Shown here piece after piece: positions 1 to 64,000 of a stretch of 64,000 bases of DNA. The DNA is taken from NCBI GenBank assembly GCA_016342685.1, contig JAEINU010000005.1:1-64000 (forward strand). The letters run 5' to 3'. The stretch comes from Bacteroidales bacterium. Its GTDB lineage: Bacteria > Bacteroidota > Bacteroidia > Bacteroidales > UBA12077. Positions within the stretch are counted from its first letter, which is position 1. Each line of letters begins with the position of its first letter. The notes under the pieces were generated by a model that was given only the letters and a program-made list of their open reading frames with translations, did not search any database and had not been told where the DNA came from. A program made the position numbers and the translations under genes.

Positions 1-258
1 TTGATCAATCGCCTCCCACCTGTGTTTTATTCTTATCTCTTGCAAGGCATCGTAAGCTAGTTTCTGTACGTGAAATCCTTTTGAAATAAGTTTTTCATCA
101 GAATATTCTTCCGGTGTGATATTTAGTTCATCTAAATGAACATTAATAACTTTAGTCTCGACTTCAACTTTTGTAATTCCAAAGTAATCAAAGACTTCTT
201 CAGGCAATAAGGCTTGTATAAGAATACTATATTGTGGTTCTTGTGAATTCATAGTCAT
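1..258 (-). pseudogene. ISAon1-type transposase remnant, internally deleted, runs off window
   Basis: Reading leftward from ATG 258 (or 252) an open frame of 86 codons continues past the window edge. Residues 1-55 (ILIQALLPEEVFDYF, VHLDELNITPEEY, LISKGF) look like the N-region protein of ISAon1 (ISL3-group) elements. From about residue 57 (HVQKLAYDALQEIR, HRWEAIDQ) it looks like the middle of the DDE transposase, where DRFHVQK is typical. The rest of the N-region and the first half of the transposase are missing, as if a deletion joined the two at a shared Phe-His. No intact element is visible. Family assignment is from memory; the rest of the frame lies outside the window. Confidence 0.6.
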
Positions 259-334
259 ATTGGTTTAATGACTACAAAGATTATATTTTTATTTAATCCA
301 CCAACTTTTCAAAGTGATCCATAATTAATTTAAC

Positions 335-364
335 ATTATTCTAAAAAGAGTTTTCTAGAATAAT
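335..364. repeat. AT-rich inverted repeat (hairpin)
   Basis: A perfect 9-bp inverted repeat, ATTATTCTA at 335-343 and TAGAATAAT at 356-364, has an inner AAAA/TTTT pairing. It lies between the transposase remnant and the tRNA terminator. It could be a second hairpin behind the tRNA or a scar of the element. No target-site duplication could be recognised. The rest of 259-369 holds no gene that I can see. Confidence 0.5.
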
Positions 365-369
365 ATATA

Positions 370-403
370 AAAAAAGACTCCTAGTTTCCTAGAAGTCTTT
401 TTT
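370..403 (-). terminator. Rho-independent terminator of the tRNA
   Basis: The arms AAAAAAGACT (370-379) and AGTCTTTTTT (394-403) pair, with an inner CTAG/CTAG pairing. On the minus strand the hairpin ends in a U-run, just 3' of the tRNA gene. Confidence 0.75.
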
Positions 404-409
404 AGCCTG

Positions 410-483
410 TGGGCCCACATGGGCTCGAACCATGGACCCCCTGATTATGAGTCAGGTGCTCTAACCAGCTGAGCTATGGGCCC
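410..483 (-). tRNA. tRNA with CAU anticodon (Met, or Ile2 if lysidine-modified)
   Basis: The minus strand folds into a full 74-nt cloverleaf. The acceptor stem is GGGCCCA/TGGGCCC, the D arm GCTC/GAGC, the anticodon arm CCTGA-CTCATAA-TCAGG, and the T arm carries TTCGAGC. CCA is not encoded. The anticodon is CAU. C4-G69 and C5-G68 pairs match known TilS (lysidine synthase) recognition features of tRNA-Ile2 in E. coli, whereas E. coli elongator Met differs there. Ile2 is therefore quite possible, but identity cannot be settled from this copy alone. Confidence 0.93.
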
Positions 484-572
484 GATTTGTTTAACAACAA
501 ATTTCGGATTGCAATATTAACGAAATGTTCTTAATTACGCAATACTTTTTGGGAAAAATCACGAAAACAATT

Positions 573-1319
573 TTATATTTTCTCGATTGTATTTAAAATC
601 AAATCAATAACGTTATGTACATTTTGATTAAAAATCTCTAAAACAGCTTCCCAAGTAACAGGTTCTTCATCTGTTTTCCAACAATCATAATCTGTACTCA
701 TGGCAATTGCTGCGTAAGGCAGCTCAATTTCATTAGCAAGAATTGCTTCGGGTGCAACCGACATGTTAATTACATCTGCACCCCACATACGAAATATTTT
801 TGATTCTGCTCTTGTCGAAAAACGGGGCCCTTCAATACTTACTACTGTACCTGTTTTATGGTATTTTAATTTAAGTTCTTCTGCCGATTGAATTAATAGG
901 TTTCTAAGATTCTCATTAAAAGGATCTGCCATTGGAGTGTGTTTCATTTCTCCAGGTTCGAATGTATCGAAAAAAGTAGTATTGCGATGCTTTGTAAAAT
1001 CAATAAATTGATCAAGAATTACCAAATCTCCACGATCAATTTCTTCACGCAAGCTTCCGCATGCTGTTGTTGCTAGAATAAGTTCACAACCTAATTCCTT
1101 AAGTGCCCAGATATTTGCTCTATTGTTAACTTGAGTAGGTGGAATTGAATGTTTTTTTCCATGTCTCGATAATATTACAACATCTATATCTCCAATTTTT
1201 CCGGCTGTTAAATCCGATGTTAGTTCTCCATATGGAGTTGCGATTTTTATATTTTGCGGTGATTTTAAAATATCAGGGTTCTCTAATCCCGAACCACCTA
1301 TAATAGCAATTTTTTTCAT
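573..1319 (-). CDS. mtnP: S-methyl-5'-thioadenosine phosphorylase family
   Basis: A purine nucleoside phosphorylase-fold enzyme that splits methylthioadenosine with phosphate into adenine and methylthioribose-1-phosphate. Seen: N-terminal IAIIGGSGL, phosphate-binding SRHG near residue 52, HSIPP, TACGSLREE, IEGPRFSTRAES, and NMSVAPEAILANE followed by STDYDCW, a strong MTA phosphorylase signature. At 248 residues it is at the short end of the family. It lies 1 nt behind the class II aldolase-like gene and in the same orientation as mtnA, so the three probably act in one pathway. A methylthioinosine phosphorylase role is the main alternative. Confidence 0.88.
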   Translation of the reverse strand: MKKIAIIGGSGLENPDILKSPQNIKIATPYGELTSDLTAGKIGDIDVVILSRHGKKHSIPPTQVNNRANIWALKELGCELILATTACGSLREEIDRGDLVILDQFIDFTKHRNTTFFDTFEPGEMKHTPMADPFNENLRNLLIQSAEELKLKYHKTGTVVSIEGPRFSTRAESKIFRMWGADVINMSVAPEAILANEIELPYAAIAMSTDYDCWKTDEEPVTWEAVLEIFNQNVHNVIDLILNTIEKI

Positions 1320-1320
1320 T

Positions 1321-1917
1321 TTAGATTTTATTAAAATATGTAAGTATAATTTCTTCTGCTTCGTTTATGGACTTTCCGTAGGATATAATTCCTTCTTGGT
1401 GTCCACCCATAATTAAGATTCCTGAATTTTGAATCACTAATTTCTTCATTTCGTCTGCAATTTCAGGAGTACCAAATTCTGCATTTTTATTTGTTGTCGG
1501 AAGATTATGAATATATTTTTCCCACATCTCTAGATGATGAATATGAATTACAGCTTTTATTTCTGGATTGGATTCATAAACTGCTGCGTGACTTAAAGAT
1601 TCCGATGAGGCCTTTGTTAACCCTTCGCAATGAATCAAATTTTCATCAATATCGTATTTAGTAACCAAAGAATAATCCTTTTCAGATAGCTGTTTGATAT
1701 TTCCAGTTGCAGAGCCTGAAATAATAAATTTATTACCCGTTGCACGAATACTAATATTTCCAAATCCAATTAGATTTGGATAAGCTCCAATCAAACCTAT
1801 ATTATAGAGTTTATCATGGCAAGTGTTTAAATTTTGAAAATCATACAAACTTAAGTCAAATGCTTTCTCTTCCCACTTAATATTAAATTTTATATATCCT
1901 TCGTCATGTTTAATCAT
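1321..1917 (-). CDS. Class II aldolase/adducin family protein (MTRu-1-P aldolase or dehydratase candidate)
   Basis: A 198-residue class II aldolase fold. Visible are GNIS (53-56) and SGSATG (67-72) for phosphate binding, zinc ligand candidates H125 and H127 (IHIHH) and H173 (GGHQEG), and E106 in KASSE, where fuculose-1-phosphate aldolase has its catalytic Glu. The gene sits between mtnA and mtnP, so the expected substrate is methylthioribulose-1-phosphate. It could be the MtnB dehydratase of the methionine salvage pathway, or an aldolase giving DHAP and methylthioacetaldehyde as in the DHAP shunt. No mtnC or mtnD gene lies in the window, which leans to the second, but the sequence does not decide it. 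Confidence 0.75.
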   Translation of the reverse strand: MIKHDEGYIKFNIKWEEKAFDLSLYDFQNLNTCHDKLYNIGLIGAYPNLIGFGNISIRATGNKFIISGSATGNIKQLSEKDYSLVTKYDIDENLIHCEGLTKASSESLSHAAVYESNPEIKAVIHIHHLEMWEKYIHNLPTTNKNAEFGTPEIADEMKKLVIQNSGILIMGGHQEGIISYGKSINEAEEIILTYFNKI

Positions 1918-1966
1918 TGTTGTATTTAATTTATTAGATGTCCTTAACTAGAATTTAACAATCATA

Positions 1967-2028
1967 TTTCGACAAGTTCAATATGACAAAACGACTTCGT
2001 ACATTCTGTCACACTGAGCTTGTCAAAG
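1967..2028. repeat. Imperfect intergenic inverted repeat (copy 1)
   Basis: The arms 1967-1988 and 2007-2028 pair imperfectly around the core TGTCAnnnTGAnCTTGTC. A related and better-paired copy lies at 47943-48004. This one sits between mtnA and the aldolase gene, so it may act as a processing or attenuation hairpin inside the transcript. Such GACAAGCTCAGTGTGACA-type repeats are common between genes in Bacteroidota. Confidence 0.7.
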
Positions 2029-2050
2029 TGGGCTCTAATTTTAGTAAAAT

Positions 2051-3148
2051 TCATTGCTTTAGCTTCTCAATTTCAGTTTTATTTGTTCTACAAACGCCTT
2101 TTTCAGTTATTAAAGCCGTTACATATTTAGCTGGGGTAACGTCGAAGCCATAATTAACAGCCTTACTATTTTCTGGAACTAAACGAACTTTCATTATTTG
2201 ATCGTTTGCCCAACCTTCAATAAAGCGAACTTCGTCTTGATCGCGTTGCTCGATAGGGATTTCATTTACTCCATCATTCATCTCAAAATCGATTGTTGAT
2301 AAAGGTAATGCAACATAAAATGGAATATTATTATCGTGTGCAGCTAAAGCTTTTAAATAGGTCCCAATTTTATTGGCAACATCGCCATTAGAACTGGTTC
2401 TGTCGCTTCCAACAATTACCATATCCACCATTCCTTTTTGCATTAATAATCCACCGGTATTATCGGCAATTATGGTATGTGGAATTCCTTGTTGATCTAA
2501 CTCAAAAGCAGTTAATCGGGCTCCCTGATTTCGGGGGCGTGTTTCATCAACCCATACATGAATTTTTACTCCTTTTTCATGTGCTGCATAAATTGGTGCG
2601 GTTGCTGTACCATAGTCGACGCATGCCAACCAACCTGCATTGCAATGAGTTAAAATATTTACAGTTTCTCCTTTTTTAGCTTTGCTTATTTTTTCAATTA
2701 GTGGGAAACCATTTTCTCCAATTAATCGGCAATTTTCAATTTCGTCAGCTTTTAACTGATTTGCTGTTTCAAAAGCAATATCAATTTTTTCTTGGGCTGT
2801 ATTTAAGGATTTGGTTTTATCAATAACCAAATCAATAGCATATTTAAGATTAACCGCTGTTGGTCTCGACGATTCCAAGTGTTTCCCTAAATCCTTGATT
2901 TTTCTGTTTAAGTCGTCAGAATTTTTTAACGATAACATTCCAAGATACATTCCGTAAGCAGCTGTTACTCCAATTAGTGGTGCACCACGGACTAACATTT
3001 CTTTAATTGCAATAAAGGTATCTTCGATCGTTTTTAATTCTACAATCTTAAATTCAAAAGGTAAGAGTCGTTGATCAATAATTTCAATGGTTTTGGGATC
3101 GTTTTCTTTTACCCAAATAGTATGATAATGTGTTCCGTTTATATTCAT
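2051..3148 (-). CDS. mtnA: S-methyl-5-thioribose-1-phosphate isomerase
   Basis: Converts methylthioribose-1-phosphate to methylthioribulose-1-phosphate, the step after MtnP. The eIF2B-like isomerase fold is clear over all 365 residues: RGAPLIG (54-60), LTHCNAGWLA with the catalytic Cys at 169, DETRPRNQGARLTA (201-214) and GSDR with the catalytic Asp at 249, then NKIGTY. Length is normal for the family. It is the first gene of the minus-strand mtn group, 133 nt ahead of the aldolase-like gene, with a hairpin repeat in the gap. Translation initiation factor 2B-like or ribose-1,5-bisphosphate isomerases are relatives, but the mtnP neighbour supports MtnA. Confidence 0.93.
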   Translation of the reverse strand: MNINGTHYHTIWVKENDPKTIEIIDQRLLPFEFKIVELKTIEDTFIAIKEMLVRGAPLIGVTAAYGMYLGMLSLKNSDDLNRKIKDLGKHLESSRPTAVNLKYAIDLVIDKTKSLNTAQEKIDIAFETANQLKADEIENCRLIGENGFPLIEKISKAKKGETVNILTHCNAGWLACVDYGTATAPIYAAHEKGVKIHVWVDETRPRNQGARLTAFELDQQGIPHTIIADNTGGLLMQKGMVDMVIVGSDRTSSNGDVANKIGTYLKALAAHDNNIPFYVALPLSTIDFEMNDGVNEIPIEQRDQDEVRFIEGWANDQIMKVRLVPENSKAVNYGFDVTPAKYVTALITEKGVCRTNKTEIEKLKQ

Positions 3149-3203
3149 CTAATTTGATTTTCGATAAAAGTAAGAAAAGATATAGTAAACTTTAAATCTT
3201 TTA

Positions 3204-3211
3204 TATTTTTG
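3204..3211 (+). promoter_or_regulatory. Bacteroidota -7 box for the HAD phosphatase gene
   Basis: TATTTTTG fits TAnnTTTG and lies 22 nt before the ATG at 3234. No clear TTG lies at the usual upstream distance, so this is a partial match. Confidence 0.4.
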
Positions 3212-3233
3212 CTGTTCAAAATAAATAAAAACT

Positions 3234-3863
3234 ATGCAAATAGAATCGATAAAAAACATCATTTTTGATTTAGGGAATGTAATTATTAATATTGATCCCG
3301 AACTTTCTGTTAAATCTATGAGTCAGCTCGGGTTTCGCGATTTTGATCAAAGCTATTCTTTGTTAAATCAATCTAACCTATTCGATTCTTTGGAGAAGGG
3401 TTTAATTAGTCCTGAAGTATTTCATTCAGAGATAAATTCACAGTTAGAGCTTAAGGTGAACTGCGAGAGTATTGATAAAGCATGGGGAGCAATGTTGCTT
3501 GATTTTCCAAAGGCAAGAATAGAGCTTCTTCAGAAACTGTCTCAGAAATATCGGCTGTTTCTGTTAAGTAATACCAATATTATTCATTATCATAAATACA
3601 ATAATGATTTAATAAGCCAATTCGGATTTAACCTAAATAGTCTTTTCGAAAAAGCATATTATTCATTTGAAATAGGAATGCGTAAACCGGAAGTTGAAAT
3701 ATTTGAGCATGTATTAAACGATAGCGACTTAAATCCTTTCGAGACTGTATTTGTTGATGATTTACCAAAAAATATTGATGTGGCTGGGCGAATGGGCTTT
3801 AATACAGTTTGGATTGATGTGAAAAAAGGAGATGATATTACTGAAAAGTTAAATGACTTTTAA
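3234..3863 (+). CDS. HAD family phosphatase (YihX-like, subfamily IA)
   Basis: A 209-residue haloacid dehalogenase-fold hydrolase. Motif I is FDLGNVI (nucleophile Asp at 12), followed by a helical cap. Motif II is LLSNTN, motif III RKPE, and motif IV FVDDLPKNID. The FDLGNVI form is typical of YihX-type sugar-phosphate phosphatases rather than of phosphoglycolate phosphatases, so a sugar phosphate is the likely substrate, though not identified. The gene stands alone and its last 15 nt overlap the convergent HU/SPOR gene. Confidence 0.8.
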   Translation: MQIESIKNIIFDLGNVIINIDPELSVKSMSQLGFRDFDQSYSLLNQSNLFDSLEKGLISPEVFHSEINSQLELKVNCESIDKAWGAMLLDFPKARIELLQKLSQKYRLFLLSNTNIIHYHKYNNDLISQFGFNLNSLFEKAYYSFEIGMRKPEVEIFEHVLNDSDLNPFETVFVDDLPKNIDVAGRMGFNTVWIDVKKGDDITEKLNDF

Positions 3864-4850
3864 AATCCAAACCGATTTTAGATCTGCCTTTTCTCTTAAT
3901 TTGTAAAGCTCTTTTAATGCTAAGGTTTCATCAGTAAAAGTGTAAATTGATATTCGAATTAGATTTTCACTCGACTCAATAATTTCAGTATTGTATCCTT
4001 TTGCTCGAATACCTTCAGCAAATTTTTCTGCATTTTCAATTCTCTTGAAACTACCGGCTATAATATGAAATTTCGAATATTCTGATTTGGGTTCAGCTTC
4101 TTGTTTTTCTTCATCCGGTTTACTATAAAACAGAGCATCTTTTTTATCTGTGTTTTCGTCAATCGACTGATTAATTAGCGCTTTAGTGCTATCCGCTTGT
4201 GCAATGCTGTCAAGATTTCTTTCTGCAGTTTTAGAATTGGTAATTTCAATAGGTGAAATATCGTTCGACGATAAAATATTAAAATCAGTAAATCCATTCG
4301 TGAAAAACCAACTTAATGCAACTAAACATAAAAACACAACAATTGAAGAACTTATTATAATAGGCTTTTTATAAGATTTTCTGCTTTTTATTGGAGTTGG
4401 GCTTTTAACCTCTTTTTGCTGATTAACAATGGGTTTTGATTGTACGCTTTGTAAACCAAATGAGTCACTTAAAAGATTCGTTTCTTTTTCTTGTTTAAAA
4501 CTTATTTGTCCTTTTGAATTTTGAGTTAAAATTCCAATTTCTGGGAAAGAAACTTTTTCGCTGTTCTTAAGTTTTAATTTGAGATCATCAGCAAATTCTT
4601 TAATTTGCTTAGTTGACTTTTCTTTGTTTATTTTTTCTTTTTCCGAAATGAATGTAATTAGCAGATTATCGCTGTAAGAATATTCTTGTTTAAAGATTAT
4701 TCTTTTCGAAGGAGGAATAAACTTATTTTCATTTACATCAAATGCAGCAGGCTCATATTCAGATACAAATCCACCAAAATCAGGAATAATAACTCCCTGA
4801 TTAGAAACTAATAATTCTTTTACGTATTTCTTAATATCCAAAGCGTCCAT
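3849..4850 (-). CDS. HU-CCDC81-like and SPOR domain membrane protein
   Basis: A Bacteroidota-specific architecture. Residues 1-75 and about 76-135 look like two HU-fold domains of the bacterial CCDC81 type (IKKYVKELLVSNQGVIIPDFGGFV, shown here only by family resemblance; then VSFPEIGIL). A single transmembrane helix lies near 165-185 (KPIIISSSIVVFLCLVALS), followed by a low-complexity linker and a C-terminal SPOR domain from about 255 (FHIIAGSF). SPOR binds denuded peptidoglycan glycan strands at division sites. The HU part would face the cytoplasm and the SPOR part the periplasm. The gene is monocistronic and convergent with the HAD gene. Confidence 0.82.
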   Translation of the reverse strand: MDALDIKKYVKELLVSNQGVIIPDFGGFVSEYEPAAFDVNENKFIPPSKRIIFKQEYSYSDNLLITFISEKEKINKEKSTKQIKEFADDLKLKLKNSEKVSFPEIGILTQNSKGQISFKQEKETNLLSDSFGLQSVQSKPIVNQQKEVKSPTPIKSRKSYKKPIIISSSIVVFLCLVALSWFFTNGFTDFNILSSNDISPIEITNSKTAERNLDSIAQADSTKALINQSIDENTDKKDALFYSKPDEEKQEAEPKSEYSKFHIIAGSFKRIENAEKFAEGIRAKGYNTEIIESSENLIRISIYTFTDETLALKELYKLREKADLKSVWILKVI

Positions 4851-5003
4851 TTACAGAAACAAATATATAGAAAATTATCATTCGATCAATAGCATCGAAA
4901 GCACTATTAATGAACATTTCTTGTGCAATTCTTAACTTTTTTTAATTATTGATTTCAAAATTATATGATTAAATTAGCAAACCATTTAATATGAAGAAAC
5001 TAG

Positions 5004-6032
5004 ATGAATAAATTAATATTAGTTACCGGAGGGACAGGTTATATTGGTTCGCATACAACAGTAGAGCTAATGAACGAAGGCTTTGATGTTGTTATAATCG
5101 ACAATTTGTCCAATTCTGAGAAATCTGTTTTAGATGGTATTGTGGAAATTACCGGTCGACGACCATATTTCGAAGAATTTGATATTTGTGATAAAGAAAA
5201 ACTAGATAATTTTTTTAAGATATATAAAAAAATAGATGCCGTAATTCATTTTGCTGCATATAAGGCTGTCGGAGAATCGATTGAAAAACCATTAAAGTAT
5301 TATCAGAATAACCTCATTACATTAATGAATTTGTTAAATGGAATCAAAGAGCATAAGGTCTCTAATTTTGTTTTTTCTTCATCAGCAACTGTTTATGGGC
5401 AACCCGATAAATTACCTGTTACGGAATCAGCGCCCTTTAAAACAGCCGATTCGCCATATGGTAATACCAAACAAATTGCCGAAGAAATCATTCGTGATAC
5501 TATAAATGCGAATAGGGACTTTAGAGCAATTTCTCTAAGGTATTTTAATCCTATTGGAGCACACTCAAGTGCATTAATAGGGGAGTTACCTCGTGGAGTA
5601 CCAAATAATTTGGTGCCTTTTATAACACAAACCGCAGCTGGAATTCGTGATGAATTGAAAGTTTTTGGAGATGATTACAATACACCCGATGGTTCAGCCG
5701 TTCGAGATTATATAAATGTTGTTGATCTCGCGAAAGCACATGTTGTTTCAATTAAAAGAATGATAGATAATAAATCGAAAAGCAATTTAGAGGTGTTTAA
5801 CGTAGGTACAGGTAAAGGTTCTTCAGTTTTGGAAATAGTAAATGCATTTGAAAAAGCAACTGGAGAAAAATTGAATTATAAAATGTCTGAGAGAAGAGTT
5901 GGAGATATCGAATCGGTTTATGCGGAAACTAGATATGCCAACGAAGAATTAGGTTGGAAAGCTGAAATAGGATTAGATGAAACTTTACTTTCTGCATGGA
6001 ATTGGGAAAAGAATATTAGAAATATTAAATAA
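5004..6032 (+). CDS. galE: UDP-glucose 4-epimerase
   Basis: Extended short-chain dehydrogenase that interconverts UDP-glucose and UDP-galactose for polysaccharide and LPS synthesis. Seen: N-terminal NAD-binding VTGGTGYIGSHT, HFAAYKAVGES, FSSSATVYG with the catalytic Ser/Thr region, and the YGNTK YxxxK pair (Tyr and Lys). The sugar-specificity region RYFNPIGAH is typical of GalE. At 342 residues it has the usual length. Its stop codon overlaps the start of rfbB by one base, so the two are co-transcribed. Confidence 0.93.
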   Translation: MNKLILVTGGTGYIGSHTTVELMNEGFDVVIIDNLSNSEKSVLDGIVEITGRRPYFEEFDICDKEKLDNFFKIYKKIDAVIHFAAYKAVGESIEKPLKYYQNNLITLMNLLNGIKEHKVSNFVFSSSATVYGQPDKLPVTESAPFKTADSPYGNTKQIAEEIIRDTINANRDFRAISLRYFNPIGAHSSALIGELPRGVPNNLVPFITQTAAGIRDELKVFGDDYNTPDGSAVRDYINVVDLAKAHVVSIKRMIDNKSKSNLEVFNVGTGKGSSVLEIVNAFEKATGEKLNYKMSERRVGDIESVYAETRYANEELGWKAEIGLDETLLSAWNWEKNIRNIK

Positions 6033-7093
6033 TGATGGAGAAAAAAACACTTTTAATTACAGGAGGAGCTGGATTTATTGGTTCTCATGTAATAAGGTTA
6101 TTTGTAAACAAATACCCAGGTTATAAAATAATTAACTTAGATAAGCTTACGTATGCCGGTAATTTAGAGAATGTAAAAGATATACAAGATGCACCGAATT
6201 ATGAGTTTGTAAAAGGCGATATTGTCGATGATATATTCGTTTTAGAGTTGTTTAATAAATATAAATTTGACGGTGTTATTCATCTTGCTGCCGAATCTCA
6301 TGTTGATCGGTCAATATCTAACCCAACAGAGTTTATTAAAACAAACATTGTTGGTACAGTAAATTTATTGAATGCTGCACGTGATATCTGGAAAGGTAAT
6401 ATAGAAGGAAAGATGTTTTATCATATTTCTACAGATGAGGTGTATGGTTCTTTAGCAGAAGAAGGATTGTTTGTGGAAGAGACTTCTTATGATCCTCGCA
6501 GTCCATATTCGGCTTCAAAAGCTAGTTCAGATCATTTAGTGAGGGCATATTTTCATACTTTCAAATTACCTGTTGTAATTACTAATTGTTCTAACAATTA
6601 TGGGCCAAATCAATTTCCTGAAAAATTGATTCCTTTAGCGATAAATAATATTAAAGAAAAGAAGCCAATTCCTATTTACGGGAAAGGTGAAAATATTCGC
6701 GATTGGTTGTTTGTTGAAGATCATGCTAATGCAATAGATCTAGTATTTCATAAAGGAACTGTTGGCGAAACATACAATATTGGAGGAAATAACGAATGGA
6801 CAAATATTGATCTTATTCATTCCTTATGTAAAATAATGGATAAAAAATTGGAGCGAGAAGAAGGAGAATCAGCTAAGCTAATTACTTTTGTAAAAGACCG
6901 TGCGGGTCATGATTTAAGATATGCGATCGATTCTTCAAAAATCCAAAAAGATTTAGGTTGGGAACCATCATTACAATTTGAAGAAGGTATGGATAAAACG
7001 GTCGATTGGTACTTAGCAAATTCAGAATGGATGAATCATATTCTGAGTGGTGATTATGAAAAATATTATACTGAACAATATCAAAAGAGATAA
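6032..7093 (+). CDS. rfbB: dTDP-glucose 4,6-dehydratase
   Basis: Turns dTDP-glucose into dTDP-4-keto-6-deoxyglucose, the first committed step to rhamnose and other deoxysugars. Seen: ITGGAGFIGSHV for NAD binding, HLAAESHVDRSI, STDEVYG with the Asp-Glu pair of the dehydratase, and YSASKASSDH with the catalytic YxxxK. NCSNNYGPNQFPEKLIP is a strong RfbB signature. Normal length (353). A second ATG 3 nt in (6035) is also possible. It follows galE with a 1-nt overlap and is closed by a hairpin terminator. No rfbA, rfbC or rfbD is in the window. Confidence 0.94.
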   Translation: MMEKKTLLITGGAGFIGSHVIRLFVNKYPGYKIINLDKLTYAGNLENVKDIQDAPNYEFVKGDIVDDIFVLELFNKYKFDGVIHLAAESHVDRSISNPTEFIKTNIVGTVNLLNAARDIWKGNIEGKMFYHISTDEVYGSLAEEGLFVEETSYDPRSPYSASKASSDHLVRAYFHTFKLPVVITNCSNNYGPNQFPEKLIPLAINNIKEKKPIPIYGKGENIRDWLFVEDHANAIDLVFHKGTVGETYNIGGNNEWTNIDLIHSLCKIMDKKLEREEGESAKLITFVKDRAGHDLRYAIDSSKIQKDLGWEPSLQFEEGMDKTVDWYLANSEWMNHILSGDYEKYYTEQYQKR

Positions 7094-7123
7094 AAAAAGG
7101 AGAGCAATTTTGCTCTCCTTTTT
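7094..7123. terminator. Bidirectional terminator between rfbB and glmS
   Basis: GGAGAGC and GCTCTCC pair around a 6-nt loop, with an A-run before and a T-run after. It can serve both converging genes. Confidence 0.85.
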
Positions 7124-7141
7124 ATTTATTTTATATCATGA

Positions 7142-8977
7142 TTACTCCACGGTAACCGATTTTGCTAAATTTCTAGGTTGATCTACATTACAACTTCTTA
7201 AAACGGCAATGTGATAGGATAATAATTGTAAAGGAACAACTGTTAGCAATGCGGATAGTTCTTCGCGTGATTCTGGGATTTCCAGAACATGATCCGCCAT
7301 TTTACTAATAATCGTATCACCTTCATTTACAACTGCAATTACAATTCCTTTGCGAGCTTTTACTTCCTGAATGTTTGAAACAATCTTTTCATAAGATTTA
7401 TCTTTTGTTGCAATAACAACAACAGGCATTTTTTCATCTATTAATGCAATTGGACCATGCTTCATTTCAGCAGCAGGATAACCTTCTGCATGAATGTAAG
7501 ATATTTCTTTTAATTTGAGTGCTCCTTCTAAAGCAACTGGGAACAAATAACCCCGACCTAAATAAAGAAAGTTGGTCGCATCTTTATATAGAGCGCTAAC
7601 TTCTAAATACTTATCATTATAGGTGAGTATTTTTTCAATTTTCGCTGGAATGTCGCTTAACTCCTGAATAAGAATGCGATATTCTTCTTTCGAAATATGT
7701 TTTCTTTCATAACCAAGCATCATTGCCATCATTGTTAGCACAGTTACTTGAGCTGTAAATGCTTTTGTTGAAGCTACTCCAATTTCAGCGCCTGCATGTG
7801 TATAAACTCCAGCATCCGTTTCTCGCGGAATACTTGAGCCAACTACATTGCATATTCCAATAACAGTCGCTCCTGCTTCCTTGGCAAGACGAATTGCAGC
7901 TAGCGTGTCAGCGGTTTCACCACTCTGACTTATGGCAATAATTACATCGTCTTCATTTATGATTGGATTTCGATATCTAAATTCTGAAGCGTATTCAACT
8001 TCAACAGGAATTCTGGCTAAATCTTCAAATAAATATTCACCAACCATTCCTGCGTGCCAGGAAGTTCCGCATCCAATAATAATAATTCGTTTAGCATCAA
8101 TAAGTTTTGGCAATACTTGATGTAGTCCACCTAAATGAATTTCATTTTTCTCGATAGAAACCCTTCCTCTAAATGTATCAAGAATAGATCTAGGTTGCTC
8201 AAAAATTTCTTTTAACATGAAATGATCAAAGCCATTCTTCTCTATCTCTCCTATATCTAAGTCTACATGTTGTATCTTTGGAGTAAGATTATCATTCTTA
8301 ATTGTTTTAAGAGTTAATCCATCTTTTCCAAGTATTGCAACATCATCGTCATTTAAATAAATGACACTTTTTGTGTGTTCAACAATTGGGGTAGCATCAG
8401 AAGCGATAAAATATTCTCCTTCTCCAACTCCAATAACTAATGGACTTCCTTTTCTTGCAGCAATTAGTTTATCTGGTTCATCTTTGCAAATAATTGCCAA
8501 GCCATATGCTCCAACAACCTTTGATAAAGCTAATCTCACCGCAATTTCTGCACTAACATTTCCTTTTATGTAAATGTACTCTATCAAATTTGCTAAGACC
8601 TCGGTGTCTGTATCTGTTTGGAATGTAAATCCTCTATCTTGTAGTTTGATTTTTAATCTACTATAATTCTCAATAATACCATTATGAATAATAACAAATT
8701 TACCATTCATTGATGTGTGTGGATGAGAATTTATATCATTAGGTTCTCCATGAGTTGCCCAACGAGTATGTCCAATTCCAATATTTCCTGAAACATCTTT
8801 ATCCGAAACAAATTCTTCTAAGTCAGAAACTTTACCTTTTCTTTTGAAGACTTTAACTTCTTTATTAAGTAATGAGATTCCAGCAGAATCATATCCACGG
8901 TATTCTAAACGCTTTAATCCATTTATTAAGATTGGATAAGCTTGCTTATCTCCAATATATCCAACAATTCCGCACAT
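7142..8977 (-). CDS. glmS: Glutamine--fructose-6-phosphate aminotransferase (isomerizing)
   Basis: Makes glucosamine-6-phosphate from fructose-6-phosphate and glutamine, the entry step to peptidoglycan and LPS amino sugars. The N-terminal glutaminase domain begins MCGIVGYIG, so Cys2 becomes the N-terminal nucleophile, with RYRGYDSAG-type (EYRGYDSAGI) and HTRWATHG motifs. Two SIS sugar-isomerase domains follow (GCGTSWHAG, ISQSGETADT; LGRGYLFPVALEGALKLKEISY). The end NLAKSVTVE is canonical. Full length at 611 residues. The DUF4270 gene ends upstream within 3 nt, so they may share a transcript. No glmS ribozyme is visible. Confidence 0.97.
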   Translation of the reverse strand: MCGIVGYIGDKQAYPILINGLKRLEYRGYDSAGISLLNKEVKVFKRKGKVSDLEEFVSDKDVSGNIGIGHTRWATHGEPNDINSHPHTSMNGKFVIIHNGIIENYSRLKIKLQDRGFTFQTDTDTEVLANLIEYIYIKGNVSAEIAVRLALSKVVGAYGLAIICKDEPDKLIAARKGSPLVIGVGEGEYFIASDATPIVEHTKSVIYLNDDDVAILGKDGLTLKTIKNDNLTPKIQHVDLDIGEIEKNGFDHFMLKEIFEQPRSILDTFRGRVSIEKNEIHLGGLHQVLPKLIDAKRIIIIGCGTSWHAGMVGEYLFEDLARIPVEVEYASEFRYRNPIINEDDVIIAISQSGETADTLAAIRLAKEAGATVIGICNVVGSSIPRETDAGVYTHAGAEIGVASTKAFTAQVTVLTMMAMMLGYERKHISKEEYRILIQELSDIPAKIEKILTYNDKYLEVSALYKDATNFLYLGRGYLFPVALEGALKLKEISYIHAEGYPAAEMKHGPIALIDEKMPVVVIATKDKSYEKIVSNIQEVKARKGIVIAVVNEGDTIISKMADHVLEIPESREELSALLTVVPLQLLSYHIAVLRSCNVDQPRNLAKSVTVE

Positions 8978-8980
8978 AAT

Positions 8981-10264
8981 TTATTCGTGTTTTGTATAGG
9001 TGACTTTCATTTTTATATCTTCGCCAGCTTTAAGAATTACTCTATGAGGACTTGTGTAAGAATTAACAACATCAAAGTTTAAGTAATGATCTTCGATGTT
9101 GTGATTAACTATATCTGAGAAATGCTTTGATATATTAAAGTTGTAAATTTCATCTGTGCTATTGTACGATCCACCAAACATTCCTGTAGAAGTATAATCT
9201 TCCAAGTAAATTATCGTACTATCCTCTTCAGCATAATTTAAAGACAGTTTTTCTGGTGGATAGAAAGTTTCAATGTCTTGGTCATTCACAACTGAAGTTA
9301 TTAATTCCGCTTTTAGAATAGAATATGTAGCATTTTCATTTAACCATGTGTCAAGATCCGTGTATTCAATTCTTGATGAAATGCCGTCAACTCCTTGAAT
9401 AAATATAAGATCATCATTTTCATCTTCTGGATTTGTTAAATATGCATTAACCTCCGAGGAAGAATAATCATAAGAGTATTGTGTAAATCTATTGCCACGT
9501 GTAAATGTGTAATTAAAATATAAACTATCAACAGTATCTGTATGATAATAAAGGACGATTTTTGTGTCTGTAGTCGCAATATTAACAAGAAATGTTCCTC
9601 CTAAATCACTTGCGCTAGCAATTGAAGGAACTACTGCAAGACCTTTAAATTCTTCTTTAAAAGCAGTGTCAGAAAGATAAAATAGTGTATCTGATAAAAG
9701 TCTTTGAGCAAATTCATTTTTTAAGTTGAAAGCAAGCAATGTATCGCCTCTAACTTGAAATGTTTCATTTATTTTGTCTGCTTCAGAATATAAATCACTC
9801 ACGCTTTCATTTGAGTAGTGTGAACTATCATCTACAATTAATGTATTTAGCTCATAAACATTAAATGAAACGGTTTCTTGCGGAGAACCATATGTTGAGT
9901 CTACTGAGAGATACAACATTAAAGAGTCAACATAATAAGTGGACATATTTGTGTCCAATGCAAAATAAAAAAACTCACTTGCCATTTGACTTTTTAATTC
10001 TCCAAAGTACGGATCATTAGAAATGCCTAATGAGTGGTGTGAAATATTTGAAGTTATAAATGGTTCTTTTTTAAAAACCTGATTATGAAATGAGAAAGTT
10101 GTATCATATAATGTAACAATTTTATCACCATCCGGAAGTATGTCCGACCCAATTGAGCTAGGGTCTTCTTCGCAAGAAGAAATTAATAAAATGATTGCAA
10201 ATGAAATAACCCCTAAAAACAATAAGGATTTATTTTTAGATTTATTTTTATTTAATCCGTTCAT
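8981..10264 (-). CDS. DUF4270 lipoprotein
   Basis: An exported lipoprotein of 427 residues. An N-terminal hydrophobic segment ends in LLISSC with the lipid Cys near residue 30, followed by EEDPSSIGSDILPDGDKI, the hallmark start of DUF4270. The rest is beta-rich and Asp/Ser/Tyr-rich with no enzyme motif. Family members occur throughout Bacteroidota next to the glycogen-synthase-like gene and glmS or panC, as here. The function is unknown; an outer-membrane or surface role is inferred only from the lipobox. Spacing to both neighbours is 3-6 nt, suggesting one operon. Confidence 0.88.
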   Translation of the reverse strand: MNGLNKNKSKNKSLLFLGVISFAIILLISSCEEDPSSIGSDILPDGDKIVTLYDTTFSFHNQVFKKEPFITSNISHHSLGISNDPYFGELKSQMASEFFYFALDTNMSTYYVDSLMLYLSVDSTYGSPQETVSFNVYELNTLIVDDSSHYSNESVSDLYSEADKINETFQVRGDTLLAFNLKNEFAQRLLSDTLFYLSDTAFKEEFKGLAVVPSIASASDLGGTFLVNIATTDTKIVLYYHTDTVDSLYFNYTFTRGNRFTQYSYDYSSSEVNAYLTNPEDENDDLIFIQGVDGISSRIEYTDLDTWLNENATYSILKAELITSVVNDQDIETFYPPEKLSLNYAEEDSTIIYLEDYTSTGMFGGSYNSTDEIYNFNISKHFSDIVNHNIEDHYLNFDVVNSYTSPHRVILKAGEDIKMKVTYTKHE

Positions 10265-10270
10265 GAGATA

Positions 10271-11074
10271 TTAAAGTATTTTGTCATAAAATTCAGAGTA
10301 AGCATCCAAATAAGTTTCTTCATTATGAAAATCAAGAAATGGTTTGTTGGAATTTTTAATAAAACTTAATATATCATTATTTATTGTTTCGCTTCCAACA
10401 ATTGTGGCATCAGAATTTTCAATGGCCAACTTACTTAAATTAACAAAGCTAGGTTCTTCTATGATATTTAAATCTTTTGGAGTGATGTTTTCAAATAGAA
10501 TTTTGTCTTTATACTCTTTTTTTAACGGAAAATCAAAACCGTCGTCATAAACAGAATATACTACTTTTGAGTTAGCAAATAATGGATCTTCATTATATGC
10601 TTTCTTAATGTAAAGAGGTACTAATCCTGTAAACCATCCATGACAATGAATAATATCAGGAGCCCATCTTAGCTTCTTAACTGTTTCTAATACCCCTCTT
10701 GCAAAAAAGATTGTACGTTCGTCATTGTCTTCGAAGAATTTTCCATTTTCATCCTGTAATGTCTGCTTTCTATGGAAATAGTCCTCGTTGTCGATAAAAT
10801 ACACTTGCATACGAGCTGCCTGAATAGAGGCAACTTTGATTATTAATGGGTGATCTGTATCGTTAATAATCATATTCATACCTGATAAACGAATTACCTC
10901 GTGTAATTGATTTCGGCGTTCGTTTATACATCCAAATTTTGGCATGAATGTTCTTATTTCTTTTCCCCTCTCCTGAATGCCTTGTGGTAAATGTCTTCCA
11001 ATTAAAGACATTTTACTCTCTGGCAAATAGGGTGTTATTTCTTGCGAAATAAATAAAACCTTGATATTCTCCAT
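10271..11074 (-). CDS. Glycogen/starch synthase N-terminal-domain protein
   Basis: A 267-residue protein matching only the N-terminal GT5 half of glycogen synthase: VLFISQEITPYLPESKMS, GIQERGKEIRTFMPKFG, and HCHGWFTGLVPLYIK. The C-terminal GT-B half with the nucleotide-sugar site and the usual KxGGL/Glu motifs is absent, yet the frame is clean and followed directly by DUF4270, so this looks like a real short family rather than a fragment. A farther upstream start would be TTG (11086); the ATG at 11074 gives the normal N-terminus. Catalysis is doubtful; a binding or regulatory role is possible. Confidence 0.82.
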   Translation of the reverse strand: MENIKVLFISQEITPYLPESKMSLIGRHLPQGIQERGKEIRTFMPKFGCINERRNQLHEVIRLSGMNMIINDTDHPLIIKVASIQAARMQVYFIDNEDYFHRKQTLQDENGKFFEDNDERTIFFARGVLETVKKLRWAPDIIHCHGWFTGLVPLYIKKAYNEDPLFANSKVVYSVYDDGFDFPLKKEYKDKILFENITPKDLNIIEEPSFVNLSKLAIENSDATIVGSETINNDILSFIKNSNKPFLDFHNEETYLDAYSEFYDKIL

Positions 11075-11171
11075 CTGGAAATTCAAATTAATTTAAACCA
11101 CCGCAAAATTAGTAAAAATTATGTTAATCATCAACAATTTAAGAACTCCATATGTAGATAAACAAAATCTA

Positions 11172-11204
11172 TTGTAATAATTTGAAATATTATTTTTTAC
11201 TTTG
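11172..11204 (+). promoter_or_regulatory. Promoter of panC
   Basis: TTG at 11172-11174, then 22 nt, then TTACTTTG at 11197-11204 (7 of 8 against TAnnTTTG). This spacing fits the Bacteroidota primary sigma promoter. It puts the transcript start near 11211, which leaves no leader for a TTG start at 11216 and supports the ATG at 11240. Confidence 0.6.
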
Positions 11205-11239
11205 TCCAGCTTAAATTGCACATTAATTTTCTTAGCAAA

Positions 11240-12085
11240 ATGAACATTGTAAGTAGTAAAAGGGAGTTGTCTGAAATTATAAATGATTTAAAAGTTGAAG
11301 GCAAAAGTATAGGATTTGTTCCAACCATGGGTGCTTTGCACGAAGGGCACTTATCACTTATGAAGCGTTCAAATAGTGATAATGATGTAACTGTTGTAAG
11401 TGTTTTTGTAAATCCAACTCAATTTAATAACCCAAATGATTATAGTAAATACCCTCGAATTATTGAAGAGGACATTGCTAAGTTAAAAAGTGTTAAATGT
11501 GATATTTTATTTACTCCAACGAAAGAAGAAATGTATCCTGAGGAGGATAATCGAGAATTTGACTTTGGAAATTTGGAAAGGGTGATGGAAGGAAAACACC
11601 GACCAGGACATTTTAGAGGAGTAGCTTTAATTGTTAGTAAGTTGTTTGAAGCAGTAAATCCTCATAAAGCATATTTTGGAGAAAAAGATTTTCAGCAGTT
11701 AGCAATTATTAATCGATTAAATGAAAAAGAAAATTATGGGATCGAAATTGTTCCGTGTCCAATAATTAGAGAAAAAGATGGACTTGCAATGAGTTCAAGA
11801 AATATGCTTTTATCGAAGGAGCAAAGGGAGAATGTTTCCTTAATTTCAAAAACTTTATCTAAATCACTTGAACAATCAAAAAATAAGACTGTTCAAGAAT
11901 TAAAGGATTGGGTAATTTCAGAAATAAACGTCAATAAATATTTGGATGTTGAATATTTCGATGTTGTAGATATTAAAACCCTTGAATCTGCTTGTGATTG
12001 GATGAATAAAAATAATTTAATTGGATGCATTGCCGTTCATGTTGGCAGTATTCGTTTGATAGATAATATTAGATTTTATTCTTAA
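11240..12085 (+). CDS. panC: Pantothenate synthetase
   Basis: Joins pantoate and beta-alanine with ATP to give pantothenate, for coenzyme A. Seen: FVPTMGALHEGHLSLM with the HxGH-type HEGH motif, VSVFVNPTQF, GKHRPGHFRGV, YFGEKDFQQL and REKDGLAMSSRN (KMSKS-like). Length is 281 residues from ATG 11240, normal for PanC. The promoter at 11172-11204 and homolog-like start MNIVSSKRELSE support this start. It is followed by panD, whose product provides beta-alanine, so the two act in series. Confidence 0.95.
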   Translation: MNIVSSKRELSEIINDLKVEGKSIGFVPTMGALHEGHLSLMKRSNSDNDVTVVSVFVNPTQFNNPNDYSKYPRIIEEDIAKLKSVKCDILFTPTKEEMYPEEDNREFDFGNLERVMEGKHRPGHFRGVALIVSKLFEAVNPHKAYFGEKDFQQLAIINRLNEKENYGIEIVPCPIIREKDGLAMSSRNMLLSKEQRENVSLISKTLSKSLEQSKNKTVQELKDWVISEINVNKYLDVEYFDVVDIKTLESACDWMNKNNLIGCIAVHVGSIRLIDNIRFYS

Positions 12086-12090
12086 CTTTG
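12083..12090 (+). promoter_or_regulatory. Possible -7 box of panD
   Basis: TAACTTTG matches TAnnTTTG exactly and overlaps the panC stop codon, 19 nt before the panD ATG. The nearest TTG (in TTTG, 12055-12058) is 24 nt away, slightly long. An internal promoter is possible. Confidence 0.4.
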
Positions 12091-12109
12091 TACAAACTCT
12101 TATTTTATC

Positions 12110-12460
12110 ATGAATATCGAAGTCGTTAAATCGAAAATACATAAGGTAACTGTAACAGAAGCAAATTTACAGTATGTTGGTAGCATAACAATTGATGAAG
12201 ATTTGTTAGAAGCATCCAATATTATTGAAAACGAGAAAGTTCAGATTGTTAATATTAATAATGGTGAGCGATTAGAAACGTATGTTATTAAAGGAGAAAG
12301 AGGTTCAGGTGAAATCTGCTTGAATGGTCCGGCAGCGCGCAAGGCGACAGTTGGTGATGTAATAATTATTATATCTTATGGATCGCTCGATTTTGAAGAA
12401 GCCAAAAGCTTTAAACCAACATTGTTATTTCCAGATACTGCAACAAATAAATTAATATAA
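12110..12460 (+). CDS. panD: Aspartate 1-decarboxylase proenzyme
   Basis: Decarboxylates aspartate to beta-alanine for pantothenate. The proenzyme self-cleaves between Gly24 and Ser25 to form the pyruvoyl group; here YVGSITID puts Gly and Ser at exactly 24 and 25. Also visible: [18 protein letters not shown] and [10 protein letters not shown]. Length of 116 residues is normal. It lies 24 nt behind panC and 4 nt ahead of the flippase-like gene. Confidence 0.96.
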
Positions 12461-12464
12461 GTCC

Positions 12465-13481
12465 TTGAATCGTAAAATTATAAAGTCGATCAACTTTTCC
12501 ATTTTTCTAGCAATAGGAATCTTGTTATTGTATTTATCATTTAAAGGTGTCGACTTTGATCATTTAGTTGATGATTTAAAAAGCGCCAATTACTTTTGGG
12601 TGTTTATATCCTTAATTTGTGCAATTGTTGGATATGTCAGTAGAGCAATTAGATGGAGACTATTAATAGAACCATTAAACTATAAACCTCCAATTAAAAA
12701 TGTGTTTTTCGCATTGATGTTTGGTTATTTTGCAAATTTTGCATTTCCCAGAATTGGTGAAATCACAAGATGCGGTGCTCTTACAAAATCTGACAAGATT
12801 CCAATGGATTCACTAATTGGCACAGTAATAATTGAAAGAGCAATTGATCTTATTGTGTTAATAATTTTATTGTTTGTTGTTTTTATTGCTAAAATTGATG
12901 TTTTTGGGGGGTTTATTAAAGATACGGTTTTTATACCCTTATTTAAAAAAATTGTCAATACGGTTGATTTCCCTATTTTTTATTGGTTGATTGTAATAGC
13001 TATTTTAGTATTAGCTTTTGGGTTACTATATTACCACAGAAAAAAAATCAAGAGAGTTAAAATTATAATAAAGATCAGGAAAATTCTTCGTGGAGTAATT
13101 TCGGGAGTTAAAACGGTAACTAAAATGAAAAGTCGCACGGCTTTTTTATTCCACACAATAGTTATTTGGGTAAGTTATTTTTTTATGACTTACGTGGTAA
13201 TATTTGCGATTCCTGCAACATCAAACTTAACTCCAATTGATGGTTTATTTTTATTAGTAATTGGGGGCTTGGGAATGGCTGCGCCTGTTCAGGGTGGCAT
13301 TGGAGCTTTCCATTGGATTGTTTCATCGGCACTTTCTTTATATGGTATATCGAAGGCAGAAGGTCTTGTTTTTGCAACTATTCAACACGAATCACAGGCA
13401 ATATTAGCAATCTTACTTGGTTCTTTTTCTGCCTTAATGTTATTTTTAATCTCTCGCCGAAAAAGCAAAAATAATATTTAA
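12465..13481 (+). CDS. Lysylphosphatidylglycerol synthase/flippase-like membrane protein (UPF0104)
   Basis: A 338-residue integral membrane protein with about seven or eight hydrophobic helices, of the LPG synthase TM/flippase-like family: an early SRAIRWRLLIEPL, then FALMFGYFANFAFPRIGEITRCG, and late AAPVQGGIGAFHW. These are the conserved signatures of the family, which includes MprF flippase halves, but no synthase domain follows. Substrate unknown. The only sensible start is TTG at 12465, 4 nt behind panD; the next ATG would remove several helices. Confidence 0.8.
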   Translation: MNRKIIKSINFSIFLAIGILLLYLSFKGVDFDHLVDDLKSANYFWVFISLICAIVGYVSRAIRWRLLIEPLNYKPPIKNVFFALMFGYFANFAFPRIGEITRCGALTKSDKIPMDSLIGTVIIERAIDLIVLIILLFVVFIAKIDVFGGFIKDTVFIPLFKKIVNTVDFPIFYWLIVIAILVLAFGLLYYHRKKIKRVKIIIKIRKILRGVISGVKTVTKMKSRTAFLFHTIVIWVSYFFMTYVVIFAIPATSNLTPIDGLFLLVIGGLGMAAPVQGGIGAFHWIVSSALSLYGISKAEGLVFATIQHESQAILAILLGSFSALMLFLISRRKSKNNI

Positions 13482-13511
13482 CTTTACTCAGTTAACTTAA
13501 CAAATACTACA

Positions 13512-14000
13512 ATGAATAGATTAGATGTAATTCAATCTAAGATTATTGATATCAATAATATTGAGCCTCTTTTAACTTACTGGAAATTGAAAAACAGAAA
13601 GCTTGTTTTTACAAATGGGTGTTTTGACATTATTCATCGTGGGCATGTTGAATATTTAGCACAAGCGGCAGATTATGGCGATGAACTTATAATTGGTCTT
13701 AATACAGATAGCTCTGTTCGTAGATTAAAAGGAAAAACCCGTCCGGTTCAGGACGAAATAGCAAGAGCAATCATGATGGCATCTTTGCAATTTGTTTCCA
13801 CAGTTATTTTATTTGATGAGGATACACCTTATGAGTTAATTAAAAAAGTTCAACCGGATGTTTTAATAAAAGGAAGCGATTACAATATTGAGAATATTGT
13901 TGGATATGATATTGTTAAAGCAAAAGGAGGCGAAGTAAAAACCATAGATTTTATTGATGGGTATTCTACTACCTCAATAATTGAGAAACTAAAAAAATAG
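13512..14000 (+). CDS. rfaE2: D-glycero-beta-D-manno-heptose 1-phosphate adenylyltransferase
   Basis: A cytidylyltransferase-fold nucleotidyltransferase that activates heptose-1-phosphate with ATP to ADP-heptose for the LPS core. Seen: FTNGCFDIIHRGHVEYL with the HxGH site, LNTDSSVRRLKG, RPVQDEIARA, PDVLIKGSDY and the ending DGYSTTSIIEKL, matching the second (HldE C-terminal) half of the enzyme. At 162 residues it is the stand-alone form without the kinase domain; the kinase must be encoded elsewhere. It is 2 nt from radA. Confidence 0.92.
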   Translation: MNRLDVIQSKIIDINNIEPLLTYWKLKNRKLVFTNGCFDIIHRGHVEYLAQAADYGDELIIGLNTDSSVRRLKGKTRPVQDEIARAIMMASLQFVSTVILFDEDTPYELIKKVQPDVLIKGSDYNIENIVGYDIVKAKGGEVKTIDFIDGYSTTSIIEKLKK

Positions 14001-14002
14001 AA

Positions 14003-15370
14003 ATGGCAAAATCTAAAACCGTTTATTTCTGTCAGAATTGTGGTGCTGAATCTTCAAAATGGGTTGGTAGATGTCCTTCATGCGGAGAATGGAATACATT
14101 CATTGAGCAGGTTATCTCAAAGTCTCCTAAACAGAGTCAGGTTTCTTATGAATTTGAAAAGCAAATGCCTCTTAAAATATCAGAAATCCAATCGAAAAAG
14201 GAAGGACGAATTTCAACAAAGATAAATGAATTAGATCGTATACTTGGTGGTGGATTAGTGTCAGGATCAGTGGTTCTGATAGGTGGAGAGCCTGGAATTG
14301 GAAAATCTACTTTAGCCTTACAAGTAGCTTTAAAATTAGAGCATTTAAAAACACTTTATATATCAGGAGAAGAAAGTCCACAGCAAATAAAAATGCGAGC
14401 TGAGCGTCTTCAAATGAAGAATGATAATTGTTATATTTTAAGTGAAACTTTACTTGAAAGCATTCTTAATCATGCTATTAATGTAAAGCCAGATATATTA
14501 ATAATTGATTCTATTCAAACACTTTATTCCGATAAAATTGAGTCTTCGGCAGGAACTGTTTCGCAGATTCGTGAAACTGCAGCATCTTTATTGAAATATG
14601 CAAAAGAAACCAATACACCGGTTTTTTTAATTGGGCATATTAACAAAGAAGGTTATCTGGCCGGGCCAAAAGTTTTGGAGCATGTTGTTGATACTGTTTT
14701 GCAATTTGAAGGAGATCATAATCATGTTTACAGAATTTTAAGAACAACGAAGAATAGATTTGGATCAACATCAGAATTAGGAATTTTCGAGATGAATAAT
14801 CTTGGATTACGTGAAGTTGAAAATCCATCAGAAATATTAATTACTCAATCCGACGAAAATTTAAGCGGAACATCAATAGCGTGCACAGTTAATGGTGTTC
14901 GTCCATTATTAGTTGAAATACAAGCTTTGGTTAGTTCTGCCGCATATGGAACCCCTCAACGATCATCAACGGGATTTGATAATCGTCGATTAGGAATGCT
15001 GTTAGCTGTTTTAGAAAAAAGAGCAGGTTTTCGATTGGGGCAGAAAGACGTTTTTTTGAATATTGCTGGCGGAATAAAAGTTGATGATCCAGCAATAGAT
15101 TTAGCAGTTATTGCATCTGTTCTGTCGTCAAATTTAGATATAGCAATTGATAAAAGCATTTGTTTCGCTGGAGAGGTTGGTTTAACTGGCGAAATTCGCC
15201 CTGTTAACAGAATCGATCAACGTATTAGCGAAGCTGCCAAATTAGGCTTTAAAAAGATTTATATTTCCAGATATAACACAAAGGGATTAAATGAATCAAA
15301 GCATAAAATTGAAATTGTTAAAGTTTCTAGAGTGGATGAGTTGTTCAGATCTTTATTTAAACAGAGCTAA
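14003..15370 (+). CDS. radA: DNA repair protein RadA
   Basis: A RecA-like helicase that extends branch migration in recombinational repair. Domains in order: N-terminal four-Cys zinc finger (CQNCG and CPSCG, 10-30), RecA core with Walker A GGEPGIGKST (about 90-100) and Walker B LIIDSIQT, the RadA-specific KNRFG motif near 250, and a C-terminal Lon-protease-like domain (DVFLNIAGGIKVDDPA, GEVGLTGEIRPV). Full length at 455 residues. It shares tight spacing with rfaE2 before it and the ABC ATPase gene after it, though no functional link is known. Confidence 0.97.
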   Translation: MAKSKTVYFCQNCGAESSKWVGRCPSCGEWNTFIEQVISKSPKQSQVSYEFEKQMPLKISEIQSKKEGRISTKINELDRILGGGLVSGSVVLIGGEPGIGKSTLALQVALKLEHLKTLYISGEESPQQIKMRAERLQMKNDNCYILSETLLESILNHAINVKPDILIIDSIQTLYSDKIESSAGTVSQIRETAASLLKYAKETNTPVFLIGHINKEGYLAGPKVLEHVVDTVLQFEGDHNHVYRILRTTKNRFGSTSELGIFEMNNLGLREVENPSEILITQSDENLSGTSIACTVNGVRPLLVEIQALVSSAAYGTPQRSSTGFDNRRLGMLLAVLEKRAGFRLGQKDVFLNIAGGIKVDDPAIDLAVIASVLSSNLDIAIDKSICFAGEVGLTGEIRPVNRIDQRISEAAKLGFKKIYISRYNTKGLNESKHKIEIVKVSRVDELFRSLFKQS

Positions 15371-15373
15371 GCG

Positions 15374-17065
15374 GTGAAAGTTTTAGAAATTAATAATCTC
15401 TCCTTATCATTTAATACAAATCAAGGAAGTAATTGTGTTCTTAAAGATGTTTCGTTTTTCTTAGAACAAGGAAAAACTTTGGGTATTGTTGGGGAATCTG
15501 GATCTGGAAAATCGATAACAGCCTTGTCAATTCTAAAATTACTTCCGAAGAATGCCATACTTAACAGTGGAGAAATTTTATTTAATGATGGCGATACTAA
15601 GGTTGATTTATTAACACAAGAAGAAAAGAAACTTTTAGAAATTCGTGGTAATAGAATTTCTATGATTTTTCAGGAACCAATGACATCTTTAAATCCATCA
15701 ATAAAATGTGGGAAACAGGTTGAGGAAATCATTTTATTACATTCAAAGATTGATCGTAGAAAAGCTCAAAGTAAGGTTGTTGATTTATTTAAAGAGGTTC
15801 AACTCCCGAGTCCCAAAAGAATTTATAATAGCTATCCTCATGAAATATCAGGAGGGCAAAAGCAACGTGTTATGATTGCCATGGCTATAGCAATAAAACC
15901 AGCAGTTCTTATTGCTGATGAGCCAACTACAGCACTTGATGTCACCGTTCAAAAAACAATTATAAATCTGCTAAAAGATATTCAAAAGAAATATGGAATA
16001 AGTATTCTTTTTATTTCTCACGATCTTGGCGTGATTTCTCAAATTGCCGACGATATTGTAGTAATGTACAAAGGCGAAGTTGTTGAAAGTGGAGAAAAAA
16101 ACAAAGTTTTATTAAATCCAGATCATCAATATACAAAAGGTTTATTAAGTTGTAGGCCATCAGTAGGTTGTGGTGAAAACCGTTTATCAACATTATCTGA
16201 TTATATCGAAGGTAAAAACCCCGATAAAGTTCATGCAAATACATTTAAAAAAAGTACCTATAATGATGAGGATATTATATTAAATATTCGTTCCTTGTCG
16301 AAAGACTATGTTGTTAAAAAGAATTTTTTAGGGAGGATTATTAAATCTCATCTTGCTGTAAGTAAAATAAGTTTTCAGGTGTATAAAGGAGAAACTCTTG
16401 GATTAGTGGGCGAATCTGGATGTGGAAAAACAACCCTAGGAAGAATGATTGTTCAATTAATTCAGGCTTCATCCGGATCGGTGGAATATAAAGGAGAGCG
16501 GTTAAATTTATTCTCGAAAAGTAATTTGCGAGATTTTAGGAAAAAAGTGCAGATTATATTTCAAGATCCGTATTCATCTCTTAATCCGAAGAAGACCGTT
16601 GGTGATTTAATTGGCGAACCTCTTTACGTTCATAATATTGGCAAGAATTCAACGGAAAGACGACAAAGGGTTTTTGAAATTCTGGAAAAAGTTAGATTAG
16701 AAAGTTCCAGTTTTTATAAGTATCCGCATGAATTTTCTGGTGGACAGAGACAAAGAATTGTTATTGCTAGGGCTTTAATCTTAAATCCTGAGTTTATCAT
16801 TTGCGATGAATCTGTTTCGGCTTTGGACGTTTCTATTCAAGCAGAAATACTGAATCTTTTAAACGATTTAAAAGAGGAGTTTGGTCTAACTTATATTTTT
16901 ATTTCTCACGATTTGTCGGTTGTAAAATACATGTCTGATAGAATTTTAGTTATGAAAGATGGAGAGTTGGTAGAAATAAATAAAGCAGATGAAATTTATA
17001 ATTCACCTGCCTCAGATTATACTAAAAAATTGATAGAATCAATTCCTGAAATCACCATTAATTAA
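15374..17065 (+). CDS. Fused double ABC ATPase of peptide/nickel type (DppD-DppF-like)
   Basis: Two ABC ATPase modules in one 563-residue chain. First: GESGSGKS, signature ISGGQKQR, Walker B IADEPTTALD. Second: GESGCGKT, FSGGQRQR, ICDESVSALD. The oligopeptide-binding C-terminal extension lies between them (about 255-290, HQYTKGLL). Both sites look active. The arrangement matches YejF or DppD-DppF fusions that drive dipeptide, oligopeptide or microcin import. The start is GTG, 3 nt behind radA. No permease or binding protein gene is in the window, so the partner membrane subunits must be encoded elsewhere. Confidence 0.9.
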   Translation: MKVLEINNLSLSFNTNQGSNCVLKDVSFFLEQGKTLGIVGESGSGKSITALSILKLLPKNAILNSGEILFNDGDTKVDLLTQEEKKLLEIRGNRISMIFQEPMTSLNPSIKCGKQVEEIILLHSKIDRRKAQSKVVDLFKEVQLPSPKRIYNSYPHEISGGQKQRVMIAMAIAIKPAVLIADEPTTALDVTVQKTIINLLKDIQKKYGISILFISHDLGVISQIADDIVVMYKGEVVESGEKNKVLLNPDHQYTKGLLSCRPSVGCGENRLSTLSDYIEGKNPDKVHANTFKKSTYNDEDIILNIRSLSKDYVVKKNFLGRIIKSHLAVSKISFQVYKGETLGLVGESGCGKTTLGRMIVQLIQASSGSVEYKGERLNLFSKSNLRDFRKKVQIIFQDPYSSLNPKKTVGDLIGEPLYVHNIGKNSTERRQRVFEILEKVRLESSSFYKYPHEFSGGQRQRIVIARALILNPEFIICDESVSALDVSIQAEILNLLNDLKEEFGLTYIFISHDLSVVKYMSDRILVMKDGELVEINKADEIYNSPASDYTKKLIESIPEITIN

Positions 17066-19413
17066 AAGAATTCATTATCGAATTCATCACTTTCTGTATT
17101 ATTTTCTTCAAACTTATCGCAATCTAGTTCAACATTAAAATTTAATGGTTCTTCAAATTTATCCTTTTTCGTAACGCTTAAAGTAGAATCATTATATATT
17201 TTTTTCATGTATATGGCGAAAATTGGTAAGGCCATGCTATGTCCACCTCCAAGTCTAATTCCTTTAAAGTGAATACTTCTGTCTTCACCACCAACCCATG
17301 CGCCGGAAACTAAGTTTGGAGTAACACCCATAAACCAACCATCAGAATGATTCTGTGTTGTTCCAGTTTTTCCACCAATTTCGTTGTACATCTCGTATTT
17401 GAAACGAATTCTTATTCCAGATCCTTTTCTTACAACATTTCTCAGTAAATTTGTCATTAGGAAGGCTGTTTCTTCACTTATAGCTTCGTTTTTAGAGGCT
17501 GAGTAGGTCGATAATAAATTGCCATTTTTATCTTCGATTTTTGTTACAACTATTGGATCTGTATGTACTCCTTTATTCGAAAATGTTGAATATGCACTCA
17601 CCATTTCGTAAAGTGAAATATCTGATGTGCCTAAGAATATTGAAGGAACAGCATCTATTCTGCTAGTAACACCCATTTTTCTCATAACATCAATTACAGA
17701 AACAGGATTGAATTGCTTAATTAACCACGCAGAGATATAATTTACTGAATGGGCTAAGCCCCATTGTAATGTAACCATTTTCCCATCTTGCGACGATGGA
17801 CCTGAATTTTTAGGTGTCCATGTCGTATCGTTAAGCATAAATGTACTTGCAACATTTGGTACCTTATGGCATGGCGAATATCCTTCTTGCATAGCTAATG
17901 TATATAAGAAAGGTTTTATTGTAGAACCAACCTGACGTTTTGCTAATGTCACATGGTCGTATTTAAAATGCTTGAAACCAGGCCCACCAATATATGCTTT
18001 TACATGTCCATTATGCGGATCAATAGATACAAATCCAGTTCTTAAAAAGTTCTTATAATACAATAATGAATCAAGAGGGGTAAGGGTTGTATCAATGTCA
18101 CCATTCCATGAGAAAACTCTCATATTCGTAGGTGTATTAAAATTAGCAATTATTGAATCCTTTGGAAGTCCAGCATTGCGTAAAACTCTATATCTTTCTG
18201 TTCTTCTTATTGCAAGATCAATTATGTCTTTCAATTCTTCATTAGATAGATCTTCAGAATAGGGTGCGTTGCGATTATGTTTCTGTTCTTCGTCAAACAT
18301 CTTTTGTAAATCTAGCGAAAGATGTTCAAATACAGCCTCTTCAGCGTATTTTTGCATTTTAGAATTAATGGTGGTAAAAATCTTTAAACCGTCACTGTAC
18401 AAATTATATGAAGATCCATCAGGCTTTTTATTCTTATTGCACCATCCAAACAAAGGATCTGTATACCATCGAATAGAGTCTTGTCGATAATCCCGTTGTG
18501 AGTAATAATTTTTAGATTTAGGTTTAGATTTATTTAAAGTCAATCTTAAATACTCTCTAAAGTATGTTGCTAATCCTTCATTATGATTTTGGACCTTGTA
18601 TGTTAGTTCAATAGGTAAATTACTAATTGAATCAAACTCCTGTTTTTCTAAGAAATTGTACTTATACATTTGTGTTAAGACAACATTTCTTCTTCCTAGA
18701 GATCTTTCAGTATTTCGAACAGGATTGTAATAAGAGGGAGCCTTTAATAATCCTACCAACAAAGCCGATTCTTCAACAGTTAACGAATCGGTAGTTTTAT
18801 TAAAAAAAGTTTTCGAAGCTGATTTTATTCCATACGAATTACCGCCAAAAGCAACAGTATTTAGATACATTGCCAGAATTTCATTCTTGGTGTAGTTTTT
18901 TTCAAGCTTAACTGCTGTGACCCATTCTTTAAATTTAGTTATTCCTAAATGCATTTTTCTTTTCACAGCACTTCGGTAGCTTAAAGTATCTCGCGGGAAA
19001 AGATTTTTTGCAAGCTGTTGAGTTACAGTGCTTCCGCCGCCAGCCCCGCTATCGTTCATTAAAATAGTATAGAACAATACTCTTCCAAGTCCTCGTGCAT
19101 CAATTCCAGAATGTTTATGAAAACGAATATCTTCAGTTGCAATTAATGCATTCACCAAATTTGGCGATAAATCATTATAATTTACGTAAGATCTATTCTG
19201 GTAATAGTAATTTCCTAAGAGAACACTATCTTCAGAATAAATTTCTGACGCTAAATTATTTTCCGGATTTTCTAATTCTTTAAAAGTTGGCATCTTCCCA
19301 AACTTCTCAAAAGAAATTAAGGTAAAGATTAAAATGATTGTTAAAACAGGAATTGAGAAAAGTACCCAAAACAATCTTAAATAAAATTTTGTTGTAAAAT
19401 TAATTTTGCTCAT
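17062..19413 (-). CDS. mrcA: Penicillin-binding protein 1A, bifunctional
   Basis: Class A PBP, polymerising and cross-linking peptidoglycan in the periplasm. One N-terminal membrane anchor (about 12-34) is followed by the GT51 glycosyltransferase: ATEDIRFHKHSGID, then GGGSTVTQQLAKNLF. The transpeptidase has the SxxK in GSTIKPF, SxN in HSVNYIS, and KTG in GGKTGTTQ. Length 783 is typical. The C-terminus is acidic (Asp/Glu-rich). It converges on the ABC gene with a 4-nt overlap and diverges from topA across 123 nt. Confidence 0.95.
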   Translation of the reverse strand: MSKINFTTKFYLRLFWVLFSIPVLTIILIFTLISFEKFGKMPTFKELENPENNLASEIYSEDSVLLGNYYYQNRSYVNYNDLSPNLVNALIATEDIRFHKHSGIDARGLGRVLFYTILMNDSGAGGGSTVTQQLAKNLFPRDTLSYRSAVKRKMHLGITKFKEWVTAVKLEKNYTKNEILAMYLNTVAFGGNSYGIKSASKTFFNKTTDSLTVEESALLVGLLKAPSYYNPVRNTERSLGRRNVVLTQMYKYNFLEKQEFDSISNLPIELTYKVQNHNEGLATYFREYLRLTLNKSKPKSKNYYSQRDYRQDSIRWYTDPLFGWCNKNKKPDGSSYNLYSDGLKIFTTINSKMQKYAEEAVFEHLSLDLQKMFDEEQKHNRNAPYSEDLSNEELKDIIDLAIRRTERYRVLRNAGLPKDSIIANFNTPTNMRVFSWNGDIDTTLTPLDSLLYYKNFLRTGFVSIDPHNGHVKAYIGGPGFKHFKYDHVTLAKRQVGSTIKPFLYTLAMQEGYSPCHKVPNVASTFMLNDTTWTPKNSGPSSQDGKMVTLQWGLAHSVNYISAWLIKQFNPVSVIDVMRKMGVTSRIDAVPSIFLGTSDISLYEMVSAYSTFSNKGVHTDPIVVTKIEDKNGNLLSTYSASKNEAISEETAFLMTNLLRNVVRKGSGIRIRFKYEMYNEIGGKTGTTQNHSDGWFMGVTPNLVSGAWVGGEDRSIHFKGIRLGGGHSMALPIFAIYMKKIYNDSTLSVTKKDKFEEPLNFNVELDCDKFEENNTESDEFDNEFF

Positions 19414-19468
19414 ATTGCTTATTTTCGCTTGGACGTAAAATTAATAAATAATATTTAATTCAAATATT

Positions 19469-19500
19469 TTGAACTTAGAATACTATTTATATTAATTTTG
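19469..19500 (+). promoter_or_regulatory. Promoter of topA
   Basis: TTG at 19469-19471, 21 nt, then TAATTTTG at 19493-19500, a full match to the Bacteroidota -33/-7 consensus with ideal spacing. Its last three bases are the TTG at 19498, so that TTG cannot be a start codon; translation should begin at ATG 19537. Confidence 0.72.
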
Positions 19501-19536
19501 TCACGTTTTAAACGAATTCTTCAAAACAATTATTTC

Positions 19537-21936
19537 ATGATAGAAAATTTAGTTATAGTTGAGTCACCTGCAAAAGCAAAAACGATAGAGAAGTTTTTAG
19601 GGAAAGATTTTCAGGTAACATCAAGCTTTGGTCATATAAGGGATCTTGCAAAAAAGAATTTAGGAATTGATATTGAGTCAAATTACGAGCCTAAATATAT
19701 TGTTCCAGATGATAAAAAATCAGTAGTAAAGGAATTAAAAAAGTTAGCGAAGGATTCAAAAATCGTTTGGTTGGCTTCTGATGAGGACCGTGAGGGAGAG
19801 GCAATTGCATGGCATTTGTTGGAAGAATTGGGTCTTGATCCAAAGAATACAAAAAGAATTGTTTTTCACGAAATTACTAAGGAAGCAATTCAGAATGCTA
19901 TAAAAAACCCACGTTTAATTGATGAACATCTTGTAAATGCACAACAAGCAAGACGTATTTTGGATAGATTAGTTGGTTTTGAATTGTCTCCAGTATTATG
20001 GAAGAAAGTAAAACCATCCTTATCAGCGGGTAGAGTGCAATCTGTTGCAGTTAAGCTGTTAGTAGAGCGTGAGCGCGAAATAATGAACTTCAGAAGTGAA
20101 TCTTATTATAAAGTAACAGGAGTTTTTAAAACAGATACAAATGAAGATTTCAAAGCGGATTTATCTGAACGATTGAAAACATTTGAGGATACAAATAATT
20201 TTGTTAATAAGTGTAAAACTGCTAACTATGAAATAAGTAATGTTGTTAAAAAGCCAGGAAAAAAATCTCCTGCAGCTCCTTTTACAACATCGACTCTGCA
20301 GCAAGAGGCAAGTAGAAAATTAAATTTCTCTGTTGGACAAACAATGGCGGTTGCACAAAGATTATATGAATCTGGGAAGATTACTTACATGAGAACCGAT
20401 TCGGTTAATCTTTCAAATACAGCAATAGAGGCTGCAAAATCTGTAATTACTGGCGAGTATGGTGAGAAATATTTAAATATTAGGGCATATAAAACAAAAT
20501 CGAAAGGTGCTCAAGAGGCTCACGAAGCTATTCGTCCAACTTTTATAGAAAATCAATCAGTGTCGGGATCTGATCAAGAACAGAAACTGTATGATTTAAT
20601 TTGGAAACGAACCGTAGCGTCTCAAATGAGTGATGCACAACTAGAAAAAACAACCATTACTATTGATGTTTCTGAAGATAAACACAAATTTGTTGCTACG
20701 GGCGAAGTTCTTAAGTTTGAAGGTTTCCTGAAAGTTTATATTGAATCAACAGATGACGAGAACGAAGAGGAGATAAAAGGACTGTTACCAAATGTTAAAA
20801 CAGGAGAAGTTCTAAATTATAAAACGATTCAAGCTTTAGAGAGATTTACACATCATCCTGCTCGATATACTGAAGCTAGCTTGGTAAAAAAATTAGAGGA
20901 GCTTGGGATTGGGCGACCTTCTACTTACGCACCAACCATTTCAACAATTCAAAATCGAGGATATGTTGTTAAGGAAGAACGTCAGGGAACTGAAAGGAAA
21001 TATGCTTCAATTCTATTGAAAGATGGAAAGATAGTGAACGAAACCAGAACAGAAATTACAGGTGCCGAAAAAAATAAACTTTTTCCTAATGATATTGGGA
21101 TGGTTGTTACAGATTTCCTTGTAGAGCATTTCGAAGAAATTTTACAATATAATTTTACAGCAACAGTAGAAGAGGAATTTGATGAGATCGCTAATGGCAA
21201 ATTGGTGTGGACAGAAATGATTAATAAATTTTATAAACCTTTTCATGCAAATGTTGAGTCTACGCTAGAAAATTCTAGTAGAAGTGTTGGCGAAAGGGAG
21301 TTGGGAACTGATCCCGATTCTGGCAGGCCTGTCACTGTTAAAATAGGACCTTATGGTCCAATGGCTCAATTAGGTTTAAAAGATGATGAGGAAAAACCAA
21401 AATTTGCATCATTGCAAAGAGGAATGCATCTTGAAACAGTAACTTTAGAAGAAACATTGATATTATTCAAATTACCTAGAGAAATTGGGGAGTATGAAGG
21501 CAAGAAGGTTTCCGCATCAATAGGACGGTTTGGACCATATATTGTGCATAATAGTAAGTTCGTTTCTCTAAAAAAAGATATTGATGATCCATATACAGTA
21601 GAGCTTCCAAGAGCCATTGAGCTTATAGAGGAAAAAAGGAAAGCAGATATTGAAAAAATGATAACTGTTTTTCCAGAAGATGAAACTCTTTCAGTACAAG
21701 TCGGAAGATGGGGTGCTTTTATCAAGCATGGAAAACTAAACTATAAACTTCCTAAAGATTATAAGGATAGAGATAAAGCATCCGAATTGGGTTATGAAGA
21801 GATTCTGAAAATAATGAAAGATCAACCTGCACCGAAGGGATCCAGAGTAGCAAAAAAAACAACAGCAAAAAAACCAGCAACTAAAAAGTCTGTGAAAAAG
21901 AAAGTTGTTGCAAAAAAGACATCTAAAAAGAAGTAG
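19537..21936 (+). CDS. topA: DNA topoisomerase I
   Basis: Type IA topoisomerase that relaxes negative supercoils. From ATG 19537 (799 residues) it opens with the Toprim domain (LVIVESPAKAKTIEKFLG; SDEDREGEAIAWH with acidic metal ligands). The catalytic Tyr lies in ITYMRTDSVNLS, and SAGRVQSVA and GIGRPSTYA are standard motifs. Instead of C4 zinc fingers the C-terminus has Bacteroidota-type repeats (GRFGPYIVH; GRWGAFIKHG) and ends in a lysine-rich tail from about 770, likely for DNA contact. An in-frame TTG at 19498 falls inside the promoter and is not used. Confidence 0.96.
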   Translation: MIENLVIVESPAKAKTIEKFLGKDFQVTSSFGHIRDLAKKNLGIDIESNYEPKYIVPDDKKSVVKELKKLAKDSKIVWLASDEDREGEAIAWHLLEELGLDPKNTKRIVFHEITKEAIQNAIKNPRLIDEHLVNAQQARRILDRLVGFELSPVLWKKVKPSLSAGRVQSVAVKLLVEREREIMNFRSESYYKVTGVFKTDTNEDFKADLSERLKTFEDTNNFVNKCKTANYEISNVVKKPGKKSPAAPFTTSTLQQEASRKLNFSVGQTMAVAQRLYESGKITYMRTDSVNLSNTAIEAAKSVITGEYGEKYLNIRAYKTKSKGAQEAHEAIRPTFIENQSVSGSDQEQKLYDLIWKRTVASQMSDAQLEKTTITIDVSEDKHKFVATGEVLKFEGFLKVYIESTDDENEEEIKGLLPNVKTGEVLNYKTIQALERFTHHPARYTEASLVKKLEELGIGRPSTYAPTISTIQNRGYVVKEERQGTERKYASILLKDGKIVNETRTEITGAEKNKLFPNDIGMVVTDFLVEHFEEILQYNFTATVEEEFDEIANGKLVWTEMINKFYKPFHANVESTLENSSRSVGERELGTDPDSGRPVTVKIGPYGPMAQLGLKDDEEKPKFASLQRGMHLETVTLEETLILFKLPREIGEYEGKKVSASIGRFGPYIVHNSKFVSLKKDIDDPYTVELPRAIELIEEKRKADIEKMITVFPEDETLSVQVGRWGAFIKHGKLNYKLPKDYKDRDKASELGYEEILKIMKDQPAPKGSRVAKKTTAKKPATKKSVKKKVVAKKTSKKK

Positions 21937-21967
21937 GGTTTTATCCTAGAAAGATTAAATTTATTTC

Positions 21968-23128
21968 ATGAATTTAAACGAGTATTTTAATCCTATAATA
22001 ATTGGTAATGTTAGTCGTAATTATATTAGCACTAAATATCAATTAATTAGTGATGTGTCAGTTCATACTTCTGATAATCCAATAAAAAATATTGATGATT
22101 ATGATATTGCAATATTAGGAGTTTTAGATAACGACCAAAATCTTCTAAATAACTCTGAACAAGGATTAAATAAAATTAGGGAATCATTGTATAGCTTGAG
22201 TTCTTTCGAGAAAAAGCCATCTATTTTCGATTTAGGAAATTTGAAAATAGGAAATTCTGAGAATGACAATATTATAGGGCTAAGGGATGTTTTGGTTGAG
22301 TTAATTGCATTAAATGTATTGCCGATAATTATTGGGTCATCGGAAAACGTGATTTATCCATCTTATTTAGCTTATAAAAACTTAGATCAAAAAATTAACT
22401 TTGTTTCTATTGATAGCAATATTAGCATAGTTGAAAATAGAGATAATAATTATAAATCGCCTTTATGGAAGATTTTAGTTGAGGATAATGAGGCCTTGTT
22501 TTCTTTTACAAATATAGGTTACCAAACACATTTTGTGAATTCAAAAGTAGTTAAATACCTGTCCGATAATTTATACAGTTATTATCGATTGGGTTACATA
22601 AGAGCTAGAATAAAAGAAGTGGAACCAATATTTAGAGATGCGGATACAATTGGCCTTAATATTTCATCAATTCGTCAATCCGAAGCTTTTGGACAAATAA
22701 ATCCTTCGCCAAATGGTTATTATGGGGAAGAAATTTGCCAACTTGCAAGATATGCAGGAATGAGTGTGAAGATATCGTCATTCGGAATATACGATTATTT
22801 AAATAGTATAGATCTTAATAATCAAACAGCACATCTAATAGCACAAATTATTTGGTATTTTATCAATGGCTTTGTCAGTCGTATTGCAGAATACCCATTA
22901 GATAATACAAAAAGTTACAAGAAATATATCGTAAATTTAGATACCTTGGAATATGAATTAATATTCTATAAAAGCGAAAAAACAGAAAGATGGTGGATGG
23001 AAGTACCTTCATTTAAATCTGATTATCCGCAAAACCTACTTATTTCATGCACTTCCGAAGATTACCAAAATGCAAGTAATGGTGATGTGCCAGAGCGATG
23101 GTTAAATGCATTTCAGAAGATCAATTGA
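21968..23128 (+). CDS. Arginase-fold (ureohydrolase-like) protein without metal ligands
   Basis: The chain (386 residues) has the layout of arginase/formimidoylglutamase: an IIIGSSENVIYPSYLAY stretch, VSIDSNISI, and ADTIGLNISSIRQSEA followed by PNGYYGEEICQLARYAG. At the places where active ureohydrolases have GGxH, DAHxD and SxDxD, this protein has SSEN, DSNIS and NISS, so the two-manganese site is largely lost. It is thus probably a pseudoenzyme. It sits between topA and the type IX secretion genes, an order that I recall from other Bacteroidota, hinting at a structural or regulatory role there. Function unknown. Confidence 0.75.
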   Translation: MNLNEYFNPIIIGNVSRNYISTKYQLISDVSVHTSDNPIKNIDDYDIAILGVLDNDQNLLNNSEQGLNKIRESLYSLSSFEKKPSIFDLGNLKIGNSENDNIIGLRDVLVELIALNVLPIIIGSSENVIYPSYLAYKNLDQKINFVSIDSNISIVENRDNNYKSPLWKILVEDNEALFSFTNIGYQTHFVNSKVVKYLSDNLYSYYRLGYIRARIKEVEPIFRDADTIGLNISSIRQSEAFGQINPSPNGYYGEEICQLARYAGMSVKISSFGIYDYLNSIDLNNQTAHLIAQIIWYFINGFVSRIAEYPLDNTKSYKKYIVNLDTLEYELIFYKSEKTERWWMEVPSFKSDYPQNLLISCTSEDYQNASNGDVPERWLNAFQKIN

Positions 23129-23150
23129 AAATAAATTTATTATTTTAGAG

Positions 23151-23290
23151 TTTATTTTACTTTGGGAAGTAACTTTATTATTTTTCAAGAGTATAAGTAA
23201 TATATTTTTCACGCATAGGCATGGGCATTTAAATGTTCATAAAATTTGTATAGAAATTTAATTTTTGTTTATTTTACCTTTGGTAAGTAA
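23151..23290 (+). promoter_or_regulatory. Possible tandem promoter elements upstream of porP
   Basis: Two near-identical segments, 23151-23173 and 23268-23290, carry TTACTTTG (23157-23164) and TACCTTTG (23275-23282) at the same place, and both continue GG(g/t)AAGTAA. The second box matches TAnnTTTG exactly and lies 36 nt before the porP ATG. Upstream TTG elements are not at ideal distance, so promoter activity is unproven. Confidence 0.45.
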
Positions 23291-23318
23291 TAAATGAAAT
23301 TGAGGAATACTATATTAT

Positions 23319-24266
23319 ATGAAAAAACACATTTTTTTTCTATTTATTCTCATTATGGTAGCTGTGGTTTTAAAAGCCCAGCAAGAGCCTCAATATAGCC
23401 AAAATACATACACGCAATTGTTAGTGAATCCAGGATATGCTGGTAGTGATGGAAGGATATGTGCTTATGCATTGCAAAGAAGTCAATGGACAGGATTTGA
23501 TGGAAACCCAACAATCACTGCTTTTAATGTTGATGGGAGTTTTAAAAGATTCGGATTGGGAGTTTCTCTAGAGAACGATGCGGTGGGTTTTGAGACCAAT
23601 TTTAAACTTAATTTGTCTATAGCCTATAAAATTCCATTGGCAAAAGGGAATTTGGGTGTTGGAATTAAATGGGGAATTGTAAATTCAGCATTAAGCGGTG
23701 CAGAATGGAATACGCCAGAAGAACCTGCAAATAATGATCCTGCAATTCCTATAGCAGAAGCTAATAGTTTAGATTTTCTTGATTTTGGTTTTGGATTGTT
23801 TTATAAATCGGAAGATTTGTATCTGGGAATTTCATCTACTCATCTATTAGAATCAGAATTAGAATTTGATAGTAATGATGAAGGTACAACTACATCTAAA
23901 GTTGCTTTAAAAAGGCATTATTATTTAACCGCAGGTTATAATATGCCGTTTGCAAATCCTCTTTTAGAGTTTAAGCCAAGTATTTTTGTGCAGTCAGATG
24001 GGACAAAAAGCCAGTTGGCATTTACTGGGTTGGTTGAATACAATAAAAAGATATGGGGTGGCGTTTCTTTAAGAACAGATAAAGCCATTATTGGGATTTT
24101 GGGATTAGAATTGTTTAAATGGGTGAAAGTAAGTTATTCTTACGATTTCGTTGTTTCTGACTTAATGGAGTATTATAATGGAACGCACGAAATTATGATG
24201 GGCTTTTGCTTAGACATAAAGAAAGATAAAACGCCTGAAAAGTATAAAAGTATTAGATTTTTATAG
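23319..24266 (+). CDS. PorP/SprF family type IX secretion membrane protein
   Basis: An outer-membrane beta-barrel of 315 residues with a signal peptide (hydrophobic 4-20, cleavage near KAQ). QEPQYSQNTYTQLLVNPGYAG is represented by the typical start QYSQ...NPGYAGS, and RSQWTGFDGNPT is a PorP/SprF hallmark. Family members dock or anchor T9SS cargo with type B C-terminal signals, or assist SprB-like adhesins. It directly precedes gldK-gldN, 61 nt away, supporting a core secretion role rather than a cargo-specific one. Confidence 0.88.
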   Translation: MKKHIFFLFILIMVAVVLKAQQEPQYSQNTYTQLLVNPGYAGSDGRICAYALQRSQWTGFDGNPTITAFNVDGSFKRFGLGVSLENDAVGFETNFKLNLSIAYKIPLAKGNLGVGIKWGIVNSALSGAEWNTPEEPANNDPAIPIAEANSLDFLDFGFGLFYKSEDLYLGISSTHLLESELEFDSNDEGTTTSKVALKRHYYLTAGYNMPFANPLLEFKPSIFVQSDGTKSQLAFTGLVEYNKKIWGGVSLRTDKAIIGILGLELFKWVKVSYSYDFVVSDLMEYYNGTHEIMMGFCLDIKKDKTPEKYKSIRFL

Positions 24267-24327
24267 TCGTTTATAATATTAAATTGAAGAATTATTGTTA
24301 TTTTGCAAAATAAATATTTGAAATATC

Positions 24328-25656
24328 ATGAAAAAATTACTTGTTGTTAGCTTATTATTAGCACTCTCATTTGGTTGTAGTAATTACAATTCAGGAGAGT
24401 TGACTGGAGTTCCGGATAGAAAAGGCTGGTTTGAATCCCAACCATACGGGATGGTTATTGTTCCAATGGGTAGTTTTAATATGGGACCAAGTGATCAAGA
24501 TGTAGCATGGGCTATGAATTCATTTTCAAAAACGGTTTCGGTTGATGCTTTTTGGATGGATGCGACAGAAATTACTAACAACGAATATAGACAATTTGTA
24601 TTTTACGTTCGTGATTCAATCATGAGAAGAAAATTAGGAGAGCAGATTGAGGATTTTCTTATTTCAGAGGATGACTTTGGGAACCCTATCGAGCCACCAA
24701 TTATTAATTGGGATGTTGAAATCGATATGTATGATGAAGAGCAAGTTGAAATATTGAATGAGATGTATTTGGCTGAACATGAGAGATTTTATCGTAGAAA
24801 GGAAATTGACACTCGAAAGTTAATGTTCGAATATTATCGTGTTGATATGCAACAAGCAGCAAAAAAATCAAATAGATATAATTTTGACACAAAAGAATAT
24901 AATGGTTCTTTCGTTAATGCACAGGGAGAAACTATGGATGTTGAAGACAGGTCTGCATTTGTGTTACGTGATGTAATAAATGTTTATCCCGATACATTAT
25001 GTTGGATAAGTGATTTTACTTATTCTTATAATGAGCCTTATACAAATATGTATTTTTGGCATCCATCGTATGATAATTACCCAGTTGTGGGTGTAAATTG
25101 GAAACAAGCAAGGGCTTTTTCTATATACAGAACACAATATCAAAATGATTTTCTTTTGAGTCAAGGTGAAGGCTTTGTTCAGGATTTTAGATTGCCTAGC
25201 GAAACAGAATGGGAATATGCAGCAAGAGGAGATTTGGATTTATCAATGTATCCTTGGGGAGGAATGTACACGAGAAACAAATCTGGTTGTTTTTTAGCAA
25301 ATTTCAAGCCCTTAAGAGGAAATTATATTGATGATGGAGGATTGATTCCTGTAACTGTTGGGAGCTATGCGCCAAACGAATATGGTTTGTTTGATATGGC
25401 TGGAAATGTTTCAGAATGGACGGCCAATGCTTTCGATGAGTCCGCTTATAGTTTTATGCACGATATGAATCCTGATTATAAATACGAGGCTTTACCTGAT
25501 GATCCCGCTTCTATGAAAAGAAAAGTAATACGTGGTGGTTCTTGGAAAGATATAGGTTATTTCTTGCAAAATGGTACAAGGACATATGAATTTCAAGATT
25601 CATCTAAATCGTATATAGGTTTTCGTTGTGTAAGATCTTATTTAGGATCAAATTAG
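24328..25656 (+). CDS. gldK: Type IX secretion lipoprotein GldK (PorK)
   Basis: Outer-membrane lipoprotein that forms, with GldN, the large periplasmic ring of the type IX secretion system. The signal peptide ends in a lipobox LSFGC with lipid Cys17. The body is a formylglycine-generating-enzyme-like (SUMF1) fold: PMGSFNMGPS, DATEITNNEYRQFV, LPSETEWEYAARG, YPWGG, GNVSEWTANA and RGGSWKD. It does not act as an FGE in this context; family knowledge. Length of 442 is normal. First of four consecutive gld genes. Confidence 0.94.
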   Translation: MKKLLVVSLLLALSFGCSNYNSGELTGVPDRKGWFESQPYGMVIVPMGSFNMGPSDQDVAWAMNSFSKTVSVDAFWMDATEITNNEYRQFVFYVRDSIMRRKLGEQIEDFLISEDDFGNPIEPPIINWDVEIDMYDEEQVEILNEMYLAEHERFYRRKEIDTRKLMFEYYRVDMQQAAKKSNRYNFDTKEYNGSFVNAQGETMDVEDRSAFVLRDVINVYPDTLCWISDFTYSYNEPYTNMYFWHPSYDNYPVVGVNWKQARAFSIYRTQYQNDFLLSQGEGFVQDFRLPSETEWEYAARGDLDLSMYPWGGMYTRNKSGCFLANFKPLRGNYIDDGGLIPVTVGSYAPNEYGLFDMAGNVSEWTANAFDESAYSFMHDMNPDYKYEALPDDPASMKRKVIRGGSWKDIGYFLQNGTRTYEFQDSSKSYIGFRCVRSYLGSN

Positions 25657-25690
25657 ACAGTATTGTTTTGTAAAATTAAAACTTTGTGTT

Positions 25691-26656
25691 ATGATTAATA
25701 TGTCAGAATTAGTTGAGAGTTCAGGTTGGAAGAACTTCATGGCTAAATTATATGGTATAGGTGCTGCAGTTGTTATTATGGGTGCATTATTTAAAATTAT
25801 GCACTGGCCAATGGCTTCTCTTATGTTAATTGTTGGGATGGGCACTGAAGTTATAATTTTCTTCTTTTCTGCTTTTGAACCGACACATGAAGAGGTTGAC
25901 TGGACATTGGTTTATCCAGAATTAGCAGGTATAAATGATGATGATGAGTTTGCCCCAATAGCTAGAAAAGAACAAAGTGGTTCAGGTGGAAGTAGCTTTG
26001 GAAAACTTGATGAAATGTTAGAAAATGCCGAAATAACTCCTGCATTGTTTGAAAAACTGGGGAAAGGCTTAAAAAATCTTAATCAAACTACACAAAATTT
26101 AATGAATGTGTCGGATGCTGCAAATGCTACAAATCAGTTTGTAGATAATATTCAAGCTGCATCAGAATCTGTTTCTTCAATGACGGAATCTTATAGTCAA
26201 TCAGCTCAGCAATTAGGAGGTTCTGTGGAGAATTTAATGAATTCTTATACAAACTCTGCTGAAATGATGGAGCAATCAGGAAAGAATATTTCTGAACAGA
26301 TTTCGCAAGCAAGTGAAGGGTTTATAGCTAATTATAAAAACATAGAAGAAAAGATATTGTCTAATACAGAATTGATTTCTAATGGAAATCAAACATATAA
26401 TGAAAAACTGGAATCATTAAATAAAAATTTATCGGCGTTAAATTCTGTGTATGAATTACAATTGCAAAGCACAAATGATCACGTTGAAACATCAAAAACC
26501 TTGTTTGGAGAAATGAATGATATTATGGGTAATCTAAAAGGTTCGGTTGATGAAACAAATGTTTACAGAGAAGAAATTGCTAAGTTGAATCAGAACTTAG
26601 CGGCATTAAATAATGTTTACGGCAATATGTTGTCAGCAATGAATATGACTAAATAA
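25691..26656 (+). CDS. gldL: Type IX secretion motor protein GldL (PorL)
   Basis: Inner-membrane stator-like protein that with GldM turns proton flow into motion for secretion and gliding. Two transmembrane helices at about 20-36 and 44-62. K35, H38 and E53 sit at positions like the membrane Lys and Glu that are important in Flavobacterium GldL; the conserved end of TM2 is FFFSAFEP. From about 100 to the end (321) the chain is a long cytoplasmic coiled coil rich in Asn, Gln and Ser. It is 34 nt behind gldK. Confidence 0.94.
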   Translation: MINMSELVESSGWKNFMAKLYGIGAAVVIMGALFKIMHWPMASLMLIVGMGTEVIIFFFSAFEPTHEEVDWTLVYPELAGINDDDEFAPIARKEQSGSGGSSFGKLDEMLENAEITPALFEKLGKGLKNLNQTTQNLMNVSDAANATNQFVDNIQAASESVSSMTESYSQSAQQLGGSVENLMNSYTNSAEMMEQSGKNISEQISQASEGFIANYKNIEEKILSNTELISNGNQTYNEKLESLNKNLSALNSVYELQLQSTNDHVETSKTLFGEMNDIMGNLKGSVDETNVYREEIAKLNQNLAALNNVYGNMLSAMNMTK

Positions 26657-26683
26657 GTATTTTTGGTTAGAAAACTTTAGGTT

Positions 26684-28318
26684 ATGGGTCACGGAAAAGA
26701 AACTCCCCGGCAGAAAATGATTGGTATGATGTACTTGGTGCTTACTGCAATGTTAGCATTGAATGTATCAGCTGAAGTTTTAGATGCATTTACAGCTGTC
26801 GACGACGGATTGAAAAAGACCACAAAGAATTTTACAGCGAAGAACCAGGTGTTATATTCTGACTTTAATGAGCAATATGTTCAAAATGAAACTAAAGTAA
26901 AACCTTGGAAAGATAAAGCTGATGAAGTGAAAAAAAGATCTGACGCGGTATTTGATTTTATTCAGGATTTAAAAGTTGAAATTATTACTGTGCTTGGTCA
27001 AGGTAGCGCAGACGATGGTGTTGTAACAGAAGATGGAGAAATTAATAACGAGAATATAGAAGGAAAAGATAACACTGATGCTCCAAGTCAAGTGTTAATT
27101 GGACCTAATGCAGATGGAAAAGCTTATGATTTAAAGAATAAGATTAAAGATTATCGGGATTTTTTGATTGGTTTGGTGAATGAAAAAGATATTTCTGTAA
27201 TTCATTCTCTTGAAACAAACCTTGAAACAAAAGATCCTCCAAAAACTGAGGACGGGCAAAACAAATCGTGGGAAGTAAAACATTTTGAACATATGCCTCT
27301 AGCGGCGGTAATGCCTTTACTTACAAAATTGCAAGTTGATATCAGAAATGCTGAATCTGAAATAGTTCAATACTTATATAGTCAAATTGACGCGGGTTCT
27401 TTTTCATTTAATAAGCTGGAAGCTACTGTAATCCCAAATTCTAGCTATATACTGCAAGGAAATCCATATAAGGCTGACGTATTTTTAGCTGCTGTGGATA
27501 CAACTTTGCCTCCTAAAGTTTATATTGGTAAGTATGATTCTACATTAACGGAAGATGGAGTATATGAATATAACATGGTTGGAAGTTATGATTCGCTTGA
27601 TGTTATTGAAGGAAAAGGGAAGTTCGAAAGATTAAGTAATAGTTTGGGCAAACAAAGCTGGGGTGGAATTCTTAAATTGCTGGGGCCTGACGGGAATTAC
27701 ATTACAAAACCATTTAAAAGAACCTATGAAATTGCTAAACCAAATTTAGTTGTTTCTCCTACAAAAATGAATGTGTTTTATGTTGGTGTGGATAATCCAG
27801 TTAGTATATCTATAGCAGGTGTTCCAGGTAATAAAATTACGCCAACAATTACTAATGGAAGAATCGTCAAGCAATCTGATGGGGTCTACACTGTTAGACC
27901 AAAGAGACCAGGCAATAGTTTGGTTTCTGTAAGGGCTCAAATTGATGGTGTTACAAAAAATATGGGAACTGCTGATTTTAGAGTAAAAGGTTTACCTGAT
28001 CCTGTTATAAAAGTGGCTGGTAAAAAAGGTGGAAAAATTGCTAAAAACGTATTGGCAGCTCAAGCAGGTGTTTTTGCTGAAATGGAGAATTTTGATTTTG
28101 ATTTAGAGTTTAAAATTATAGAATTTACAGTTTCTACAACTGATAGAGGAGGTTATTATATTGACGCTAAAACGAAAGGTAATTCTTTTACCAAAGCGCA
28201 AAATGATTTAATAAAAGGTTTGAGAAGAAATTCAAGGGTCAATATTGAAGAAGTAAAGGCTGTAGGTCCTGATGGAAGTGTTAGAAACTTGGCTCCAATA
28301 GTATTTGAAATAATATAA
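26684..28318 (+). CDS. gldM: Type IX secretion motor protein GldM (PorM)
   Basis: Partner of GldL. The N-terminus GKETPRQKMIGMMYLVLTAM leads into a single transmembrane helix (about 13-30, LALNVSAEVLDAF), and the remaining 510 residues span the periplasm as four domains to reach the GldK-GldN ring. Visible periplasmic signatures include FYVGVDNPVSISIAGVP near 360-380 and VKGLPDPVIKVAGKKGG. Total 544 residues, typical. It lies 27 nt behind gldL and 18 nt ahead of gldN. Confidence 0.95.
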   Translation: MGHGKETPRQKMIGMMYLVLTAMLALNVSAEVLDAFTAVDDGLKKTTKNFTAKNQVLYSDFNEQYVQNETKVKPWKDKADEVKKRSDAVFDFIQDLKVEIITVLGQGSADDGVVTEDGEINNENIEGKDNTDAPSQVLIGPNADGKAYDLKNKIKDYRDFLIGLVNEKDISVIHSLETNLETKDPPKTEDGQNKSWEVKHFEHMPLAAVMPLLTKLQVDIRNAESEIVQYLYSQIDAGSFSFNKLEATVIPNSSYILQGNPYKADVFLAAVDTTLPPKVYIGKYDSTLTEDGVYEYNMVGSYDSLDVIEGKGKFERLSNSLGKQSWGGILKLLGPDGNYITKPFKRTYEIAKPNLVVSPTKMNVFYVGVDNPVSISIAGVPGNKITPTITNGRIVKQSDGVYTVRPKRPGNSLVSVRAQIDGVTKNMGTADFRVKGLPDPVIKVAGKKGGKIAKNVLAAQAGVFAEMENFDFDLEFKIIEFTVSTTDRGGYYIDAKTKGNSFTKAQNDLIKGLRRNSRVNIEEVKAVGPDGSVRNLAPIVFEII

Positions 28319-28336
28319 AATTTAAAACATAGAGTT

Positions 28337-29179
28337 ATGAAAAAATTATTTGTTGTTTTTCTCGTAGGGGTGCTTTTTAGCACTGTCATTTACAAACAAC
28401 AAACTTTTGCCCAAAATGTAAGAGATGGTGTTTATGATAAGGAAAATATACCTGGAAAAAGACCCGTTCCATATGTAGAATTAAGAGAAGCGGATATTTT
28501 ATGGCAAAAGAAAATATGGCAAATTATTGATACAAGGGAAAAAATGAATCACCCTTTTTATTATCCATTAAAAGACATGGATGATAGGAAAAGTTTGATA
28601 AGTTTATTAATATATGGTGTGAATAATGAAGGATTAACAACGTATCGTGATGATGAGTTTAAGGAACTATTAACTCGAGACGAGGTATACGATTTGTTTG
28701 GTGCCTTACCTGATACACAGCAGATTGTAAATCCAAATACAGGAGTGTTGGAGTCTAGAGTTATTGAGGGTGAAATTAGGTATGATGAAGTGTTCCAGTA
28801 CGAAATAAAAGAAATGTGGTATTTCGACAAACAACATTCTACGATGCGAGTACGAATACTTGGAATTTGCCCTATTAGAAGATATATGAATCAGGAAACT
28901 GGACAGATGATTAAGAAAAGAACTTTCTGGATTTACTTTGATGAGGCACGACCTTTATTTGCTAGTCAGGAAGTTTTTAATAAAAGAAACGACGCTCAAA
29001 GAATTAGTTTTGATGATATATTCTTTCAAAGACGTTTTAGTAGTTTTATAGTTCGGGAGACTAATGTGTATGATAATAGAGAGATTAATAATTATATGCA
29101 AGGTATAAATCAGTTGTTAGAAGCAGAGCGAGCTAAGAAAGATTTATTTGAAATGGAACACGATTTATGGGAATTCTAA
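28337..29179 (+). CDS. gldN: Type IX secretion protein GldN (PorN)
   Basis: Periplasmic partner of GldK in the secretion ring. A signal peptide covers about residues 1-26 (ending TFAQ). The mature part has the family's READILWQKKIWQIIDTREKMN and FWIYFDEARP, and ends MEHDLWEF. Length 280 is normal. It is the last gene of the cluster and is closed by the hairpin at 29198-29230. Confidence 0.94.
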   Translation: MKKLFVVFLVGVLFSTVIYKQQTFAQNVRDGVYDKENIPGKRPVPYVELREADILWQKKIWQIIDTREKMNHPFYYPLKDMDDRKSLISLLIYGVNNEGLTTYRDDEFKELLTRDEVYDLFGALPDTQQIVNPNTGVLESRVIEGEIRYDEVFQYEIKEMWYFDKQHSTMRVRILGICPIRRYMNQETGQMIKKRTFWIYFDEARPLFASQEVFNKRNDAQRISFDDIFFQRRFSSFIVRETNVYDNREINNYMQGINQLLEAERAKKDLFEMEHDLWEF

Positions 29180-29197
29180 TTAAATAGATTATGATAT

Positions 29198-29230
29198 AAA
29201 AAAAGAGCCGTTTTTAACGGCTCTTTTTTA
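29198..29230. terminator. Bidirectional terminator between gldN and manC
   Basis: AGAGCCG and CGGCTCT pair around a short loop, flanked by an A-run and a T-run. It ends the gld operon and overlaps the manC stop codon. Confidence 0.85.
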
Positions 29231-30316
29231 TAAGTATTTGTCTCCAAGTTTAAGTTTTATTTCGTTCACGTATTGTTTTATATCTTGTTCATTCTCTTTT
29301 TTGCAAATCAGTAATATACCATCAGATTCTACCACGATGAAATCATCTAAACCTTCCATTACAACAAGTTTTTCCTCTGGCATATTTACAATGCAATTTT
29401 GAGTGTTGTACGTAAATACATTTTTACCAATTATTGTATTCTTATTTTTATCCTTTTGTCTATTTTCATATAAGGAACCCCACGTTCCAAGATCTGCCCA
29501 TCCAAAATCACTGCAGTAAACAAATACATTCTCAGCTTTTTCCATTATACCATAATCTATTGAGATGTTTTTGCTTTCGCTATATACTTCTGTGATAAAA
29601 TCTGTTTCTTTATCTGTGTCGTAATAATCAAGTCCTTCTTGAAAAAGCAAATCTATCTCAGGAAGATGTTTTTCAAATGCCGTCATTATTGATTTTAACG
29701 ACCAAATAAAAATGCCTGCATTCCAAAAGAACTCACCGCTTTCATAGAATACTTTAGCCATTTCTTTATTTGGTTTTTCTGTGAATGTTTTAACTGTATT
29801 TATATTCTTGTTATCTGGAATATTCTTTTTACCATTGACTTGTATATATCCATATCCAGTTTCTGGTCTGCTTGGTGTTATTCCAAGCGTTAAAAGAGCA
29901 TTATTATCTGATACAAATTGTAATCCTTCTTTAATAACCTTTTTAAACTTTGTTTCTTTTAGAATTAAATGGTCTGAAGGAGCAGTAACAATATTTGCAT
30001 TTGGATTCTTTTTAAATATTTTATAGTTTGCATAAGCAATACAAGGGGCGGTATTTCTTCTGACAGGTTCTAATAGTATTTGCTCAGAATTAATTTCGGG
30101 AAGCTGTTCAAGAATTGTTTCCTTATATAATTGACTTGTGACAATATAAATATTTTCGACAGGGCAAATAGATTTGAATCGATCAAGAGTCATTTGTAAT
30201 AAAGTTCTTCCTGTTCCAAGAATATCTAAGAATTGTTTGGGCTTGTTTTGTCTGCTCAGTGGCCAGAATCTACTTCCTACTCCACCTGCCATTATCACAC
30301 AATAGTTATTTTCCAT
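29228..30316 (-). CDS. manC: Mannose-1-phosphate guanylyltransferase
   Basis: Makes GDP-mannose from mannose-1-phosphate and GTP for glycans. The N-terminus CVIMAGGVGSRFWPLSRQNKPKQFLD is covered by the signature GGVGSRFWPLSR and KPKQFL; then EPVRRNTAPCIA, TAPSDHLI, and FTEKPNKEMA with WNAGIFIW. SIDYGIMEKAENV and DFGWADLGTW complete the set. At 362 residues it is the single-function form without a phosphomannose isomerase domain. It is monocistronic and converges on gldN. Confidence 0.94.
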   Translation of the reverse strand: MENNYCVIMAGGVGSRFWPLSRQNKPKQFLDILGTGRTLLQMTLDRFKSICPVENIYIVTSQLYKETILEQLPEINSEQILLEPVRRNTAPCIAYANYKIFKKNPNANIVTAPSDHLILKETKFKKVIKEGLQFVSDNNALLTLGITPSRPETGYGYIQVNGKKNIPDNKNINTVKTFTEKPNKEMAKVFYESGEFFWNAGIFIWSLKSIMTAFEKHLPEIDLLFQEGLDYYDTDKETDFITEVYSESKNISIDYGIMEKAENVFVYCSDFGWADLGTWGSLYENRQKDKNKNTIIGKNVFTYNTQNCIVNMPEEKLVVMEGLDDFIVVESDGILLICKKENEQDIKQYVNEIKLKLGDKYL

Positions 30317-30427
30317 GATTTTAACTTTAATATCTTACTAATTTACAAAATGAAAAAAGAATAAAACGGCTTTGGATAAAAAATATTTATTAAATATTTG
30401 TGTTATATAATAGGCTTTATAATTTAG

Positions 30428-30435
30428 TATATTTG
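30428..30435 (+). promoter_or_regulatory. -7 box for the mlaE-like gene
   Basis: TATATTTG fully matches TAnnTTTG. It ends only 10 nt before ATG 30446, so the transcript would start almost on that codon; this hints at the later ATG (30458). The nearest upstream TTG is 27 nt away, a little far. Confidence 0.4.
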
Positions 30436-30445
30436 TGTAATTAAA

Positions 30446-31198
30446 ATGATTAAGGATATGGGGCTTTTTTATCATATTGGAAGATATTTTTTATTGTTAA
30501 AGAAGGTTTTTGCTAAACCTGAAAAACACAGTGTTTATTATAAAGAGACATTAAAGGAAATTCAAAAGCTTGGAATTAATTCGATGGGGATCGTTGCTAT
30601 AATTTCTTTGTTTATGGGTGCAGTTATCACTATTCAGACCGCTTATAATACTGAAAATCCACTTTTGCCTACTTATTTAATTGGACTAGGTGCAAGAGAT
30701 TCGATTTTGCTTGAGTTTTCTTCAACAATTGTGGCGTTAATCTTAGCTGGAAAAATTGGATCTAATATCGCTTCCGAAATAGGAACTATGAGAGTTACGG
30801 AACAGATTGATGCTTTGGAGATTATGGGTGTAAACTCAGCAAGTTTTTTGATATTACCAAAAATCGTTGCTTCAGTTGTATTTGCGCCATTTTTAACATT
30901 GTTGAGTATGTTTATTGGAATAGCTGGTGGATGGCTAGCAGGTACTGCTGCGGGAGTTGTAACAACTGAAAATTATGTATATGGAATACAATACGCGTTT
31001 AATCCATTTTATATTACATATTCGGTTATTAAGATTGTGGTTTTCGCATTTTTAATAACAACAATCTCTGCATATCACGGTTATAATTCTTTTGGAGGAT
31101 CACTCGAAGTTGGTAGATCAAGTACAAAGGCTGTTGTGCATAGCAGTATTTTTATTTTACTTTTTAATTTAATATTAACACAATTACTTTTATCGTGA
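30446..31198 (+). CDS. MlaE-type ABC transporter permease
   Basis: Inner-membrane permease of the MlaE/Ttg2B family, moving phospholipids between membranes. Five to six helices; signatures are GAVITIQTAYN, LAGKIGSNIASEIGTMRVTEQIDAL (typical GxxxAxEIGTMRxxEQIDAL) and SAYHGYNSFGG. 250 residues from 30446, 246 from the alternative ATG 30458 (MGLFYHIGRY), which better fits homologs and the promoter. It overlaps the ATPase gene by 4 nt. No MlaD-type substrate-binding gene is adjacent. Confidence 0.9.
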   Translation: MIKDMGLFYHIGRYFLLLKKVFAKPEKHSVYYKETLKEIQKLGINSMGIVAIISLFMGAVITIQTAYNTENPLLPTYLIGLGARDSILLEFSSTIVALILAGKIGSNIASEIGTMRVTEQIDALEIMGVNSASFLILPKIVASVVFAPFLTLLSMFIGIAGGWLAGTAAGVVTTENYVYGIQYAFNPFYITYSVIKIVVFAFLITTISAYHGYNSFGGSLEVGRSSTKAVVHSSIFILLFNLILTQLLLS

Positions 31199-31953
31199 TA
31201 GAAGTTAAAAACATATCGAAATCTTTTGATCAGGTTTCTGTTTTAAAAAATGTAAGTATTCTTTTTGAACAAGGAAAAACTAATTTAATTATTGGACAGA
31301 GTGGTTCTGGTAAGACTGTATTGCTTAAGTCGATTGTGGGTTTGCATGATGTTGACGAAGGTAAAATATTTTTTGACGATACGGTGTTTAATGAACTCAA
31401 TTTTAAGGATAAAAAGGAAATGAGGAAGCAAATTGGAATGCTTTTTCAAGGAGGTGCCTTATTTGATTCTTCAACAGTTGAAGAGAACGTTATTTATCCA
31501 TTGGAAATGTTCACAAACCTTTCCCCTTCAGATAAAAGAGAACGTGCAAATGAATGCTTAAAAAGGGTTAATATAATTAATGTAAATAATCTTTATCCTT
31601 CTGAAATAAGTGGTGGTATGCAAAAGCGCGTTGCTATTGCGAGGGCAATTGCTTTAAATCCGCGTTATTTGTTTTGTGATGAGCCAAATTCTGGGCTTGA
31701 TCCTCGAACGGCAATTGTAATCGATAACTTAATAAAGGAGATTACAGAGGAGTATAACATGACAACAATAGTTAATACTCATGATATGAATTCTGTAATG
31801 GAAATAGGCGATAAAGTGGTATTTATATATAAGGGAGAAAAGTGGTGGGAAGGCACAAAAGATGATATATTTGATACAGAAAACGAAGAGTTGAATAGTT
31901 TTATTTTTGCTTCTAAGTTGTCTCAAAAAATACGTGACCTAAAGAATTCCTAA
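31195..31953 (+). CDS. MlaF-type ABC transporter ATP-binding protein
   Basis: ATPase partner of the preceding permease. Walker A GQSGSGKT, Q-loop MLFQGGALFDSST (MlaF-like FQxGALFDS), signature SGGMQKR and Walker B LFCDEPNSGLDP, with the SGLDP form common to MlaF. 252 residues. The GTG start lies inside the permease stop (overlap GTGATAG-type), meaning translational coupling. The last 4 nt overlap the end of the convergent Crp/Fnr gene. Confidence 0.92.
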   Translation: MIEVKNISKSFDQVSVLKNVSILFEQGKTNLIIGQSGSGKTVLLKSIVGLHDVDEGKIFFDDTVFNELNFKDKKEMRKQIGMLFQGGALFDSSTVEENVIYPLEMFTNLSPSDKRERANECLKRVNIINVNNLYPSEISGGMQKRVAIARAIALNPRYLFCDEPNSGLDPRTAIVIDNLIKEITEEYNMTTIVNTHDMNSVMEIGDKVVFIYKGEKWWEGTKDDIFDTENEELNSFIFASKLSQKIRDLKNS

Positions 31954-32645
31954 CCAAATTCATATATTCTTTCAAGCTTTTTAATATCAACTATTTCAAT
32001 ATTCTTACCTTCGATTTGAATTAGTTTGTCTTTTCTAAATTCGGATAAAACGCGAATTACATTTTCTGTGCTCATGTCAATTAATTCGGCTACTTCTTTT
32101 CTACTAATTGGAAGATTAAACTTACTTGAATCATAAATGTGTTTTGAGAAGAACAATAGAATGTAAGCAATTCGACCTCTTAACTGACGTGTATTAATAT
32201 CGATTCTTGTTTTTATAACCGAATCGGAAACAGAGCTAATCTTTTCAAAAAAATCTAAAGCAAATATCCCATTTGTTTTTATAAAATCTCTAATAACACT
32301 TAAATCAACAAAACAAACAATAGAGTCTTCTAAAGCAGTAATAGAATAAATATGATTCTTATTAGAGAATATGCTAAGGAGACCAATAAAATCTCTTGGC
32401 TTTGCTATGCTTATAATATGTTCTTTTGTATTAACCTCTGTTTTATATAGTTTAACTAGACCATTTTGAAGGTACATAAAGGAAGAAATCTCATCGCCTT
32501 CCAAACAGATTTTCTCTCCCTTGCGAAAGAATTTTTCTACTTTCTTGCTATTAATCTTTTTTAGTTCTTCAGCTGATAAGTTTTTGAATGCCCATGATCT
32601 ATACACGCATTCCTTGCAGTGGTTGACTTTATGAGATAATTCCAT
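31950..32645 (-). CDS. Crp/Fnr family transcriptional regulator
   Basis: A 231-residue regulator: N-terminal HCKEC (Cys10, Cys13), a cyclic-nucleotide-type beta-roll (about 25-125), dimer helix, and C-terminal winged HTH (ISRKEVAELIDMSTENVIRVL). Cys111 in ALEDSIVC matches the place of Cys122 in E. coli FNR, and Cys10/Cys13 match Cys20/Cys23; the third N-terminal ligand (Cys29) is Ala here, and Cys47 is extra. Oxygen, redox or sulfur sensing is thus possible but unproven. It is divergent from the sulfide oxidation genes, with palindromic Fnr-type boxes between them that it most likely binds. Confidence 0.88.
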   Translation of the reverse strand: MELSHKVNHCKECVYRSWAFKNLSAEELKKINSKKVEKFFRKGEKICLEGDEISSFMYLQNGLVKLYKTEVNTKEHIISIAKPRDFIGLLSIFSNKNHIYSITALEDSIVCFVDLSVIRDFIKTNGIFALDFFEKISSVSDSVIKTRIDINTRQLRGRIAYILLFFSKHIYDSSKFNLPISRKEVAELIDMSTENVIRVLSEFRKDKLIQIEGKNIEIVDIKKLERIYEFG

Positions 32646-32668
32646 CTTTTAAATACTTATGTAAGTTG

Positions 32669-32696
32669 TGATATATATCATTAATGATATATATCA
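32669..32696. promoter_or_regulatory. Perfect 28-bp palindrome of two Fnr-type boxes
   Basis: TGATATATATCA occurs at 32669-32680 and again at 32685-32696 with TTAA between; the whole is its own reverse complement. Each box has the FNR core TGATnnnnATCA. It lies 24 nt before the regulator start and about 62 nt upstream of the likely start of the sulfide:quinone reductase transcript, a distance typical for activation by Fnr-type proteins. Confidence 0.75.
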
Positions 32697-32726
32697 TAAT
32701 ATGTAAGAATGTAAATACGTTAATAT

Positions 32727-32745
32727 CTGTTATTTTTGTAACAGT
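32727..32745 (+). promoter_or_regulatory. -7 box of the sulfide oxidation operon, inside a small palindrome
   Basis: TATTTTTG (32731-32738) matches TAnnTTTG fully; it lies inside an inverted repeat CTGTTA...TAACAG (32727-32745). There is no -33 TTG at a good distance, which fits a promoter that depends on an activator bound at 32669-32696. Confidence 0.5.
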
Positions 32746-32787
32746 AAAACTAATTATTACATAAAAATAGTATAAAAATCATCTAAA

Positions 32788-34017
32788 ATGAAAAAGATTC
32801 TAATATTAGGAGCTGGAACAGGCGGAACAATAATGGCTAATAAGCTACGAAAGTCTCTGGATAGGGATGAGTGGGATATTACAATTGTTGATAAACATAA
32901 AACACATTTTTACCAACCGGGTTTTTTATTTATTCCTTTCGGTATATATAATAAGCAAGATGTAATAAAACCAAAAGCTAATTTTATTCCTGCTGGAGTA
33001 AATATCATTTATAGCGATGTCGACAAGATTGTTGGTGAGGAGAATAAGGTAATATTGGACGGTGGGAAAGTTTTAAACTATGATTTTCTTATAGTTGCTA
33101 CAGGAACAAGGGTTGATCCATCGGAAACGCCTGGTTTAAAAGAAGAGTTGTGGCATAAAGAAATATTTGATTTTTACACTGTTGAAGGTGCAGTTGCATT
33201 GCGAGATTTCTTCGAAACATGGCAGGGTGGTCGATTAGTAATGAGTATTGCAGAACTTCCGTTTAAATGTCCTGTAGCTCCGTTGGAATTTGTTTTCTTA
33301 GCCGATGAATATTTTACTAAGGTAGGAATTCGTGATAAAGTAGATATTACCTACGTTACGCCACTACCTGGAGCTTTTACAAAGCCAAAAGCGACACAAA
33401 TGCTTGGTGAGCTTTTAAAGGAAAAGAATATTACAGTTATTCCCGATTTTTACCTAGAAAGTGTAGATAATAAAGCGAAGAAAATTAAATCGTACGACGG
33501 ACATGAAATTCCATTTGATGTTTTAACTATTGTTCCTGTAAATAAGGGTGATGATATGATTGAACGAAGTGGAATGGGTGATGATTTAAATTTTGTCCCT
33601 ACCGATAAGCATACTTTAAGATCTGAAAAATACGAAAATGTATTTGTTTTAGGCGATGCATCAAATATTCCAACATCGAAAGCGGGATCTGTTGTTCATT
33701 TTGCTGCTGACGTATTATTCGATAATATGATGTGTGCTATTAAAGGACGAGAGTTGAGAGCGAAATTCGATGGTCATGCAAATTGCTATATCGAAACGGG
33801 TTTTGGTAAAGGATCTTTAATTGATTTTAATTATGATACTGAGCCACTTCCGGGAACTTATCCATTACCAGGAGTTGGCCCATTTGGATTATTGCAAAAT
33901 ACTAAGATGAATCACTATGGTAAAGTAATTTTCCGATGGATATACTGGCATATGTTATTGAAAGGAAAAGAACTTCCAATTGAGAATGAGATGTCAATGG
34001 CAGGAAAGAAAAGATAA
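32788..34017 (+). CDS. Sulfide:quinone oxidoreductase-type FAD protein
   Basis: A 409-residue flavoprotein of the SQR family that oxidises sulfide and passes electrons to the quinone pool at the membrane. Seen: FAD-binding LILGAGTGGT at the N-terminus, VATGTRVDP, and VLGDASN for the second FAD contact. Cys161 (FKCPVAP) and Cys333 (HANC) fall where SQRs have their two essential redox cysteines (Cys160 and Cys356 in A. ferrooxidans); the third, near 128, is absent. First gene of a four-gene unit with sulfur-relay proteins, which supports sulfide as substrate. Confidence 0.88.
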   Translation: MKKILILGAGTGGTIMANKLRKSLDRDEWDITIVDKHKTHFYQPGFLFIPFGIYNKQDVIKPKANFIPAGVNIIYSDVDKIVGEENKVILDGGKVLNYDFLIVATGTRVDPSETPGLKEELWHKEIFDFYTVEGAVALRDFFETWQGGRLVMSIAELPFKCPVAPLEFVFLADEYFTKVGIRDKVDITYVTPLPGAFTKPKATQMLGELLKEKNITVIPDFYLESVDNKAKKIKSYDGHEIPFDVLTIVPVNKGDDMIERSGMGDDLNFVPTDKHTLRSEKYENVFVLGDASNIPTSKAGSVVHFAADVLFDNMMCAIKGRELRAKFDGHANCYIETGFGKGSLIDFNYDTEPLPGTYPLPGVGPFGLLQNTKMNHYGKVIFRWIYWHMLLKGKELPIENEMSMAGKKR

Positions 34018-34037
34018 TAATTCAAAATTGTTGGAAA

Positions 34038-34721
34038 ATGGAAGTTAAATCAGACAATGTGCAGGAACAAATAAATCAAATCAATCAAAAGCTTGATCTT
34101 GTGCTTCATTATGTTAATGAGCAAAGATTAAAAAGCGAAACGATTGAAGATTTAGTTTCTGATGTTTCAATTATTAGCAAAGATGCTTTTGCGAGTGTTG
34201 TTGATGAACTCGACACACAAGGTATAGAGCTCAATATAAACGATATCAAATTGCTTGCTTTTAAACTTGTTAGGAATGTAAATAATTTCTCTCAAGTAAT
34301 GGATATGTTTGAAAGCGTTACCGATTTATTAAAGGACGCAGGTCCGATTATTAATGAAGTTGGTATTGATTTTACTCATAAACTGCATGATTTTGAGCAA
34401 AAAGGATATTTTGAATTCTTTAAAGAATTAACAAATATCATGGATAATATTATTTCAAGCTATTCTCCTGAGGATGTAAGAGCTTTATCCGATAATGTTG
34501 TTACTATTCTTGATACTGTTAAGAACTTAACTCAACCTGATATGTTAAATGCGTTGAATAATGCATTAAATATATTTAAAAATCTTGATACTGAAAATAT
34601 TCAAGAATATTCATTGTGGAGAGTGTTCCGTGAAATGAATACTCCTGAAATGAAACGCGGAATTGGATTTATAATGACATTTTTAAAGAACCTGTCGAAA
34701 GATTCGATAGCAAGTAAATAA
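34038..34721 (+). CDS. DUF1641 protein
   Basis: 227 residues, mostly helical, no signal peptide. A central ESVTDLLKDAGPIINEVGIDF and later RALSDNVVTILDTVKNLTQPDML fit DUF1641 (YjgD-like), a family often next to SQR or formate dehydrogenase genes. The C-terminus MNTPEMKRGIGFIMTFLKNL is also typical. It has no cysteine motif or enzyme signature. It lies 20 nt behind the SQR gene. Probably an accessory or scaffold for the flavoprotein; this is inferred from context alone. Confidence 0.82.
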   Translation: MEVKSDNVQEQINQINQKLDLVLHYVNEQRLKSETIEDLVSDVSIISKDAFASVVDELDTQGIELNINDIKLLAFKLVRNVNNFSQVMDMFESVTDLLKDAGPIINEVGIDFTHKLHDFEQKGYFEFFKELTNIMDNIISSYSPEDVRALSDNVVTILDTVKNLTQPDMLNALNNALNIFKNLDTENIQEYSLWRVFREMNTPEMKRGIGFIMTFLKNLSKDSIASK

Positions 34722-34749
34722 AAAATCAAACAATTTAAAAATTAATATT

Positions 34750-35055
34750 ATGGCACAAAAAACAATAGCAGGTGTAAACCTAGAGATTTCTGAAGATGGG
34801 TATTTAGCAGATTCATCATTGTGGACTGAAGAAATTGCAAAGGAAATTGCAAAGGAAGAGAATATAGAATTAACTGAAAAGCATTTTGAGGTTATTAAAT
34901 TTATCCGAGAAAATGCGGAATCCGGATTAACAATTCGTAAAGTTGGTAAATCTGGAATAGTAGATATTAAAGGATTCTATGATTTATTTCCTGGAGGTCC
35001 ATTAAAAATATCCACAAAGATTGCAGGTGTTAATAAACCATCAAGTTGTGTTTAA
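34750..35055 (+). CDS. DsrC/TusE-like sulfur carrier, single C-terminal Cys
   Basis: A 101-residue DsrC/TusE fold: EDGYLADSSLWTEEIA, then LTEKHFEVIKFIRE, and DLFPGGPLKIS ending in KPSSCV. The penultimate Cys100 is the conserved thiol (Cys A) that carries persulfide. The second Cys of true DsrC, eleven residues earlier, is Thr89, so the protein cannot form the DsrC disulfide/trisulfide. It therefore resembles TusE or a persulfide acceptor rather than a substrate of DsrAB, and no dsrAB is in the window. It sits between DUF1641 and DsrE2. Confidence 0.88.
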   Translation: MAQKTIAGVNLEISEDGYLADSSLWTEEIAKEIAKEENIELTEKHFEVIKFIRENAESGLTIRKVGKSGIVDIKGFYDLFPGGPLKISTKIAGVNKPSSCV

Positions 35056-35070
35056 TTAAAACTAAAAACG

Positions 35071-35574
35071 ATGACTGATAAAAAAGATACTCAAGTTAAA
35101 AAAGTTGCAATCATCTGTGCAAAAGCTGCTCTTGAAGATGTATATGCAGCTTTAGTAATGGCCAATGGAGCTGTAATGGAAGGAATGGAAGCAAAAGTAT
35201 TCTTTACCTTCTTTGGTTTAGATGCTATTACTAAGAAACAAATGAATAAACTTCACACGTCGACCGTAGGTAATCCAGGTATGCGTATGCCTGGTGGATT
35301 GCCATTTCCAACTCTTTTGGGTGCAATTCCTGGAGTAGAGGCTGGTGTTTCATCTATGATGAAAAATACAATGGAGAAACTTGATATTCCTCCTGTAGAT
35401 GAATTCTTAGACATGATTACTGCTGGTGGAGGTGAGATTTATGCTTGTAAATTAGCTGTTGATATGTTTAAATTAAGAAAAGAAGATTTAAGCGATCATG
35501 TAATTGATATTATTACTATTGGTGATTTTTATGCAATGGCTGGTGGCGATGGATCACAAGTAATTTTTACTTAA
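35071..35574 (+). CDS. DsrE/DsrF-like sulfur transfer protein (DsrE2 type)
   Basis: 167 residues of the DsrE/F/H fold. IICAKAALEDVYAALVMANGAV opens the protein, and Cys126 in EIYACKLAVDMF is the expected persulfide-carrying Cys; Cys16 is a second thiol. The insertion around 68-100 with GMRMPGGLPFP is typical of the DsrE2-like group. It is the last gene of the sulfide unit, 15 nt behind the DsrC-like gene, and likely hands sulfane sulfur from SQR to that carrier or takes it on. Direction of transfer is not shown by sequence. Confidence 0.85.
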   Translation: MTDKKDTQVKKVAIICAKAALEDVYAALVMANGAVMEGMEAKVFFTFFGLDAITKKQMNKLHTSTVGNPGMRMPGGLPFPTLLGAIPGVEAGVSSMMKNTMEKLDIPPVDEFLDMITAGGGEIYACKLAVDMFKLRKEDLSDHVIDIITIGDFYAMAGGDGSQVIFT

Positions 35575-35592
35575 TAAATCGAAATATATAAT

Positions 35593-35626
35593 AAAAAAGC
35601 TCACCACCTTAAAGTGGGCTTTTTTT
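35593..35626. terminator. Terminator after the sulfide operon
   Basis: AAAAAAGCtCAC and GTGgGCTTTTTT pair; strong A- and T-runs on either side allow use in both directions. It overlaps the end of the convergent gene at 35625. Confidence 0.75.
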
Positions 35627-36326
35627 ATTCAATTATTTTTATGCGTTTGAATTCTTTTATATAAGTTTCTTTATCTTCAAGATCAGAGTTTAGAAAATCT
35701 TTGTATAATGTTTCAACCTTTTCTGTATTATTTTTATTGTTGTAGATCGAGATAAGGTAATAATAGGAAAGTCCATGGATTTGCGATTGAATGCTAATTT
35801 TTCCTTGTAATACCTTCTCGAAAAATGGAATTGCTTCGGCAAATTCTTCTTTTTGATATAGTTCAAATCCTTTCTCGAAAGCAACTATTTTCTGATTATG
35901 GTTGTTATCTAAAATTATTCCATTAAACGAAAAACAGGCGTTATTGCAGTTTTCAACTAGATCTAGAAATTTTATATGCCCTGAAATTTTTGGGAAAATT
36001 AGTTGAAATTCTAAAACCTCTCCATAACTTTTAAATTCATATTGATTAGGACACGTTGGGATGTTTTCGGAGCGAATAAGCTGATATGTTTCACTTCCTT
36101 TAGAGTCTTTTATAAAAATGTTTTTATCTGCACAAAACCACCCGCCATTGTCTCGTTTGTTTGTAACCTTTAATGAGATAATTGTATGTTCTGAATTTAT
36201 TTCGATTTGTAAAATCTCCATTTCAGGATGACTTTGTTTTCCTGCTATAGGATTTACATAGATCTGTGCTTTAAGACTAGATGTGCTTATAAGTATTACT
36301 ATTAAAATATATAAGAAGTTTTTCAT
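35625..36326 (-). CDS. Exported hypothetical protein with TPR-like C-terminus
   Basis: 233 residues with a signal peptide (hydrophobic 4-18, ending LKAQ). The first half is beta-rich and has four cysteines (in GGWFCADKN, IPTCPNQ and NCNNACFSF). The second half (about 150-225) is helical with TPR-like periodicity: FEKGFELYQKEEFAEAIPFFEKVL. I do not recognise a family. It is monocistronic, between the sulfide operon and the OmpP1 gene. A periplasmic place is inferred from the signal peptide. Confidence 0.72.
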   Translation of the reverse strand: MKNFLYILIVILISTSSLKAQIYVNPIAGKQSHPEMEILQIEINSEHTIISLKVTNKRDNGGWFCADKNIFIKDSKGSETYQLIRSENIPTCPNQYEFKSYGEVLEFQLIFPKISGHIKFLDLVENCNNACFSFNGIILDNNHNQKIVAFEKGFELYQKEEFAEAIPFFEKVLQGKISIQSQIHGLSYYYLISIYNNKNNTEKVETLYKDFLNSDLEDKETYIKEFKRIKIIE

Positions 36327-36341
36327 AATAATGAATTAAAA

Positions 36342-36368
36342 ATGCCCTTCAAGATACTCGAAGGGCAT
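36342..36368 (-). terminator. Terminator of the OmpP1/FadL gene
   Basis: ATGCCCTTC (36342-36350) and GAAGGGCAT (36360-36368) pair perfectly around 9 nt; on the minus strand the stem is followed by TTTTTAATT. Confidence 0.75.
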
Positions 36369-36391
36369 GTAAATATCAAATTATAAATAGT

Positions 36392-37981
36392 TTATTCTGA
36401 TTTCTTACCAAATTTAAAATCTAAACCTATAGCAATAAAGAAATTATCTCTGTTATAAGTTTCTGTAACGTTTTCAATATTTGCAGGACTTCCAGCAACT
36501 GCATAATCAAATGATTTGGTGTCTTCTACATATTTAGTATAAGCAATAGCTAAATTAACATCAATCATTGGTGTAATTGAATATGCTCCACCAGCTCCAT
36601 AAGTGTTAGAAGATATTTTATAATCTATATCTGTTTGGAATTCTTCAGATACTCCCGACTGAGCTCTTAAGTAACCTGCACTTACCAGTAATTTATCATT
36701 AACATTATACTGTAATCCTAATGCCCATTCCCAATAATTCTCATCAATGATTTGCTCATTATCCATATGCACGCCTCCAACTTTTTTACCATAATCAGCA
36801 GCTTTATCAAAATAATAATGCAATCCTGTTGACGCTAAAAATTTCTCGGTAATTTTATAATCTACACCAATTGTTAGTAATGCAGGCATATCATTTCTAT
36901 TAATTTCTCCATCTGGATATTTATATAGAGGAGTTAATCCGTCATAGCTATAAAGAAATCCTTTTCCATCATCCACATTGTTTTCTAATTCAATTTTGGT
37001 TCTAAATTCGTATTTTAAACCAATATTGAATTTATCGTTTGGACTAATGTTTACACCAATAATAGGAGTAATACCTGTCCCGGTTTGCTCTATATCAGCT
37101 GTCTGATCTTCAAGTATTGTAGCTTTTTGATCCATTCCTATTGCTCCCATTCCAAATGCTTGAGCAGCTTGAGCATTAGTCATGCCTGCTTGGTATAGTC
37201 CAAGACCTGTAAGTGTTGCAATTCCTACTGGATCTGCAAAAGCATCATCAGCAACTATGAAACCTCCAGATATAGCCCCGGCGATAGTAGCTGAAGTAGC
37301 ATCAAGTTGGTCGCTAACACCACTAACAAAAGTGCTAGCAGGTATTGTTGTTCCACCTAAATCAACAGTTATATCTTTTAAATAGCCCTCGTAAGTGTTT
37401 TTTGCAGTCACATATCTACCTCCAAGATATACAGATATCATATCATTTATTTCGTACGATACACCAGCTTGTATACCCCAGAAAAGAGATGATCCTTCTA
37501 AATATCCCTTCATATTGTAGCCTGTTACACCTTGCGCAGCAAAAGCAGGATATAAATCAGCCACAGCCATTTCAAATGATGGTAGACCATTTCCAAATTC
37601 AGCAGATCCTCCGCCTCCAATGATATTAACACCCAAAGAAAATGCAAATTTTCCAGTGTTATATGATGCATATACACTTGGCATTACAGGAACAGTTACA
37701 GATCCTTCATAATCTACAGGTGAATTATTTAGGTACTGATAATCTGAATTGATTTCCCTATTTTGAAATAGCGTTTGGCTATTAAGAGAAATAAAGAATC
37801 CTTCTCCAAGTTTAGTTAAACCTGCAGGGTTATAGAATACAGCATCTATATCTGTTGAAGCATCTCGTGCAAACATTCGCACCCAAGATGCACTTTGGTT
37901 GGTATTATGAACAATACCTCCCGAAAAAGAGAAAAAGGGTAAACTTAGTATTGCTACTAAAAGTAAAGTTATTCTTTTCAT
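36392..37981 (-). CDS. OmpP1/FadL/TodX family outer-membrane channel
   Basis: A 529-residue outer-membrane beta-barrel with a signal peptide (1-20, FFSFSGG) and the family's NTNQSASWVRMFARDASTDIDAVFYNPAGL region (NPAGLTKLG is the anchor). FadL-type channels pass hydrophobic substrates such as fatty acids or alkanes. A stretch near 215-300 is unusually rich in Ala and Gly (IAGAISGGF, TNAQAAQAFGMGAIGM) and probably forms the plug or hatch region. The barrel end FFIAIGLDFKFGKKSE has the expected aromatic strand. It stands alone with its own terminator. Substrate not predictable. Confidence 0.88.
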   Translation of the reverse strand: MKRITLLLVAILSLPFFSFSGGIVHNTNQSASWVRMFARDASTDIDAVFYNPAGLTKLGEGFFISLNSQTLFQNREINSDYQYLNNSPVDYEGSVTVPVMPSVYASYNTGKFAFSLGVNIIGGGGSAEFGNGLPSFEMAVADLYPAFAAQGVTGYNMKGYLEGSSLFWGIQAGVSYEINDMISVYLGGRYVTAKNTYEGYLKDITVDLGGTTIPASTFVSGVSDQLDATSATIAGAISGGFIVADDAFADPVGIATLTGLGLYQAGMTNAQAAQAFGMGAIGMDQKATILEDQTADIEQTGTGITPIIGVNISPNDKFNIGLKYEFRTKIELENNVDDGKGFLYSYDGLTPLYKYPDGEINRNDMPALLTIGVDYKITEKFLASTGLHYYFDKAADYGKKVGGVHMDNEQIIDENYWEWALGLQYNVNDKLLVSAGYLRAQSGVSEEFQTDIDYKISSNTYGAGGAYSITPMIDVNLAIAYTKYVEDTKSFDYAVAGSPANIENVTETYNRDNFFIAIGLDFKFGKKSE

Positions 37982-38202
37982 AGTGAGTTAGTTTTGATTA
38001 CTGGATTAAAGATAATTTTTCTAGCTAAAAAAAAAGAAATATTTTCGACTAAATTGAAAATAAATTTAGACCAGAACTTTGGTGGCTTAATTAATCTCTT
38101 AGGGTATAGATTGTTATATGTGTAGACAGTTTCGACTATCTTTTAAGAAAATTAGAACGATATAATTTATTAATCGAAAAAATTAAGAGTTTACACAAAA
38201 AA

Positions 38203-38226
38203 AAGATCTGGAATGATACCAGATCC
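38203..38226 (-). terminator. Terminator behind the DUF5723 gene
   Basis: GATCTGG and CCAGATC pair around a 6-nt loop; on the minus strand a U-run follows. The remaining intergenic bases 37982-38202 show no other feature. Confidence 0.75.
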
Positions 38227-38251
38227 TTTATTATATATGATAAATATTTAG

Positions 38252-39721
38252 TTAGAATATAGATTCAAGTAATGGCATGTCTTTCTTTTTAGACTTCTGA
38301 CGACAACCAAATGCTATATTTAACCCAAATCTAAAGTTTGCCGAGCTTGTTTTATGTCCCCAGAGTGCAGCGGATGCATTGTCCGAAATAACGTATAATT
38401 GCAATGGTGCACCTCCTAAAATAAGTCCAAATCCAATATTATTGTACGTTCCATTCATTATTGAATAAGAGATACTTGCAGATAAGCCATTTATTGGGCG
38501 TGCATTTGCCGAAAATGTGAATGCCTGATTTAAATCATTGTTATAGAAATAGGATCGCGAAAGAAAACTTAAATCAACTTTCTTGGAAACATGATACGAA
38601 GCGCCAATATAAACTTTTGTTCCAAGAGTTGTTTTATATGATTTTGATTTATTCGATACAGTAAAACTATTTTCAAGCGAATCTATCATGTCATCAAAAG
38701 GATCACTATCTGTATCATTATTTCCAACTTCGTCGCTTAAGTCAAAACCTTTAAATGCATAATTGCCATTTAATTCAATCGTTGTAACATCTTTTTCTTC
38801 CCATTTGATATATCCTAAATCAATTACACTTAACGATAAAGAAAGCTTGTCGATAGGTTTATAATCTATACCAAAATCAATTCCAAAACCCATATTATTA
38901 TGTGCTAGTGCAAGGTCAATTAAAGAATCAGTATCTTGATTATCTATATATCCAGGAACTTCAAAGCCATCAAAATCTCCATCGCTATTTGTAGTAGCAA
39001 TTAATGGTGATGATGTATTAATGGTGCTATTTGCTTCAAGATATATTGAGTCTCGACTAGAATACATACTTAATGAGTTTTCATCAAAATCGGATGAAAT
39101 ATTTGCCTGACCGAAAAGTAGTTTTACCCGACCACCAATGGAAAGATTGCTGCTTATTTGTTTCGAAACTCCAATACCATATTCACGGTATAAGCTTGAA
39201 TTAACTCCTAAATAACTTAAATCGGAACTGCTATTTATAAAGGATTGATTTCCTTCTAGTGCCAATCGAATTAGATCTTTTGGATAATTTATTGCAAAGT
39301 TAAATTTTTCGGACACATTAAATGTAAAGTACCAAGTATTTGTTCTAAAACCGAAAGAAAGCAGATCTGTCGAGAAATCTTGGTAAAAGAAATTGTTCTT
39401 ATCAAGTTTAGATAAAAAATCTTCGGTGTTTACCACTGCATCGGGATGCAAAAATGTAATTGTTTTATCTTCTGTTGGATGTTTAAGAATAATATCTGTA
39501 AGTGCGAGTTGATTGTTTCCAACTCCAATTTGTAAAGATGAAACTGCCGGTAATCCAAGAAAGAAATTGCATTTTGGTTGCATAGCAGGGTTCATAAATG
39601 TTGATTGTGGCACTCTATTCATGTAATATAGAGTTTGACTATCCTGCGCTTCTATATATACTGATATCGAAAGGAATAATAATGTAAAAAGTAAAAACTT
39701 ATTAAATTTATATTTTATCAT
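38252..39721 (-). CDS. DUF5723 family outer-membrane protein
   Basis: 489 residues with a signal peptide (hydrophobic 8-24, ending IEAQ). It begins LYYMNRVPQSTFMNPAMQPKCNFFLGLP, whose MNRVPQS and NPAMQP parts are typical of DUF5723, then alternates beta strands to the end, fitting an outer-membrane barrel of the PorV/PorQ-like general shape. An acidic insertion (NDTDSDPFDDMIDSLE, near 330) may bind calcium. It is the last gene of a three-gene minus-strand unit, 11 nt behind the lipoprotein gene, and is closed by a terminator. Function unknown. Confidence 0.8.
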   Translation of the reverse strand: MIKYKFNKFLLFTLLFLSISVYIEAQDSQTLYYMNRVPQSTFMNPAMQPKCNFFLGLPAVSSLQIGVGNNQLALTDIILKHPTEDKTITFLHPDAVVNTEDFLSKLDKNNFFYQDFSTDLLSFGFRTNTWYFTFNVSEKFNFAINYPKDLIRLALEGNQSFINSSSDLSYLGVNSSLYREYGIGVSKQISSNLSIGGRVKLLFGQANISSDFDENSLSMYSSRDSIYLEANSTINTSSPLIATTNSDGDFDGFEVPGYIDNQDTDSLIDLALAHNNMGFGIDFGIDYKPIDKLSLSLSVIDLGYIKWEEKDVTTIELNGNYAFKGFDLSDEVGNNDTDSDPFDDMIDSLENSFTVSNKSKSYKTTLGTKVYIGASYHVSKKVDLSFLSRSYFYNNDLNQAFTFSANARPINGLSASISYSIMNGTYNNIGFGLILGGAPLQLYVISDNASAALWGHKTSSANFRFGLNIAFGCRQKSKKKDMPLLESIF

Positions 39722-39732
39722 AACTTAAGATT

Positions 39733-41400
39733 TTAAAGGTCGTTTGTATTAGCTTTAATATTTACACCTACACTTAAGTTAAAATCAACAGTGTAATAGT
39801 CGAAAAATTTAACTGTAGCTAATTCTCCTTCAACGCTTGGTGTTTTTAAACCAGCTCTAATTATTGCGTGCCTTGCATCTTTTATTCTCTCAATGTCAAG
39901 ATTGCTGTATTGAATTAAGGATGTTTTTTTATTTGATGAAATTACTTCATGAGAAACAGGATCAACAATTGCTGCTGCTATTATTGGTTGTGTTCCTTCG
40001 GCAAATAACGTATCAACGGGATTGTAACTAGCATCCATAAAGGTTATTTGGAAATCAACGTCTAAAGGCATTCCGTTTGTAACCTCAAGCATGATATTTA
40101 TTTTATCTATAATATCTGCATCTTCTTGCCAGCCTTCGTCTAAAATATCTTCAACAGTATCGGTAAGAGCAAAGTTATCTGCTTTAAATTCGAGAGGTAA
40201 AATAAGTTCTAAATTAACATCTATTTTGCTATCGTCGTTCACAAAGTTGTAATTTACTCCTTCGCCGTCGGGATTTGATACTGCAGTTATGTTATATTTT
40301 ATATTCGATGGAAAGAATGCCAGAAATTCCGAAACGGTGGAGTTATCTCCATTTATAGATATTGTGGTATCTTTAGTTTCGCCGTATTCATCAATACTTG
40401 GGAACGCATACCTAAAGGTTGATGCCGATGTTGGATTAAATATCATTTGAATAGAATCACCACTCTCATCAAAGCCTGTAAATTGATTAATATTTATTTC
40501 GGCAGGAACTCCATATGAATTAATTATATTTAGATTTATTTCTGGATTTTCAAATTCAATATATCCATCCAAAGGAGTATCGAAGAATCCCAAATCAAAT
40601 TCTCCATTTTCTCCCAATAATTCATAATCCCCGATATAACCAAATATGGCATCGAAATCGAGGCTGGTTAAATTTGCAACAATATCTATTTGATCTGTAA
40701 GTGAAATAGTATTTACTCCATTTGTATATACTTCTACGTGAAATTCAACAGGAAAAAACATGGTGTCTGTTCCAACTGAATCTTGCAATTGGATTGAATA
40801 ACCATCTAGTGCAAATGGGATTGATGCCGCGTAAGAACCACTTTCATCACTAATTGTAAAGGTTTGAGAAAATACACTGCCATTAAGTTTTAAGTTTGGA
40901 ATTTCAATATCTACCTCTGCCTGATGTTGAAATGTAGATGCAATATCAAAAATTAGACTACCCGCATCAAGAATCATACTGTCTAATTTTTCTCCATTAT
41001 CAAAAGTAAAAGGAAACATGACCGTTCTATTAATTTCAAAGGTGTCAACCGGAGGAGCAACAGGAAATCCAAAGTCAGACTCAATAAAGTATTCGAAGAA
41101 GTTTTGACCAGGAATTTCAAGAAGATCTCCAGCTACGTAACTAATTAAAGAATCTTGATATGTTAGTAACAATAAGCCATCTGGATCGGTTGATATATAA
41201 CTTGAGCTGTCGAACTCGCTAATAAGGTCGCCCATATTTAGGGATCCATATGCAACTGGTGACAGAATACCAAAAACAATCTCCATTTCGTCGTCGAGCT
41301 TGTCAAAATCAAACTCATCGTGCATACATTGAATAAACAAGGGTATGAGCAAAATAGGCATGATTAATTTTATGATTCCGGAAAACTTAAATCTATTCAT
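39733..41400 (-). CDS. Large exported lipoprotein, function unknown
   Basis: 555 residues. The signal peptide ends in a lipobox PLFIQC (lipid Cys about 25), followed by acidic HDEFDFDKLDDEMEIV. The body is all-beta, acidic and repetitive in style (several D-S/T-I/V strands), like a string of immunoglobulin-like folds with no enzyme motif. It lies between a membrane-anchored protein gene and the DUF5723 gene with gaps of 22 and 11 nt, so the three products probably work together at the outer membrane. Family not recognised. Confidence 0.72.
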   Translation of the reverse strand: MNRFKFSGIIKLIMPILLIPLFIQCMHDEFDFDKLDDEMEIVFGILSPVAYGSLNMGDLISEFDSSSYISTDPDGLLLLTYQDSLISYVAGDLLEIPGQNFFEYFIESDFGFPVAPPVDTFEINRTVMFPFTFDNGEKLDSMILDAGSLIFDIASTFQHQAEVDIEIPNLKLNGSVFSQTFTISDESGSYAASIPFALDGYSIQLQDSVGTDTMFFPVEFHVEVYTNGVNTISLTDQIDIVANLTSLDFDAIFGYIGDYELLGENGEFDLGFFDTPLDGYIEFENPEINLNIINSYGVPAEININQFTGFDESGDSIQMIFNPTSASTFRYAFPSIDEYGETKDTTISINGDNSTVSEFLAFFPSNIKYNITAVSNPDGEGVNYNFVNDDSKIDVNLELILPLEFKADNFALTDTVEDILDEGWQEDADIIDKINIMLEVTNGMPLDVDFQITFMDASYNPVDTLFAEGTQPIIAAAIVDPVSHEVISSNKKTSLIQYSNLDIERIKDARHAIIRAGLKTPSVEGELATVKFFDYYTVDFNLSVGVNIKANTNDL

Positions 41401-41422
41401 GGTAATGAGGTTTAGTAATTAT

Positions 41423-44179
41423 TTAATTTACGGAATAATTGTATAAAAAGTTATACCTAGAACCCACAATTAAGTTAAACTGGTTTCTGGTATTGTTTAA
41501 ATAGCCAATTGTAAATGGTGTATTTCCTTTTAAAGGAAACCCATTATAGATACTTCCATCACTATTAAACAAAAATAACTCGCTAGTTGTTTTCGACACA
41601 ATTCCTATTTTTCTGTCGTCGTACGAAAAGTAGTAATAAACAGGGTAAGAGTCAATCTTTTCGCCGAATTTATAGTTAAAAAGCTTAGAGCCATTATTTT
41701 TTATTACTTCAAGCTTTTTATCGTTTAAGAAAATGTAATCTTTAAATCCATCAGCATTAATATCTTGATAATCGAAAAAGTGATCCTTATTAAAATCTCC
41801 AATTTGTTTGGTCTCTACAATTCCATCTAGATGAATCAATTTTACCAATCCTGAAGTATCTGTTGTAACAAATTTATTTGTGTTATTACTTGTTTCAAGA
41901 ATAAAAGAATTGTTTACCGATTGTGCAAATTGTGTTTTTACATTAATTCGTTCTTTACCTTTTCGGTTAAGAATGTATACCCTGTATTTATCGGCAAAAA
42001 TCAGATAATCGTTTGTGTTAACTCTAAAGTGTTGCAAAGGTTTTGTAACCCAGGTATCGGTTTGTCCAAATTCCCATCCATTTATTAAACTGCCCTCAAT
42101 ATTATATAAATAAACATTTTTATTTTCGCAAGGAATAAACATTCTGTAATCGAGAGTTTTATCGTAATCGAATAATGCAATTCCTGCAGTCGAAGGTGAC
42201 CTTAGTTTTACTGGATAACGTTCAACATAATTTCCTTTGCGATCTATTAAATGAATCTTATTTTTTGTGCTAAATAGCAATTGCAATTTTCCATTTTTAT
42301 AAAAGTCTATCTGAGAAATTTCACTATTAATTTTTTCGTTCAATTGTAATTTCCATAAAATTCTGCCTACTTTATTAATCAAATAGATTTTGTTATTTAA
42401 ATCCTGAACAAAAATTTCATTTTCTTTTGTGTAATGATTTGTAACTAACACTGGTTTAGAGGCAATTGCAGTATCTAAGTGACTTTCCCATACAGTAACA
42501 GCTTCTTCTTTTGTTTCAGGAATATATTGCAGGTATAAGTTATTGTAAATCATTTCGTTATTTTGCTGAAATTGAACGGCAAAAGCTTGAAATTTTTTTA
42601 TGCTTTCGATGTGTGTATTTAATCCTTTTTTTAGATTTGGATTTAAAAAATCAGAGATATAATCGGGAGATCTATACAGGTTTGTATAGAAATAGAAATT
42701 CGATTTGGATGATAGATAATTGGTAAATCGTTTAAACTTGATATCATTATCGAGTGTTTTTTGAAGAATTTGCGAATGAATAAACTGCGACAAAGCATCT
42801 TTTGAACTTCCTGCAATCATAAAATTATCGATAAATGTTATGTACTGATTTTCAAACTCTGGAAAAACTTTCCCGAAAAAAATTCGATAAAGATTTTTTA
42901 CAGGAAGAGAATATATTTTATAGTTTGTCTCTTTATCAATTTTTAAATTACTAATATATCTTGATTTTTTAGTATTATTAATTTTGGAAATTTTAGTAAT
43001 TATAGTTTCTAGTTCTTTAGATACAATACTTTTACTATGCGAACGCATTACAACAAAAGTATTTTCTTTAAAACTTCCATTGGGTAAATCGGTAATTACA
43101 ACCCCAATTTCTTCGTCGAGTTGATTTTTAAAGAAATTTTCAAAATCAATCGAGTATTTGTTTTTGTATTGATCGATAAATAGTTGGTAGTTATTTATTT
43201 CCCCCTGTTTTTTAAGATAAGATTTATAAGATTTTAAATATTCTGCATTATTGCTTAATCCAAATGATACAAATAGTGCAGTATTCGATGGAAGAATCTC
43301 ATTCATTTTATGATCAACGGCTTCTTGTTTTAGAAATATATTAAGATAATTATTAAGAGAATCGCTGCTAAAGGTAAACCCGTTTAATAAAACAGCATCG
43401 CTTTTTAAATTAACATCAAGTTCTGCCCAATCACCAATATTATTCATATTAGCGATAAGTGATTTTTGTTTTTTGCTTAACGCACCAGAAATAACATTGT
43501 TAAAGTTTGTAAGATTGATATACAAATTAGCGTCGACATTTTTCCCAGCGGTTCTTTGAACTCGTAAAAAGGCCTGATTGTTTAAAAGAGATTTTTCTAC
43601 TTCGGACTGACGAATAGCATTTTCCAAAAGAATCGAAGATGTGCTAAACAATAAAATACCTTTATTAAATGAGAAATTAAGCTCGTGTTTTTCGGTTTTG
43701 ACCTGATAAATTCGAATATTATTATAGTCTCGTGTTTTTATACTTTTGTCTGTACTTATTAAGCTCGTAATTGATTGTAATAAGAATTTTTTATCTCTAA
43801 AATTTTGTAAGTGAACTAAAAAGAGAAAACCTAAATCGGTTTTTCCTAACTTATGCGCCGAAATAACAAGCTGATTTTCGTTTGTTAAATCTTTAATTAT
43901 TTGATTTTGATCAGATAAATCCTTTAAAAAACTTATTTCTGAATCTAAATTTTGAATAGCAGGAAATTCCTTGAGTTCTCGCCAGATCTTATTCTCAGAT
44001 TGAATTGATGAGAATTTATTAATAAAATCATTACTTTCTATTATTAAACTCGCATTTAAAGGAATGGCTTTATATATATCGAAATCAGGAAGTTGTTGGT
44101 TTTTAAAGTAGGTGTATCCAAAATAAGTGGATATGGGAATTAGTACAATTGCAATTCCAATTAAAACTTTCTTTAACAT
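41423..44179 (-). CDS. Large membrane-anchored protein with DUF3352-like and propeller-like parts
   Basis: From ATG 44179 the protein has 918 residues; an in-frame TTG lies farther upstream at 44212 but the ATG directly precedes the hydrophobic anchor (about 2-22). Residues 30-570 resemble DUF3352-type periplasmic proteins (FVSFGLSNNAEYL, EEIGVVITDLPNG). From about 590 repeated strands such as IYLINKVGRILWKLQLNE, IHLIDRKGNYVERYP and VYLYNIEGSLINGWEF look like a beta-propeller. First gene of the three-gene envelope unit. No catalytic motif seen. Confidence 0.7.
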   Translation of the reverse strand: MLKKVLIGIAIVLIPISTYFGYTYFKNQQLPDFDIYKAIPLNASLIIESNDFINKFSSIQSENKIWRELKEFPAIQNLDSEISFLKDLSDQNQIIKDLTNENQLVISAHKLGKTDLGFLFLVHLQNFRDKKFLLQSITSLISTDKSIKTRDYNNIRIYQVKTEKHELNFSFNKGILLFSTSSILLENAIRQSEVEKSLLNNQAFLRVQRTAGKNVDANLYINLTNFNNVISGALSKKQKSLIANMNNIGDWAELDVNLKSDAVLLNGFTFSSDSLNNYLNIFLKQEAVDHKMNEILPSNTALFVSFGLSNNAEYLKSYKSYLKKQGEINNYQLFIDQYKNKYSIDFENFFKNQLDEEIGVVITDLPNGSFKENTFVVMRSHSKSIVSKELETIITKISKINNTKKSRYISNLKIDKETNYKIYSLPVKNLYRIFFGKVFPEFENQYITFIDNFMIAGSSKDALSQFIHSQILQKTLDNDIKFKRFTNYLSSKSNFYFYTNLYRSPDYISDFLNPNLKKGLNTHIESIKKFQAFAVQFQQNNEMIYNNLYLQYIPETKEEAVTVWESHLDTAIASKPVLVTNHYTKENEIFVQDLNNKIYLINKVGRILWKLQLNEKINSEISQIDFYKNGKLQLLFSTKNKIHLIDRKGNYVERYPVKLRSPSTAGIALFDYDKTLDYRMFIPCENKNVYLYNIEGSLINGWEFGQTDTWVTKPLQHFRVNTNDYLIFADKYRVYILNRKGKERINVKTQFAQSVNNSFILETSNNTNKFVTTDTSGLVKLIHLDGIVETKQIGDFNKDHFFDYQDINADGFKDYIFLNDKKLEVIKNNGSKLFNYKFGEKIDSYPVYYYFSYDDRKIGIVSKTTSELFLFNSDGSIYNGFPLKGNTPFTIGYLNNTRNQFNLIVGSRYNFLYNYSVN

Positions 44180-44303
44180 AGGATTTTGAGTGATTTTTTC
44201 AGTTCTTACCAAAAATATTAAATATAATTCTATAAGTAAAATAAATGCTAGTAAACATAAATAAAAATTGATTAAACCAATATTAACTATTCAAATCAAA
44301 TAG

Positions 44304-44311
44304 TAAATTTG
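44304..44311 (+). promoter_or_regulatory. -7 box for the TonB-dependent receptor gene
   Basis: TAAATTTG matches TAnnTTTG fully and lies 25 nt before the ATG. No upstream TTG at the standard distance. Confidence 0.4.
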
Positions 44312-44335
44312 TAGTTACAGTTAATTTAAAATTTT

Positions 44336-46744
44336 ATGTTGATTAAGAGAATACTAACAATCATAATAAGTTTATTGTTTTCGATGTATGCATTTGGACA
44401 AAAGCTTATTATTAAAGATTCAGATTCAAAAATGCCAATCGCCGATGTAGCGATTTATAATGCTTTGAAGACAAAATCGGCACTTTCAGATAAAAAGGGA
44501 GAAGTAAACTTAAGTGAATTTCTTATAGATGAGATTATTTATTTTCAGCATCCTTCGTACACAAATCTTTTTTTGAGTAAAAAACAGTTAAAAGAAAATA
44601 ATTGGGTTGTATACCTTGAAAAATCTGTAGTGGAGCTTGAAGAGTTTGTGATTTCTGCTTATCGGTGGGAGCAAAATGTTAAAGAAATACCGAATAAGAT
44701 AACACGTTTAACTCGCAAGGAAATTATTTTTAATAATCCACAAACAGCGGCAGATTTATTATCTAATACGAATGAGGTTTTTGTGCAAAAGAGTCAGCTT
44801 GGTGGAGGAAGCCCAATGATTCGGGGTTTTTCAACGAATTCTGTGTTGCTTGTTGTTGATGGTGTGCGAATGAATAACGCAATCTATCGAGAAGGGAATT
44901 TACAAAATGTAATATCTCTGGATGCGAACACCATAGAAAGCAGCGAGATTATATTTGGTCCGGGATCGGTTACTTATGGCAGCGATGCTTTGGGGGGTGT
45001 TATGGATTTCCATACGCTTAGTGTTAAACTTTCTGCATCCGAGGAGAAGCAAATTTCAGGGAATGCATTTACCCGATATTCATCGGCAAATAATGAGAAA
45101 ACAGGACATGTAGATTTAAATCTGGGATATAGAAAATGGGGTTTCTTAAGTAGTTTGTCGTATAGCGATTACGATGATTTGAAAATGGGATCTCATCATA
45201 ACGATGAATATAAGAGGTTAGAGTATGTTGAACAGGTTAACGGAATTGATTCTGTTTTTAAAAATAACGACCCAAATACTCAAGTCGAATCAGGATATAA
45301 TCAAATTAATTTTATGCAGAAGGTTCGGTTTAAGGCTACAAATAATTTGGATTTTAATTATGCATTTCATTATTCAAAATTGTCGGATGTTCCTCGTTAC
45401 GATCGATTAATTCAGTATAAAGGTGAAGCTTTAAAATATGGGGAGTGGTATTATGGTCCGCAAAAATGGATGATGCATTCCTTAAATGTAAGCTACAACA
45501 ATCAAAATCTACTTTTCGATAAATTGAGATTAAATATTTCATATCAGGATTACGAGGAAAGTCGCCACGATAGAAAATACAGAAATGAGAATTTGCGCGA
45601 GCGCACCGAAAAAGTTAAAGCTTATACTTTTAATTTGGATTTCGATAAAGGTTTTAAAAGCGAAAATCAAATATTTTATGGTTTAGAGGCGGTTTATAAT
45701 TCTGTAAATTCCACAGGAAGAAATAAAAACATAACAACCGGTGAAATTAGCCCAGAATCGACCAGGTATCCCGATGGAGATAATGATTATACAACTTTAG
45801 CTGCTTACATTGGCTATAAGGATAATTTAAGTAAAAACATTACATTTATTTCTGGGGTAAGAGCAAATTATGTAAGTTCATATTCTACGTTGGAAGATAC
45901 TACTTTCTTTAATTTTCCTTACGACAATATATCTGTTGAGAATAGTTCCTTGAATGGTTCTTTAGGATTTGTTTTTCGTCTGCCAAAACAATGGCAGTTT
46001 AATGTGAATGTATCATCGGGTTTTCATGCTCCTAATATCGACGATATTGCTAAAGTTTTTGATTCGGAACCAGGAAATGTGGTAGTTCCTAACGAAAATT
46101 TAAAACCAGAGTATGCCTATAATGCCGATTTAGGAATACAGAAAGAATTTGGTAAAGTTGCAAAAATTCAACTCACAGGATTTTACACGTATCTTACAAA
46201 AGCATTTGTTCGCAGAGATTATACTTTTAACGGACAAGATTCCATAATGTATGATGGCGAAATGAGTAAGGTGTTAGCTATTGTAAATGCCGACGAGGCG
46301 TTTATATATGGATGCAATGCAGCTGTTGAATTAAATTTTCTTTCTGATTTTAAATTGAGCTCTATAATTAATTATACCAAGGGTCAGGATCAGGATAAAA
46401 TTCCTTTACGACATGTTTCCCCATTATTTGGAAGTACAAGGTTAACCTATACTCACAAGAGAATTAAAGCTTCTGTTTTTGCCGATTACAATGGAGAAAT
46501 CTCTTATAACAACTTAGCGCCAAGCGAGCAAGATAAACCTTATATGTATGCAACAGATTCAAATGGGGATCCATATGCGCCCGCTTGGTTTACCTTCAAT
46601 ACAATGGTATCGTATCGAATAAAAGATTTTGGAACTATAAATTTAGGTGTTCAAAATATATTTGATAATAGATATAGACCTTATTCTTCTGGAATTGTAG
46701 CTCCAGGTCGTAATTTTATAGTAGGACTGAGGGCAAACTTTTAA
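44336..46744 (+). CDS. TonB-dependent receptor (heme/hemoglobin-receptor-like plug)
   Basis: 802 residues. A signal peptide (ending AFGQ) leads to a carboxypeptidase-regulatory-like domain (25-100), then the plug: GGGSPMIRGFSTNSVLLVVDG, VRMNNAIYREGNLQNVI and GPGSVTYGSDALGGVMDF. The plug form, and PNIDDIAKVFDSEPG with VVPNENLKPEYAYN in the barrel, are most like receptors of the hemoglobin/transferrin/lactoferrin type. The C-terminal strand ends VGLRANF. No heme uptake genes are next to it, so the ligand is open. It is followed 98 nt later by an LPP20-like secreted protein gene. Confidence 0.9.
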   Translation: MLIKRILTIIISLLFSMYAFGQKLIIKDSDSKMPIADVAIYNALKTKSALSDKKGEVNLSEFLIDEIIYFQHPSYTNLFLSKKQLKENNWVVYLEKSVVELEEFVISAYRWEQNVKEIPNKITRLTRKEIIFNNPQTAADLLSNTNEVFVQKSQLGGGSPMIRGFSTNSVLLVVDGVRMNNAIYREGNLQNVISLDANTIESSEIIFGPGSVTYGSDALGGVMDFHTLSVKLSASEEKQISGNAFTRYSSANNEKTGHVDLNLGYRKWGFLSSLSYSDYDDLKMGSHHNDEYKRLEYVEQVNGIDSVFKNNDPNTQVESGYNQINFMQKVRFKATNNLDFNYAFHYSKLSDVPRYDRLIQYKGEALKYGEWYYGPQKWMMHSLNVSYNNQNLLFDKLRLNISYQDYEESRHDRKYRNENLRERTEKVKAYTFNLDFDKGFKSENQIFYGLEAVYNSVNSTGRNKNITTGEISPESTRYPDGDNDYTTLAAYIGYKDNLSKNITFISGVRANYVSSYSTLEDTTFFNFPYDNISVENSSLNGSLGFVFRLPKQWQFNVNVSSGFHAPNIDDIAKVFDSEPGNVVVPNENLKPEYAYNADLGIQKEFGKVAKIQLTGFYTYLTKAFVRRDYTFNGQDSIMYDGEMSKVLAIVNADEAFIYGCNAAVELNFLSDFKLSSIINYTKGQDQDKIPLRHVSPLFGSTRLTYTHKRIKASVFADYNGEISYNNLAPSEQDKPYMYATDSNGDPYAPAWFTFNTMVSYRIKDFGTINLGVQNIFDNRYRPYSSGIVAPGRNFIVGLRANF

Positions 46745-46842
46745 TTAAATTATTCGTATTTAATATTTTTGGTTCGAAGATTGTATTGTAAGAAAATAAT
46801 TTGGTATTTTTAATATTTGATCATAGAAAAACCTTCTCAAAA

Positions 46843-47904
46843 ATGAAATATATTATTTCAGTACTAACTATTTTTTTTATTAGTAATTTCTCGATTTCTG
46901 CACAAGTTGAAAACACTTCTGATATTATTGATGTAGATAAAGAAAAATATGAGCAAAATGTTTTTAACAAAGAGTTTGATGAGTATCAGGATACTGCGGA
47001 TTTAGAAAAGAAACTTTACGATCGGATACCGGAAAAACTTCCCGAATGGATTTTTAATCCAATCCAAATTGGAGAGAGTATTCGAGTTGTTGGTTTTTCT
47101 GATCCAAATATGGAAAAAAAGGAAGCTTTTAAATTGGCTGTTTTAAGAGCTAAAGCCATGTATGTGCTTTTTAATCATGCTTCAATTAGCAATATTACAG
47201 ACGATTATACGAATTTGCATGAGTCGCGAAAGTACTCATTATATTCAACAAAATTTCAGGATTTTTCGCTATCAAAAGCTAGCTTTGCTTACAATAATTC
47301 TGATGTTACAATAATCGATACTTTTTATACCAAATATAATGAGGGAGTTGTACTAATCGAAATACAGAATGTGCAACTAGAGAAAGATAAATTGGATACA
47401 CTATTGATTCGAGGTGAACATTTGCAAGTATTTATAGAACGAAATTTTCAAAAGGAAAAAATAGAATTCTTTAATTTCTTTATTAAAGATGATATTTCTA
47501 ATTCTGATTCGCTGGATTTGGTTTCTCAATATAATTACAGAAGGGTAAATCGTAGTTACGATATATCATCTATTTATGGCGATAGCATTATAGATTTTGA
47601 AGAGCGCACCTATAATTATAGAACAGAATTGGAGTTTGCAAAAGATTCCACAAATTCTGAATTAAACGAGTTTAGACTTACCCGAGGTCTTTGGAATGGT
47701 TATGTTTCCGGATTATTATCTAATATAACAACACTATCTAAACTCCTATCAAGTCAGATAAAAAACTCAAACGATTTTTATACACTTAAAAGCGAAGGAT
47801 TAATTCGAACGGTTGCTCGAAATAAGGTTTCTTTTGGTTTTAATGATTTTAAAATGTACGAGAATCAGCTTTATATTGATTTAAATGGGCAGATACTTTA
47901 TTAA
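46843..47904 (+). CDS. Secreted LPP20-like protein
   Basis: 353 residues from ATG 46843 (an in-frame TTG at 46801 would add a charged leader before the signal peptide and is unlikely). Signal peptide about 1-20, ending ISAQ. LPEWIFNP, IRVVGFSDPNMEKKEAFKLAVLRAKAMYVL (in parts) fits the LPP20-type domain: Pro-Glu-Trp start, VGFS, then Ala-rich helix. The rest is not recognised. It may share a transcript with the TonB receptor. A -7-like TATTTTTG lies at 46764-46771, so it may also have its own promoter. Confidence 0.68.
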   Translation: MKYIISVLTIFFISNFSISAQVENTSDIIDVDKEKYEQNVFNKEFDEYQDTADLEKKLYDRIPEKLPEWIFNPIQIGESIRVVGFSDPNMEKKEAFKLAVLRAKAMYVLFNHASISNITDDYTNLHESRKYSLYSTKFQDFSLSKASFAYNNSDVTIIDTFYTKYNEGVVLIEIQNVQLEKDKLDTLLIRGEHLQVFIERNFQKEKIEFFNFFIKDDISNSDSLDLVSQYNYRRVNRSYDISSIYGDSIIDFEERTYNYRTELEFAKDSTNSELNEFRLTRGLWNGYVSGLLSNITTLSKLLSSQIKNSNDFYTLKSEGLIRTVARNKVSFGFNDFKMYENQLYIDLNGQILY

Positions 47905-47942
47905 ATGAGAGTGTCCAAAAAGGTATTATTATAGCAAAAACG

Positions 47943-48004
47943 CTTCGGCAGGCTCAGTGTGACAATCAGAATATCAGGAAATTGTCATGCTGAGCCTGTC
48001 GAAG
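47943..48004. repeat. Intergenic inverted repeat (copy 2), possible two-way terminator
   Basis: Arms 47943-47964 (CTTCGGCAGGCTCAGTGTGACA without more) and 47983-48004 pair in 19 of 22 positions. It lies between two converging genes, where a hairpin can stop both. It shares its core with 1967-2028. Confidence 0.8.
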
Positions 48005-48042
48005 TATAGACAATTTTCAGTTTTTCTTGACAGCCCCATTCT

Positions 48043-50652
48043 TTATTGTAATTGTTGAATCGCTTTTATCATTTGCTCACCAATTCCAATTGTATAACCT
48101 TTCGATAGGAAATATACTTTATCCTTCTTAAGGATCATAAATACTGGAAAATCATTTAATTCTTTTCCTAAATCTTTGGCTATTTTTTTCATCAGACCAA
48201 AGTTTTCATCAAGAACGAAATGAGTATTTTTAGGAAGCTCATAATTACTAAAATCAGCTTTTGAATTGATTAGCAAGTAAATTTTTACTTTGGTTTTATC
48301 AAAACTTGAAGCAATTTTTTCAATATCTACCAGTGTATGTTTTGTAGGCTCTTTTTGCGGATCAAGAAATCCGATAATATTAACTTCAGCTTTATTTAGA
48401 TGAACTGCATCGCCTGAAAAATTGGTTAGTTTAGATGGTAAATTAATTTTACCAATCGATTCTGGTTTTTCGTTGTTTGTGCGAAGTGTAATTATTATTT
48501 CCTTTTTCTGATTTTCCGAAATATTGAAATATTGCATCGATGTTAAAACACTTCCATTGGTTTGCCTGTTTCCTGTAATCAGTAAATAATTCCCAATTTC
48601 GAGTTCTAGTGCATTTTTCATTTCACTTATTGGAGTGTCCCAACCATAATCTAAAGTGTTATACTTTCCATTATCGAATTTCGAAAGTGCAAAATGTACT
48701 CGGTATTTTAAATCTGTTCCATTTGCAGTATTATTAATTAATTTCAGCGACCCAGTTTTTTTCTTTTCAGTTAAACTTGATTTCTCAAAATGAATATCAG
48801 TCCAGTTTTCAATATAGTACTGTGGAACTTTTGTTGCAGGTTCTAATCTGGAAGCAATTCCAAAACTCCTGCAAGCAGCAACAAAAAATAAATCTCTTGA
48901 ATACGAATCAGTTATTTTCAATTCATATACTCCCTGCGCAGTTATTGGAACATTGTAATAATTATGATCTGAGTTTAATTCTATATTCGTATTTATCCAG
49001 TTTACCAGATGACTAATATCTCGCTTTGTTTTTAGAATAAATTCTTCACCAAATTCTGATTGTAGAAAGTTTTTATAAGTACTTAATTTCTCGTTTTCAA
49101 TTCTTGGATTTAAAACATATTGGATAAAAAGTTCTTTGTTCTTTGTTGGTAGATCTTCTGAGTATTTAAAGGAACTGTTAATGTGAGAAATCAAAACTTC
49201 GGATTCTCCATCGCGTAAATCTTTTGCAGCAATGGACTCCAATAATGGAATTGTAAAATCATGATTTAACATAGAAGCTTCTGAAATGAAAGATTTAATT
49301 TCTGGGTAATTTCCTTTACTTCTTTCAATAAAATCCCAAACAACTAATGGTTCAAAATGGTATTTTTCAGCTAAATCTTCTGCTTCCTTTTTATTCATAA
49401 ATGTACTAGCGTAACTATTGCGAATAGAGTCTTCTTGAGCAAGGCGAATCTTATTCTCGGCTTCACCATCTTCCGACACTGCTTTTGGATCTTTTTCAAT
49501 GGGCGGAATAATATCAAAAATATCGGTGTATTCCTTTCCCGATTGTTCTTCTATTTTAAGTACAATTGTGTCGGTTTGCTCTACGGTGATTTTTTCATAA
49601 GCATATTTATTATCCTTATATGCCCAAACAATTAAGTCGCCAAAACCAGTCATTAAAGAAGCTATTCCATCTTTGTTAACTGCTTTTTTACCAATAGGAT
49701 AAAACTCAGCATAATTGTACAATTGAAATTCAACCGTAGCGTCTTGTACAACATTTTCTTCGGAGTCAATTACTTTAGCATAAATTGTTTTAACAGGGGC
49801 ATAATTGCTAAGCATGTTAACCTTTGTGTATTTTTCTTCTTTACGAATAATCTCTTCAGGGCCTTCATATTTTCCAAATACATTCGAATTAACTAACATA
49901 GTACGTAAGGCTGGAGCCGAAAACCAAGCAATATCTAAATCAGGTTCCGGTTCACAAGCACCTAAATAATGCCATTTACCATCAATCCAAACTTCAACCC
50001 AAGCATGATTGTCATCGGTATGAGCCCAACGTGGAGTGTAACATTGACGTGCAGGAATCCCGGCAGCTCTCATAGCGGTTACAGTAAAAGTCGATTCTTC
50101 GCCACATCTTCCATAGGTTGATTTTATTGCACCTAATGGAGAAATAGTACGTATATCTGTTGGTTGATAATTTATCTTCTCGTGACACCAATGATTCACT
50201 TCCAAAATGGCTTCTTTTAATTCCATTCCATTAAGTCTTACTTTTAATTCTTTAAAGAAAACCGAGCGAGAAGTATCTAAATTTTCATTGTTAACACGAT
50301 AAGGTAGTACAAAGTGTCTGAAAATATCTTCGGGAATTTTCTTGCCCCAACTGAATGTTTCTCTTGTTTCTAGCGCAAGTCTGGCATTTTTCAAGAAAAA
50401 ATCGCCATCGTAATCGGCTAAATCATTTAAAGGCATGTATGCGAATAGAAACATCAACGCTTCTTGTTCCTGCAAACTTAGATCCTGATCAAAAACTGAG
50501 AAGAGTTCTTTTTCTCTATTCGAAGCTAATTCTTTTACTTTTTCAAAATCCGATTTAACAGTCTTAAGGTATTCCGAATCATTAATAAGATGATTCTGTT
50601 TTGAACAACTCACGATTATTATTGCAAGTATTAAGATTATATATATTTTCAT
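48043..50652 (-). CDS. Lipoprotein with active and degenerate transglutaminase-like domains
   Basis: 869 residues. The signal peptide ends IIVSC (lipid Cys16). A transglutaminase-like domain at about 145-245 has Cys183 (GRCGEES), His216 (DDNHAWVEVW) and acidic E234/D238 (CEPEPDLD). A beta domain follows at 285-370. A second, similar block at 545-620 (PITAQGVYELKITDSYSRDL, then FVAACRSFGIASRLEP) copies the layout, but the catalytic Cys is replaced (SRD). The last 150 residues look thioredoxin-like, without CxxC. Probably a periplasm-facing or surface peptidase; substrate unknown. Confidence 0.78.
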   Translation of the reverse strand: MKIYIILILAIIIVSCSKQNHLINDSEYLKTVKSDFEKVKELASNREKELFSVFDQDLSLQEQEALMFLFAYMPLNDLADYDGDFFLKNARLALETRETFSWGKKIPEDIFRHFVLPYRVNNENLDTSRSVFFKELKVRLNGMELKEAILEVNHWCHEKINYQPTDIRTISPLGAIKSTYGRCGEESTFTVTAMRAAGIPARQCYTPRWAHTDDNHAWVEVWIDGKWHYLGACEPEPDLDIAWFSAPALRTMLVNSNVFGKYEGPEEIIRKEEKYTKVNMLSNYAPVKTIYAKVIDSEENVVQDATVEFQLYNYAEFYPIGKKAVNKDGIASLMTGFGDLIVWAYKDNKYAYEKITVEQTDTIVLKIEEQSGKEYTDIFDIIPPIEKDPKAVSEDGEAENKIRLAQEDSIRNSYASTFMNKKEAEDLAEKYHFEPLVVWDFIERSKGNYPEIKSFISEASMLNHDFTIPLLESIAAKDLRDGESEVLISHINSSFKYSEDLPTKNKELFIQYVLNPRIENEKLSTYKNFLQSEFGEEFILKTKRDISHLVNWINTNIELNSDHNYYNVPITAQGVYELKITDSYSRDLFFVAACRSFGIASRLEPATKVPQYYIENWTDIHFEKSSLTEKKKTGSLKLINNTANGTDLKYRVHFALSKFDNGKYNTLDYGWDTPISEMKNALELEIGNYLLITGNRQTNGSVLTSMQYFNISENQKKEIIITLRTNNEKPESIGKINLPSKLTNFSGDAVHLNKAEVNIIGFLDPQKEPTKHTLVDIEKIASSFDKTKVKIYLLINSKADFSNYELPKNTHFVLDENFGLMKKIAKDLGKELNDFPVFMILKKDKVYFLSKGYTIGIGEQMIKAIQQLQ

Positions 50653-50662
50653 ATTTGGGGTA

Positions 50663-51415
50663 TTATAATGTGTTTAATATTTTAATTATTTTTTTTACTC
50701 TTTTTGGATCTGTTACTAATTTTTCAAACTCACTAATGTTTGGAATGCTACTCATCTCAATTTCTTTTTTTCTAAAAACCATCCCATTTTCTTTAGGGTT
50801 TCGAAGCGATGCATGAAACTCGTTAGCATCGGTTTTATGATGAATTTCAGAAATGTTATCTTCATTTATTCCACTACCAGACATAATTATAATTCGATCG
50901 TTTGCTTTTTCAACTAGGGTTCTAATAAGGACAATGCCATCAAAAGCTTTGTTTTTTTGTCCCGATGTTAGAATTCTATTGCAGCCACAGTTTATGATAT
51001 CTTCCAAAGCTTGAAAAGGATCATTACACACATCAAATGCTCTATGGAAAGTTACCGACATAGGATTTGCAAGCTTAACAAGTTCCGCCGTTCTCTTTTT
51101 ATCAATATTACCATCTGTATTTAAAAGCCCAATTACAACTCCATCTACTCCCACTTGTTTTGCGAACTCCACATCTTTTTTCATGATCTCAAACTCCAGA
51201 TCAGAATAATAAAAATCTCCACCGCGTGGCCTAATAATAATATTAAGATCGATATTAAGAGTTTCTCTAGCTATAAGAATGGAACCATAAGATGGAGTTG
51301 TTCCACCTTCGTAAATATTATCGCAAAGTTCTACCCGATGTGCGCCACCCTTTTGGGCCATTATTGCTGATTCAACAGAATTAGCACATACTTCTAGCTT
51401 GAGTTCAGATCTCAT
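50663..51415 (-). CDS. cutC: Copper homeostasis protein CutC family
   Basis: A TIM-barrel protein of 250 residues from ATG 51415 (an in-frame TTG at 51463 is not supported). LEVCANSVESAIMAQKGGAHRVELCDN opens the chain; anchor motifs are GGTTPSYG, IIRPRGGDFYYS, TFHRAFDVC and LTSGQK. Named for a link with copper tolerance, but the biochemical role in bacteria is unsettled. It ends 10 nt upstream of the transglutaminase-like gene on the same strand, so the two may be co-transcribed. Confidence 0.9.
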   Translation of the reverse strand: MRSELKLEVCANSVESAIMAQKGGAHRVELCDNIYEGGTTPSYGSILIARETLNIDLNIIIRPRGGDFYYSDLEFEIMKKDVEFAKQVGVDGVVIGLLNTDGNIDKKRTAELVKLANPMSVTFHRAFDVCNDPFQALEDIINCGCNRILTSGQKNKAFDGIVLIRTLVEKANDRIIIMSGSGINEDNISEIHHKTDANEFHASLRNPKENGMVFRKKEIEMSSIPNISEFEKLVTDPKRVKKIIKILNTL

Positions 51416-51503
51416 ATTTATTCTATTTGATTGATAAAAATACTTAAGATTATTTGAAATCAATATTTCTTGAGTTCTTTTTTCGAATTCAAAATAACAA
51501 ACT

Positions 51504-51511
51504 TAAATTTG
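51504..51511 (+). promoter_or_regulatory. -7 box for the Na/Pi cotransporter gene
   Basis: TAAATTTG matches TAnnTTTG and lies 19 nt before ATG 51531; no -33 TTG at the standard distance. Confidence 0.4.
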
Positions 51512-51530
51512 TTATTGTTATATTGTGTAT

Positions 51531-53624
51531 ATGAATTGGAGATGTGTTTTTCTTTTACAACTTATGTTGATTTTGTCTTTTGTGAGTTCTGCGCAAAACG
51601 ACACTATATTCAATACAAGTAGTTTAACTTTAATAAAACCCATATCAAATACTGTCTCAAATTATTCAGGCGATAATCAAACGCAAACAGCACGACAAAA
51701 AACAAATAAACCTATTCGGGTGCAGGTTTTAGATAATAAGAATAAACCAATAAAGAACGTAAAGGTTCTTTTTCGAAAGGTACATTCTCCTGAATCAACA
51801 AAATTTATTATTCTTGATTCTCTAGTTTATACTGATTCAATGGGAATTGCGGAAACAAATCTGGAATTAGGGTCAAAAGAAGGTTTATACGAAGTATCGG
51901 CGCAGCTAAAAGAGTATCCGGAAACAAACTTTCTTCTTTTTAAACTTTCTGCAAGAAAAACAAATTGGGTATTTTTATTAGTAGCTGGGCTAATTGGCGG
52001 ATTGGGTTTATTCCTTTTGGGAATGAATATGATGAGTGATGGAATGCAGAACACTGCGGGAGATCGCATGCGAAGTATTCTAAGTCAAATTACCAATAAT
52101 CGTGTAATTGCAATTGGAGTAGGAACATTTGTTACTATGATTATTCAGAGTAGTAGTGCAACCACTGTAATGTTGGTGAGTTTTGTTCATTCAAAACTCA
52201 TGAAGTTTAAGAATACAATTGGTGTAATACTAGGTGCTGGAATCGGAACGACAATTACGGCCCAATTAATTGCATTTAAACTAACCGATTATTCTTTATT
52301 AATGATTGGTGTTGGGTTCTTATTAAATTCATTGACAAAATCTGTTTTTATAAGAAATATTGGTAAAACGATTTTGGGTTTTGGGATTTTGTTTTACGGA
52401 ATGCATATCATGTCCGATTCTATGTATCCATTACGATCGTTTGCTCCTTTTATTGATTCAATTGTAAAACTTGAAAATCCAATTTTGGGAATCTTAGTAG
52501 GAGTATTATTTACTGCCTTAATTCAAAGTAGTAGTGCCTTTATTGGTATAATGATAATTCTAGCTTCGCAAGGCTTATTAAGTCTAGAAGCATCAATTCC
52601 TTTATTGTTTGGTGCAAATATAGGAACAGCCATTACAGCAATTTTAGCAAGTATTAAAACCGATCGCGAAGCCAAACAGGTGGCTTTAGCTCATACTTTA
52701 ATAAAAGTGATTGGAGTGTTATTGTTTCTATTTTGGATTCCGCAGTTTGCCGAACTGGTAAAAATTATTTCACCAAAAAGTAGTTTGCCCGATGGTGATT
52801 TTAACACATTAGCTAACACAGTTCCTCGACAAATTGCTAATGCACATACCATTTTTAATATTGTTACAACTTGTTTAATTCTTCCTTTTACAAATTTATT
52901 TGCAAAGCTTATCGAGAAGATCCTCCCAATAAGAACGATTGAGAAGCCGAAATTAAAAACTACTTATTTGGATTATGGAATGGTTAAAAATTCTTCCTTG
53001 GCATTAAGTCTTGCGAAAAAAGAAACCATTCGAATGGGGCAGCTGGTTCAGAATATGACAGGAGATATTATCATTCCTTTTTTAATCAAAAAAACAGAAG
53101 TAATAGCTGAAATAAAGGAAAAAGAATTAGAAGTTAATTTTTTGCAAGATCAAATTAACGATTATATCCTGAAAATTACCAGAGAAAACCTGAACGAAGA
53201 ACGTGTTAATGAGTCATTTCAATTGCTATATACTGTTAAGGAGTTTGAGCAAATAGCAGATATTGTTTCATCTGTAATGATTGTTAAAGCAGAAAGATGG
53301 AGTAGAATGGATTTTGAATTTTCGGAAGAAGGGCAGGCAGAAATTGTTGAGTATCACACTAAAACACAAAAACAATTAAGTAGAGCTCTCGAAGTATTCG
53401 AAAGTGTGAATTTAGAGAAAGCTCAAGCCATGAAAGATAAATACAGGAAGTATCGAAATATGGAAATTGAGTTGGAGAAACATCATTTCGAACGCTTAGC
53501 AGAGGAAATTGCAAAAACAGTATCGAGTAGTAAAACACATGTTGAACTAATGACAATGTTGCGCGCCATTAATGGACATGCCACAAATATTGCTCGTATC
53601 CTTCTTAAATGGTCATCTAAATAG
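51531..53624 (+). CDS. Na+/phosphate cotransporter with N-terminal Ig-like domain and PhoU-like tail
   Basis: 697 residues from ATG 51531 (GTG two codons upstream is possible). A signal-like helix (1-20, SSAQ) is followed by an exported beta domain (about 55-135: RVQVLDNKNKPIKNVKVLFR). Then comes a membrane domain with the twin Na/Pi-cotransporter repeats (TMIIQSSSATTVMLV and TALIQSSSAFIGIMI), each with the key QSSS motif, and a cytoplasmic PhoU-like helical tail from about 490. It imports phosphate with sodium, or handles related anions. Divergent from cutC. Confidence 0.88.
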   Translation: MNWRCVFLLQLMLILSFVSSAQNDTIFNTSSLTLIKPISNTVSNYSGDNQTQTARQKTNKPIRVQVLDNKNKPIKNVKVLFRKVHSPESTKFIILDSLVYTDSMGIAETNLELGSKEGLYEVSAQLKEYPETNFLLFKLSARKTNWVFLLVAGLIGGLGLFLLGMNMMSDGMQNTAGDRMRSILSQITNNRVIAIGVGTFVTMIIQSSSATTVMLVSFVHSKLMKFKNTIGVILGAGIGTTITAQLIAFKLTDYSLLMIGVGFLLNSLTKSVFIRNIGKTILGFGILFYGMHIMSDSMYPLRSFAPFIDSIVKLENPILGILVGVLFTALIQSSSAFIGIMIILASQGLLSLEASIPLLFGANIGTAITAILASIKTDREAKQVALAHTLIKVIGVLLFLFWIPQFAELVKIISPKSSLPDGDFNTLANTVPRQIANAHTIFNIVTTCLILPFTNLFAKLIEKILPIRTIEKPKLKTTYLDYGMVKNSSLALSLAKKETIRMGQLVQNMTGDIIIPFLIKKTEVIAEIKEKELEVNFLQDQINDYILKITRENLNEERVNESFQLLYTVKEFEQIADIVSSVMIVKAERWSRMDFEFSEEGQAEIVEYHTKTQKQLSRALEVFESVNLEKAQAMKDKYRKYRNMEIELEKHHFERLAEEIAKTVSSSKTHVELMTMLRAINGHATNIARILLKWSSK

Positions 53625-53683
53625 CCTGCTTTTTTATAATATTTCATATTAATTTTTTAGGAATAACCTTAGGCAATAGTGTA

Positions 53684-53725
53684 CTATTAGTAATAAAAGT
53701 CTATTAGTATAAAAGTATACTAATA
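53684..53725. promoter_or_regulatory. Repeated operator-like site upstream of the TrmB-like regulator
   Basis: CTATTAGTAATAAAAGT (53684-53700) is repeated as CTATTAGTATAAAAGT (53701-53716). The second copy continues into a perfect inverted repeat, TATTAGTATA (53702-53711) and TATACTAATA (53716-53725) around AAAG. Placed 46 nt before the regulator's start codon, it is a likely binding site for that protein. Confidence 0.65.
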
Positions 53726-53770
53726 ATGAGGAATTATTTGTATATTGATTTGTATTTTTAACGAACTGAA

Positions 53771-54625
53771 ATGGACATGAAAGCAAGCATATATGATAAT
53801 TTAAGCGATTTAGGATTCAATTTCTTAGAATCGGAAGTTTATTTGGAATTATTAGCGAACGAGCCGATGACAGCATATCGTGTTGCAAAGAATATAAACA
53901 AACCAACAGCAAATGTTTATAAAGCAGTAGACTCTTTATCGGAAAAAGGAGCGGTGCTTATTGAAGATAACACAAAAAGAAAATGTAAAGCGGTTCCTCC
54001 AGAAGAGTTTATTAATCATATGGAAAAATCTTTACTAACGAAAACAAAGAACCTCAAAGAACAACTTAAAGATGTTGGTAAGATATATTACGATGAGTTA
54101 GGTTATTCTATTGAATCAGTTTCTTTGGTGTTTGAAAGATTCGAAACTATGATGAATCAATGTAAAAAAATAGCTGTAATTGACATCTTCCCAGAACCTT
54201 TACAAAGAGTAAAGCATATTATTGAAAGAGCAATAAGAAGAGGGGTTGACGTACATATTCAGGTTTATGAACCTATTGATATTAAAGGAGCTAATATTTC
54301 ATACACCGATGCAGCTTCTGAATCTTTAAAATATTGGGAGAGTCAGCAATTGAACCTAATAATTGATGGAGAACAACACCTTTTGACTTTAATGAACAAT
54401 AAACTAACAAGTATATTGCAGGCGAAGTGGAGTAATAACCTTTATGTTTCGTGTTTACTGCTTGCTGGAACAATACGCGAACAAGTGGTTATACAATTAA
54501 TGCAAAAGATGCATGAGCCCGATTTTGCAAATTTGGCAAGAGGAATATTAGAGAATCAGAAATTTTTTTTCAATTCCGAAATACCAGGTGTTGAATTGCT
54601 TTTTAAATTGTATTCGAGAAGTTAA
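53771..54625 (+). CDS. TrmB-like HTH transcriptional regulator
   Basis: 284 residues. The N-terminus is a winged helix of TrmB type: LLANEPMTAYRVAKNINKPTANVYKAVDSL with a wing around KGAVLIEDNTKRKCKAVPP. A coiled coil follows (75-105), then a C-terminal alpha/beta part (125-230: IAVIDIFPEPLQRVKHII, NLIIDGEQHLL) like the phospholipase-D-fold ligand domain of some TrmB proteins. The ligand is unknown. Repeated palindromic DNA just upstream suggests autoregulation, and the membrane protease gene 21 nt downstream is the likely co-regulated target. Confidence 0.8.
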   Translation: MDMKASIYDNLSDLGFNFLESEVYLELLANEPMTAYRVAKNINKPTANVYKAVDSLSEKGAVLIEDNTKRKCKAVPPEEFINHMEKSLLTKTKNLKEQLKDVGKIYYDELGYSIESVSLVFERFETMMNQCKKIAVIDIFPEPLQRVKHIIERAIRRGVDVHIQVYEPIDIKGANISYTDAASESLKYWESQQLNLIIDGEQHLLTLMNNKLTSILQAKWSNNLYVSCLLLAGTIREQVVIQLMQKMHEPDFANLARGILENQKFFFNSEIPGVELLFKLYSRS

Positions 54626-54646
54626 TTATTAATAATAAATAATAAA

Positions 54647-55342
54647 ATGAAAAACAAAGAAAGAATTATTTTCGGATTAATAATTACCGCAGCTATTTAT
54701 ACTATAGCTCAAATTGTTAGTGCCAATTTTAAATTGAATATTAAATTGCTACCTGATATATTTGTAACACTAACGATTTTTTGGGTGTTGTCTGCTTTTG
54801 CAATTTTTATTTTTAGAAAGCATTTAAGTTATACTATTTCATTGCCAAAGCTTAAAAAAGTGTTTAAACCATTTGGTATGGGAATAGTTATTTTTTTTGT
54901 CACTTTCGTTTTATTAACAATTATAATGAAAGTAGCTGGAATTGAATTAGAGGGACATCCTGGATTTAAAGTGATGAATCCGTTACAGATATTTATTTTT
55001 GTATTTATTTATGCAAGCATTGCCGAAGAAATTTTATTTAGGGGATTTTTATTGAATTTATTAAAACCTTTAAGTAATAAAGGAATTACTTTTTTTAAGA
55101 GAAAAATTAGTCTCTCTGTAATACTTTCTGCTATAGCTTTTGGATTAGCTCATCTGGTATTAGTTAGAGCAGGAGTTGGGGTGTTCTTTTTAATAAGAGT
55201 TGTATTATTCGCTACTAGTGTAGGAGTAGTTGCAGGTTATTATCAAGAAAAATATAACAATAATGCTTATGCAATAATTGTTCATATGGGAGGAAATTTA
55301 TTTGGCGTAGTTGCTGCGATTTTATTAAATTTAATTGCATAA
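54647..55342 (+). CDS. CPBP family intramembrane glutamic endopeptidase
   Basis: 231 residues with about six to seven membrane helices. CPBP (Abi/Rce1-like) signatures are present: IAEEILFRGFLL with the Glu-Glu pair and Arg, FGLAHLV with the His, and HMGGNLFG near the end. Members cut proteins within the membrane or process peptides; the substrate cannot be told. It shares a transcript with the TrmB-like regulator. Confidence 0.88.
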   Translation: MKNKERIIFGLIITAAIYTIAQIVSANFKLNIKLLPDIFVTLTIFWVLSAFAIFIFRKHLSYTISLPKLKKVFKPFGMGIVIFFVTFVLLTIIMKVAGIELEGHPGFKVMNPLQIFIFVFIYASIAEEILFRGFLLNLLKPLSNKGITFFKRKISLSVILSAIAFGLAHLVLVRAGVGVFFLIRVVLFATSVGVVAGYYQEKYNNNAYAIIVHMGGNLFGVVAAILLNLIA

Positions 55343-55442
55343 ATAATGTGTTTTTGAATGCTTTGTTAAGACTGAGAATATTTATTGTTTTTGATTATTA
55401 TCGACAAGTCTGATAATTATTTCTGATAATTAAATCTTTTTA

Positions 55443-55450
55443 TAGATTTG
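55443..55450 (+). promoter_or_regulatory. -7 box for sdaA
   Basis: TAGATTTG matches TAnnTTTG fully and lies 23 nt before the ATG; no standard -33 TTG. Confidence 0.4.
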
Positions 55451-55473
55451 CATAGAACTTAACAAGGAATCTA

Positions 55474-56679
55474 ATGCAATCGATAAGAGAAATATATAAA
55501 ATTGGTTATGGTCCTTCAAGTAGCCATACCATTGGGCCAGTAAGAGCTTCAGAGATTTTCACAAAAAGAAATCCAGATAATACCAACTTTAGGGTTACTT
55601 TGTATGGAAGCCTGGCCGCTACAGGAAAAGGACATCATACAGACGTTGCAATCAAAAAAACATTTTTACCTAATGATGTTGATATTGTGTGGAATACCGA
55701 AAAGGAATTGCCTTTGCATCCAAATGGGATGCTATTTGAAGCGATAGATAGCGAAGGTAATATTACGGATGAATGGATTGTATATAGTATTGGAGGGGGT
55801 GATCTTCAGGACGATACAGGAATCTTAAACGATCAGGTTGTATATAAGCATAAAACCTTAGCAGATATTCTGGAATATTGTAACAATAATGGAAAAACTT
55901 TTTGGGAGTACGTTGAGGATTGTGAAGGTCCAGAAATTTGGGATTTCTTGAAAGAAGTATGGTTCATAATGAAAGAGACAATTACTCAAGGGCTGGATAA
56001 CGAAGGTGTCTTGCCAGGAGAAATAAAACTACCACGAAAAGCGAGCAACTATTATATGAAGGCTAAAAATTCTAAAGGAGCTATTCAAAATCAGGGCTTA
56101 CTATTTTCATACGCCTTAGCAGTTTCGGAAGAAAATGCAGCCGGAGGAAAAATTGTTACGGCTCCAACATGCGGTTCTTCAGGAGTTTTGCCAGCGATGC
56201 TTTTCTATCTCAAGAGGGAAGAACATATTACGGATTCAAAAATATATAGAGCTCTGGCAACAGCAGGCTTAATTGGAAATATTGTAAAGCGTAATGCTTC
56301 AATTTCAGGAGCCGAAGTTGGTTGTCAAGGCGAGATTGGAACTGCTTGTGCTATGGCAGCAGGTATTGCAGCGCAAGTTATGGGAGGATCATTACGTCAA
56401 ATAGAGTATGCTGCCGAAATGGGTTTTGAACATAATCTAGGATTAACATGCGACCCTGTATTAGGTTACGTGCAGATTCCTTGTATAGAAAGAAATGCAA
56501 TAGCAGCAGGAAAAGCATTAGAATGTGCTGTATATGCTTTGTTTTCCGATGGAGGACATAAGATATCCTTTGATGAGGCTGTGAAAACAATGGCTGAAAC
56601 AGGACGAGATATTCAGAGTGCTTATCGCGAAACAGGAATCGGAGGTTTGGCAAAAAATTGGAAGCCTTTTGATAAATAG
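55474..56679 (+). CDS. sdaA: L-serine ammonia-lyase, iron-sulfur type
   Basis: Deaminates serine to pyruvate with a [4Fe-4S] cluster as Lewis acid. The single-chain form has the beta part first (YGPSSSHTIGPVRAS, HTDVAIKKT) and the alpha part after (GKIVTAPTCGSSGVLPA). Cluster cysteine candidates lie in APTCGSS, GCQGEIGTAC and LTCDPVLGYVQIPC. 401 residues, a little shorter than E. coli SdaA (454). Monocistronic, between the CPBP gene and zupT. Confidence 0.93.
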   Translation: MQSIREIYKIGYGPSSSHTIGPVRASEIFTKRNPDNTNFRVTLYGSLAATGKGHHTDVAIKKTFLPNDVDIVWNTEKELPLHPNGMLFEAIDSEGNITDEWIVYSIGGGDLQDDTGILNDQVVYKHKTLADILEYCNNNGKTFWEYVEDCEGPEIWDFLKEVWFIMKETITQGLDNEGVLPGEIKLPRKASNYYMKAKNSKGAIQNQGLLFSYALAVSEENAAGGKIVTAPTCGSSGVLPAMLFYLKREEHITDSKIYRALATAGLIGNIVKRNASISGAEVGCQGEIGTACAMAAGIAAQVMGGSLRQIEYAAEMGFEHNLGLTCDPVLGYVQIPCIERNAIAAGKALECAVYALFSDGGHKISFDEAVKTMAETGRDIQSAYRETGIGGLAKNWKPFDK

Positions 56680-56695
56680 CCAAACAATTTTGTAA

Positions 56696-56726
56696 TTGCG
56701 TTGTTTGAGAGAACTATGTATATTTG
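56696..56726 (+). promoter_or_regulatory. Promoter of zupT
   Basis: TTG at 56696-56698, 20 nt, then TATATTTG at 56719-56726: full match with ideal spacing. The transcript would start near 56733, 13 nt before the ATG. Confidence 0.68.
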
Positions 56727-56745
56727 AATTAAATAAAATGACAAT

Positions 56746-57561
56746 ATGTTTTCAGAAGGCTTATTATTTGCATTTGGCTTAACTCTTTTTGCCGGTTTAT
56801 CTACAGGGATTGGAAGTGTTCTAGCGTTTTTTACCAAAACAACTAATACAAAATTTTTATCAATTGCATTAGGTTTCTCTGCTGGTGTTATGATTTATGT
56901 TTCTATGATTGAGATCTTTTTTAAAGCAAAAGATGCTCTAACTGCTGAAATGGGAGAAAGAATGGGCTCTTGGGTTACTGTGCTTTCATTTTTCGGTGGT
57001 ATGTTATTTATTGCTTTAATCGACAGATTGATTCCTTCTGTTGAAAATCCGCACGAAATACGAATGGTTGAGGAGATGGATGAAGGTGCAAAAAAAGAGT
57101 ATAAAAATAAAAAACTCATGAAAATGGGTACGTTTACTGCCCTAGCTATTGCTATACATAATTTCCCGGAAGGCTTGGCAACTTTTACAGCTGCATTAAC
57201 CGATCCAAGTTTAGGTATTGCAATCGCAGTTGCTATTGCTATTCACAATATTCCCGAGGGAATTGCAGTTTCGGTTCCAATTTATTTTGCAACTGGCGAT
57301 AAAAAGAAAGCGTTCTGGTATTCTTTTTTATCGGGTCTTGCTGAACCTGTTGGAGCTTTAATTGGATATTTAATTTTGATGCCATTTTTATCTGAAACTT
57401 TATTTGGAATACTGTTTGCGGGTGTTGCAGGTATTATGGTATTCATTTCTATTGATGAACTTTTGCCAGCTGCACGAGAGTATGGAGAACACCACTTATC
57501 CATTTATGGATTGGTTGGAGGAATGGCTTTAATGGCAGTTAGTTTATTGCTGTTTATATAA
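56746..57561 (+). CDS. zupT: Zinc transporter ZupT (ZIP family)
   Basis: Imports zinc and other divalent metals. Eight hydrophobic helices over 271 residues; [10 protein letters not shown] (helix IV) and HNIPEGIAV (helix V) are the metal-binding signatures, followed by [13 protein letters not shown] charged cytoplasmic loop (about 100-120, rich in Glu and Lys) lies between helices III and IV. It has its own promoter. No Zur-like operator was recognised. Confidence 0.93.
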
Positions 57562-57595
57562 TATTAAAGAGTATCAAGGGGCGAATGTCATGACA

Positions 57596-57707
57596 CTAGT
57601 ATCAAGAATATATTTGCGATAATGGAGTTTTCTATATAAAAGAAAGATAACTTTAAAAATATAGTAATTATTTAAATCCAAATCTAAATCTAAATACTTG
57701 ATACTAG
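57596..57707. repeat. Widely spaced 11-bp inverted repeat
   Basis: CTAGTATCAAG (57596-57606) and CTTGATACTAG (57697-57707) are perfect inverted copies 90 nt apart, between convergent zupT and trpS; GTATCAAG also occurs at 57571-57578. Purpose unknown; a remnant of the TTGATACT-type intergenic repeats seen in many Bacteroidota is possible. Confidence 0.55.
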
Positions 57708-57722
57708 AATCTCACATCCATT

Positions 57723-58712
57723 TTAGAATGATTTAAAACCAAAAATTTCTCTTACATCTTTTACTGTTTTAGATGCGCTTTCGCGAGCCTTTTCTGCACC
57801 CATCTTGGCAACTTTTCTCAGGTAATCATTATTCGATAAATTGTCAAGAATTCTTTCTCTTATAGGAGCATTGAAGTTAGTAATATCTTCGGCCAATTGT
57901 TTTTTCAAATCACCATAACGAATCTCGCACTCAGCGTACTTTTCTCTAAAGAAATCGATTGTGCTTTTGTCCGAAACAACATCCATAAGAGTAAAAAGAT
58001 TTTGAATAATTTCAGGCATCTCAGAATTTTTTTCTGTTGGGCCACTGTCAGTGACAGCTTTCATTACTTTCTTTTTAATCGTTTTAGCATCGTCGAATAG
58101 ATAAATTCCATTACCTTCCGATTTCCCCATTTTACCAGTTCCATCTAAGCCAGGAATTTTTACAAGAGCTTCACCAAAATTGTACGGTTGTGGTTCTTTA
58201 AAATAATCAACTTTATACATATTGTTAAAACGACGCGCAAATTTACGAGCCATCTCAAGATTTTGTTCTTGATCTTTTCCAACAGGAACTCTAGTGGCAT
58301 TATGAATAATAATATCCGCAGCCATTAATACTGGGTACGTCAAAAGTCCTGCATTTACATTCTCTGGATTTTTACGGATTTTATCTTTAAAGGACGTTGT
58401 TCTTTCTAGTTCCCCAACATAAGCATTCATGTTAAGTAATAAGTATAACTCTGAAATTTCAGGAACATCACTTTGAAGATATATTGTAGATGCTTCAGGG
58501 TCTAATCCACAAGCAAGATATTCTGCTAATACTTGTTTTACTTTTCCATGCAAATCATCGGGAGTTGGATGTGTTGTTAGTGAATGATAATCTGCAATAA
58601 AAAAATAGCAATTATTTTCATGCTGCATTTTAACAAAGTTTTTTAACGCCCCAAAATAATTACCTAAATGCAAATTTCCTGTCGATCTAATTCCACTAAC
58701 AACTGTTTCCAT
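57723..58712 (-). CDS. trpS: Tryptophan--tRNA ligase
   Basis: Class I synthetase charging tRNA-Trp. GIRSTGNLHLGNYFGA holds the HIGH-type motif (HLGN), and GTGKMGKSEGN the KMSKS-type one (KMGKS). LTYPVLMAADI and VPVGKDQEQNLEMAR are classic TrpRS stretches. 329 residues, normal length. A minus-strand -7-like element (TACTTTTG, 58758-58751) lies 39 nt upstream of the ATG. Confidence 0.96.
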   Translation of the reverse strand: METVVSGIRSTGNLHLGNYFGALKNFVKMQHENNCYFFIADYHSLTTHPTPDDLHGKVKQVLAEYLACGLDPEASTIYLQSDVPEISELYLLLNMNAYVGELERTTSFKDKIRKNPENVNAGLLTYPVLMAADIIIHNATRVPVGKDQEQNLEMARKFARRFNNMYKVDYFKEPQPYNFGEALVKIPGLDGTGKMGKSEGNGIYLFDDAKTIKKKVMKAVTDSGPTEKNSEMPEIIQNLFTLMDVVSDKSTIDFFREKYAECEIRYGDLKKQLAEDITNFNAPIRERILDNLSNNDYLRKVAKMGAEKARESASKTVKDVREIFGFKSF

Positions 58713-58750
58713 GTCAAATTTTTTAATTCTTGTTTGATTATGTAATTTTG

Positions 58751-58758
58751 CAAAAGTA
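58751..58758 (-). promoter_or_regulatory. -7 box for trpS
   Basis: Reading the minus strand, TACTTTTG matches TAnnTTTG fully, 38 nt before the trpS ATG. No -33 TTG at the standard distance. Confidence 0.4.
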
Positions 58759-58827
58759 AAAAATGTTTACTAATTAATTGTTTTATTCTGTGCATTTATA
58801 ATTCTAGCACTTATTAATATATTTATT

Positions 58828-59055
58828 ATGTTTAAGTTTCTTTTAATAGTTCTAACAATATTCTTTTTATTAAGAATAGTAACAAGATATGTTTTACGTT
58901 CTTTTATGAATAATGTGCAACGTAACGTCCAAAACCAAAAAGATCAACAGTCGAATAAAAAAGAAGGAGAGGTAACAATAAAAACTCAAACTCCAAAAGG
59001 GAAAAAAATCAGCAATGGAGAAGGTGATTATGTTGATTACGATGAAGTGCAATAG
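58828..59055 (+). CDS. DUF4834 small membrane protein
   Basis: 75 residues: an N-terminal membrane helix (about 2-18, LLIVLTIFFLLRIVTRY) and a polar tail with NVQNQKDQQSNKKEGEVTI, ending GEGDYVDYDEVQ. This layout and the DYVDYxEV end are characteristic of DUF4834 proteins of Bacteroidota. The function is unknown. It lies between trpS (divergent) and the metalloprotease fusion gene (convergent). Confidence 0.82.
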   Translation: MFKFLLIVLTIFFLLRIVTRYVLRSFMNNVQRNVQNQKDQQSNKKEGEVTIKTQTPKGKKISNGEGDYVDYDEVQ

Positions 59056-59065
59056 TATTTATATT

Positions 59066-62000
59066 TTACCAGCCTCCGCCGCTAATTACAAATCCAGTTG
59101 AGTAGGTTACATTATCTAATTGAAATGGGAATGCTATATAGGGTTCTAAAATTGCCATTCCAAATAGGTTTATTCTGAGCGAGGCGCCCGCACTATATAT
59201 GGGCGTAAAATAATTAGGATCTGGATTCCAATAGAAGCGAACGTCACTTGATTCACGCCACGGGAGCCTATCTTTTGACCATGATAATCCAGCGTCGAAG
59301 AAAAAAATCAAATCGGAGTATAGGTAACCAGATTTTATTAGTGAGAATCTTTTTATCCCTGTAAATGGGAATCGAATTTCTGAGTTAAAGATAAACACTT
59401 TGCTACCTGCAATTTTATTCACATCTAGAAAATCTTCTGAACTTGATTCTCGGGCTTTATTAAAAGCATTAAAGTTATAACCACGAATTAAATATTCGTT
59501 TCCTAGATATAATGGATAAAGCTCATTGGCACTTTTCCCATATCTACCGTAATGCATTGCTCTGAAAGCAAAGCTTAAGGGTTTTACAAAAAAGTATTTA
59601 CGAACATCAATCGAAAGATTTGTAACATTATAGCGATCGAACATTCTTCCTGCTTGAAATCTATATCTGTAACCATTCATTGGTGATGTTATTCCAAAGT
59701 TGGAATTGTCGCCCACAAATGCAATATAGGCACTTCCAACATTAAAAGGATCGGGAACATCGTCGACCTTCTTTTTTGTTTGTCCTCGGGAAATAAAGGG
59801 ATTGTCGTCGTCGTAATAGTAATTTATACTGTCTATTCTATAACTATATCTGGCATAGGATACGCCTCCTTCAAATCTTATTTTCGACGATAATGGATAT
59901 TGAGAATAAAATGAGAGATTTTCTTCGAATACTCTAACCAAATTATAATTTACAATATCGTACCCTGATGCAGTATCACTAAACGTGGAATAATACATTG
60001 TGCGGTAAGGGAAATGAGAAAAAGAACCGCCCCAAGTAAATCTATTTTTAGAATTTATATATGCTAGCTGACCTCCAAAATCGTAAATCTCACCATTTAC
60101 ATTAAGCATGGTATATATTTGATGATGTTTAAGCATGTCGCTAAATAACATACTAACTCCACCAGAAACAAAGGTCCCGTAAGTGCTGTAACCAACACCC
60201 ATTCCGTTTGAGCCAATATATTCGAGTTGAAATTTAGGATCGTAATCCTGAATATTAAAAGAATCTTTAGGTTCTTTTTTATGAAAACTTAGATTATGAT
60301 CAACCAGATTGAAAATTCTATTATTGCCCGGATAAAGAGCTTCAGCATCGAAATTTACAATTCGCGGATCAACCGTTTCTTGCAAAAAATCATTGGCTTG
60401 AGCTAAGTATATTTTATAATGATCGTTGCTGTATAAAGTATAAGCTACTTCGCCAGTTTTTGCAGCAACACTATATGCTGGTGCAAGATCTGTTATTCCC
60501 GTTATTCCAGTGGCAAATTTTGTGAGTTTAGAAACTTCGCCCAAATATAAATGGTATCGATATAAATTTCGAAATCCATCTGCATTCGAGAGAAAGTAGA
60601 TGGATGAATCTGTTGGCGAATATTGTGGACTATATATATCGGCTGTAGGGAAAAGATTATAAACAATTACTTGGCGTGATTTTATTTTAAGAATACATAA
60701 TCTGTACGAACCATAAATCTGATTTTCAATGTCTGAATCGGGTCCGCGATCCGAAATAAAAGCAATTTCATTTCCATTTGTCGACCACGAAGGTTGTAAA
60801 TCAGAATAATAATCGTTTGTAAGTTGTTCTGTTTGTTCTGTTTCCAATGAGTATAAATACAAATCACTTTTTCCACTCACTAAACCATTAAACAGAATGG
60901 TTTTTCCGTCGGGCGACCATTCTGGATTAATTAAAGCGTCAATACCTTCAATATCAATTTCTTGTGTTGATTTTATTTTATTTTTGTGTAGCGTAACAAT
61001 TAATAGTTTATTGGTGCCTCTAGTAAAAGTTGTTAGTATATATCTTTTTCCGTCAGGCGACCAGGATCCAGCCTCTTCGATATAATTGAAATCATCGATA
61101 TGTGTTTTTTTAAGTGATGAGGTAAGTTTTGAGATTATTTTTTTTGATTTTGTATCTGCCAATAATAAATCAATATTTATTACTTCTTTATTCGATAAGA
61201 AAGTAATTTTTTTACCGTTAGGACTTAGAACAGGGGTGAGGTTAATTTCTCCCGCATTATCAGTGCTAAATAATAATTCTCCAACGGGAGCAATTGTATC
61301 TTTAAAAAAGGGTTCGTAATGTTTTTTAATCGAATTCTCCCACAAGCCCGAAAGACTATCGGCATCTAAATCCAGCAGATTTTCAAAGGCATAAACCATT
61401 CCCGATTTGAGGGATTGATAAAATAAAGGTTGCATAATATCATCGCCCCAAGTGGCTGTGACATAAGCCCAAAAAGCATGACCGTATCTGTATGGGAAAT
61501 ATTTGCCGGGGTATCTCGACATGTCTTTTATGGAAGGAACATCATCGTGAATTACAGCATCTCTCATCCACATTGCTGTTCGATTATCGCTGGAGCCTAT
61601 CGATAAAAATTCCGCCATTCCTTCAATCATCCATAAAGGAGTATTCATTAAAGATTGAAAAGATAAACTGTCGTTTTCGCGTACCAGATTGTATTGAAAC
61701 ACATGAACCATTTCGTGTCCCAAAACATGATCTGTTTCTTTATTCGACACCATAATTGGAATAACAACTCGACCCCTTAATCCTTCGGTTACGCCTCCTG
61801 TGCCTACTCCAATAATTCCTGATATTACGGATGTTTGTTTAAAATCGGTTGTATTATTATATAAGATAATCGGGCTATTTTCAAGACTGTCGGCAAACAA
61901 CGCAAAGTGTCGCATATACCACCGCTCTGTTAGTTGACCTAAATTATCTAAAACAGAATCATTGTTTACGTAATTGTAAATCTCGAAATGGGGAGTGTTG

Positions 62001-62107
62001 TATACACTAAAATCAAAATAATCGTACATTACTTTATTCTGACCGAATTGCGCAAATGTGGAAAAGCCGCATAAAAGAAATACAATAATTGTAACTGCCT
62101 TTTTCAT
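59066..62107 (-). CDS. Metallopeptidase / TolB-like propeller / outer-membrane barrel fusion
   Basis: 1013 residues with a signal peptide (1-20, TFAQ). Residues 30-250 hold a gluzincin-like peptidase: HEMVH at 131-135 and a downstream acid in WMIEGMAEF (E162 or E166). Residues about 275-510 carry PD40/TolB-type propeller blades (LSPNGKKITFLS, WSPDGKRYIL, WSPDGKTILFNG, WSTNGNEIAFISD). From about 640 to the end is a beta-barrel of the BamA/surface-antigen style (NEYLIRGYNFNAF; last strand YSTGFVISGGGW). It is probably an outer-membrane-anchored peptidase that exposes or holds its protease domain at the barrel. Substrate unknown. Confidence 0.82.
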   Translation of the reverse strand: MKKAVTIIVFLLCGFSTFAQFGQNKVMYDYFDFSVYNTPHFEIYNYVNNDSVLDNLGQLTERWYMRHFALFADSLENSPIILYNNTTDFKQTSVISGIIGVGTGGVTEGLRGRVVIPIMVSNKETDHVLGHEMVHVFQYNLVRENDSLSFQSLMNTPLWMIEGMAEFLSIGSSDNRTAMWMRDAVIHDDVPSIKDMSRYPGKYFPYRYGHAFWAYVTATWGDDIMQPLFYQSLKSGMVYAFENLLDLDADSLSGLWENSIKKHYEPFFKDTIAPVGELLFSTDNAGEINLTPVLSPNGKKITFLSNKEVINIDLLLADTKSKKIISKLTSSLKKTHIDDFNYIEEAGSWSPDGKRYILTTFTRGTNKLLIVTLHKNKIKSTQEIDIEGIDALINPEWSPDGKTILFNGLVSGKSDLYLYSLETEQTEQLTNDYYSDLQPSWSTNGNEIAFISDRGPDSDIENQIYGSYRLCILKIKSRQVIVYNLFPTADIYSPQYSPTDSSIYFLSNADGFRNLYRYHLYLGEVSKLTKFATGITGITDLAPAYSVAAKTGEVAYTLYSNDHYKIYLAQANDFLQETVDPRIVNFDAEALYPGNNRIFNLVDHNLSFHKKEPKDSFNIQDYDPKFQLEYIGSNGMGVGYSTYGTFVSGGVSMLFSDMLKHHQIYTMLNVNGEIYDFGGQLAYINSKNRFTWGGSFSHFPYRTMYYSTFSDTASGYDIVNYNLVRVFEENLSFYSQYPLSSKIRFEGGVSYARYSYRIDSINYYYDDDNPFISRGQTKKKVDDVPDPFNVGSAYIAFVGDNSNFGITSPMNGYRYRFQAGRMFDRYNVTNLSIDVRKYFFVKPLSFAFRAMHYGRYGKSANELYPLYLGNEYLIRGYNFNAFNKARESSSEDFLDVNKIAGSKVFIFNSEIRFPFTGIKRFSLIKSGYLYSDLIFFFDAGLSWSKDRLPWRESSDVRFYWNPDPNYFTPIYSAGASLRINLFGMAILEPYIAFPFQLDNVTYSTGFVISGGGW

Positions 62108-62251
62108 TTTAAAGCTTTTAAGAAAATGATAGCTCTAGCGTGAGTATATAAAAAACATCATGCAATATAAATAATGTTTTTATTTTTGGATTGGTTTTTT
62201 TTAAATTAAAATTTAATAAATTGCGGATCTTCACCTTTAACGAGCCGGATT

Positions 62252-63064
62252 ATGTATTTAAAATTAAAGATAGTTGTAGTTGTTTTTGTTTCTGTATTTG
62301 TATTTTGGTCGTGCGACGAAGATGGAACTTTAAATTTATTTACTGTTCAAGATGATATTGATTTTGGAGAGCAATTTCACTTAGAAATAGAGCAGAATTC
62401 GGAGCAGTTTCCAATATTAAGCCCTGCTGCTTTTCCAGAGGCTTATGATCACATTGAACGAATTAGAGATGAGCTTGTGGCTTCGGACGATTTGCGTTAT
62501 GCCAATGATTTTGATTGGGATATATATATTATTGATGATGATGAAACATTAAATGCTTTTTGTGTACCAGGTGGTAAAATGTATTTTTATACCGGTATAA
62601 TTAAGTTTCTTGATAACGAAGCTCAGCTAGCGGGAGTAATGGCTCACGAAATGGCTCATGCCGATCGGCGACATAGTACCAAAACAATGACAAAGGCTTA
62701 TGGCTTTTCGATTTTATTATCGGCGCTACTAGGCGATGATCCTGCGCTAATGGCAGAAATTGCAGCCGATTTAGCATTAGGTTTGGGGGAGTTAAAATTT
62801 AGTCGCGATCATGAATATGAGGCCGATGAATATGCAGTTCGTTATACAGCAGACGCAAATGGCGATCAGAACTATTTCCCAAAAGGAATTTCGGCATTCT
62901 TTGAGAAAATATCGGGGCATTCTACTACAATAGAATTTTTAAGTACTCATCCAGATCCTGGAAATCGATTAGAAAATATTGATGAGTTTTGGAATAGCAT
63001 TGGATCACCCGAAGGTGAAGAATACTCTTCGAGATATGAAGACTTTAAAAATAGTTTACCATAA
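62252..63064 (+). CDS. M48 family metalloprotease, lipoprotein
   Basis: 270 residues. The signal peptide ends VFWSC (lipid Cys near 21). VAHEMAHADRRHS-type zinc site (HEMAH) follows MYFYTGIIKFLDNEAQLAGVM in part; the third ligand Glu is in YEADEYAVR. FLSTHPDPGNRLENI is a BepA/Oma1-type C-terminal motif. This fits a BepA/LoiP-like periplasmic quality-control protease of outer-membrane assembly. It diverges from the barrel-fusion gene and is closed by the hairpin at 63068-63092. Confidence 0.92.
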   Translation: MYLKLKIVVVVFVSVFVFWSCDEDGTLNLFTVQDDIDFGEQFHLEIEQNSEQFPILSPAAFPEAYDHIERIRDELVASDDLRYANDFDWDIYIIDDDETLNAFCVPGGKMYFYTGIIKFLDNEAQLAGVMAHEMAHADRRHSTKTMTKAYGFSILLSALLGDDPALMAEIAADLALGLGELKFSRDHEYEADEYAVRYTADANGDQNYFPKGISAFFEKISGHSTTIEFLSTHPDPGNRLENIDEFWNSIGSPEGEEYSSRYEDFKNSLP

Positions 63065-63067
63065 ATA

Positions 63068-63092
63068 GAAAAGGAGATTTGTTCTCCTTTTT
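63068..63092. terminator. Two-way terminator between the M48 protease and the histidine kinase
   Basis: AAAAGGAGA and TCTCCTTTT pair around a short loop with flanking A- and T-runs. Confidence 0.8.
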
Positions 63093-64000
63093 TTATTTCG
63101 GAATGCTAAATGAGAATGTACTTCCTTCGCCTAAATTACTTTCGATCCATAATCGTCCATTCCATTTGTTAATAAACTCTTTGCAAATTAATAGGCCTAA
63201 ACCTGAACCCTTTTCGTTGGTTGTTCCTCTTTCAGAAAAATTATGATTCTGTAAAAATAATCTGGCTTTGTTTTCATCGGAAATACCTGAGCCGGTATCA
63301 ATAATTTTTACAATAAATTGATTCTTTTCTTCGATTAGCTCAATAACAATATCGCTGTGCTTGTACGAGAACTTTATGGAATTGGCAATTAAATTACGAA
63401 GCACGGTCTTAAGCATGTTATCATCGGTATAAATAAAAATATTATCGATGTATTTAAATCTGATCTTGACACTTTTTGCTTCGGCCGAATATTTTAAACT
63501 TTGAATAGTTCTTGAAATAGTTTTGCCAATATTTATTTTTTCTGGTGAAAATACAATCCTGTTCGATTCAGTTTTCGACCAGTCTATTAGGTTTTTAAGG
63601 AGACTGAAACTATTGTTAGATGAGTTGTTAATGGCTTGAATGTATTTTTTAAGATCCTCTTTAGAGATATTCTCAAAATCGCTTAAAATTAAATCCGAAT
63701 ACCCAATTAGTATATTGAAAGGGTCTCTTAAGTCGTGCGCAATTACAGATAAGAATTTATCTTTTGTTTTTACTAAATCTTCTAAAACTTCTTTTCCTTC
63801 TTTAAGTTCTTCTTGAGCTTTTCTTTTGTCGGTTATATCGCGTGCGATTCCCAATGCTCCAGTTACTTCATTTGACTCATTAAATAAAGGAGTAACAGAA
63901 CACTCAAGATATACTAGCCTACCTTTAGGTGTTTTAAAACCATGTTCAAAAATAGGAGGTTTTTTACCATTGTAAATATCTGAATGAAGTTTAAGTGCAG
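63093..64000 (-). CDS. PAS-domain sensor histidine kinase (5' part outside window)
   Basis: The frame stays open to the window edge, so the start lies beyond 64000; about 302 codons are seen. Order: end of a PAS/PAC domain (IARDITDKRKAQEELKEG; upstream LECSVTPLFNE, before it FEHGFKTPKGRLVY), a short coiled coil, the H-box VIAHDLRDPFN with the phospho-acceptor His, N-box LIANSIKFS, G1 DTGSGI and G2 GSGLGLLI. An ATG-looking start at 63854 is really a TTG inside the PAC region and not a start. The signal is unknown; no response regulator is visible nearby. Confidence 0.9.
   Translation of the reverse strand, partial: ALKLHSDIYNGKKPPIFEHGFKTPKGRLVYLECSVTPLFNESNEVTGALGIARDITDKRKAQEELKEGKEVLEDLVKTKDKFLSVIAHDLRDPFNILIGYSDLILSDFENISKEDLKKYIQAINNSSNNSFSLLKNLIDWSKTESNRIVFSPEKINIGKTISRTIQSLKYSAEAKSVKIRFKYIDNIFIYTDDNMLKTVLRNLIANSIKFSYKHSDIVIELIEEKNQFIVKIIDTGSGISDENKARLFLQNHNFSERGTTNEKGSGLGLLICKEFINKWNGRLWIESNLGEGSTFSFSIPK

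Follow-up and report, generated by a model that had tools for sequence, protein, structure and literature searches.

A sulfide:quinone oxidoreductase gene unit with candidate DsrE2-like and DsrC-like sulfur carriers in Bacteroidota

The presence of sqr alone is uninformative on the fate of sulfur, and the locus described here raises the question of where the sulfur released by a sulfide:quinone oxidoreductase (SQR) would go in a Bacteroidales bacterium. The window, meaning the whole stretch of 64,000 nt from contig JAEINU010000005.1 that was analyzed, carries an SQR gene followed by genes for a DUF1641 protein, a DsrC-like protein, and a DsrE2-like protein. In many Bacteroidota, SQR was found to belong to a conserved unit with two small proteins that, judged from their sequences, are fit for carrying the released sulfur. 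The parts of this unit are already known, and what is new is their variant. The papers surveyed, drawn largely from outside the subscription journals, contained no account of an SQR-DUF1641-DsrC-DsrE2 unit, and the term sqr was absent from the portion of text examined in PMC10128000, on Marinilabiliales and sulfate reducers.

Composition of the SQR unit

The features of the locus, given as positions in the window, are the following.

31950-32645, minus strand: Crp/Fnr-family regulator, 231 aa; cNMP-binding and HTH_Crp_2; Cys10, Cys13, Cys47, and Cys111
32669-32680, no strand: FNR-box-like palindrome TGATATATATCA, copy 1
32685-32696, no strand: second copy of the palindrome TGATATATATCA, 16 bp from the first
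32788-34017, plus strand: type III-like SQR, 409 aa; Cys161 and Cys333 are the expected catalytic cysteines (Cys, not Sec)
34038-34721, plus strand: DUF1641 protein, 227 aa; predicted all-helical; distant ForE1/YjgD relative
34750-35055, plus strand: DsrC/TusE-family protein, 101 aa; sole cysteine Cys100 (CysA), with Thr89 at the CysB position
35071-35574, plus strand: DsrE2-like protein, 167 aa; Cys126 invariant, Cys16 in most homologues

By ORF coordinates, the plus-strand genes are separated by gaps of 20, 28, and 15 nt, and the divergent regulator lies 142 nt away. Together with the family matches, these coordinates bear out an earlier note, made from the sequence of the window, that had described such a tightly spaced row beside a regulator.

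The proposed assignment of the first gene as SQR also held, its product scoring 653.6 bits against the NCBIfam model NF049943 ("type III sulfide quinone reductase, selenoprotein subtype"), above the curated cut-off of 525. The match extends over the whole length and includes both expected redox cysteines, Cys161 and Cys333, which were invariant in 103/103 loci. The named subtype carries Sec in an HxxU motif (table in PMC13188914), whereas the window SQR has a Cys codon at this site, in the motif HANC, and its gene set with DsrC, DsrE2-like, and DUF1641 proteins is a further difference. A selenoprotein SQR was rejected, as none of the 96 over-cut-off matches (95 genomes) contained an in-frame stop. 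The best PDB matches were SQOR entries, the nearest solved relatives being human ones such as 8dhk and 6oi5. Residues 330-409 of the AlphaFold model have a pLDDT of <50, and the membrane face was therefore not read from it.

The two small proteins are of the sulfur-relay type, as had been claimed. The DsrC-like protein scored 85.9 bits against PF04358 (cut-off, 24.9) and passed TIGR03342, the TusE/DsrC/DsvC subfamily, with 76.8 (cut-off, 53.5), while remaining below the cut-off of the TusE equivalog NF008562 (61.4 versus 191). CysA (C100) was present in all 103 loci, and cysteine was never found at the CysB position (0/103). In comparison, the dsr-cluster DsrC of one genome (L205) of family f53 has both cysteines. 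Without CysB, the protein should not serve DsrAB and resembles a TusE-style carrier instead. The DsrE2-like protein passed DsrE_2 PF13686 (95.8 bits; cut-off, 25) but not the DsrE2 equivalog NF047629 (103.4 versus 210), so that "DsrE2-like" is the right wording. Its Cys126 was invariant across the 103 loci, and Cys16 was missing in 27 of them.

In Escherichia coli, TusE passes sulfur to biosynthesis (tRNA thiolation and cofactors). The unit resembles the TusBCDE relay of this organism in pairing a DsrE-family protein with a CysA-only DsrC-family protein, and differs from it in that its DsrC is tied to SQR and lies under the TusE equivalog cut-off. Like the reverse Dsr pathway of purple and green sulfur bacteria (TusA-DsrEFH-DsrC-DsrAB), it would use a DsrE-family protein and then DsrC as carriers; here, however, DsrA is absent over cut-off (0/38 unit-bearing genomes), DsrC has no CysB, and one DsrE2-like protein replaces DsrEFH.

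Distribution of the unit and its DUF1641 member

The distribution was analyzed in a sample of 395 Bacteroidota genomes, with SQR counted over cut-off and family f53 set apart. Outside f53, SQR (NF049943) was found in 38 genomes, in every one of which DsrC lay beside it, with match ends 36-836 bp apart. Only 3 more genomes outside f53 have DsrC without SQR (38 of the 41 genomes with over-cut-off DsrC have SQR). A contig search returned at least 80 loci, and among the matches listed all were titled Bacteroidota or a subgroup of it, save three MAGs titled Chlorobiota. The earlier note had named in advance an order confined to close relatives as grounds for refutation; the order was instead found to recur across the phylum, which argues against chance. 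Draconibacterium and Prolixibacter are among the cultured carriers. Distance-matrix correlations were 0.78-0.87 (r), values that shared ancestry alone could yield.

DUF1641 was present in 10 of the 38 units (four-gene form), and the other 28 combine SQR and DsrC without it (three-gene form). Its proposed place as a core member therefore had to be given up, and SQR can evidently do without it. Nevertheless, each of the 20 DUF1641 genes detected across the 395-genome sample adjoins an SQR-family gene, which assigns a definite partner and a candidate role to a domain whose function has been unknown. The window protein scored 31.3 bits against PF07849 (cut-off, 21), and profile positions 104-222 match ForE1 (PDB 8rqz) with an E value of 1.1e-6, extending past the 39-position Pfam core; by this profile match it is a distant ForE1 relative. 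Its predicted structural model is weak (pTM, 0.33), and a Foldseek search with this model gave no match at an E value of ≤0.001, ForE1 included.

ForE1 couples a formate dehydrogenase to menaquinone, and ForC1 needs ForE1 for menadione reduction (PMC8808070). As in Bacillus subtilis ForCE, DUF1641 is encoded beside a menaquinone-reducing redox enzyme, or here a putative one, although the neighbor there is a Mo-bisPGD enzyme and here a flavoprotein SQR, its candidate partner in a complex. Formate dehydrogenase represents another DUF1641 partner, outside the phylum. An independent case was seen on four of six SQR-bearing haloarchaeal plasmids inspected (e.g., Halomicrobium LC1Hm and Natrinema), where a sulfur carrier, SQR, and DUF1641 are adjacent. 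The carrier there is TusA (three plasmids) or rhodanese (one), the SQR is about 30-35% identical, and neither DsrC nor DsrE2 is annotated in the stretches examined.

A putative route for sulfur and its alternatives

We favor, with a probability of roughly 55% for the reading as a whole, sulfide oxidation by SQR (with DUF1641 where present), menaquinone reduction, and transfer of the sulfur to DsrE2 and from there to DsrC. At the membrane, probably on its inner face, SQR would take two electrons from sulfide via Cys161/Cys333 and FAD. DUF1641 may act as a partner subunit that aids menaquinone binding and reduction, as ForE does for formate dehydrogenase. Cys126 of DsrE2 would then take the sulfane sulfur off SQR as a protein persulfide and hand it to the single cysteine of DsrC. 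Carried in this way, the sulfur would reside on proteins in place of the small-molecule acceptor of other SQRs. If true, a large set of heterotrophs would share a defined, testable sulfur hand-off in which the cysteines involved can be named.

The genomes were also analyzed for further sulfur genes. In agreement with the claim of a unit without DsrAB or Sox, the markers DsrA and SoxB were found over cut-off in 0/38 unit-bearing genomes, the window's own included, with weaker DsrA matches below cut-off in 8/38. DsrC as a DsrAB partner was accordingly rejected, on this count and on the absence of CysB in all 103 loci. Further sulfur genes do lie elsewhere in the window's own genome, where contig 15 carries a cluster of TusA, YeeE, rhodanese, DsrE2, and HdrA-like genes. 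Since TusA is over cut-off in only 2/38 genomes, this cluster cannot be a general sulfur sink and was rejected as one. A persulfide dioxygenase homologue of the metallo-beta-lactamase (MBL) type was found in 25/28 three-gene and 0/10 four-gene genomes at an E value of ≤1e-15, a contrast that covers the MBL build only, with E-value lines set once the table was seen and two homologues examined in full. Its similarity is to the MBL portion of a protein of the MBL-rhodanese type, with PDB relatives 3r2u and 3tp9. Cytochrome bd is present in the window's own genome.

This opposite distribution of dioxygenase and DUF1641 is what would be expected if the carriers delivered sulfur to a persulfide dioxygenase in the three-gene form and to another acceptor, such as an HdrA/Qmo-like complex, in the four-gene form. 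The TusA/YeeE/DsrE2/HdrA-like genes on contig 15 fit such an oxygen-related split; yet both they and the dioxygenase lie outside the operon, the contig-15 cluster is no general sink (TusA, 2/38), and the E-value lines were fixed post hoc on MBL-type enzymes. We consider this account possible but less likely than not. Were it borne out, DUF1641 and the MBL-type dioxygenase might serve as metagenome markers of oxygen-independent and oxygen-dependent sulfide oxidizers. Alternatively, SQR may clear toxic sulfide, with DsrE2 and DsrC feeding part of the sulfur to biosynthesis and the bulk leaving as polysulfide or S0. A CysA-only DsrC, as in TusE, and the lack of over-cut-off DsrA and SoxB (0/38) are consistent with this; however, a housekeeping thiolation factor would hardly be so nearly confined to SQR genomes (38/41 outside f53). 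The TusE equivalog score of 61.4 (cut-off, 191) also speaks against it, and we regard detoxification with supply as unlikely.

DsrC could also be a sensor or regulator that reports SQR flux with no bulk sulfur carriage, being of the CysB-less, "RspA" kind. Its single cysteine and the regulator gene linked in the window's clade would suit that function, but DsrC and DsrE2 are retained in the units of other families, although the flanks there showed no homologue of this regulator; we consider a sensor quite improbable. A stronger form of the hand-off from SQR to DsrE2 and DsrC is rather doubtful: that SQR and DUF1641 together make up a sulfide oxidase of two subunits, specific for menaquinone, with DsrE2 and then CysB-less DsrC as obligatory acceptors. 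It would be an oxygen-independent alternative to SQR plus persulfide dioxygenase, the cell would use persulfidated DsrC as its sulfur currency, and DUF1641 would be a general quinone-coupling subunit of bacterial and archaeal SQRs.

The linked regulator and its promoter sites

The claimed link to a Crp/Fnr regulator proved true of the window's clade but not of units in the other families examined, the flanks of which contained no homologue of it. E. coli FNR has four cysteine ligands, three N-terminal and one central. Among 78 homologues of the linked regulator compared at six positions, 45 have C8, C10, C13, C32, and C111, 20 share the window's pattern of C10, C13, C47, and C111, and 13 have three only. 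In the window's clade, this Fnr-like protein would act on the palindromes of the shared promoter and tie expression to anoxia or sulfide. A promoter and terminator scan gave counts near those of shuffled sequence. Of the 73 distinct Crp-SQR gaps in this clade, 65 contain the palindrome in its relaxed form and 61 in its strict form, whereas after shuffling the number of gaps with the palindrome averaged 1.29 and reached at most 5 (200 shuffles), making the TGAT-N4-ATCA type box a candidate operator in the regulator-SQR promoter. Paired boxes at a spacing of 16 or 17 bp occurred in 33/73 gaps and in 0 shuffles.

Composition and spread of the unit

The five gene positions claimed in the earlier note all match the open reading frames called in the window, where the plus-strand genes (SQR, DUF1641, DsrC-like, and DsrE2-like) lie 20, 28, and 15 nt apart and a divergent gap of 142 nt separates SQR from the Crp/Fnr regulator. 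In a family scan, the window proteins passed the cut-offs for SQR (NF049943, 653.6 bits; cut-off, 525), DUF1641 (31.3 bits; cut-off, 21), DsrC (PF04358, 85.9; cut-off, 24.9; TIGR03342, 76.8; cut-off, 53.5), and DsrE_2 (PF13686, 95.8; cut-off, 25), and missed the equivalog thresholds for TusE (61.4 of 191) and DsrE2 (103.4 of 210). SQOR entries were the closest solved relatives of the window SQR. NF049943 bears the name of a selenoprotein subtype, for which a table in PMC13188914 gives Sec in HxxU; the window SQR instead has HANC, with Cys333 in place of Sec, and no in-frame stop was seen in any of the 96 over-cut-off SQR matches (95 genomes of the phylum sample). The parts of the unit are known already; it is grouped under SQR systems, with the combination as a new variation, and no description of this combination was found in the literature searched.

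To begin with close relatives, SQR alignment A1 was searched against GTDB genome contigs and the best 80 of at least 579 confirmed relatives were analyzed, a set of at least 70% identity that is biased towards close kin. Their titles were all Bacteroidota or a group therein (among them Draconibacterium, Prolixibacter, Maribellus, Labilibacter, Carboxylicivirga, Flavobacteriaceae, and Saprospiraceae), except for three MAGs titled Chlorobiota. Downstream of SQR, DUF1641 was found in 80/80, DsrC in 79/80, and DsrE2 in 76/80, and the loci lacking DsrC or DsrE2 (L047, L066, L086, and L110) are all cut off by a contig end. A Crp homologue in divergent orientation was present in 68/80; two of the 12 loci without it (L042 and L046) start at a contig start.

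In the phylum sample of 395 genomes, 95 had SQR and 103 had DsrC over cut-off. Family f53, taken to be green sulfur bacteria, accounts for 57 of the 95, and six f53 SQR loci read with 1.5 kb flanks held no DsrC, DUF1641, or DsrE2 match. By coordinates, DsrC lies 2 to 4 kb from SQR in some further f53 genomes (e.g., G259, G255, and G235), and in G219 it lies 1.7 kb beyond SQR, together with a pair of NIR_SIR proteins, as DsrAB would be. Outside f53, DsrC sits beside SQR in all 38 SQR genomes, including the window's own (match ends 36 to 836 bp apart, by coordinates), and DsrE2 was present in all 26 of these that were checked. DsrC over cut-off without over-cut-off SQR occurred, outside f53, only in three genomes of family f68 (G218, G415, and G427); in G317, the DsrC match fell under the cut-off.

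The unit is flanked as follows.

Window 30446-31953 and 35625-37981: flanks with MlaE/MlaF-type transporter genes and FadL-type porin

The MlaE/MlaF-type genes, on one side, are retained by most genus members as well as in some families beyond it (e.g., L025, L095, L097, and L105); the FadL-type porin, on the opposite side, was seen in a few members of the genus only.

Two forms of the unit and the place of DUF1641

The SQR-DsrC gap is bimodal among the 38 genomes, measuring 36 to 125 bp in 28 and 732 to 836 bp in 10. DUF1641 sits in the latter 10, the window included, and SQR-DsrC-DsrE2 is therefore the core of the unit and DUF1641 an added part. On a tree of 58 SQR sequences (36 four-gene, 16 three-gene, and 6 f53), the four-gene label takes three changes, of which at least two are forced by starred branches. 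Within one genus (L004-L019 and L029), DUF1641 falls into two length classes of about 190 and 227 aa, with 50 to 61% and 81 to 86% identity to the window protein, respectively.

Pfam DUF1641, a model that overlooks at least one divergent copy (G063), gave matches in 20/395 genomes. An SQR-family gene adjoins it in 20/20 (12 loci read, 8 by coordinates): nine copies lie in the present unit, and the remaining 11 adjoin a distant SQR-family gene, in 10 cases arranged as DUF1641-SQR. Among 14 control genomes, the model also matched B. subtilis, Haloferax, and Sulfolobus; the B. subtilis partner is formate dehydrogenase, so SQR is not the sole partner of DUF1641 in nature. Profile A2, built from 34 DUF1641 sequences of the unit, matched B. 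subtilis ForE1 (PDB 8rqz, 8rr0, and 9gzq) with an E value of 1.1e-6 across 119 profile positions. ForE is described as the partner enabling menaquinone use by B. subtilis formate dehydrogenase, and ForC1 without ForE1 had no formate:menadione activity (PMC8808070). An AlphaFold model of DUF1641 was all-helical but weak (pLDDT, 72.9; pTM, 0.33), and Foldseek with this model gave no match at E ≤ 0.001, which counts against the DUF1641 reading. Six plasmids, chosen among 229 matching plasmid records, were inspected. Three haloarchaeal plasmids carry TusA-SQR-DUF1641 and a fourth rhodanese-SQR-DUF1641, a pairing like that of the unit, in Archaea; no DUF1641 is annotated beside SQR on the Chlorohelix (TusA-SQR) and Rubrobacter plasmids.

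The two forms also differ in a putative dioxygenase. G216, a genome outside the 38, encodes an MBL-rhodanese protein near a DUF1641-SQR pair. Among solved structures, it is most closely related to 3r2u and 3tp9, ETHE1 ranking lower in the list, and it reached no NCBIfam cut-off among the 25 families listed; it appears to be an MBL-rhodanese type of persulfide dioxygenase. With its 226-aa MBL part as query, the 38 genomes and G216 were searched. At E ≤ 1e-15, 25/28 three-gene versus 0/10 four-gene genomes matched (Fisher P, 6e-7), and at 1e-30, 23/28 versus 0/10 (P, 6e-6), thresholds picked post hoc from the table; by family, positive if any member was, the counts were 11/12 versus 0/6 (P, 4e-4), which corrects for kinship in part only. 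At E ≤ 0.001, the wide MBL fold was matched in 36/38 genomes, and the full-length sequence was inspected for just two of the homologues, those of G216 and G350. This contrast would fit an oxygen-independent role of the four-gene form. Type III is reported to be the commonest kind of SQR in Bohai Sea sediments, and 114 Bacteroidota MAGs are reported to hold type III persulfide dioxygenases (PMC12345210), in keeping with the three-gene form. The best MBL match listed for G244 (L240, C1:1482184-1482861) has one in-frame TAA stop.

The linked regulator and its palindromes

After three duplicates were removed from 76, 73 distinct Crp-SQR gaps of 40 to 500 nt remained. The palindrome TGA[TC]N4[AG]TCA occurs in 65 of them (mean of 200 shuffles, 1.29; maximum, 5), and 33/73 gaps, but no shuffle, contain two boxes at a spacing of 16 or 17 bp. 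The window's pair is as follows.

Window 32669-32680 and 32685-32696, Crp-SQR gap: two perfect TGATATATATCA boxes

At E ≤ 1e-3, the other 29 phylum-sample loci with 1.5 kb flanks yielded no regulator homologue, and neither did seven longer other-family loci (L207, L209-L212, L214, and L216); the linked regulator is thus a feature of the window's clade. Cys13 and Cys111 are each present in 78/78 regulators and Cys10 in 77/78; of six Cys positions tallied, 65/78 have four or five and 13/78 have three. Judged by sequence, this pattern could be that of an FNR-like sensor, though the ligand set varies; a thiol or persulfide sensor is possible as well.

Cysteines and the proposed sulfur route

Conserved cysteines were tallied in 103 loci, drawn mostly from the close-relative set, whose SQR, DsrC, and DsrE2 were long enough, five duplicates and short fragments having been removed first. 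SQR C161 and C333, DsrC C100, and DsrE2 C126 are each present in 103/103, and DsrE2 C16 in 76/103. The CysB position of DsrC, in the C-terminal arm, is Ser in 68, Thr in 18, and Ala in 17. Two-Cys disulfide or trisulfide chemistry is the part of DsrC in the DsrAB pathway; because CysB is replaced, the DsrC of the unit should be unfit for it, but it could hold a persulfide in the manner of TusE.

The earlier note placed the unit without reverse DsrAB, sHdr, or Sox, and this held for the markers DsrA and SoxB. In a search of 41 genomes (the 38 and the three of f68), DsrA (TIGR02064) was over cut-off in 0/38 unit genomes, with weaker superfamily matches in 8/38. SoxB (TIGR04486) was over cut-off in 0/38, with weaker matches in 23/38. 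TusA was over cut-off in 2/38, the window's own genome and G246.

Around the observed parts, residues, linkage, and operator-like sites, we infer each transfer step and its direction. Sulfide would reduce the FAD of SQR, from which electrons would pass to menaquinone, aided by DUF1641, and on to an onward acceptor; the own genome encodes cytochrome bd. Sulfur would pass from SQR to DsrE2 Cys126 and then to DsrC Cys100. SQR may work at the cytoplasmic side, its partners showing no export signal by eye; the active site of type III SQR of cable bacteria, in contrast, has been assigned to the periplasm (PMC13293266).

Among the f68 loci with DsrC and no unit-type SQR (L202-L204, in G415, G218, and G427), DsrA was over cut-off in G415 only. 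G063, which has no DsrA match, carries a second DsrC gene away from the unit (L208, C1:1926000-1938000). Directly upstream of the three-gene unit of G350, left of SQR in L135, lies a SoxB-like metallophosphatase (C1:1096585-1097853; 253 bits versus the SoxB cut-off of 550). The own genome holds a second sulfur cluster (L197, C15:45000-62000, and L224:185-1237), with a divergent Crp/Fnr gene 33% identical to the window regulator. It comprises TusA, a YeeE-type transporter, four rhodanese proteins, a porin-like protein (by eye), two DsrE2-like proteins, TusA, FlpD, two HdrA/QmoA-like flavoproteins, a small HTH-like protein (by eye), and an HdrC/QmoC-like membrane protein (by eye), and it resembles the YTD clusters treated in PMC13293266.
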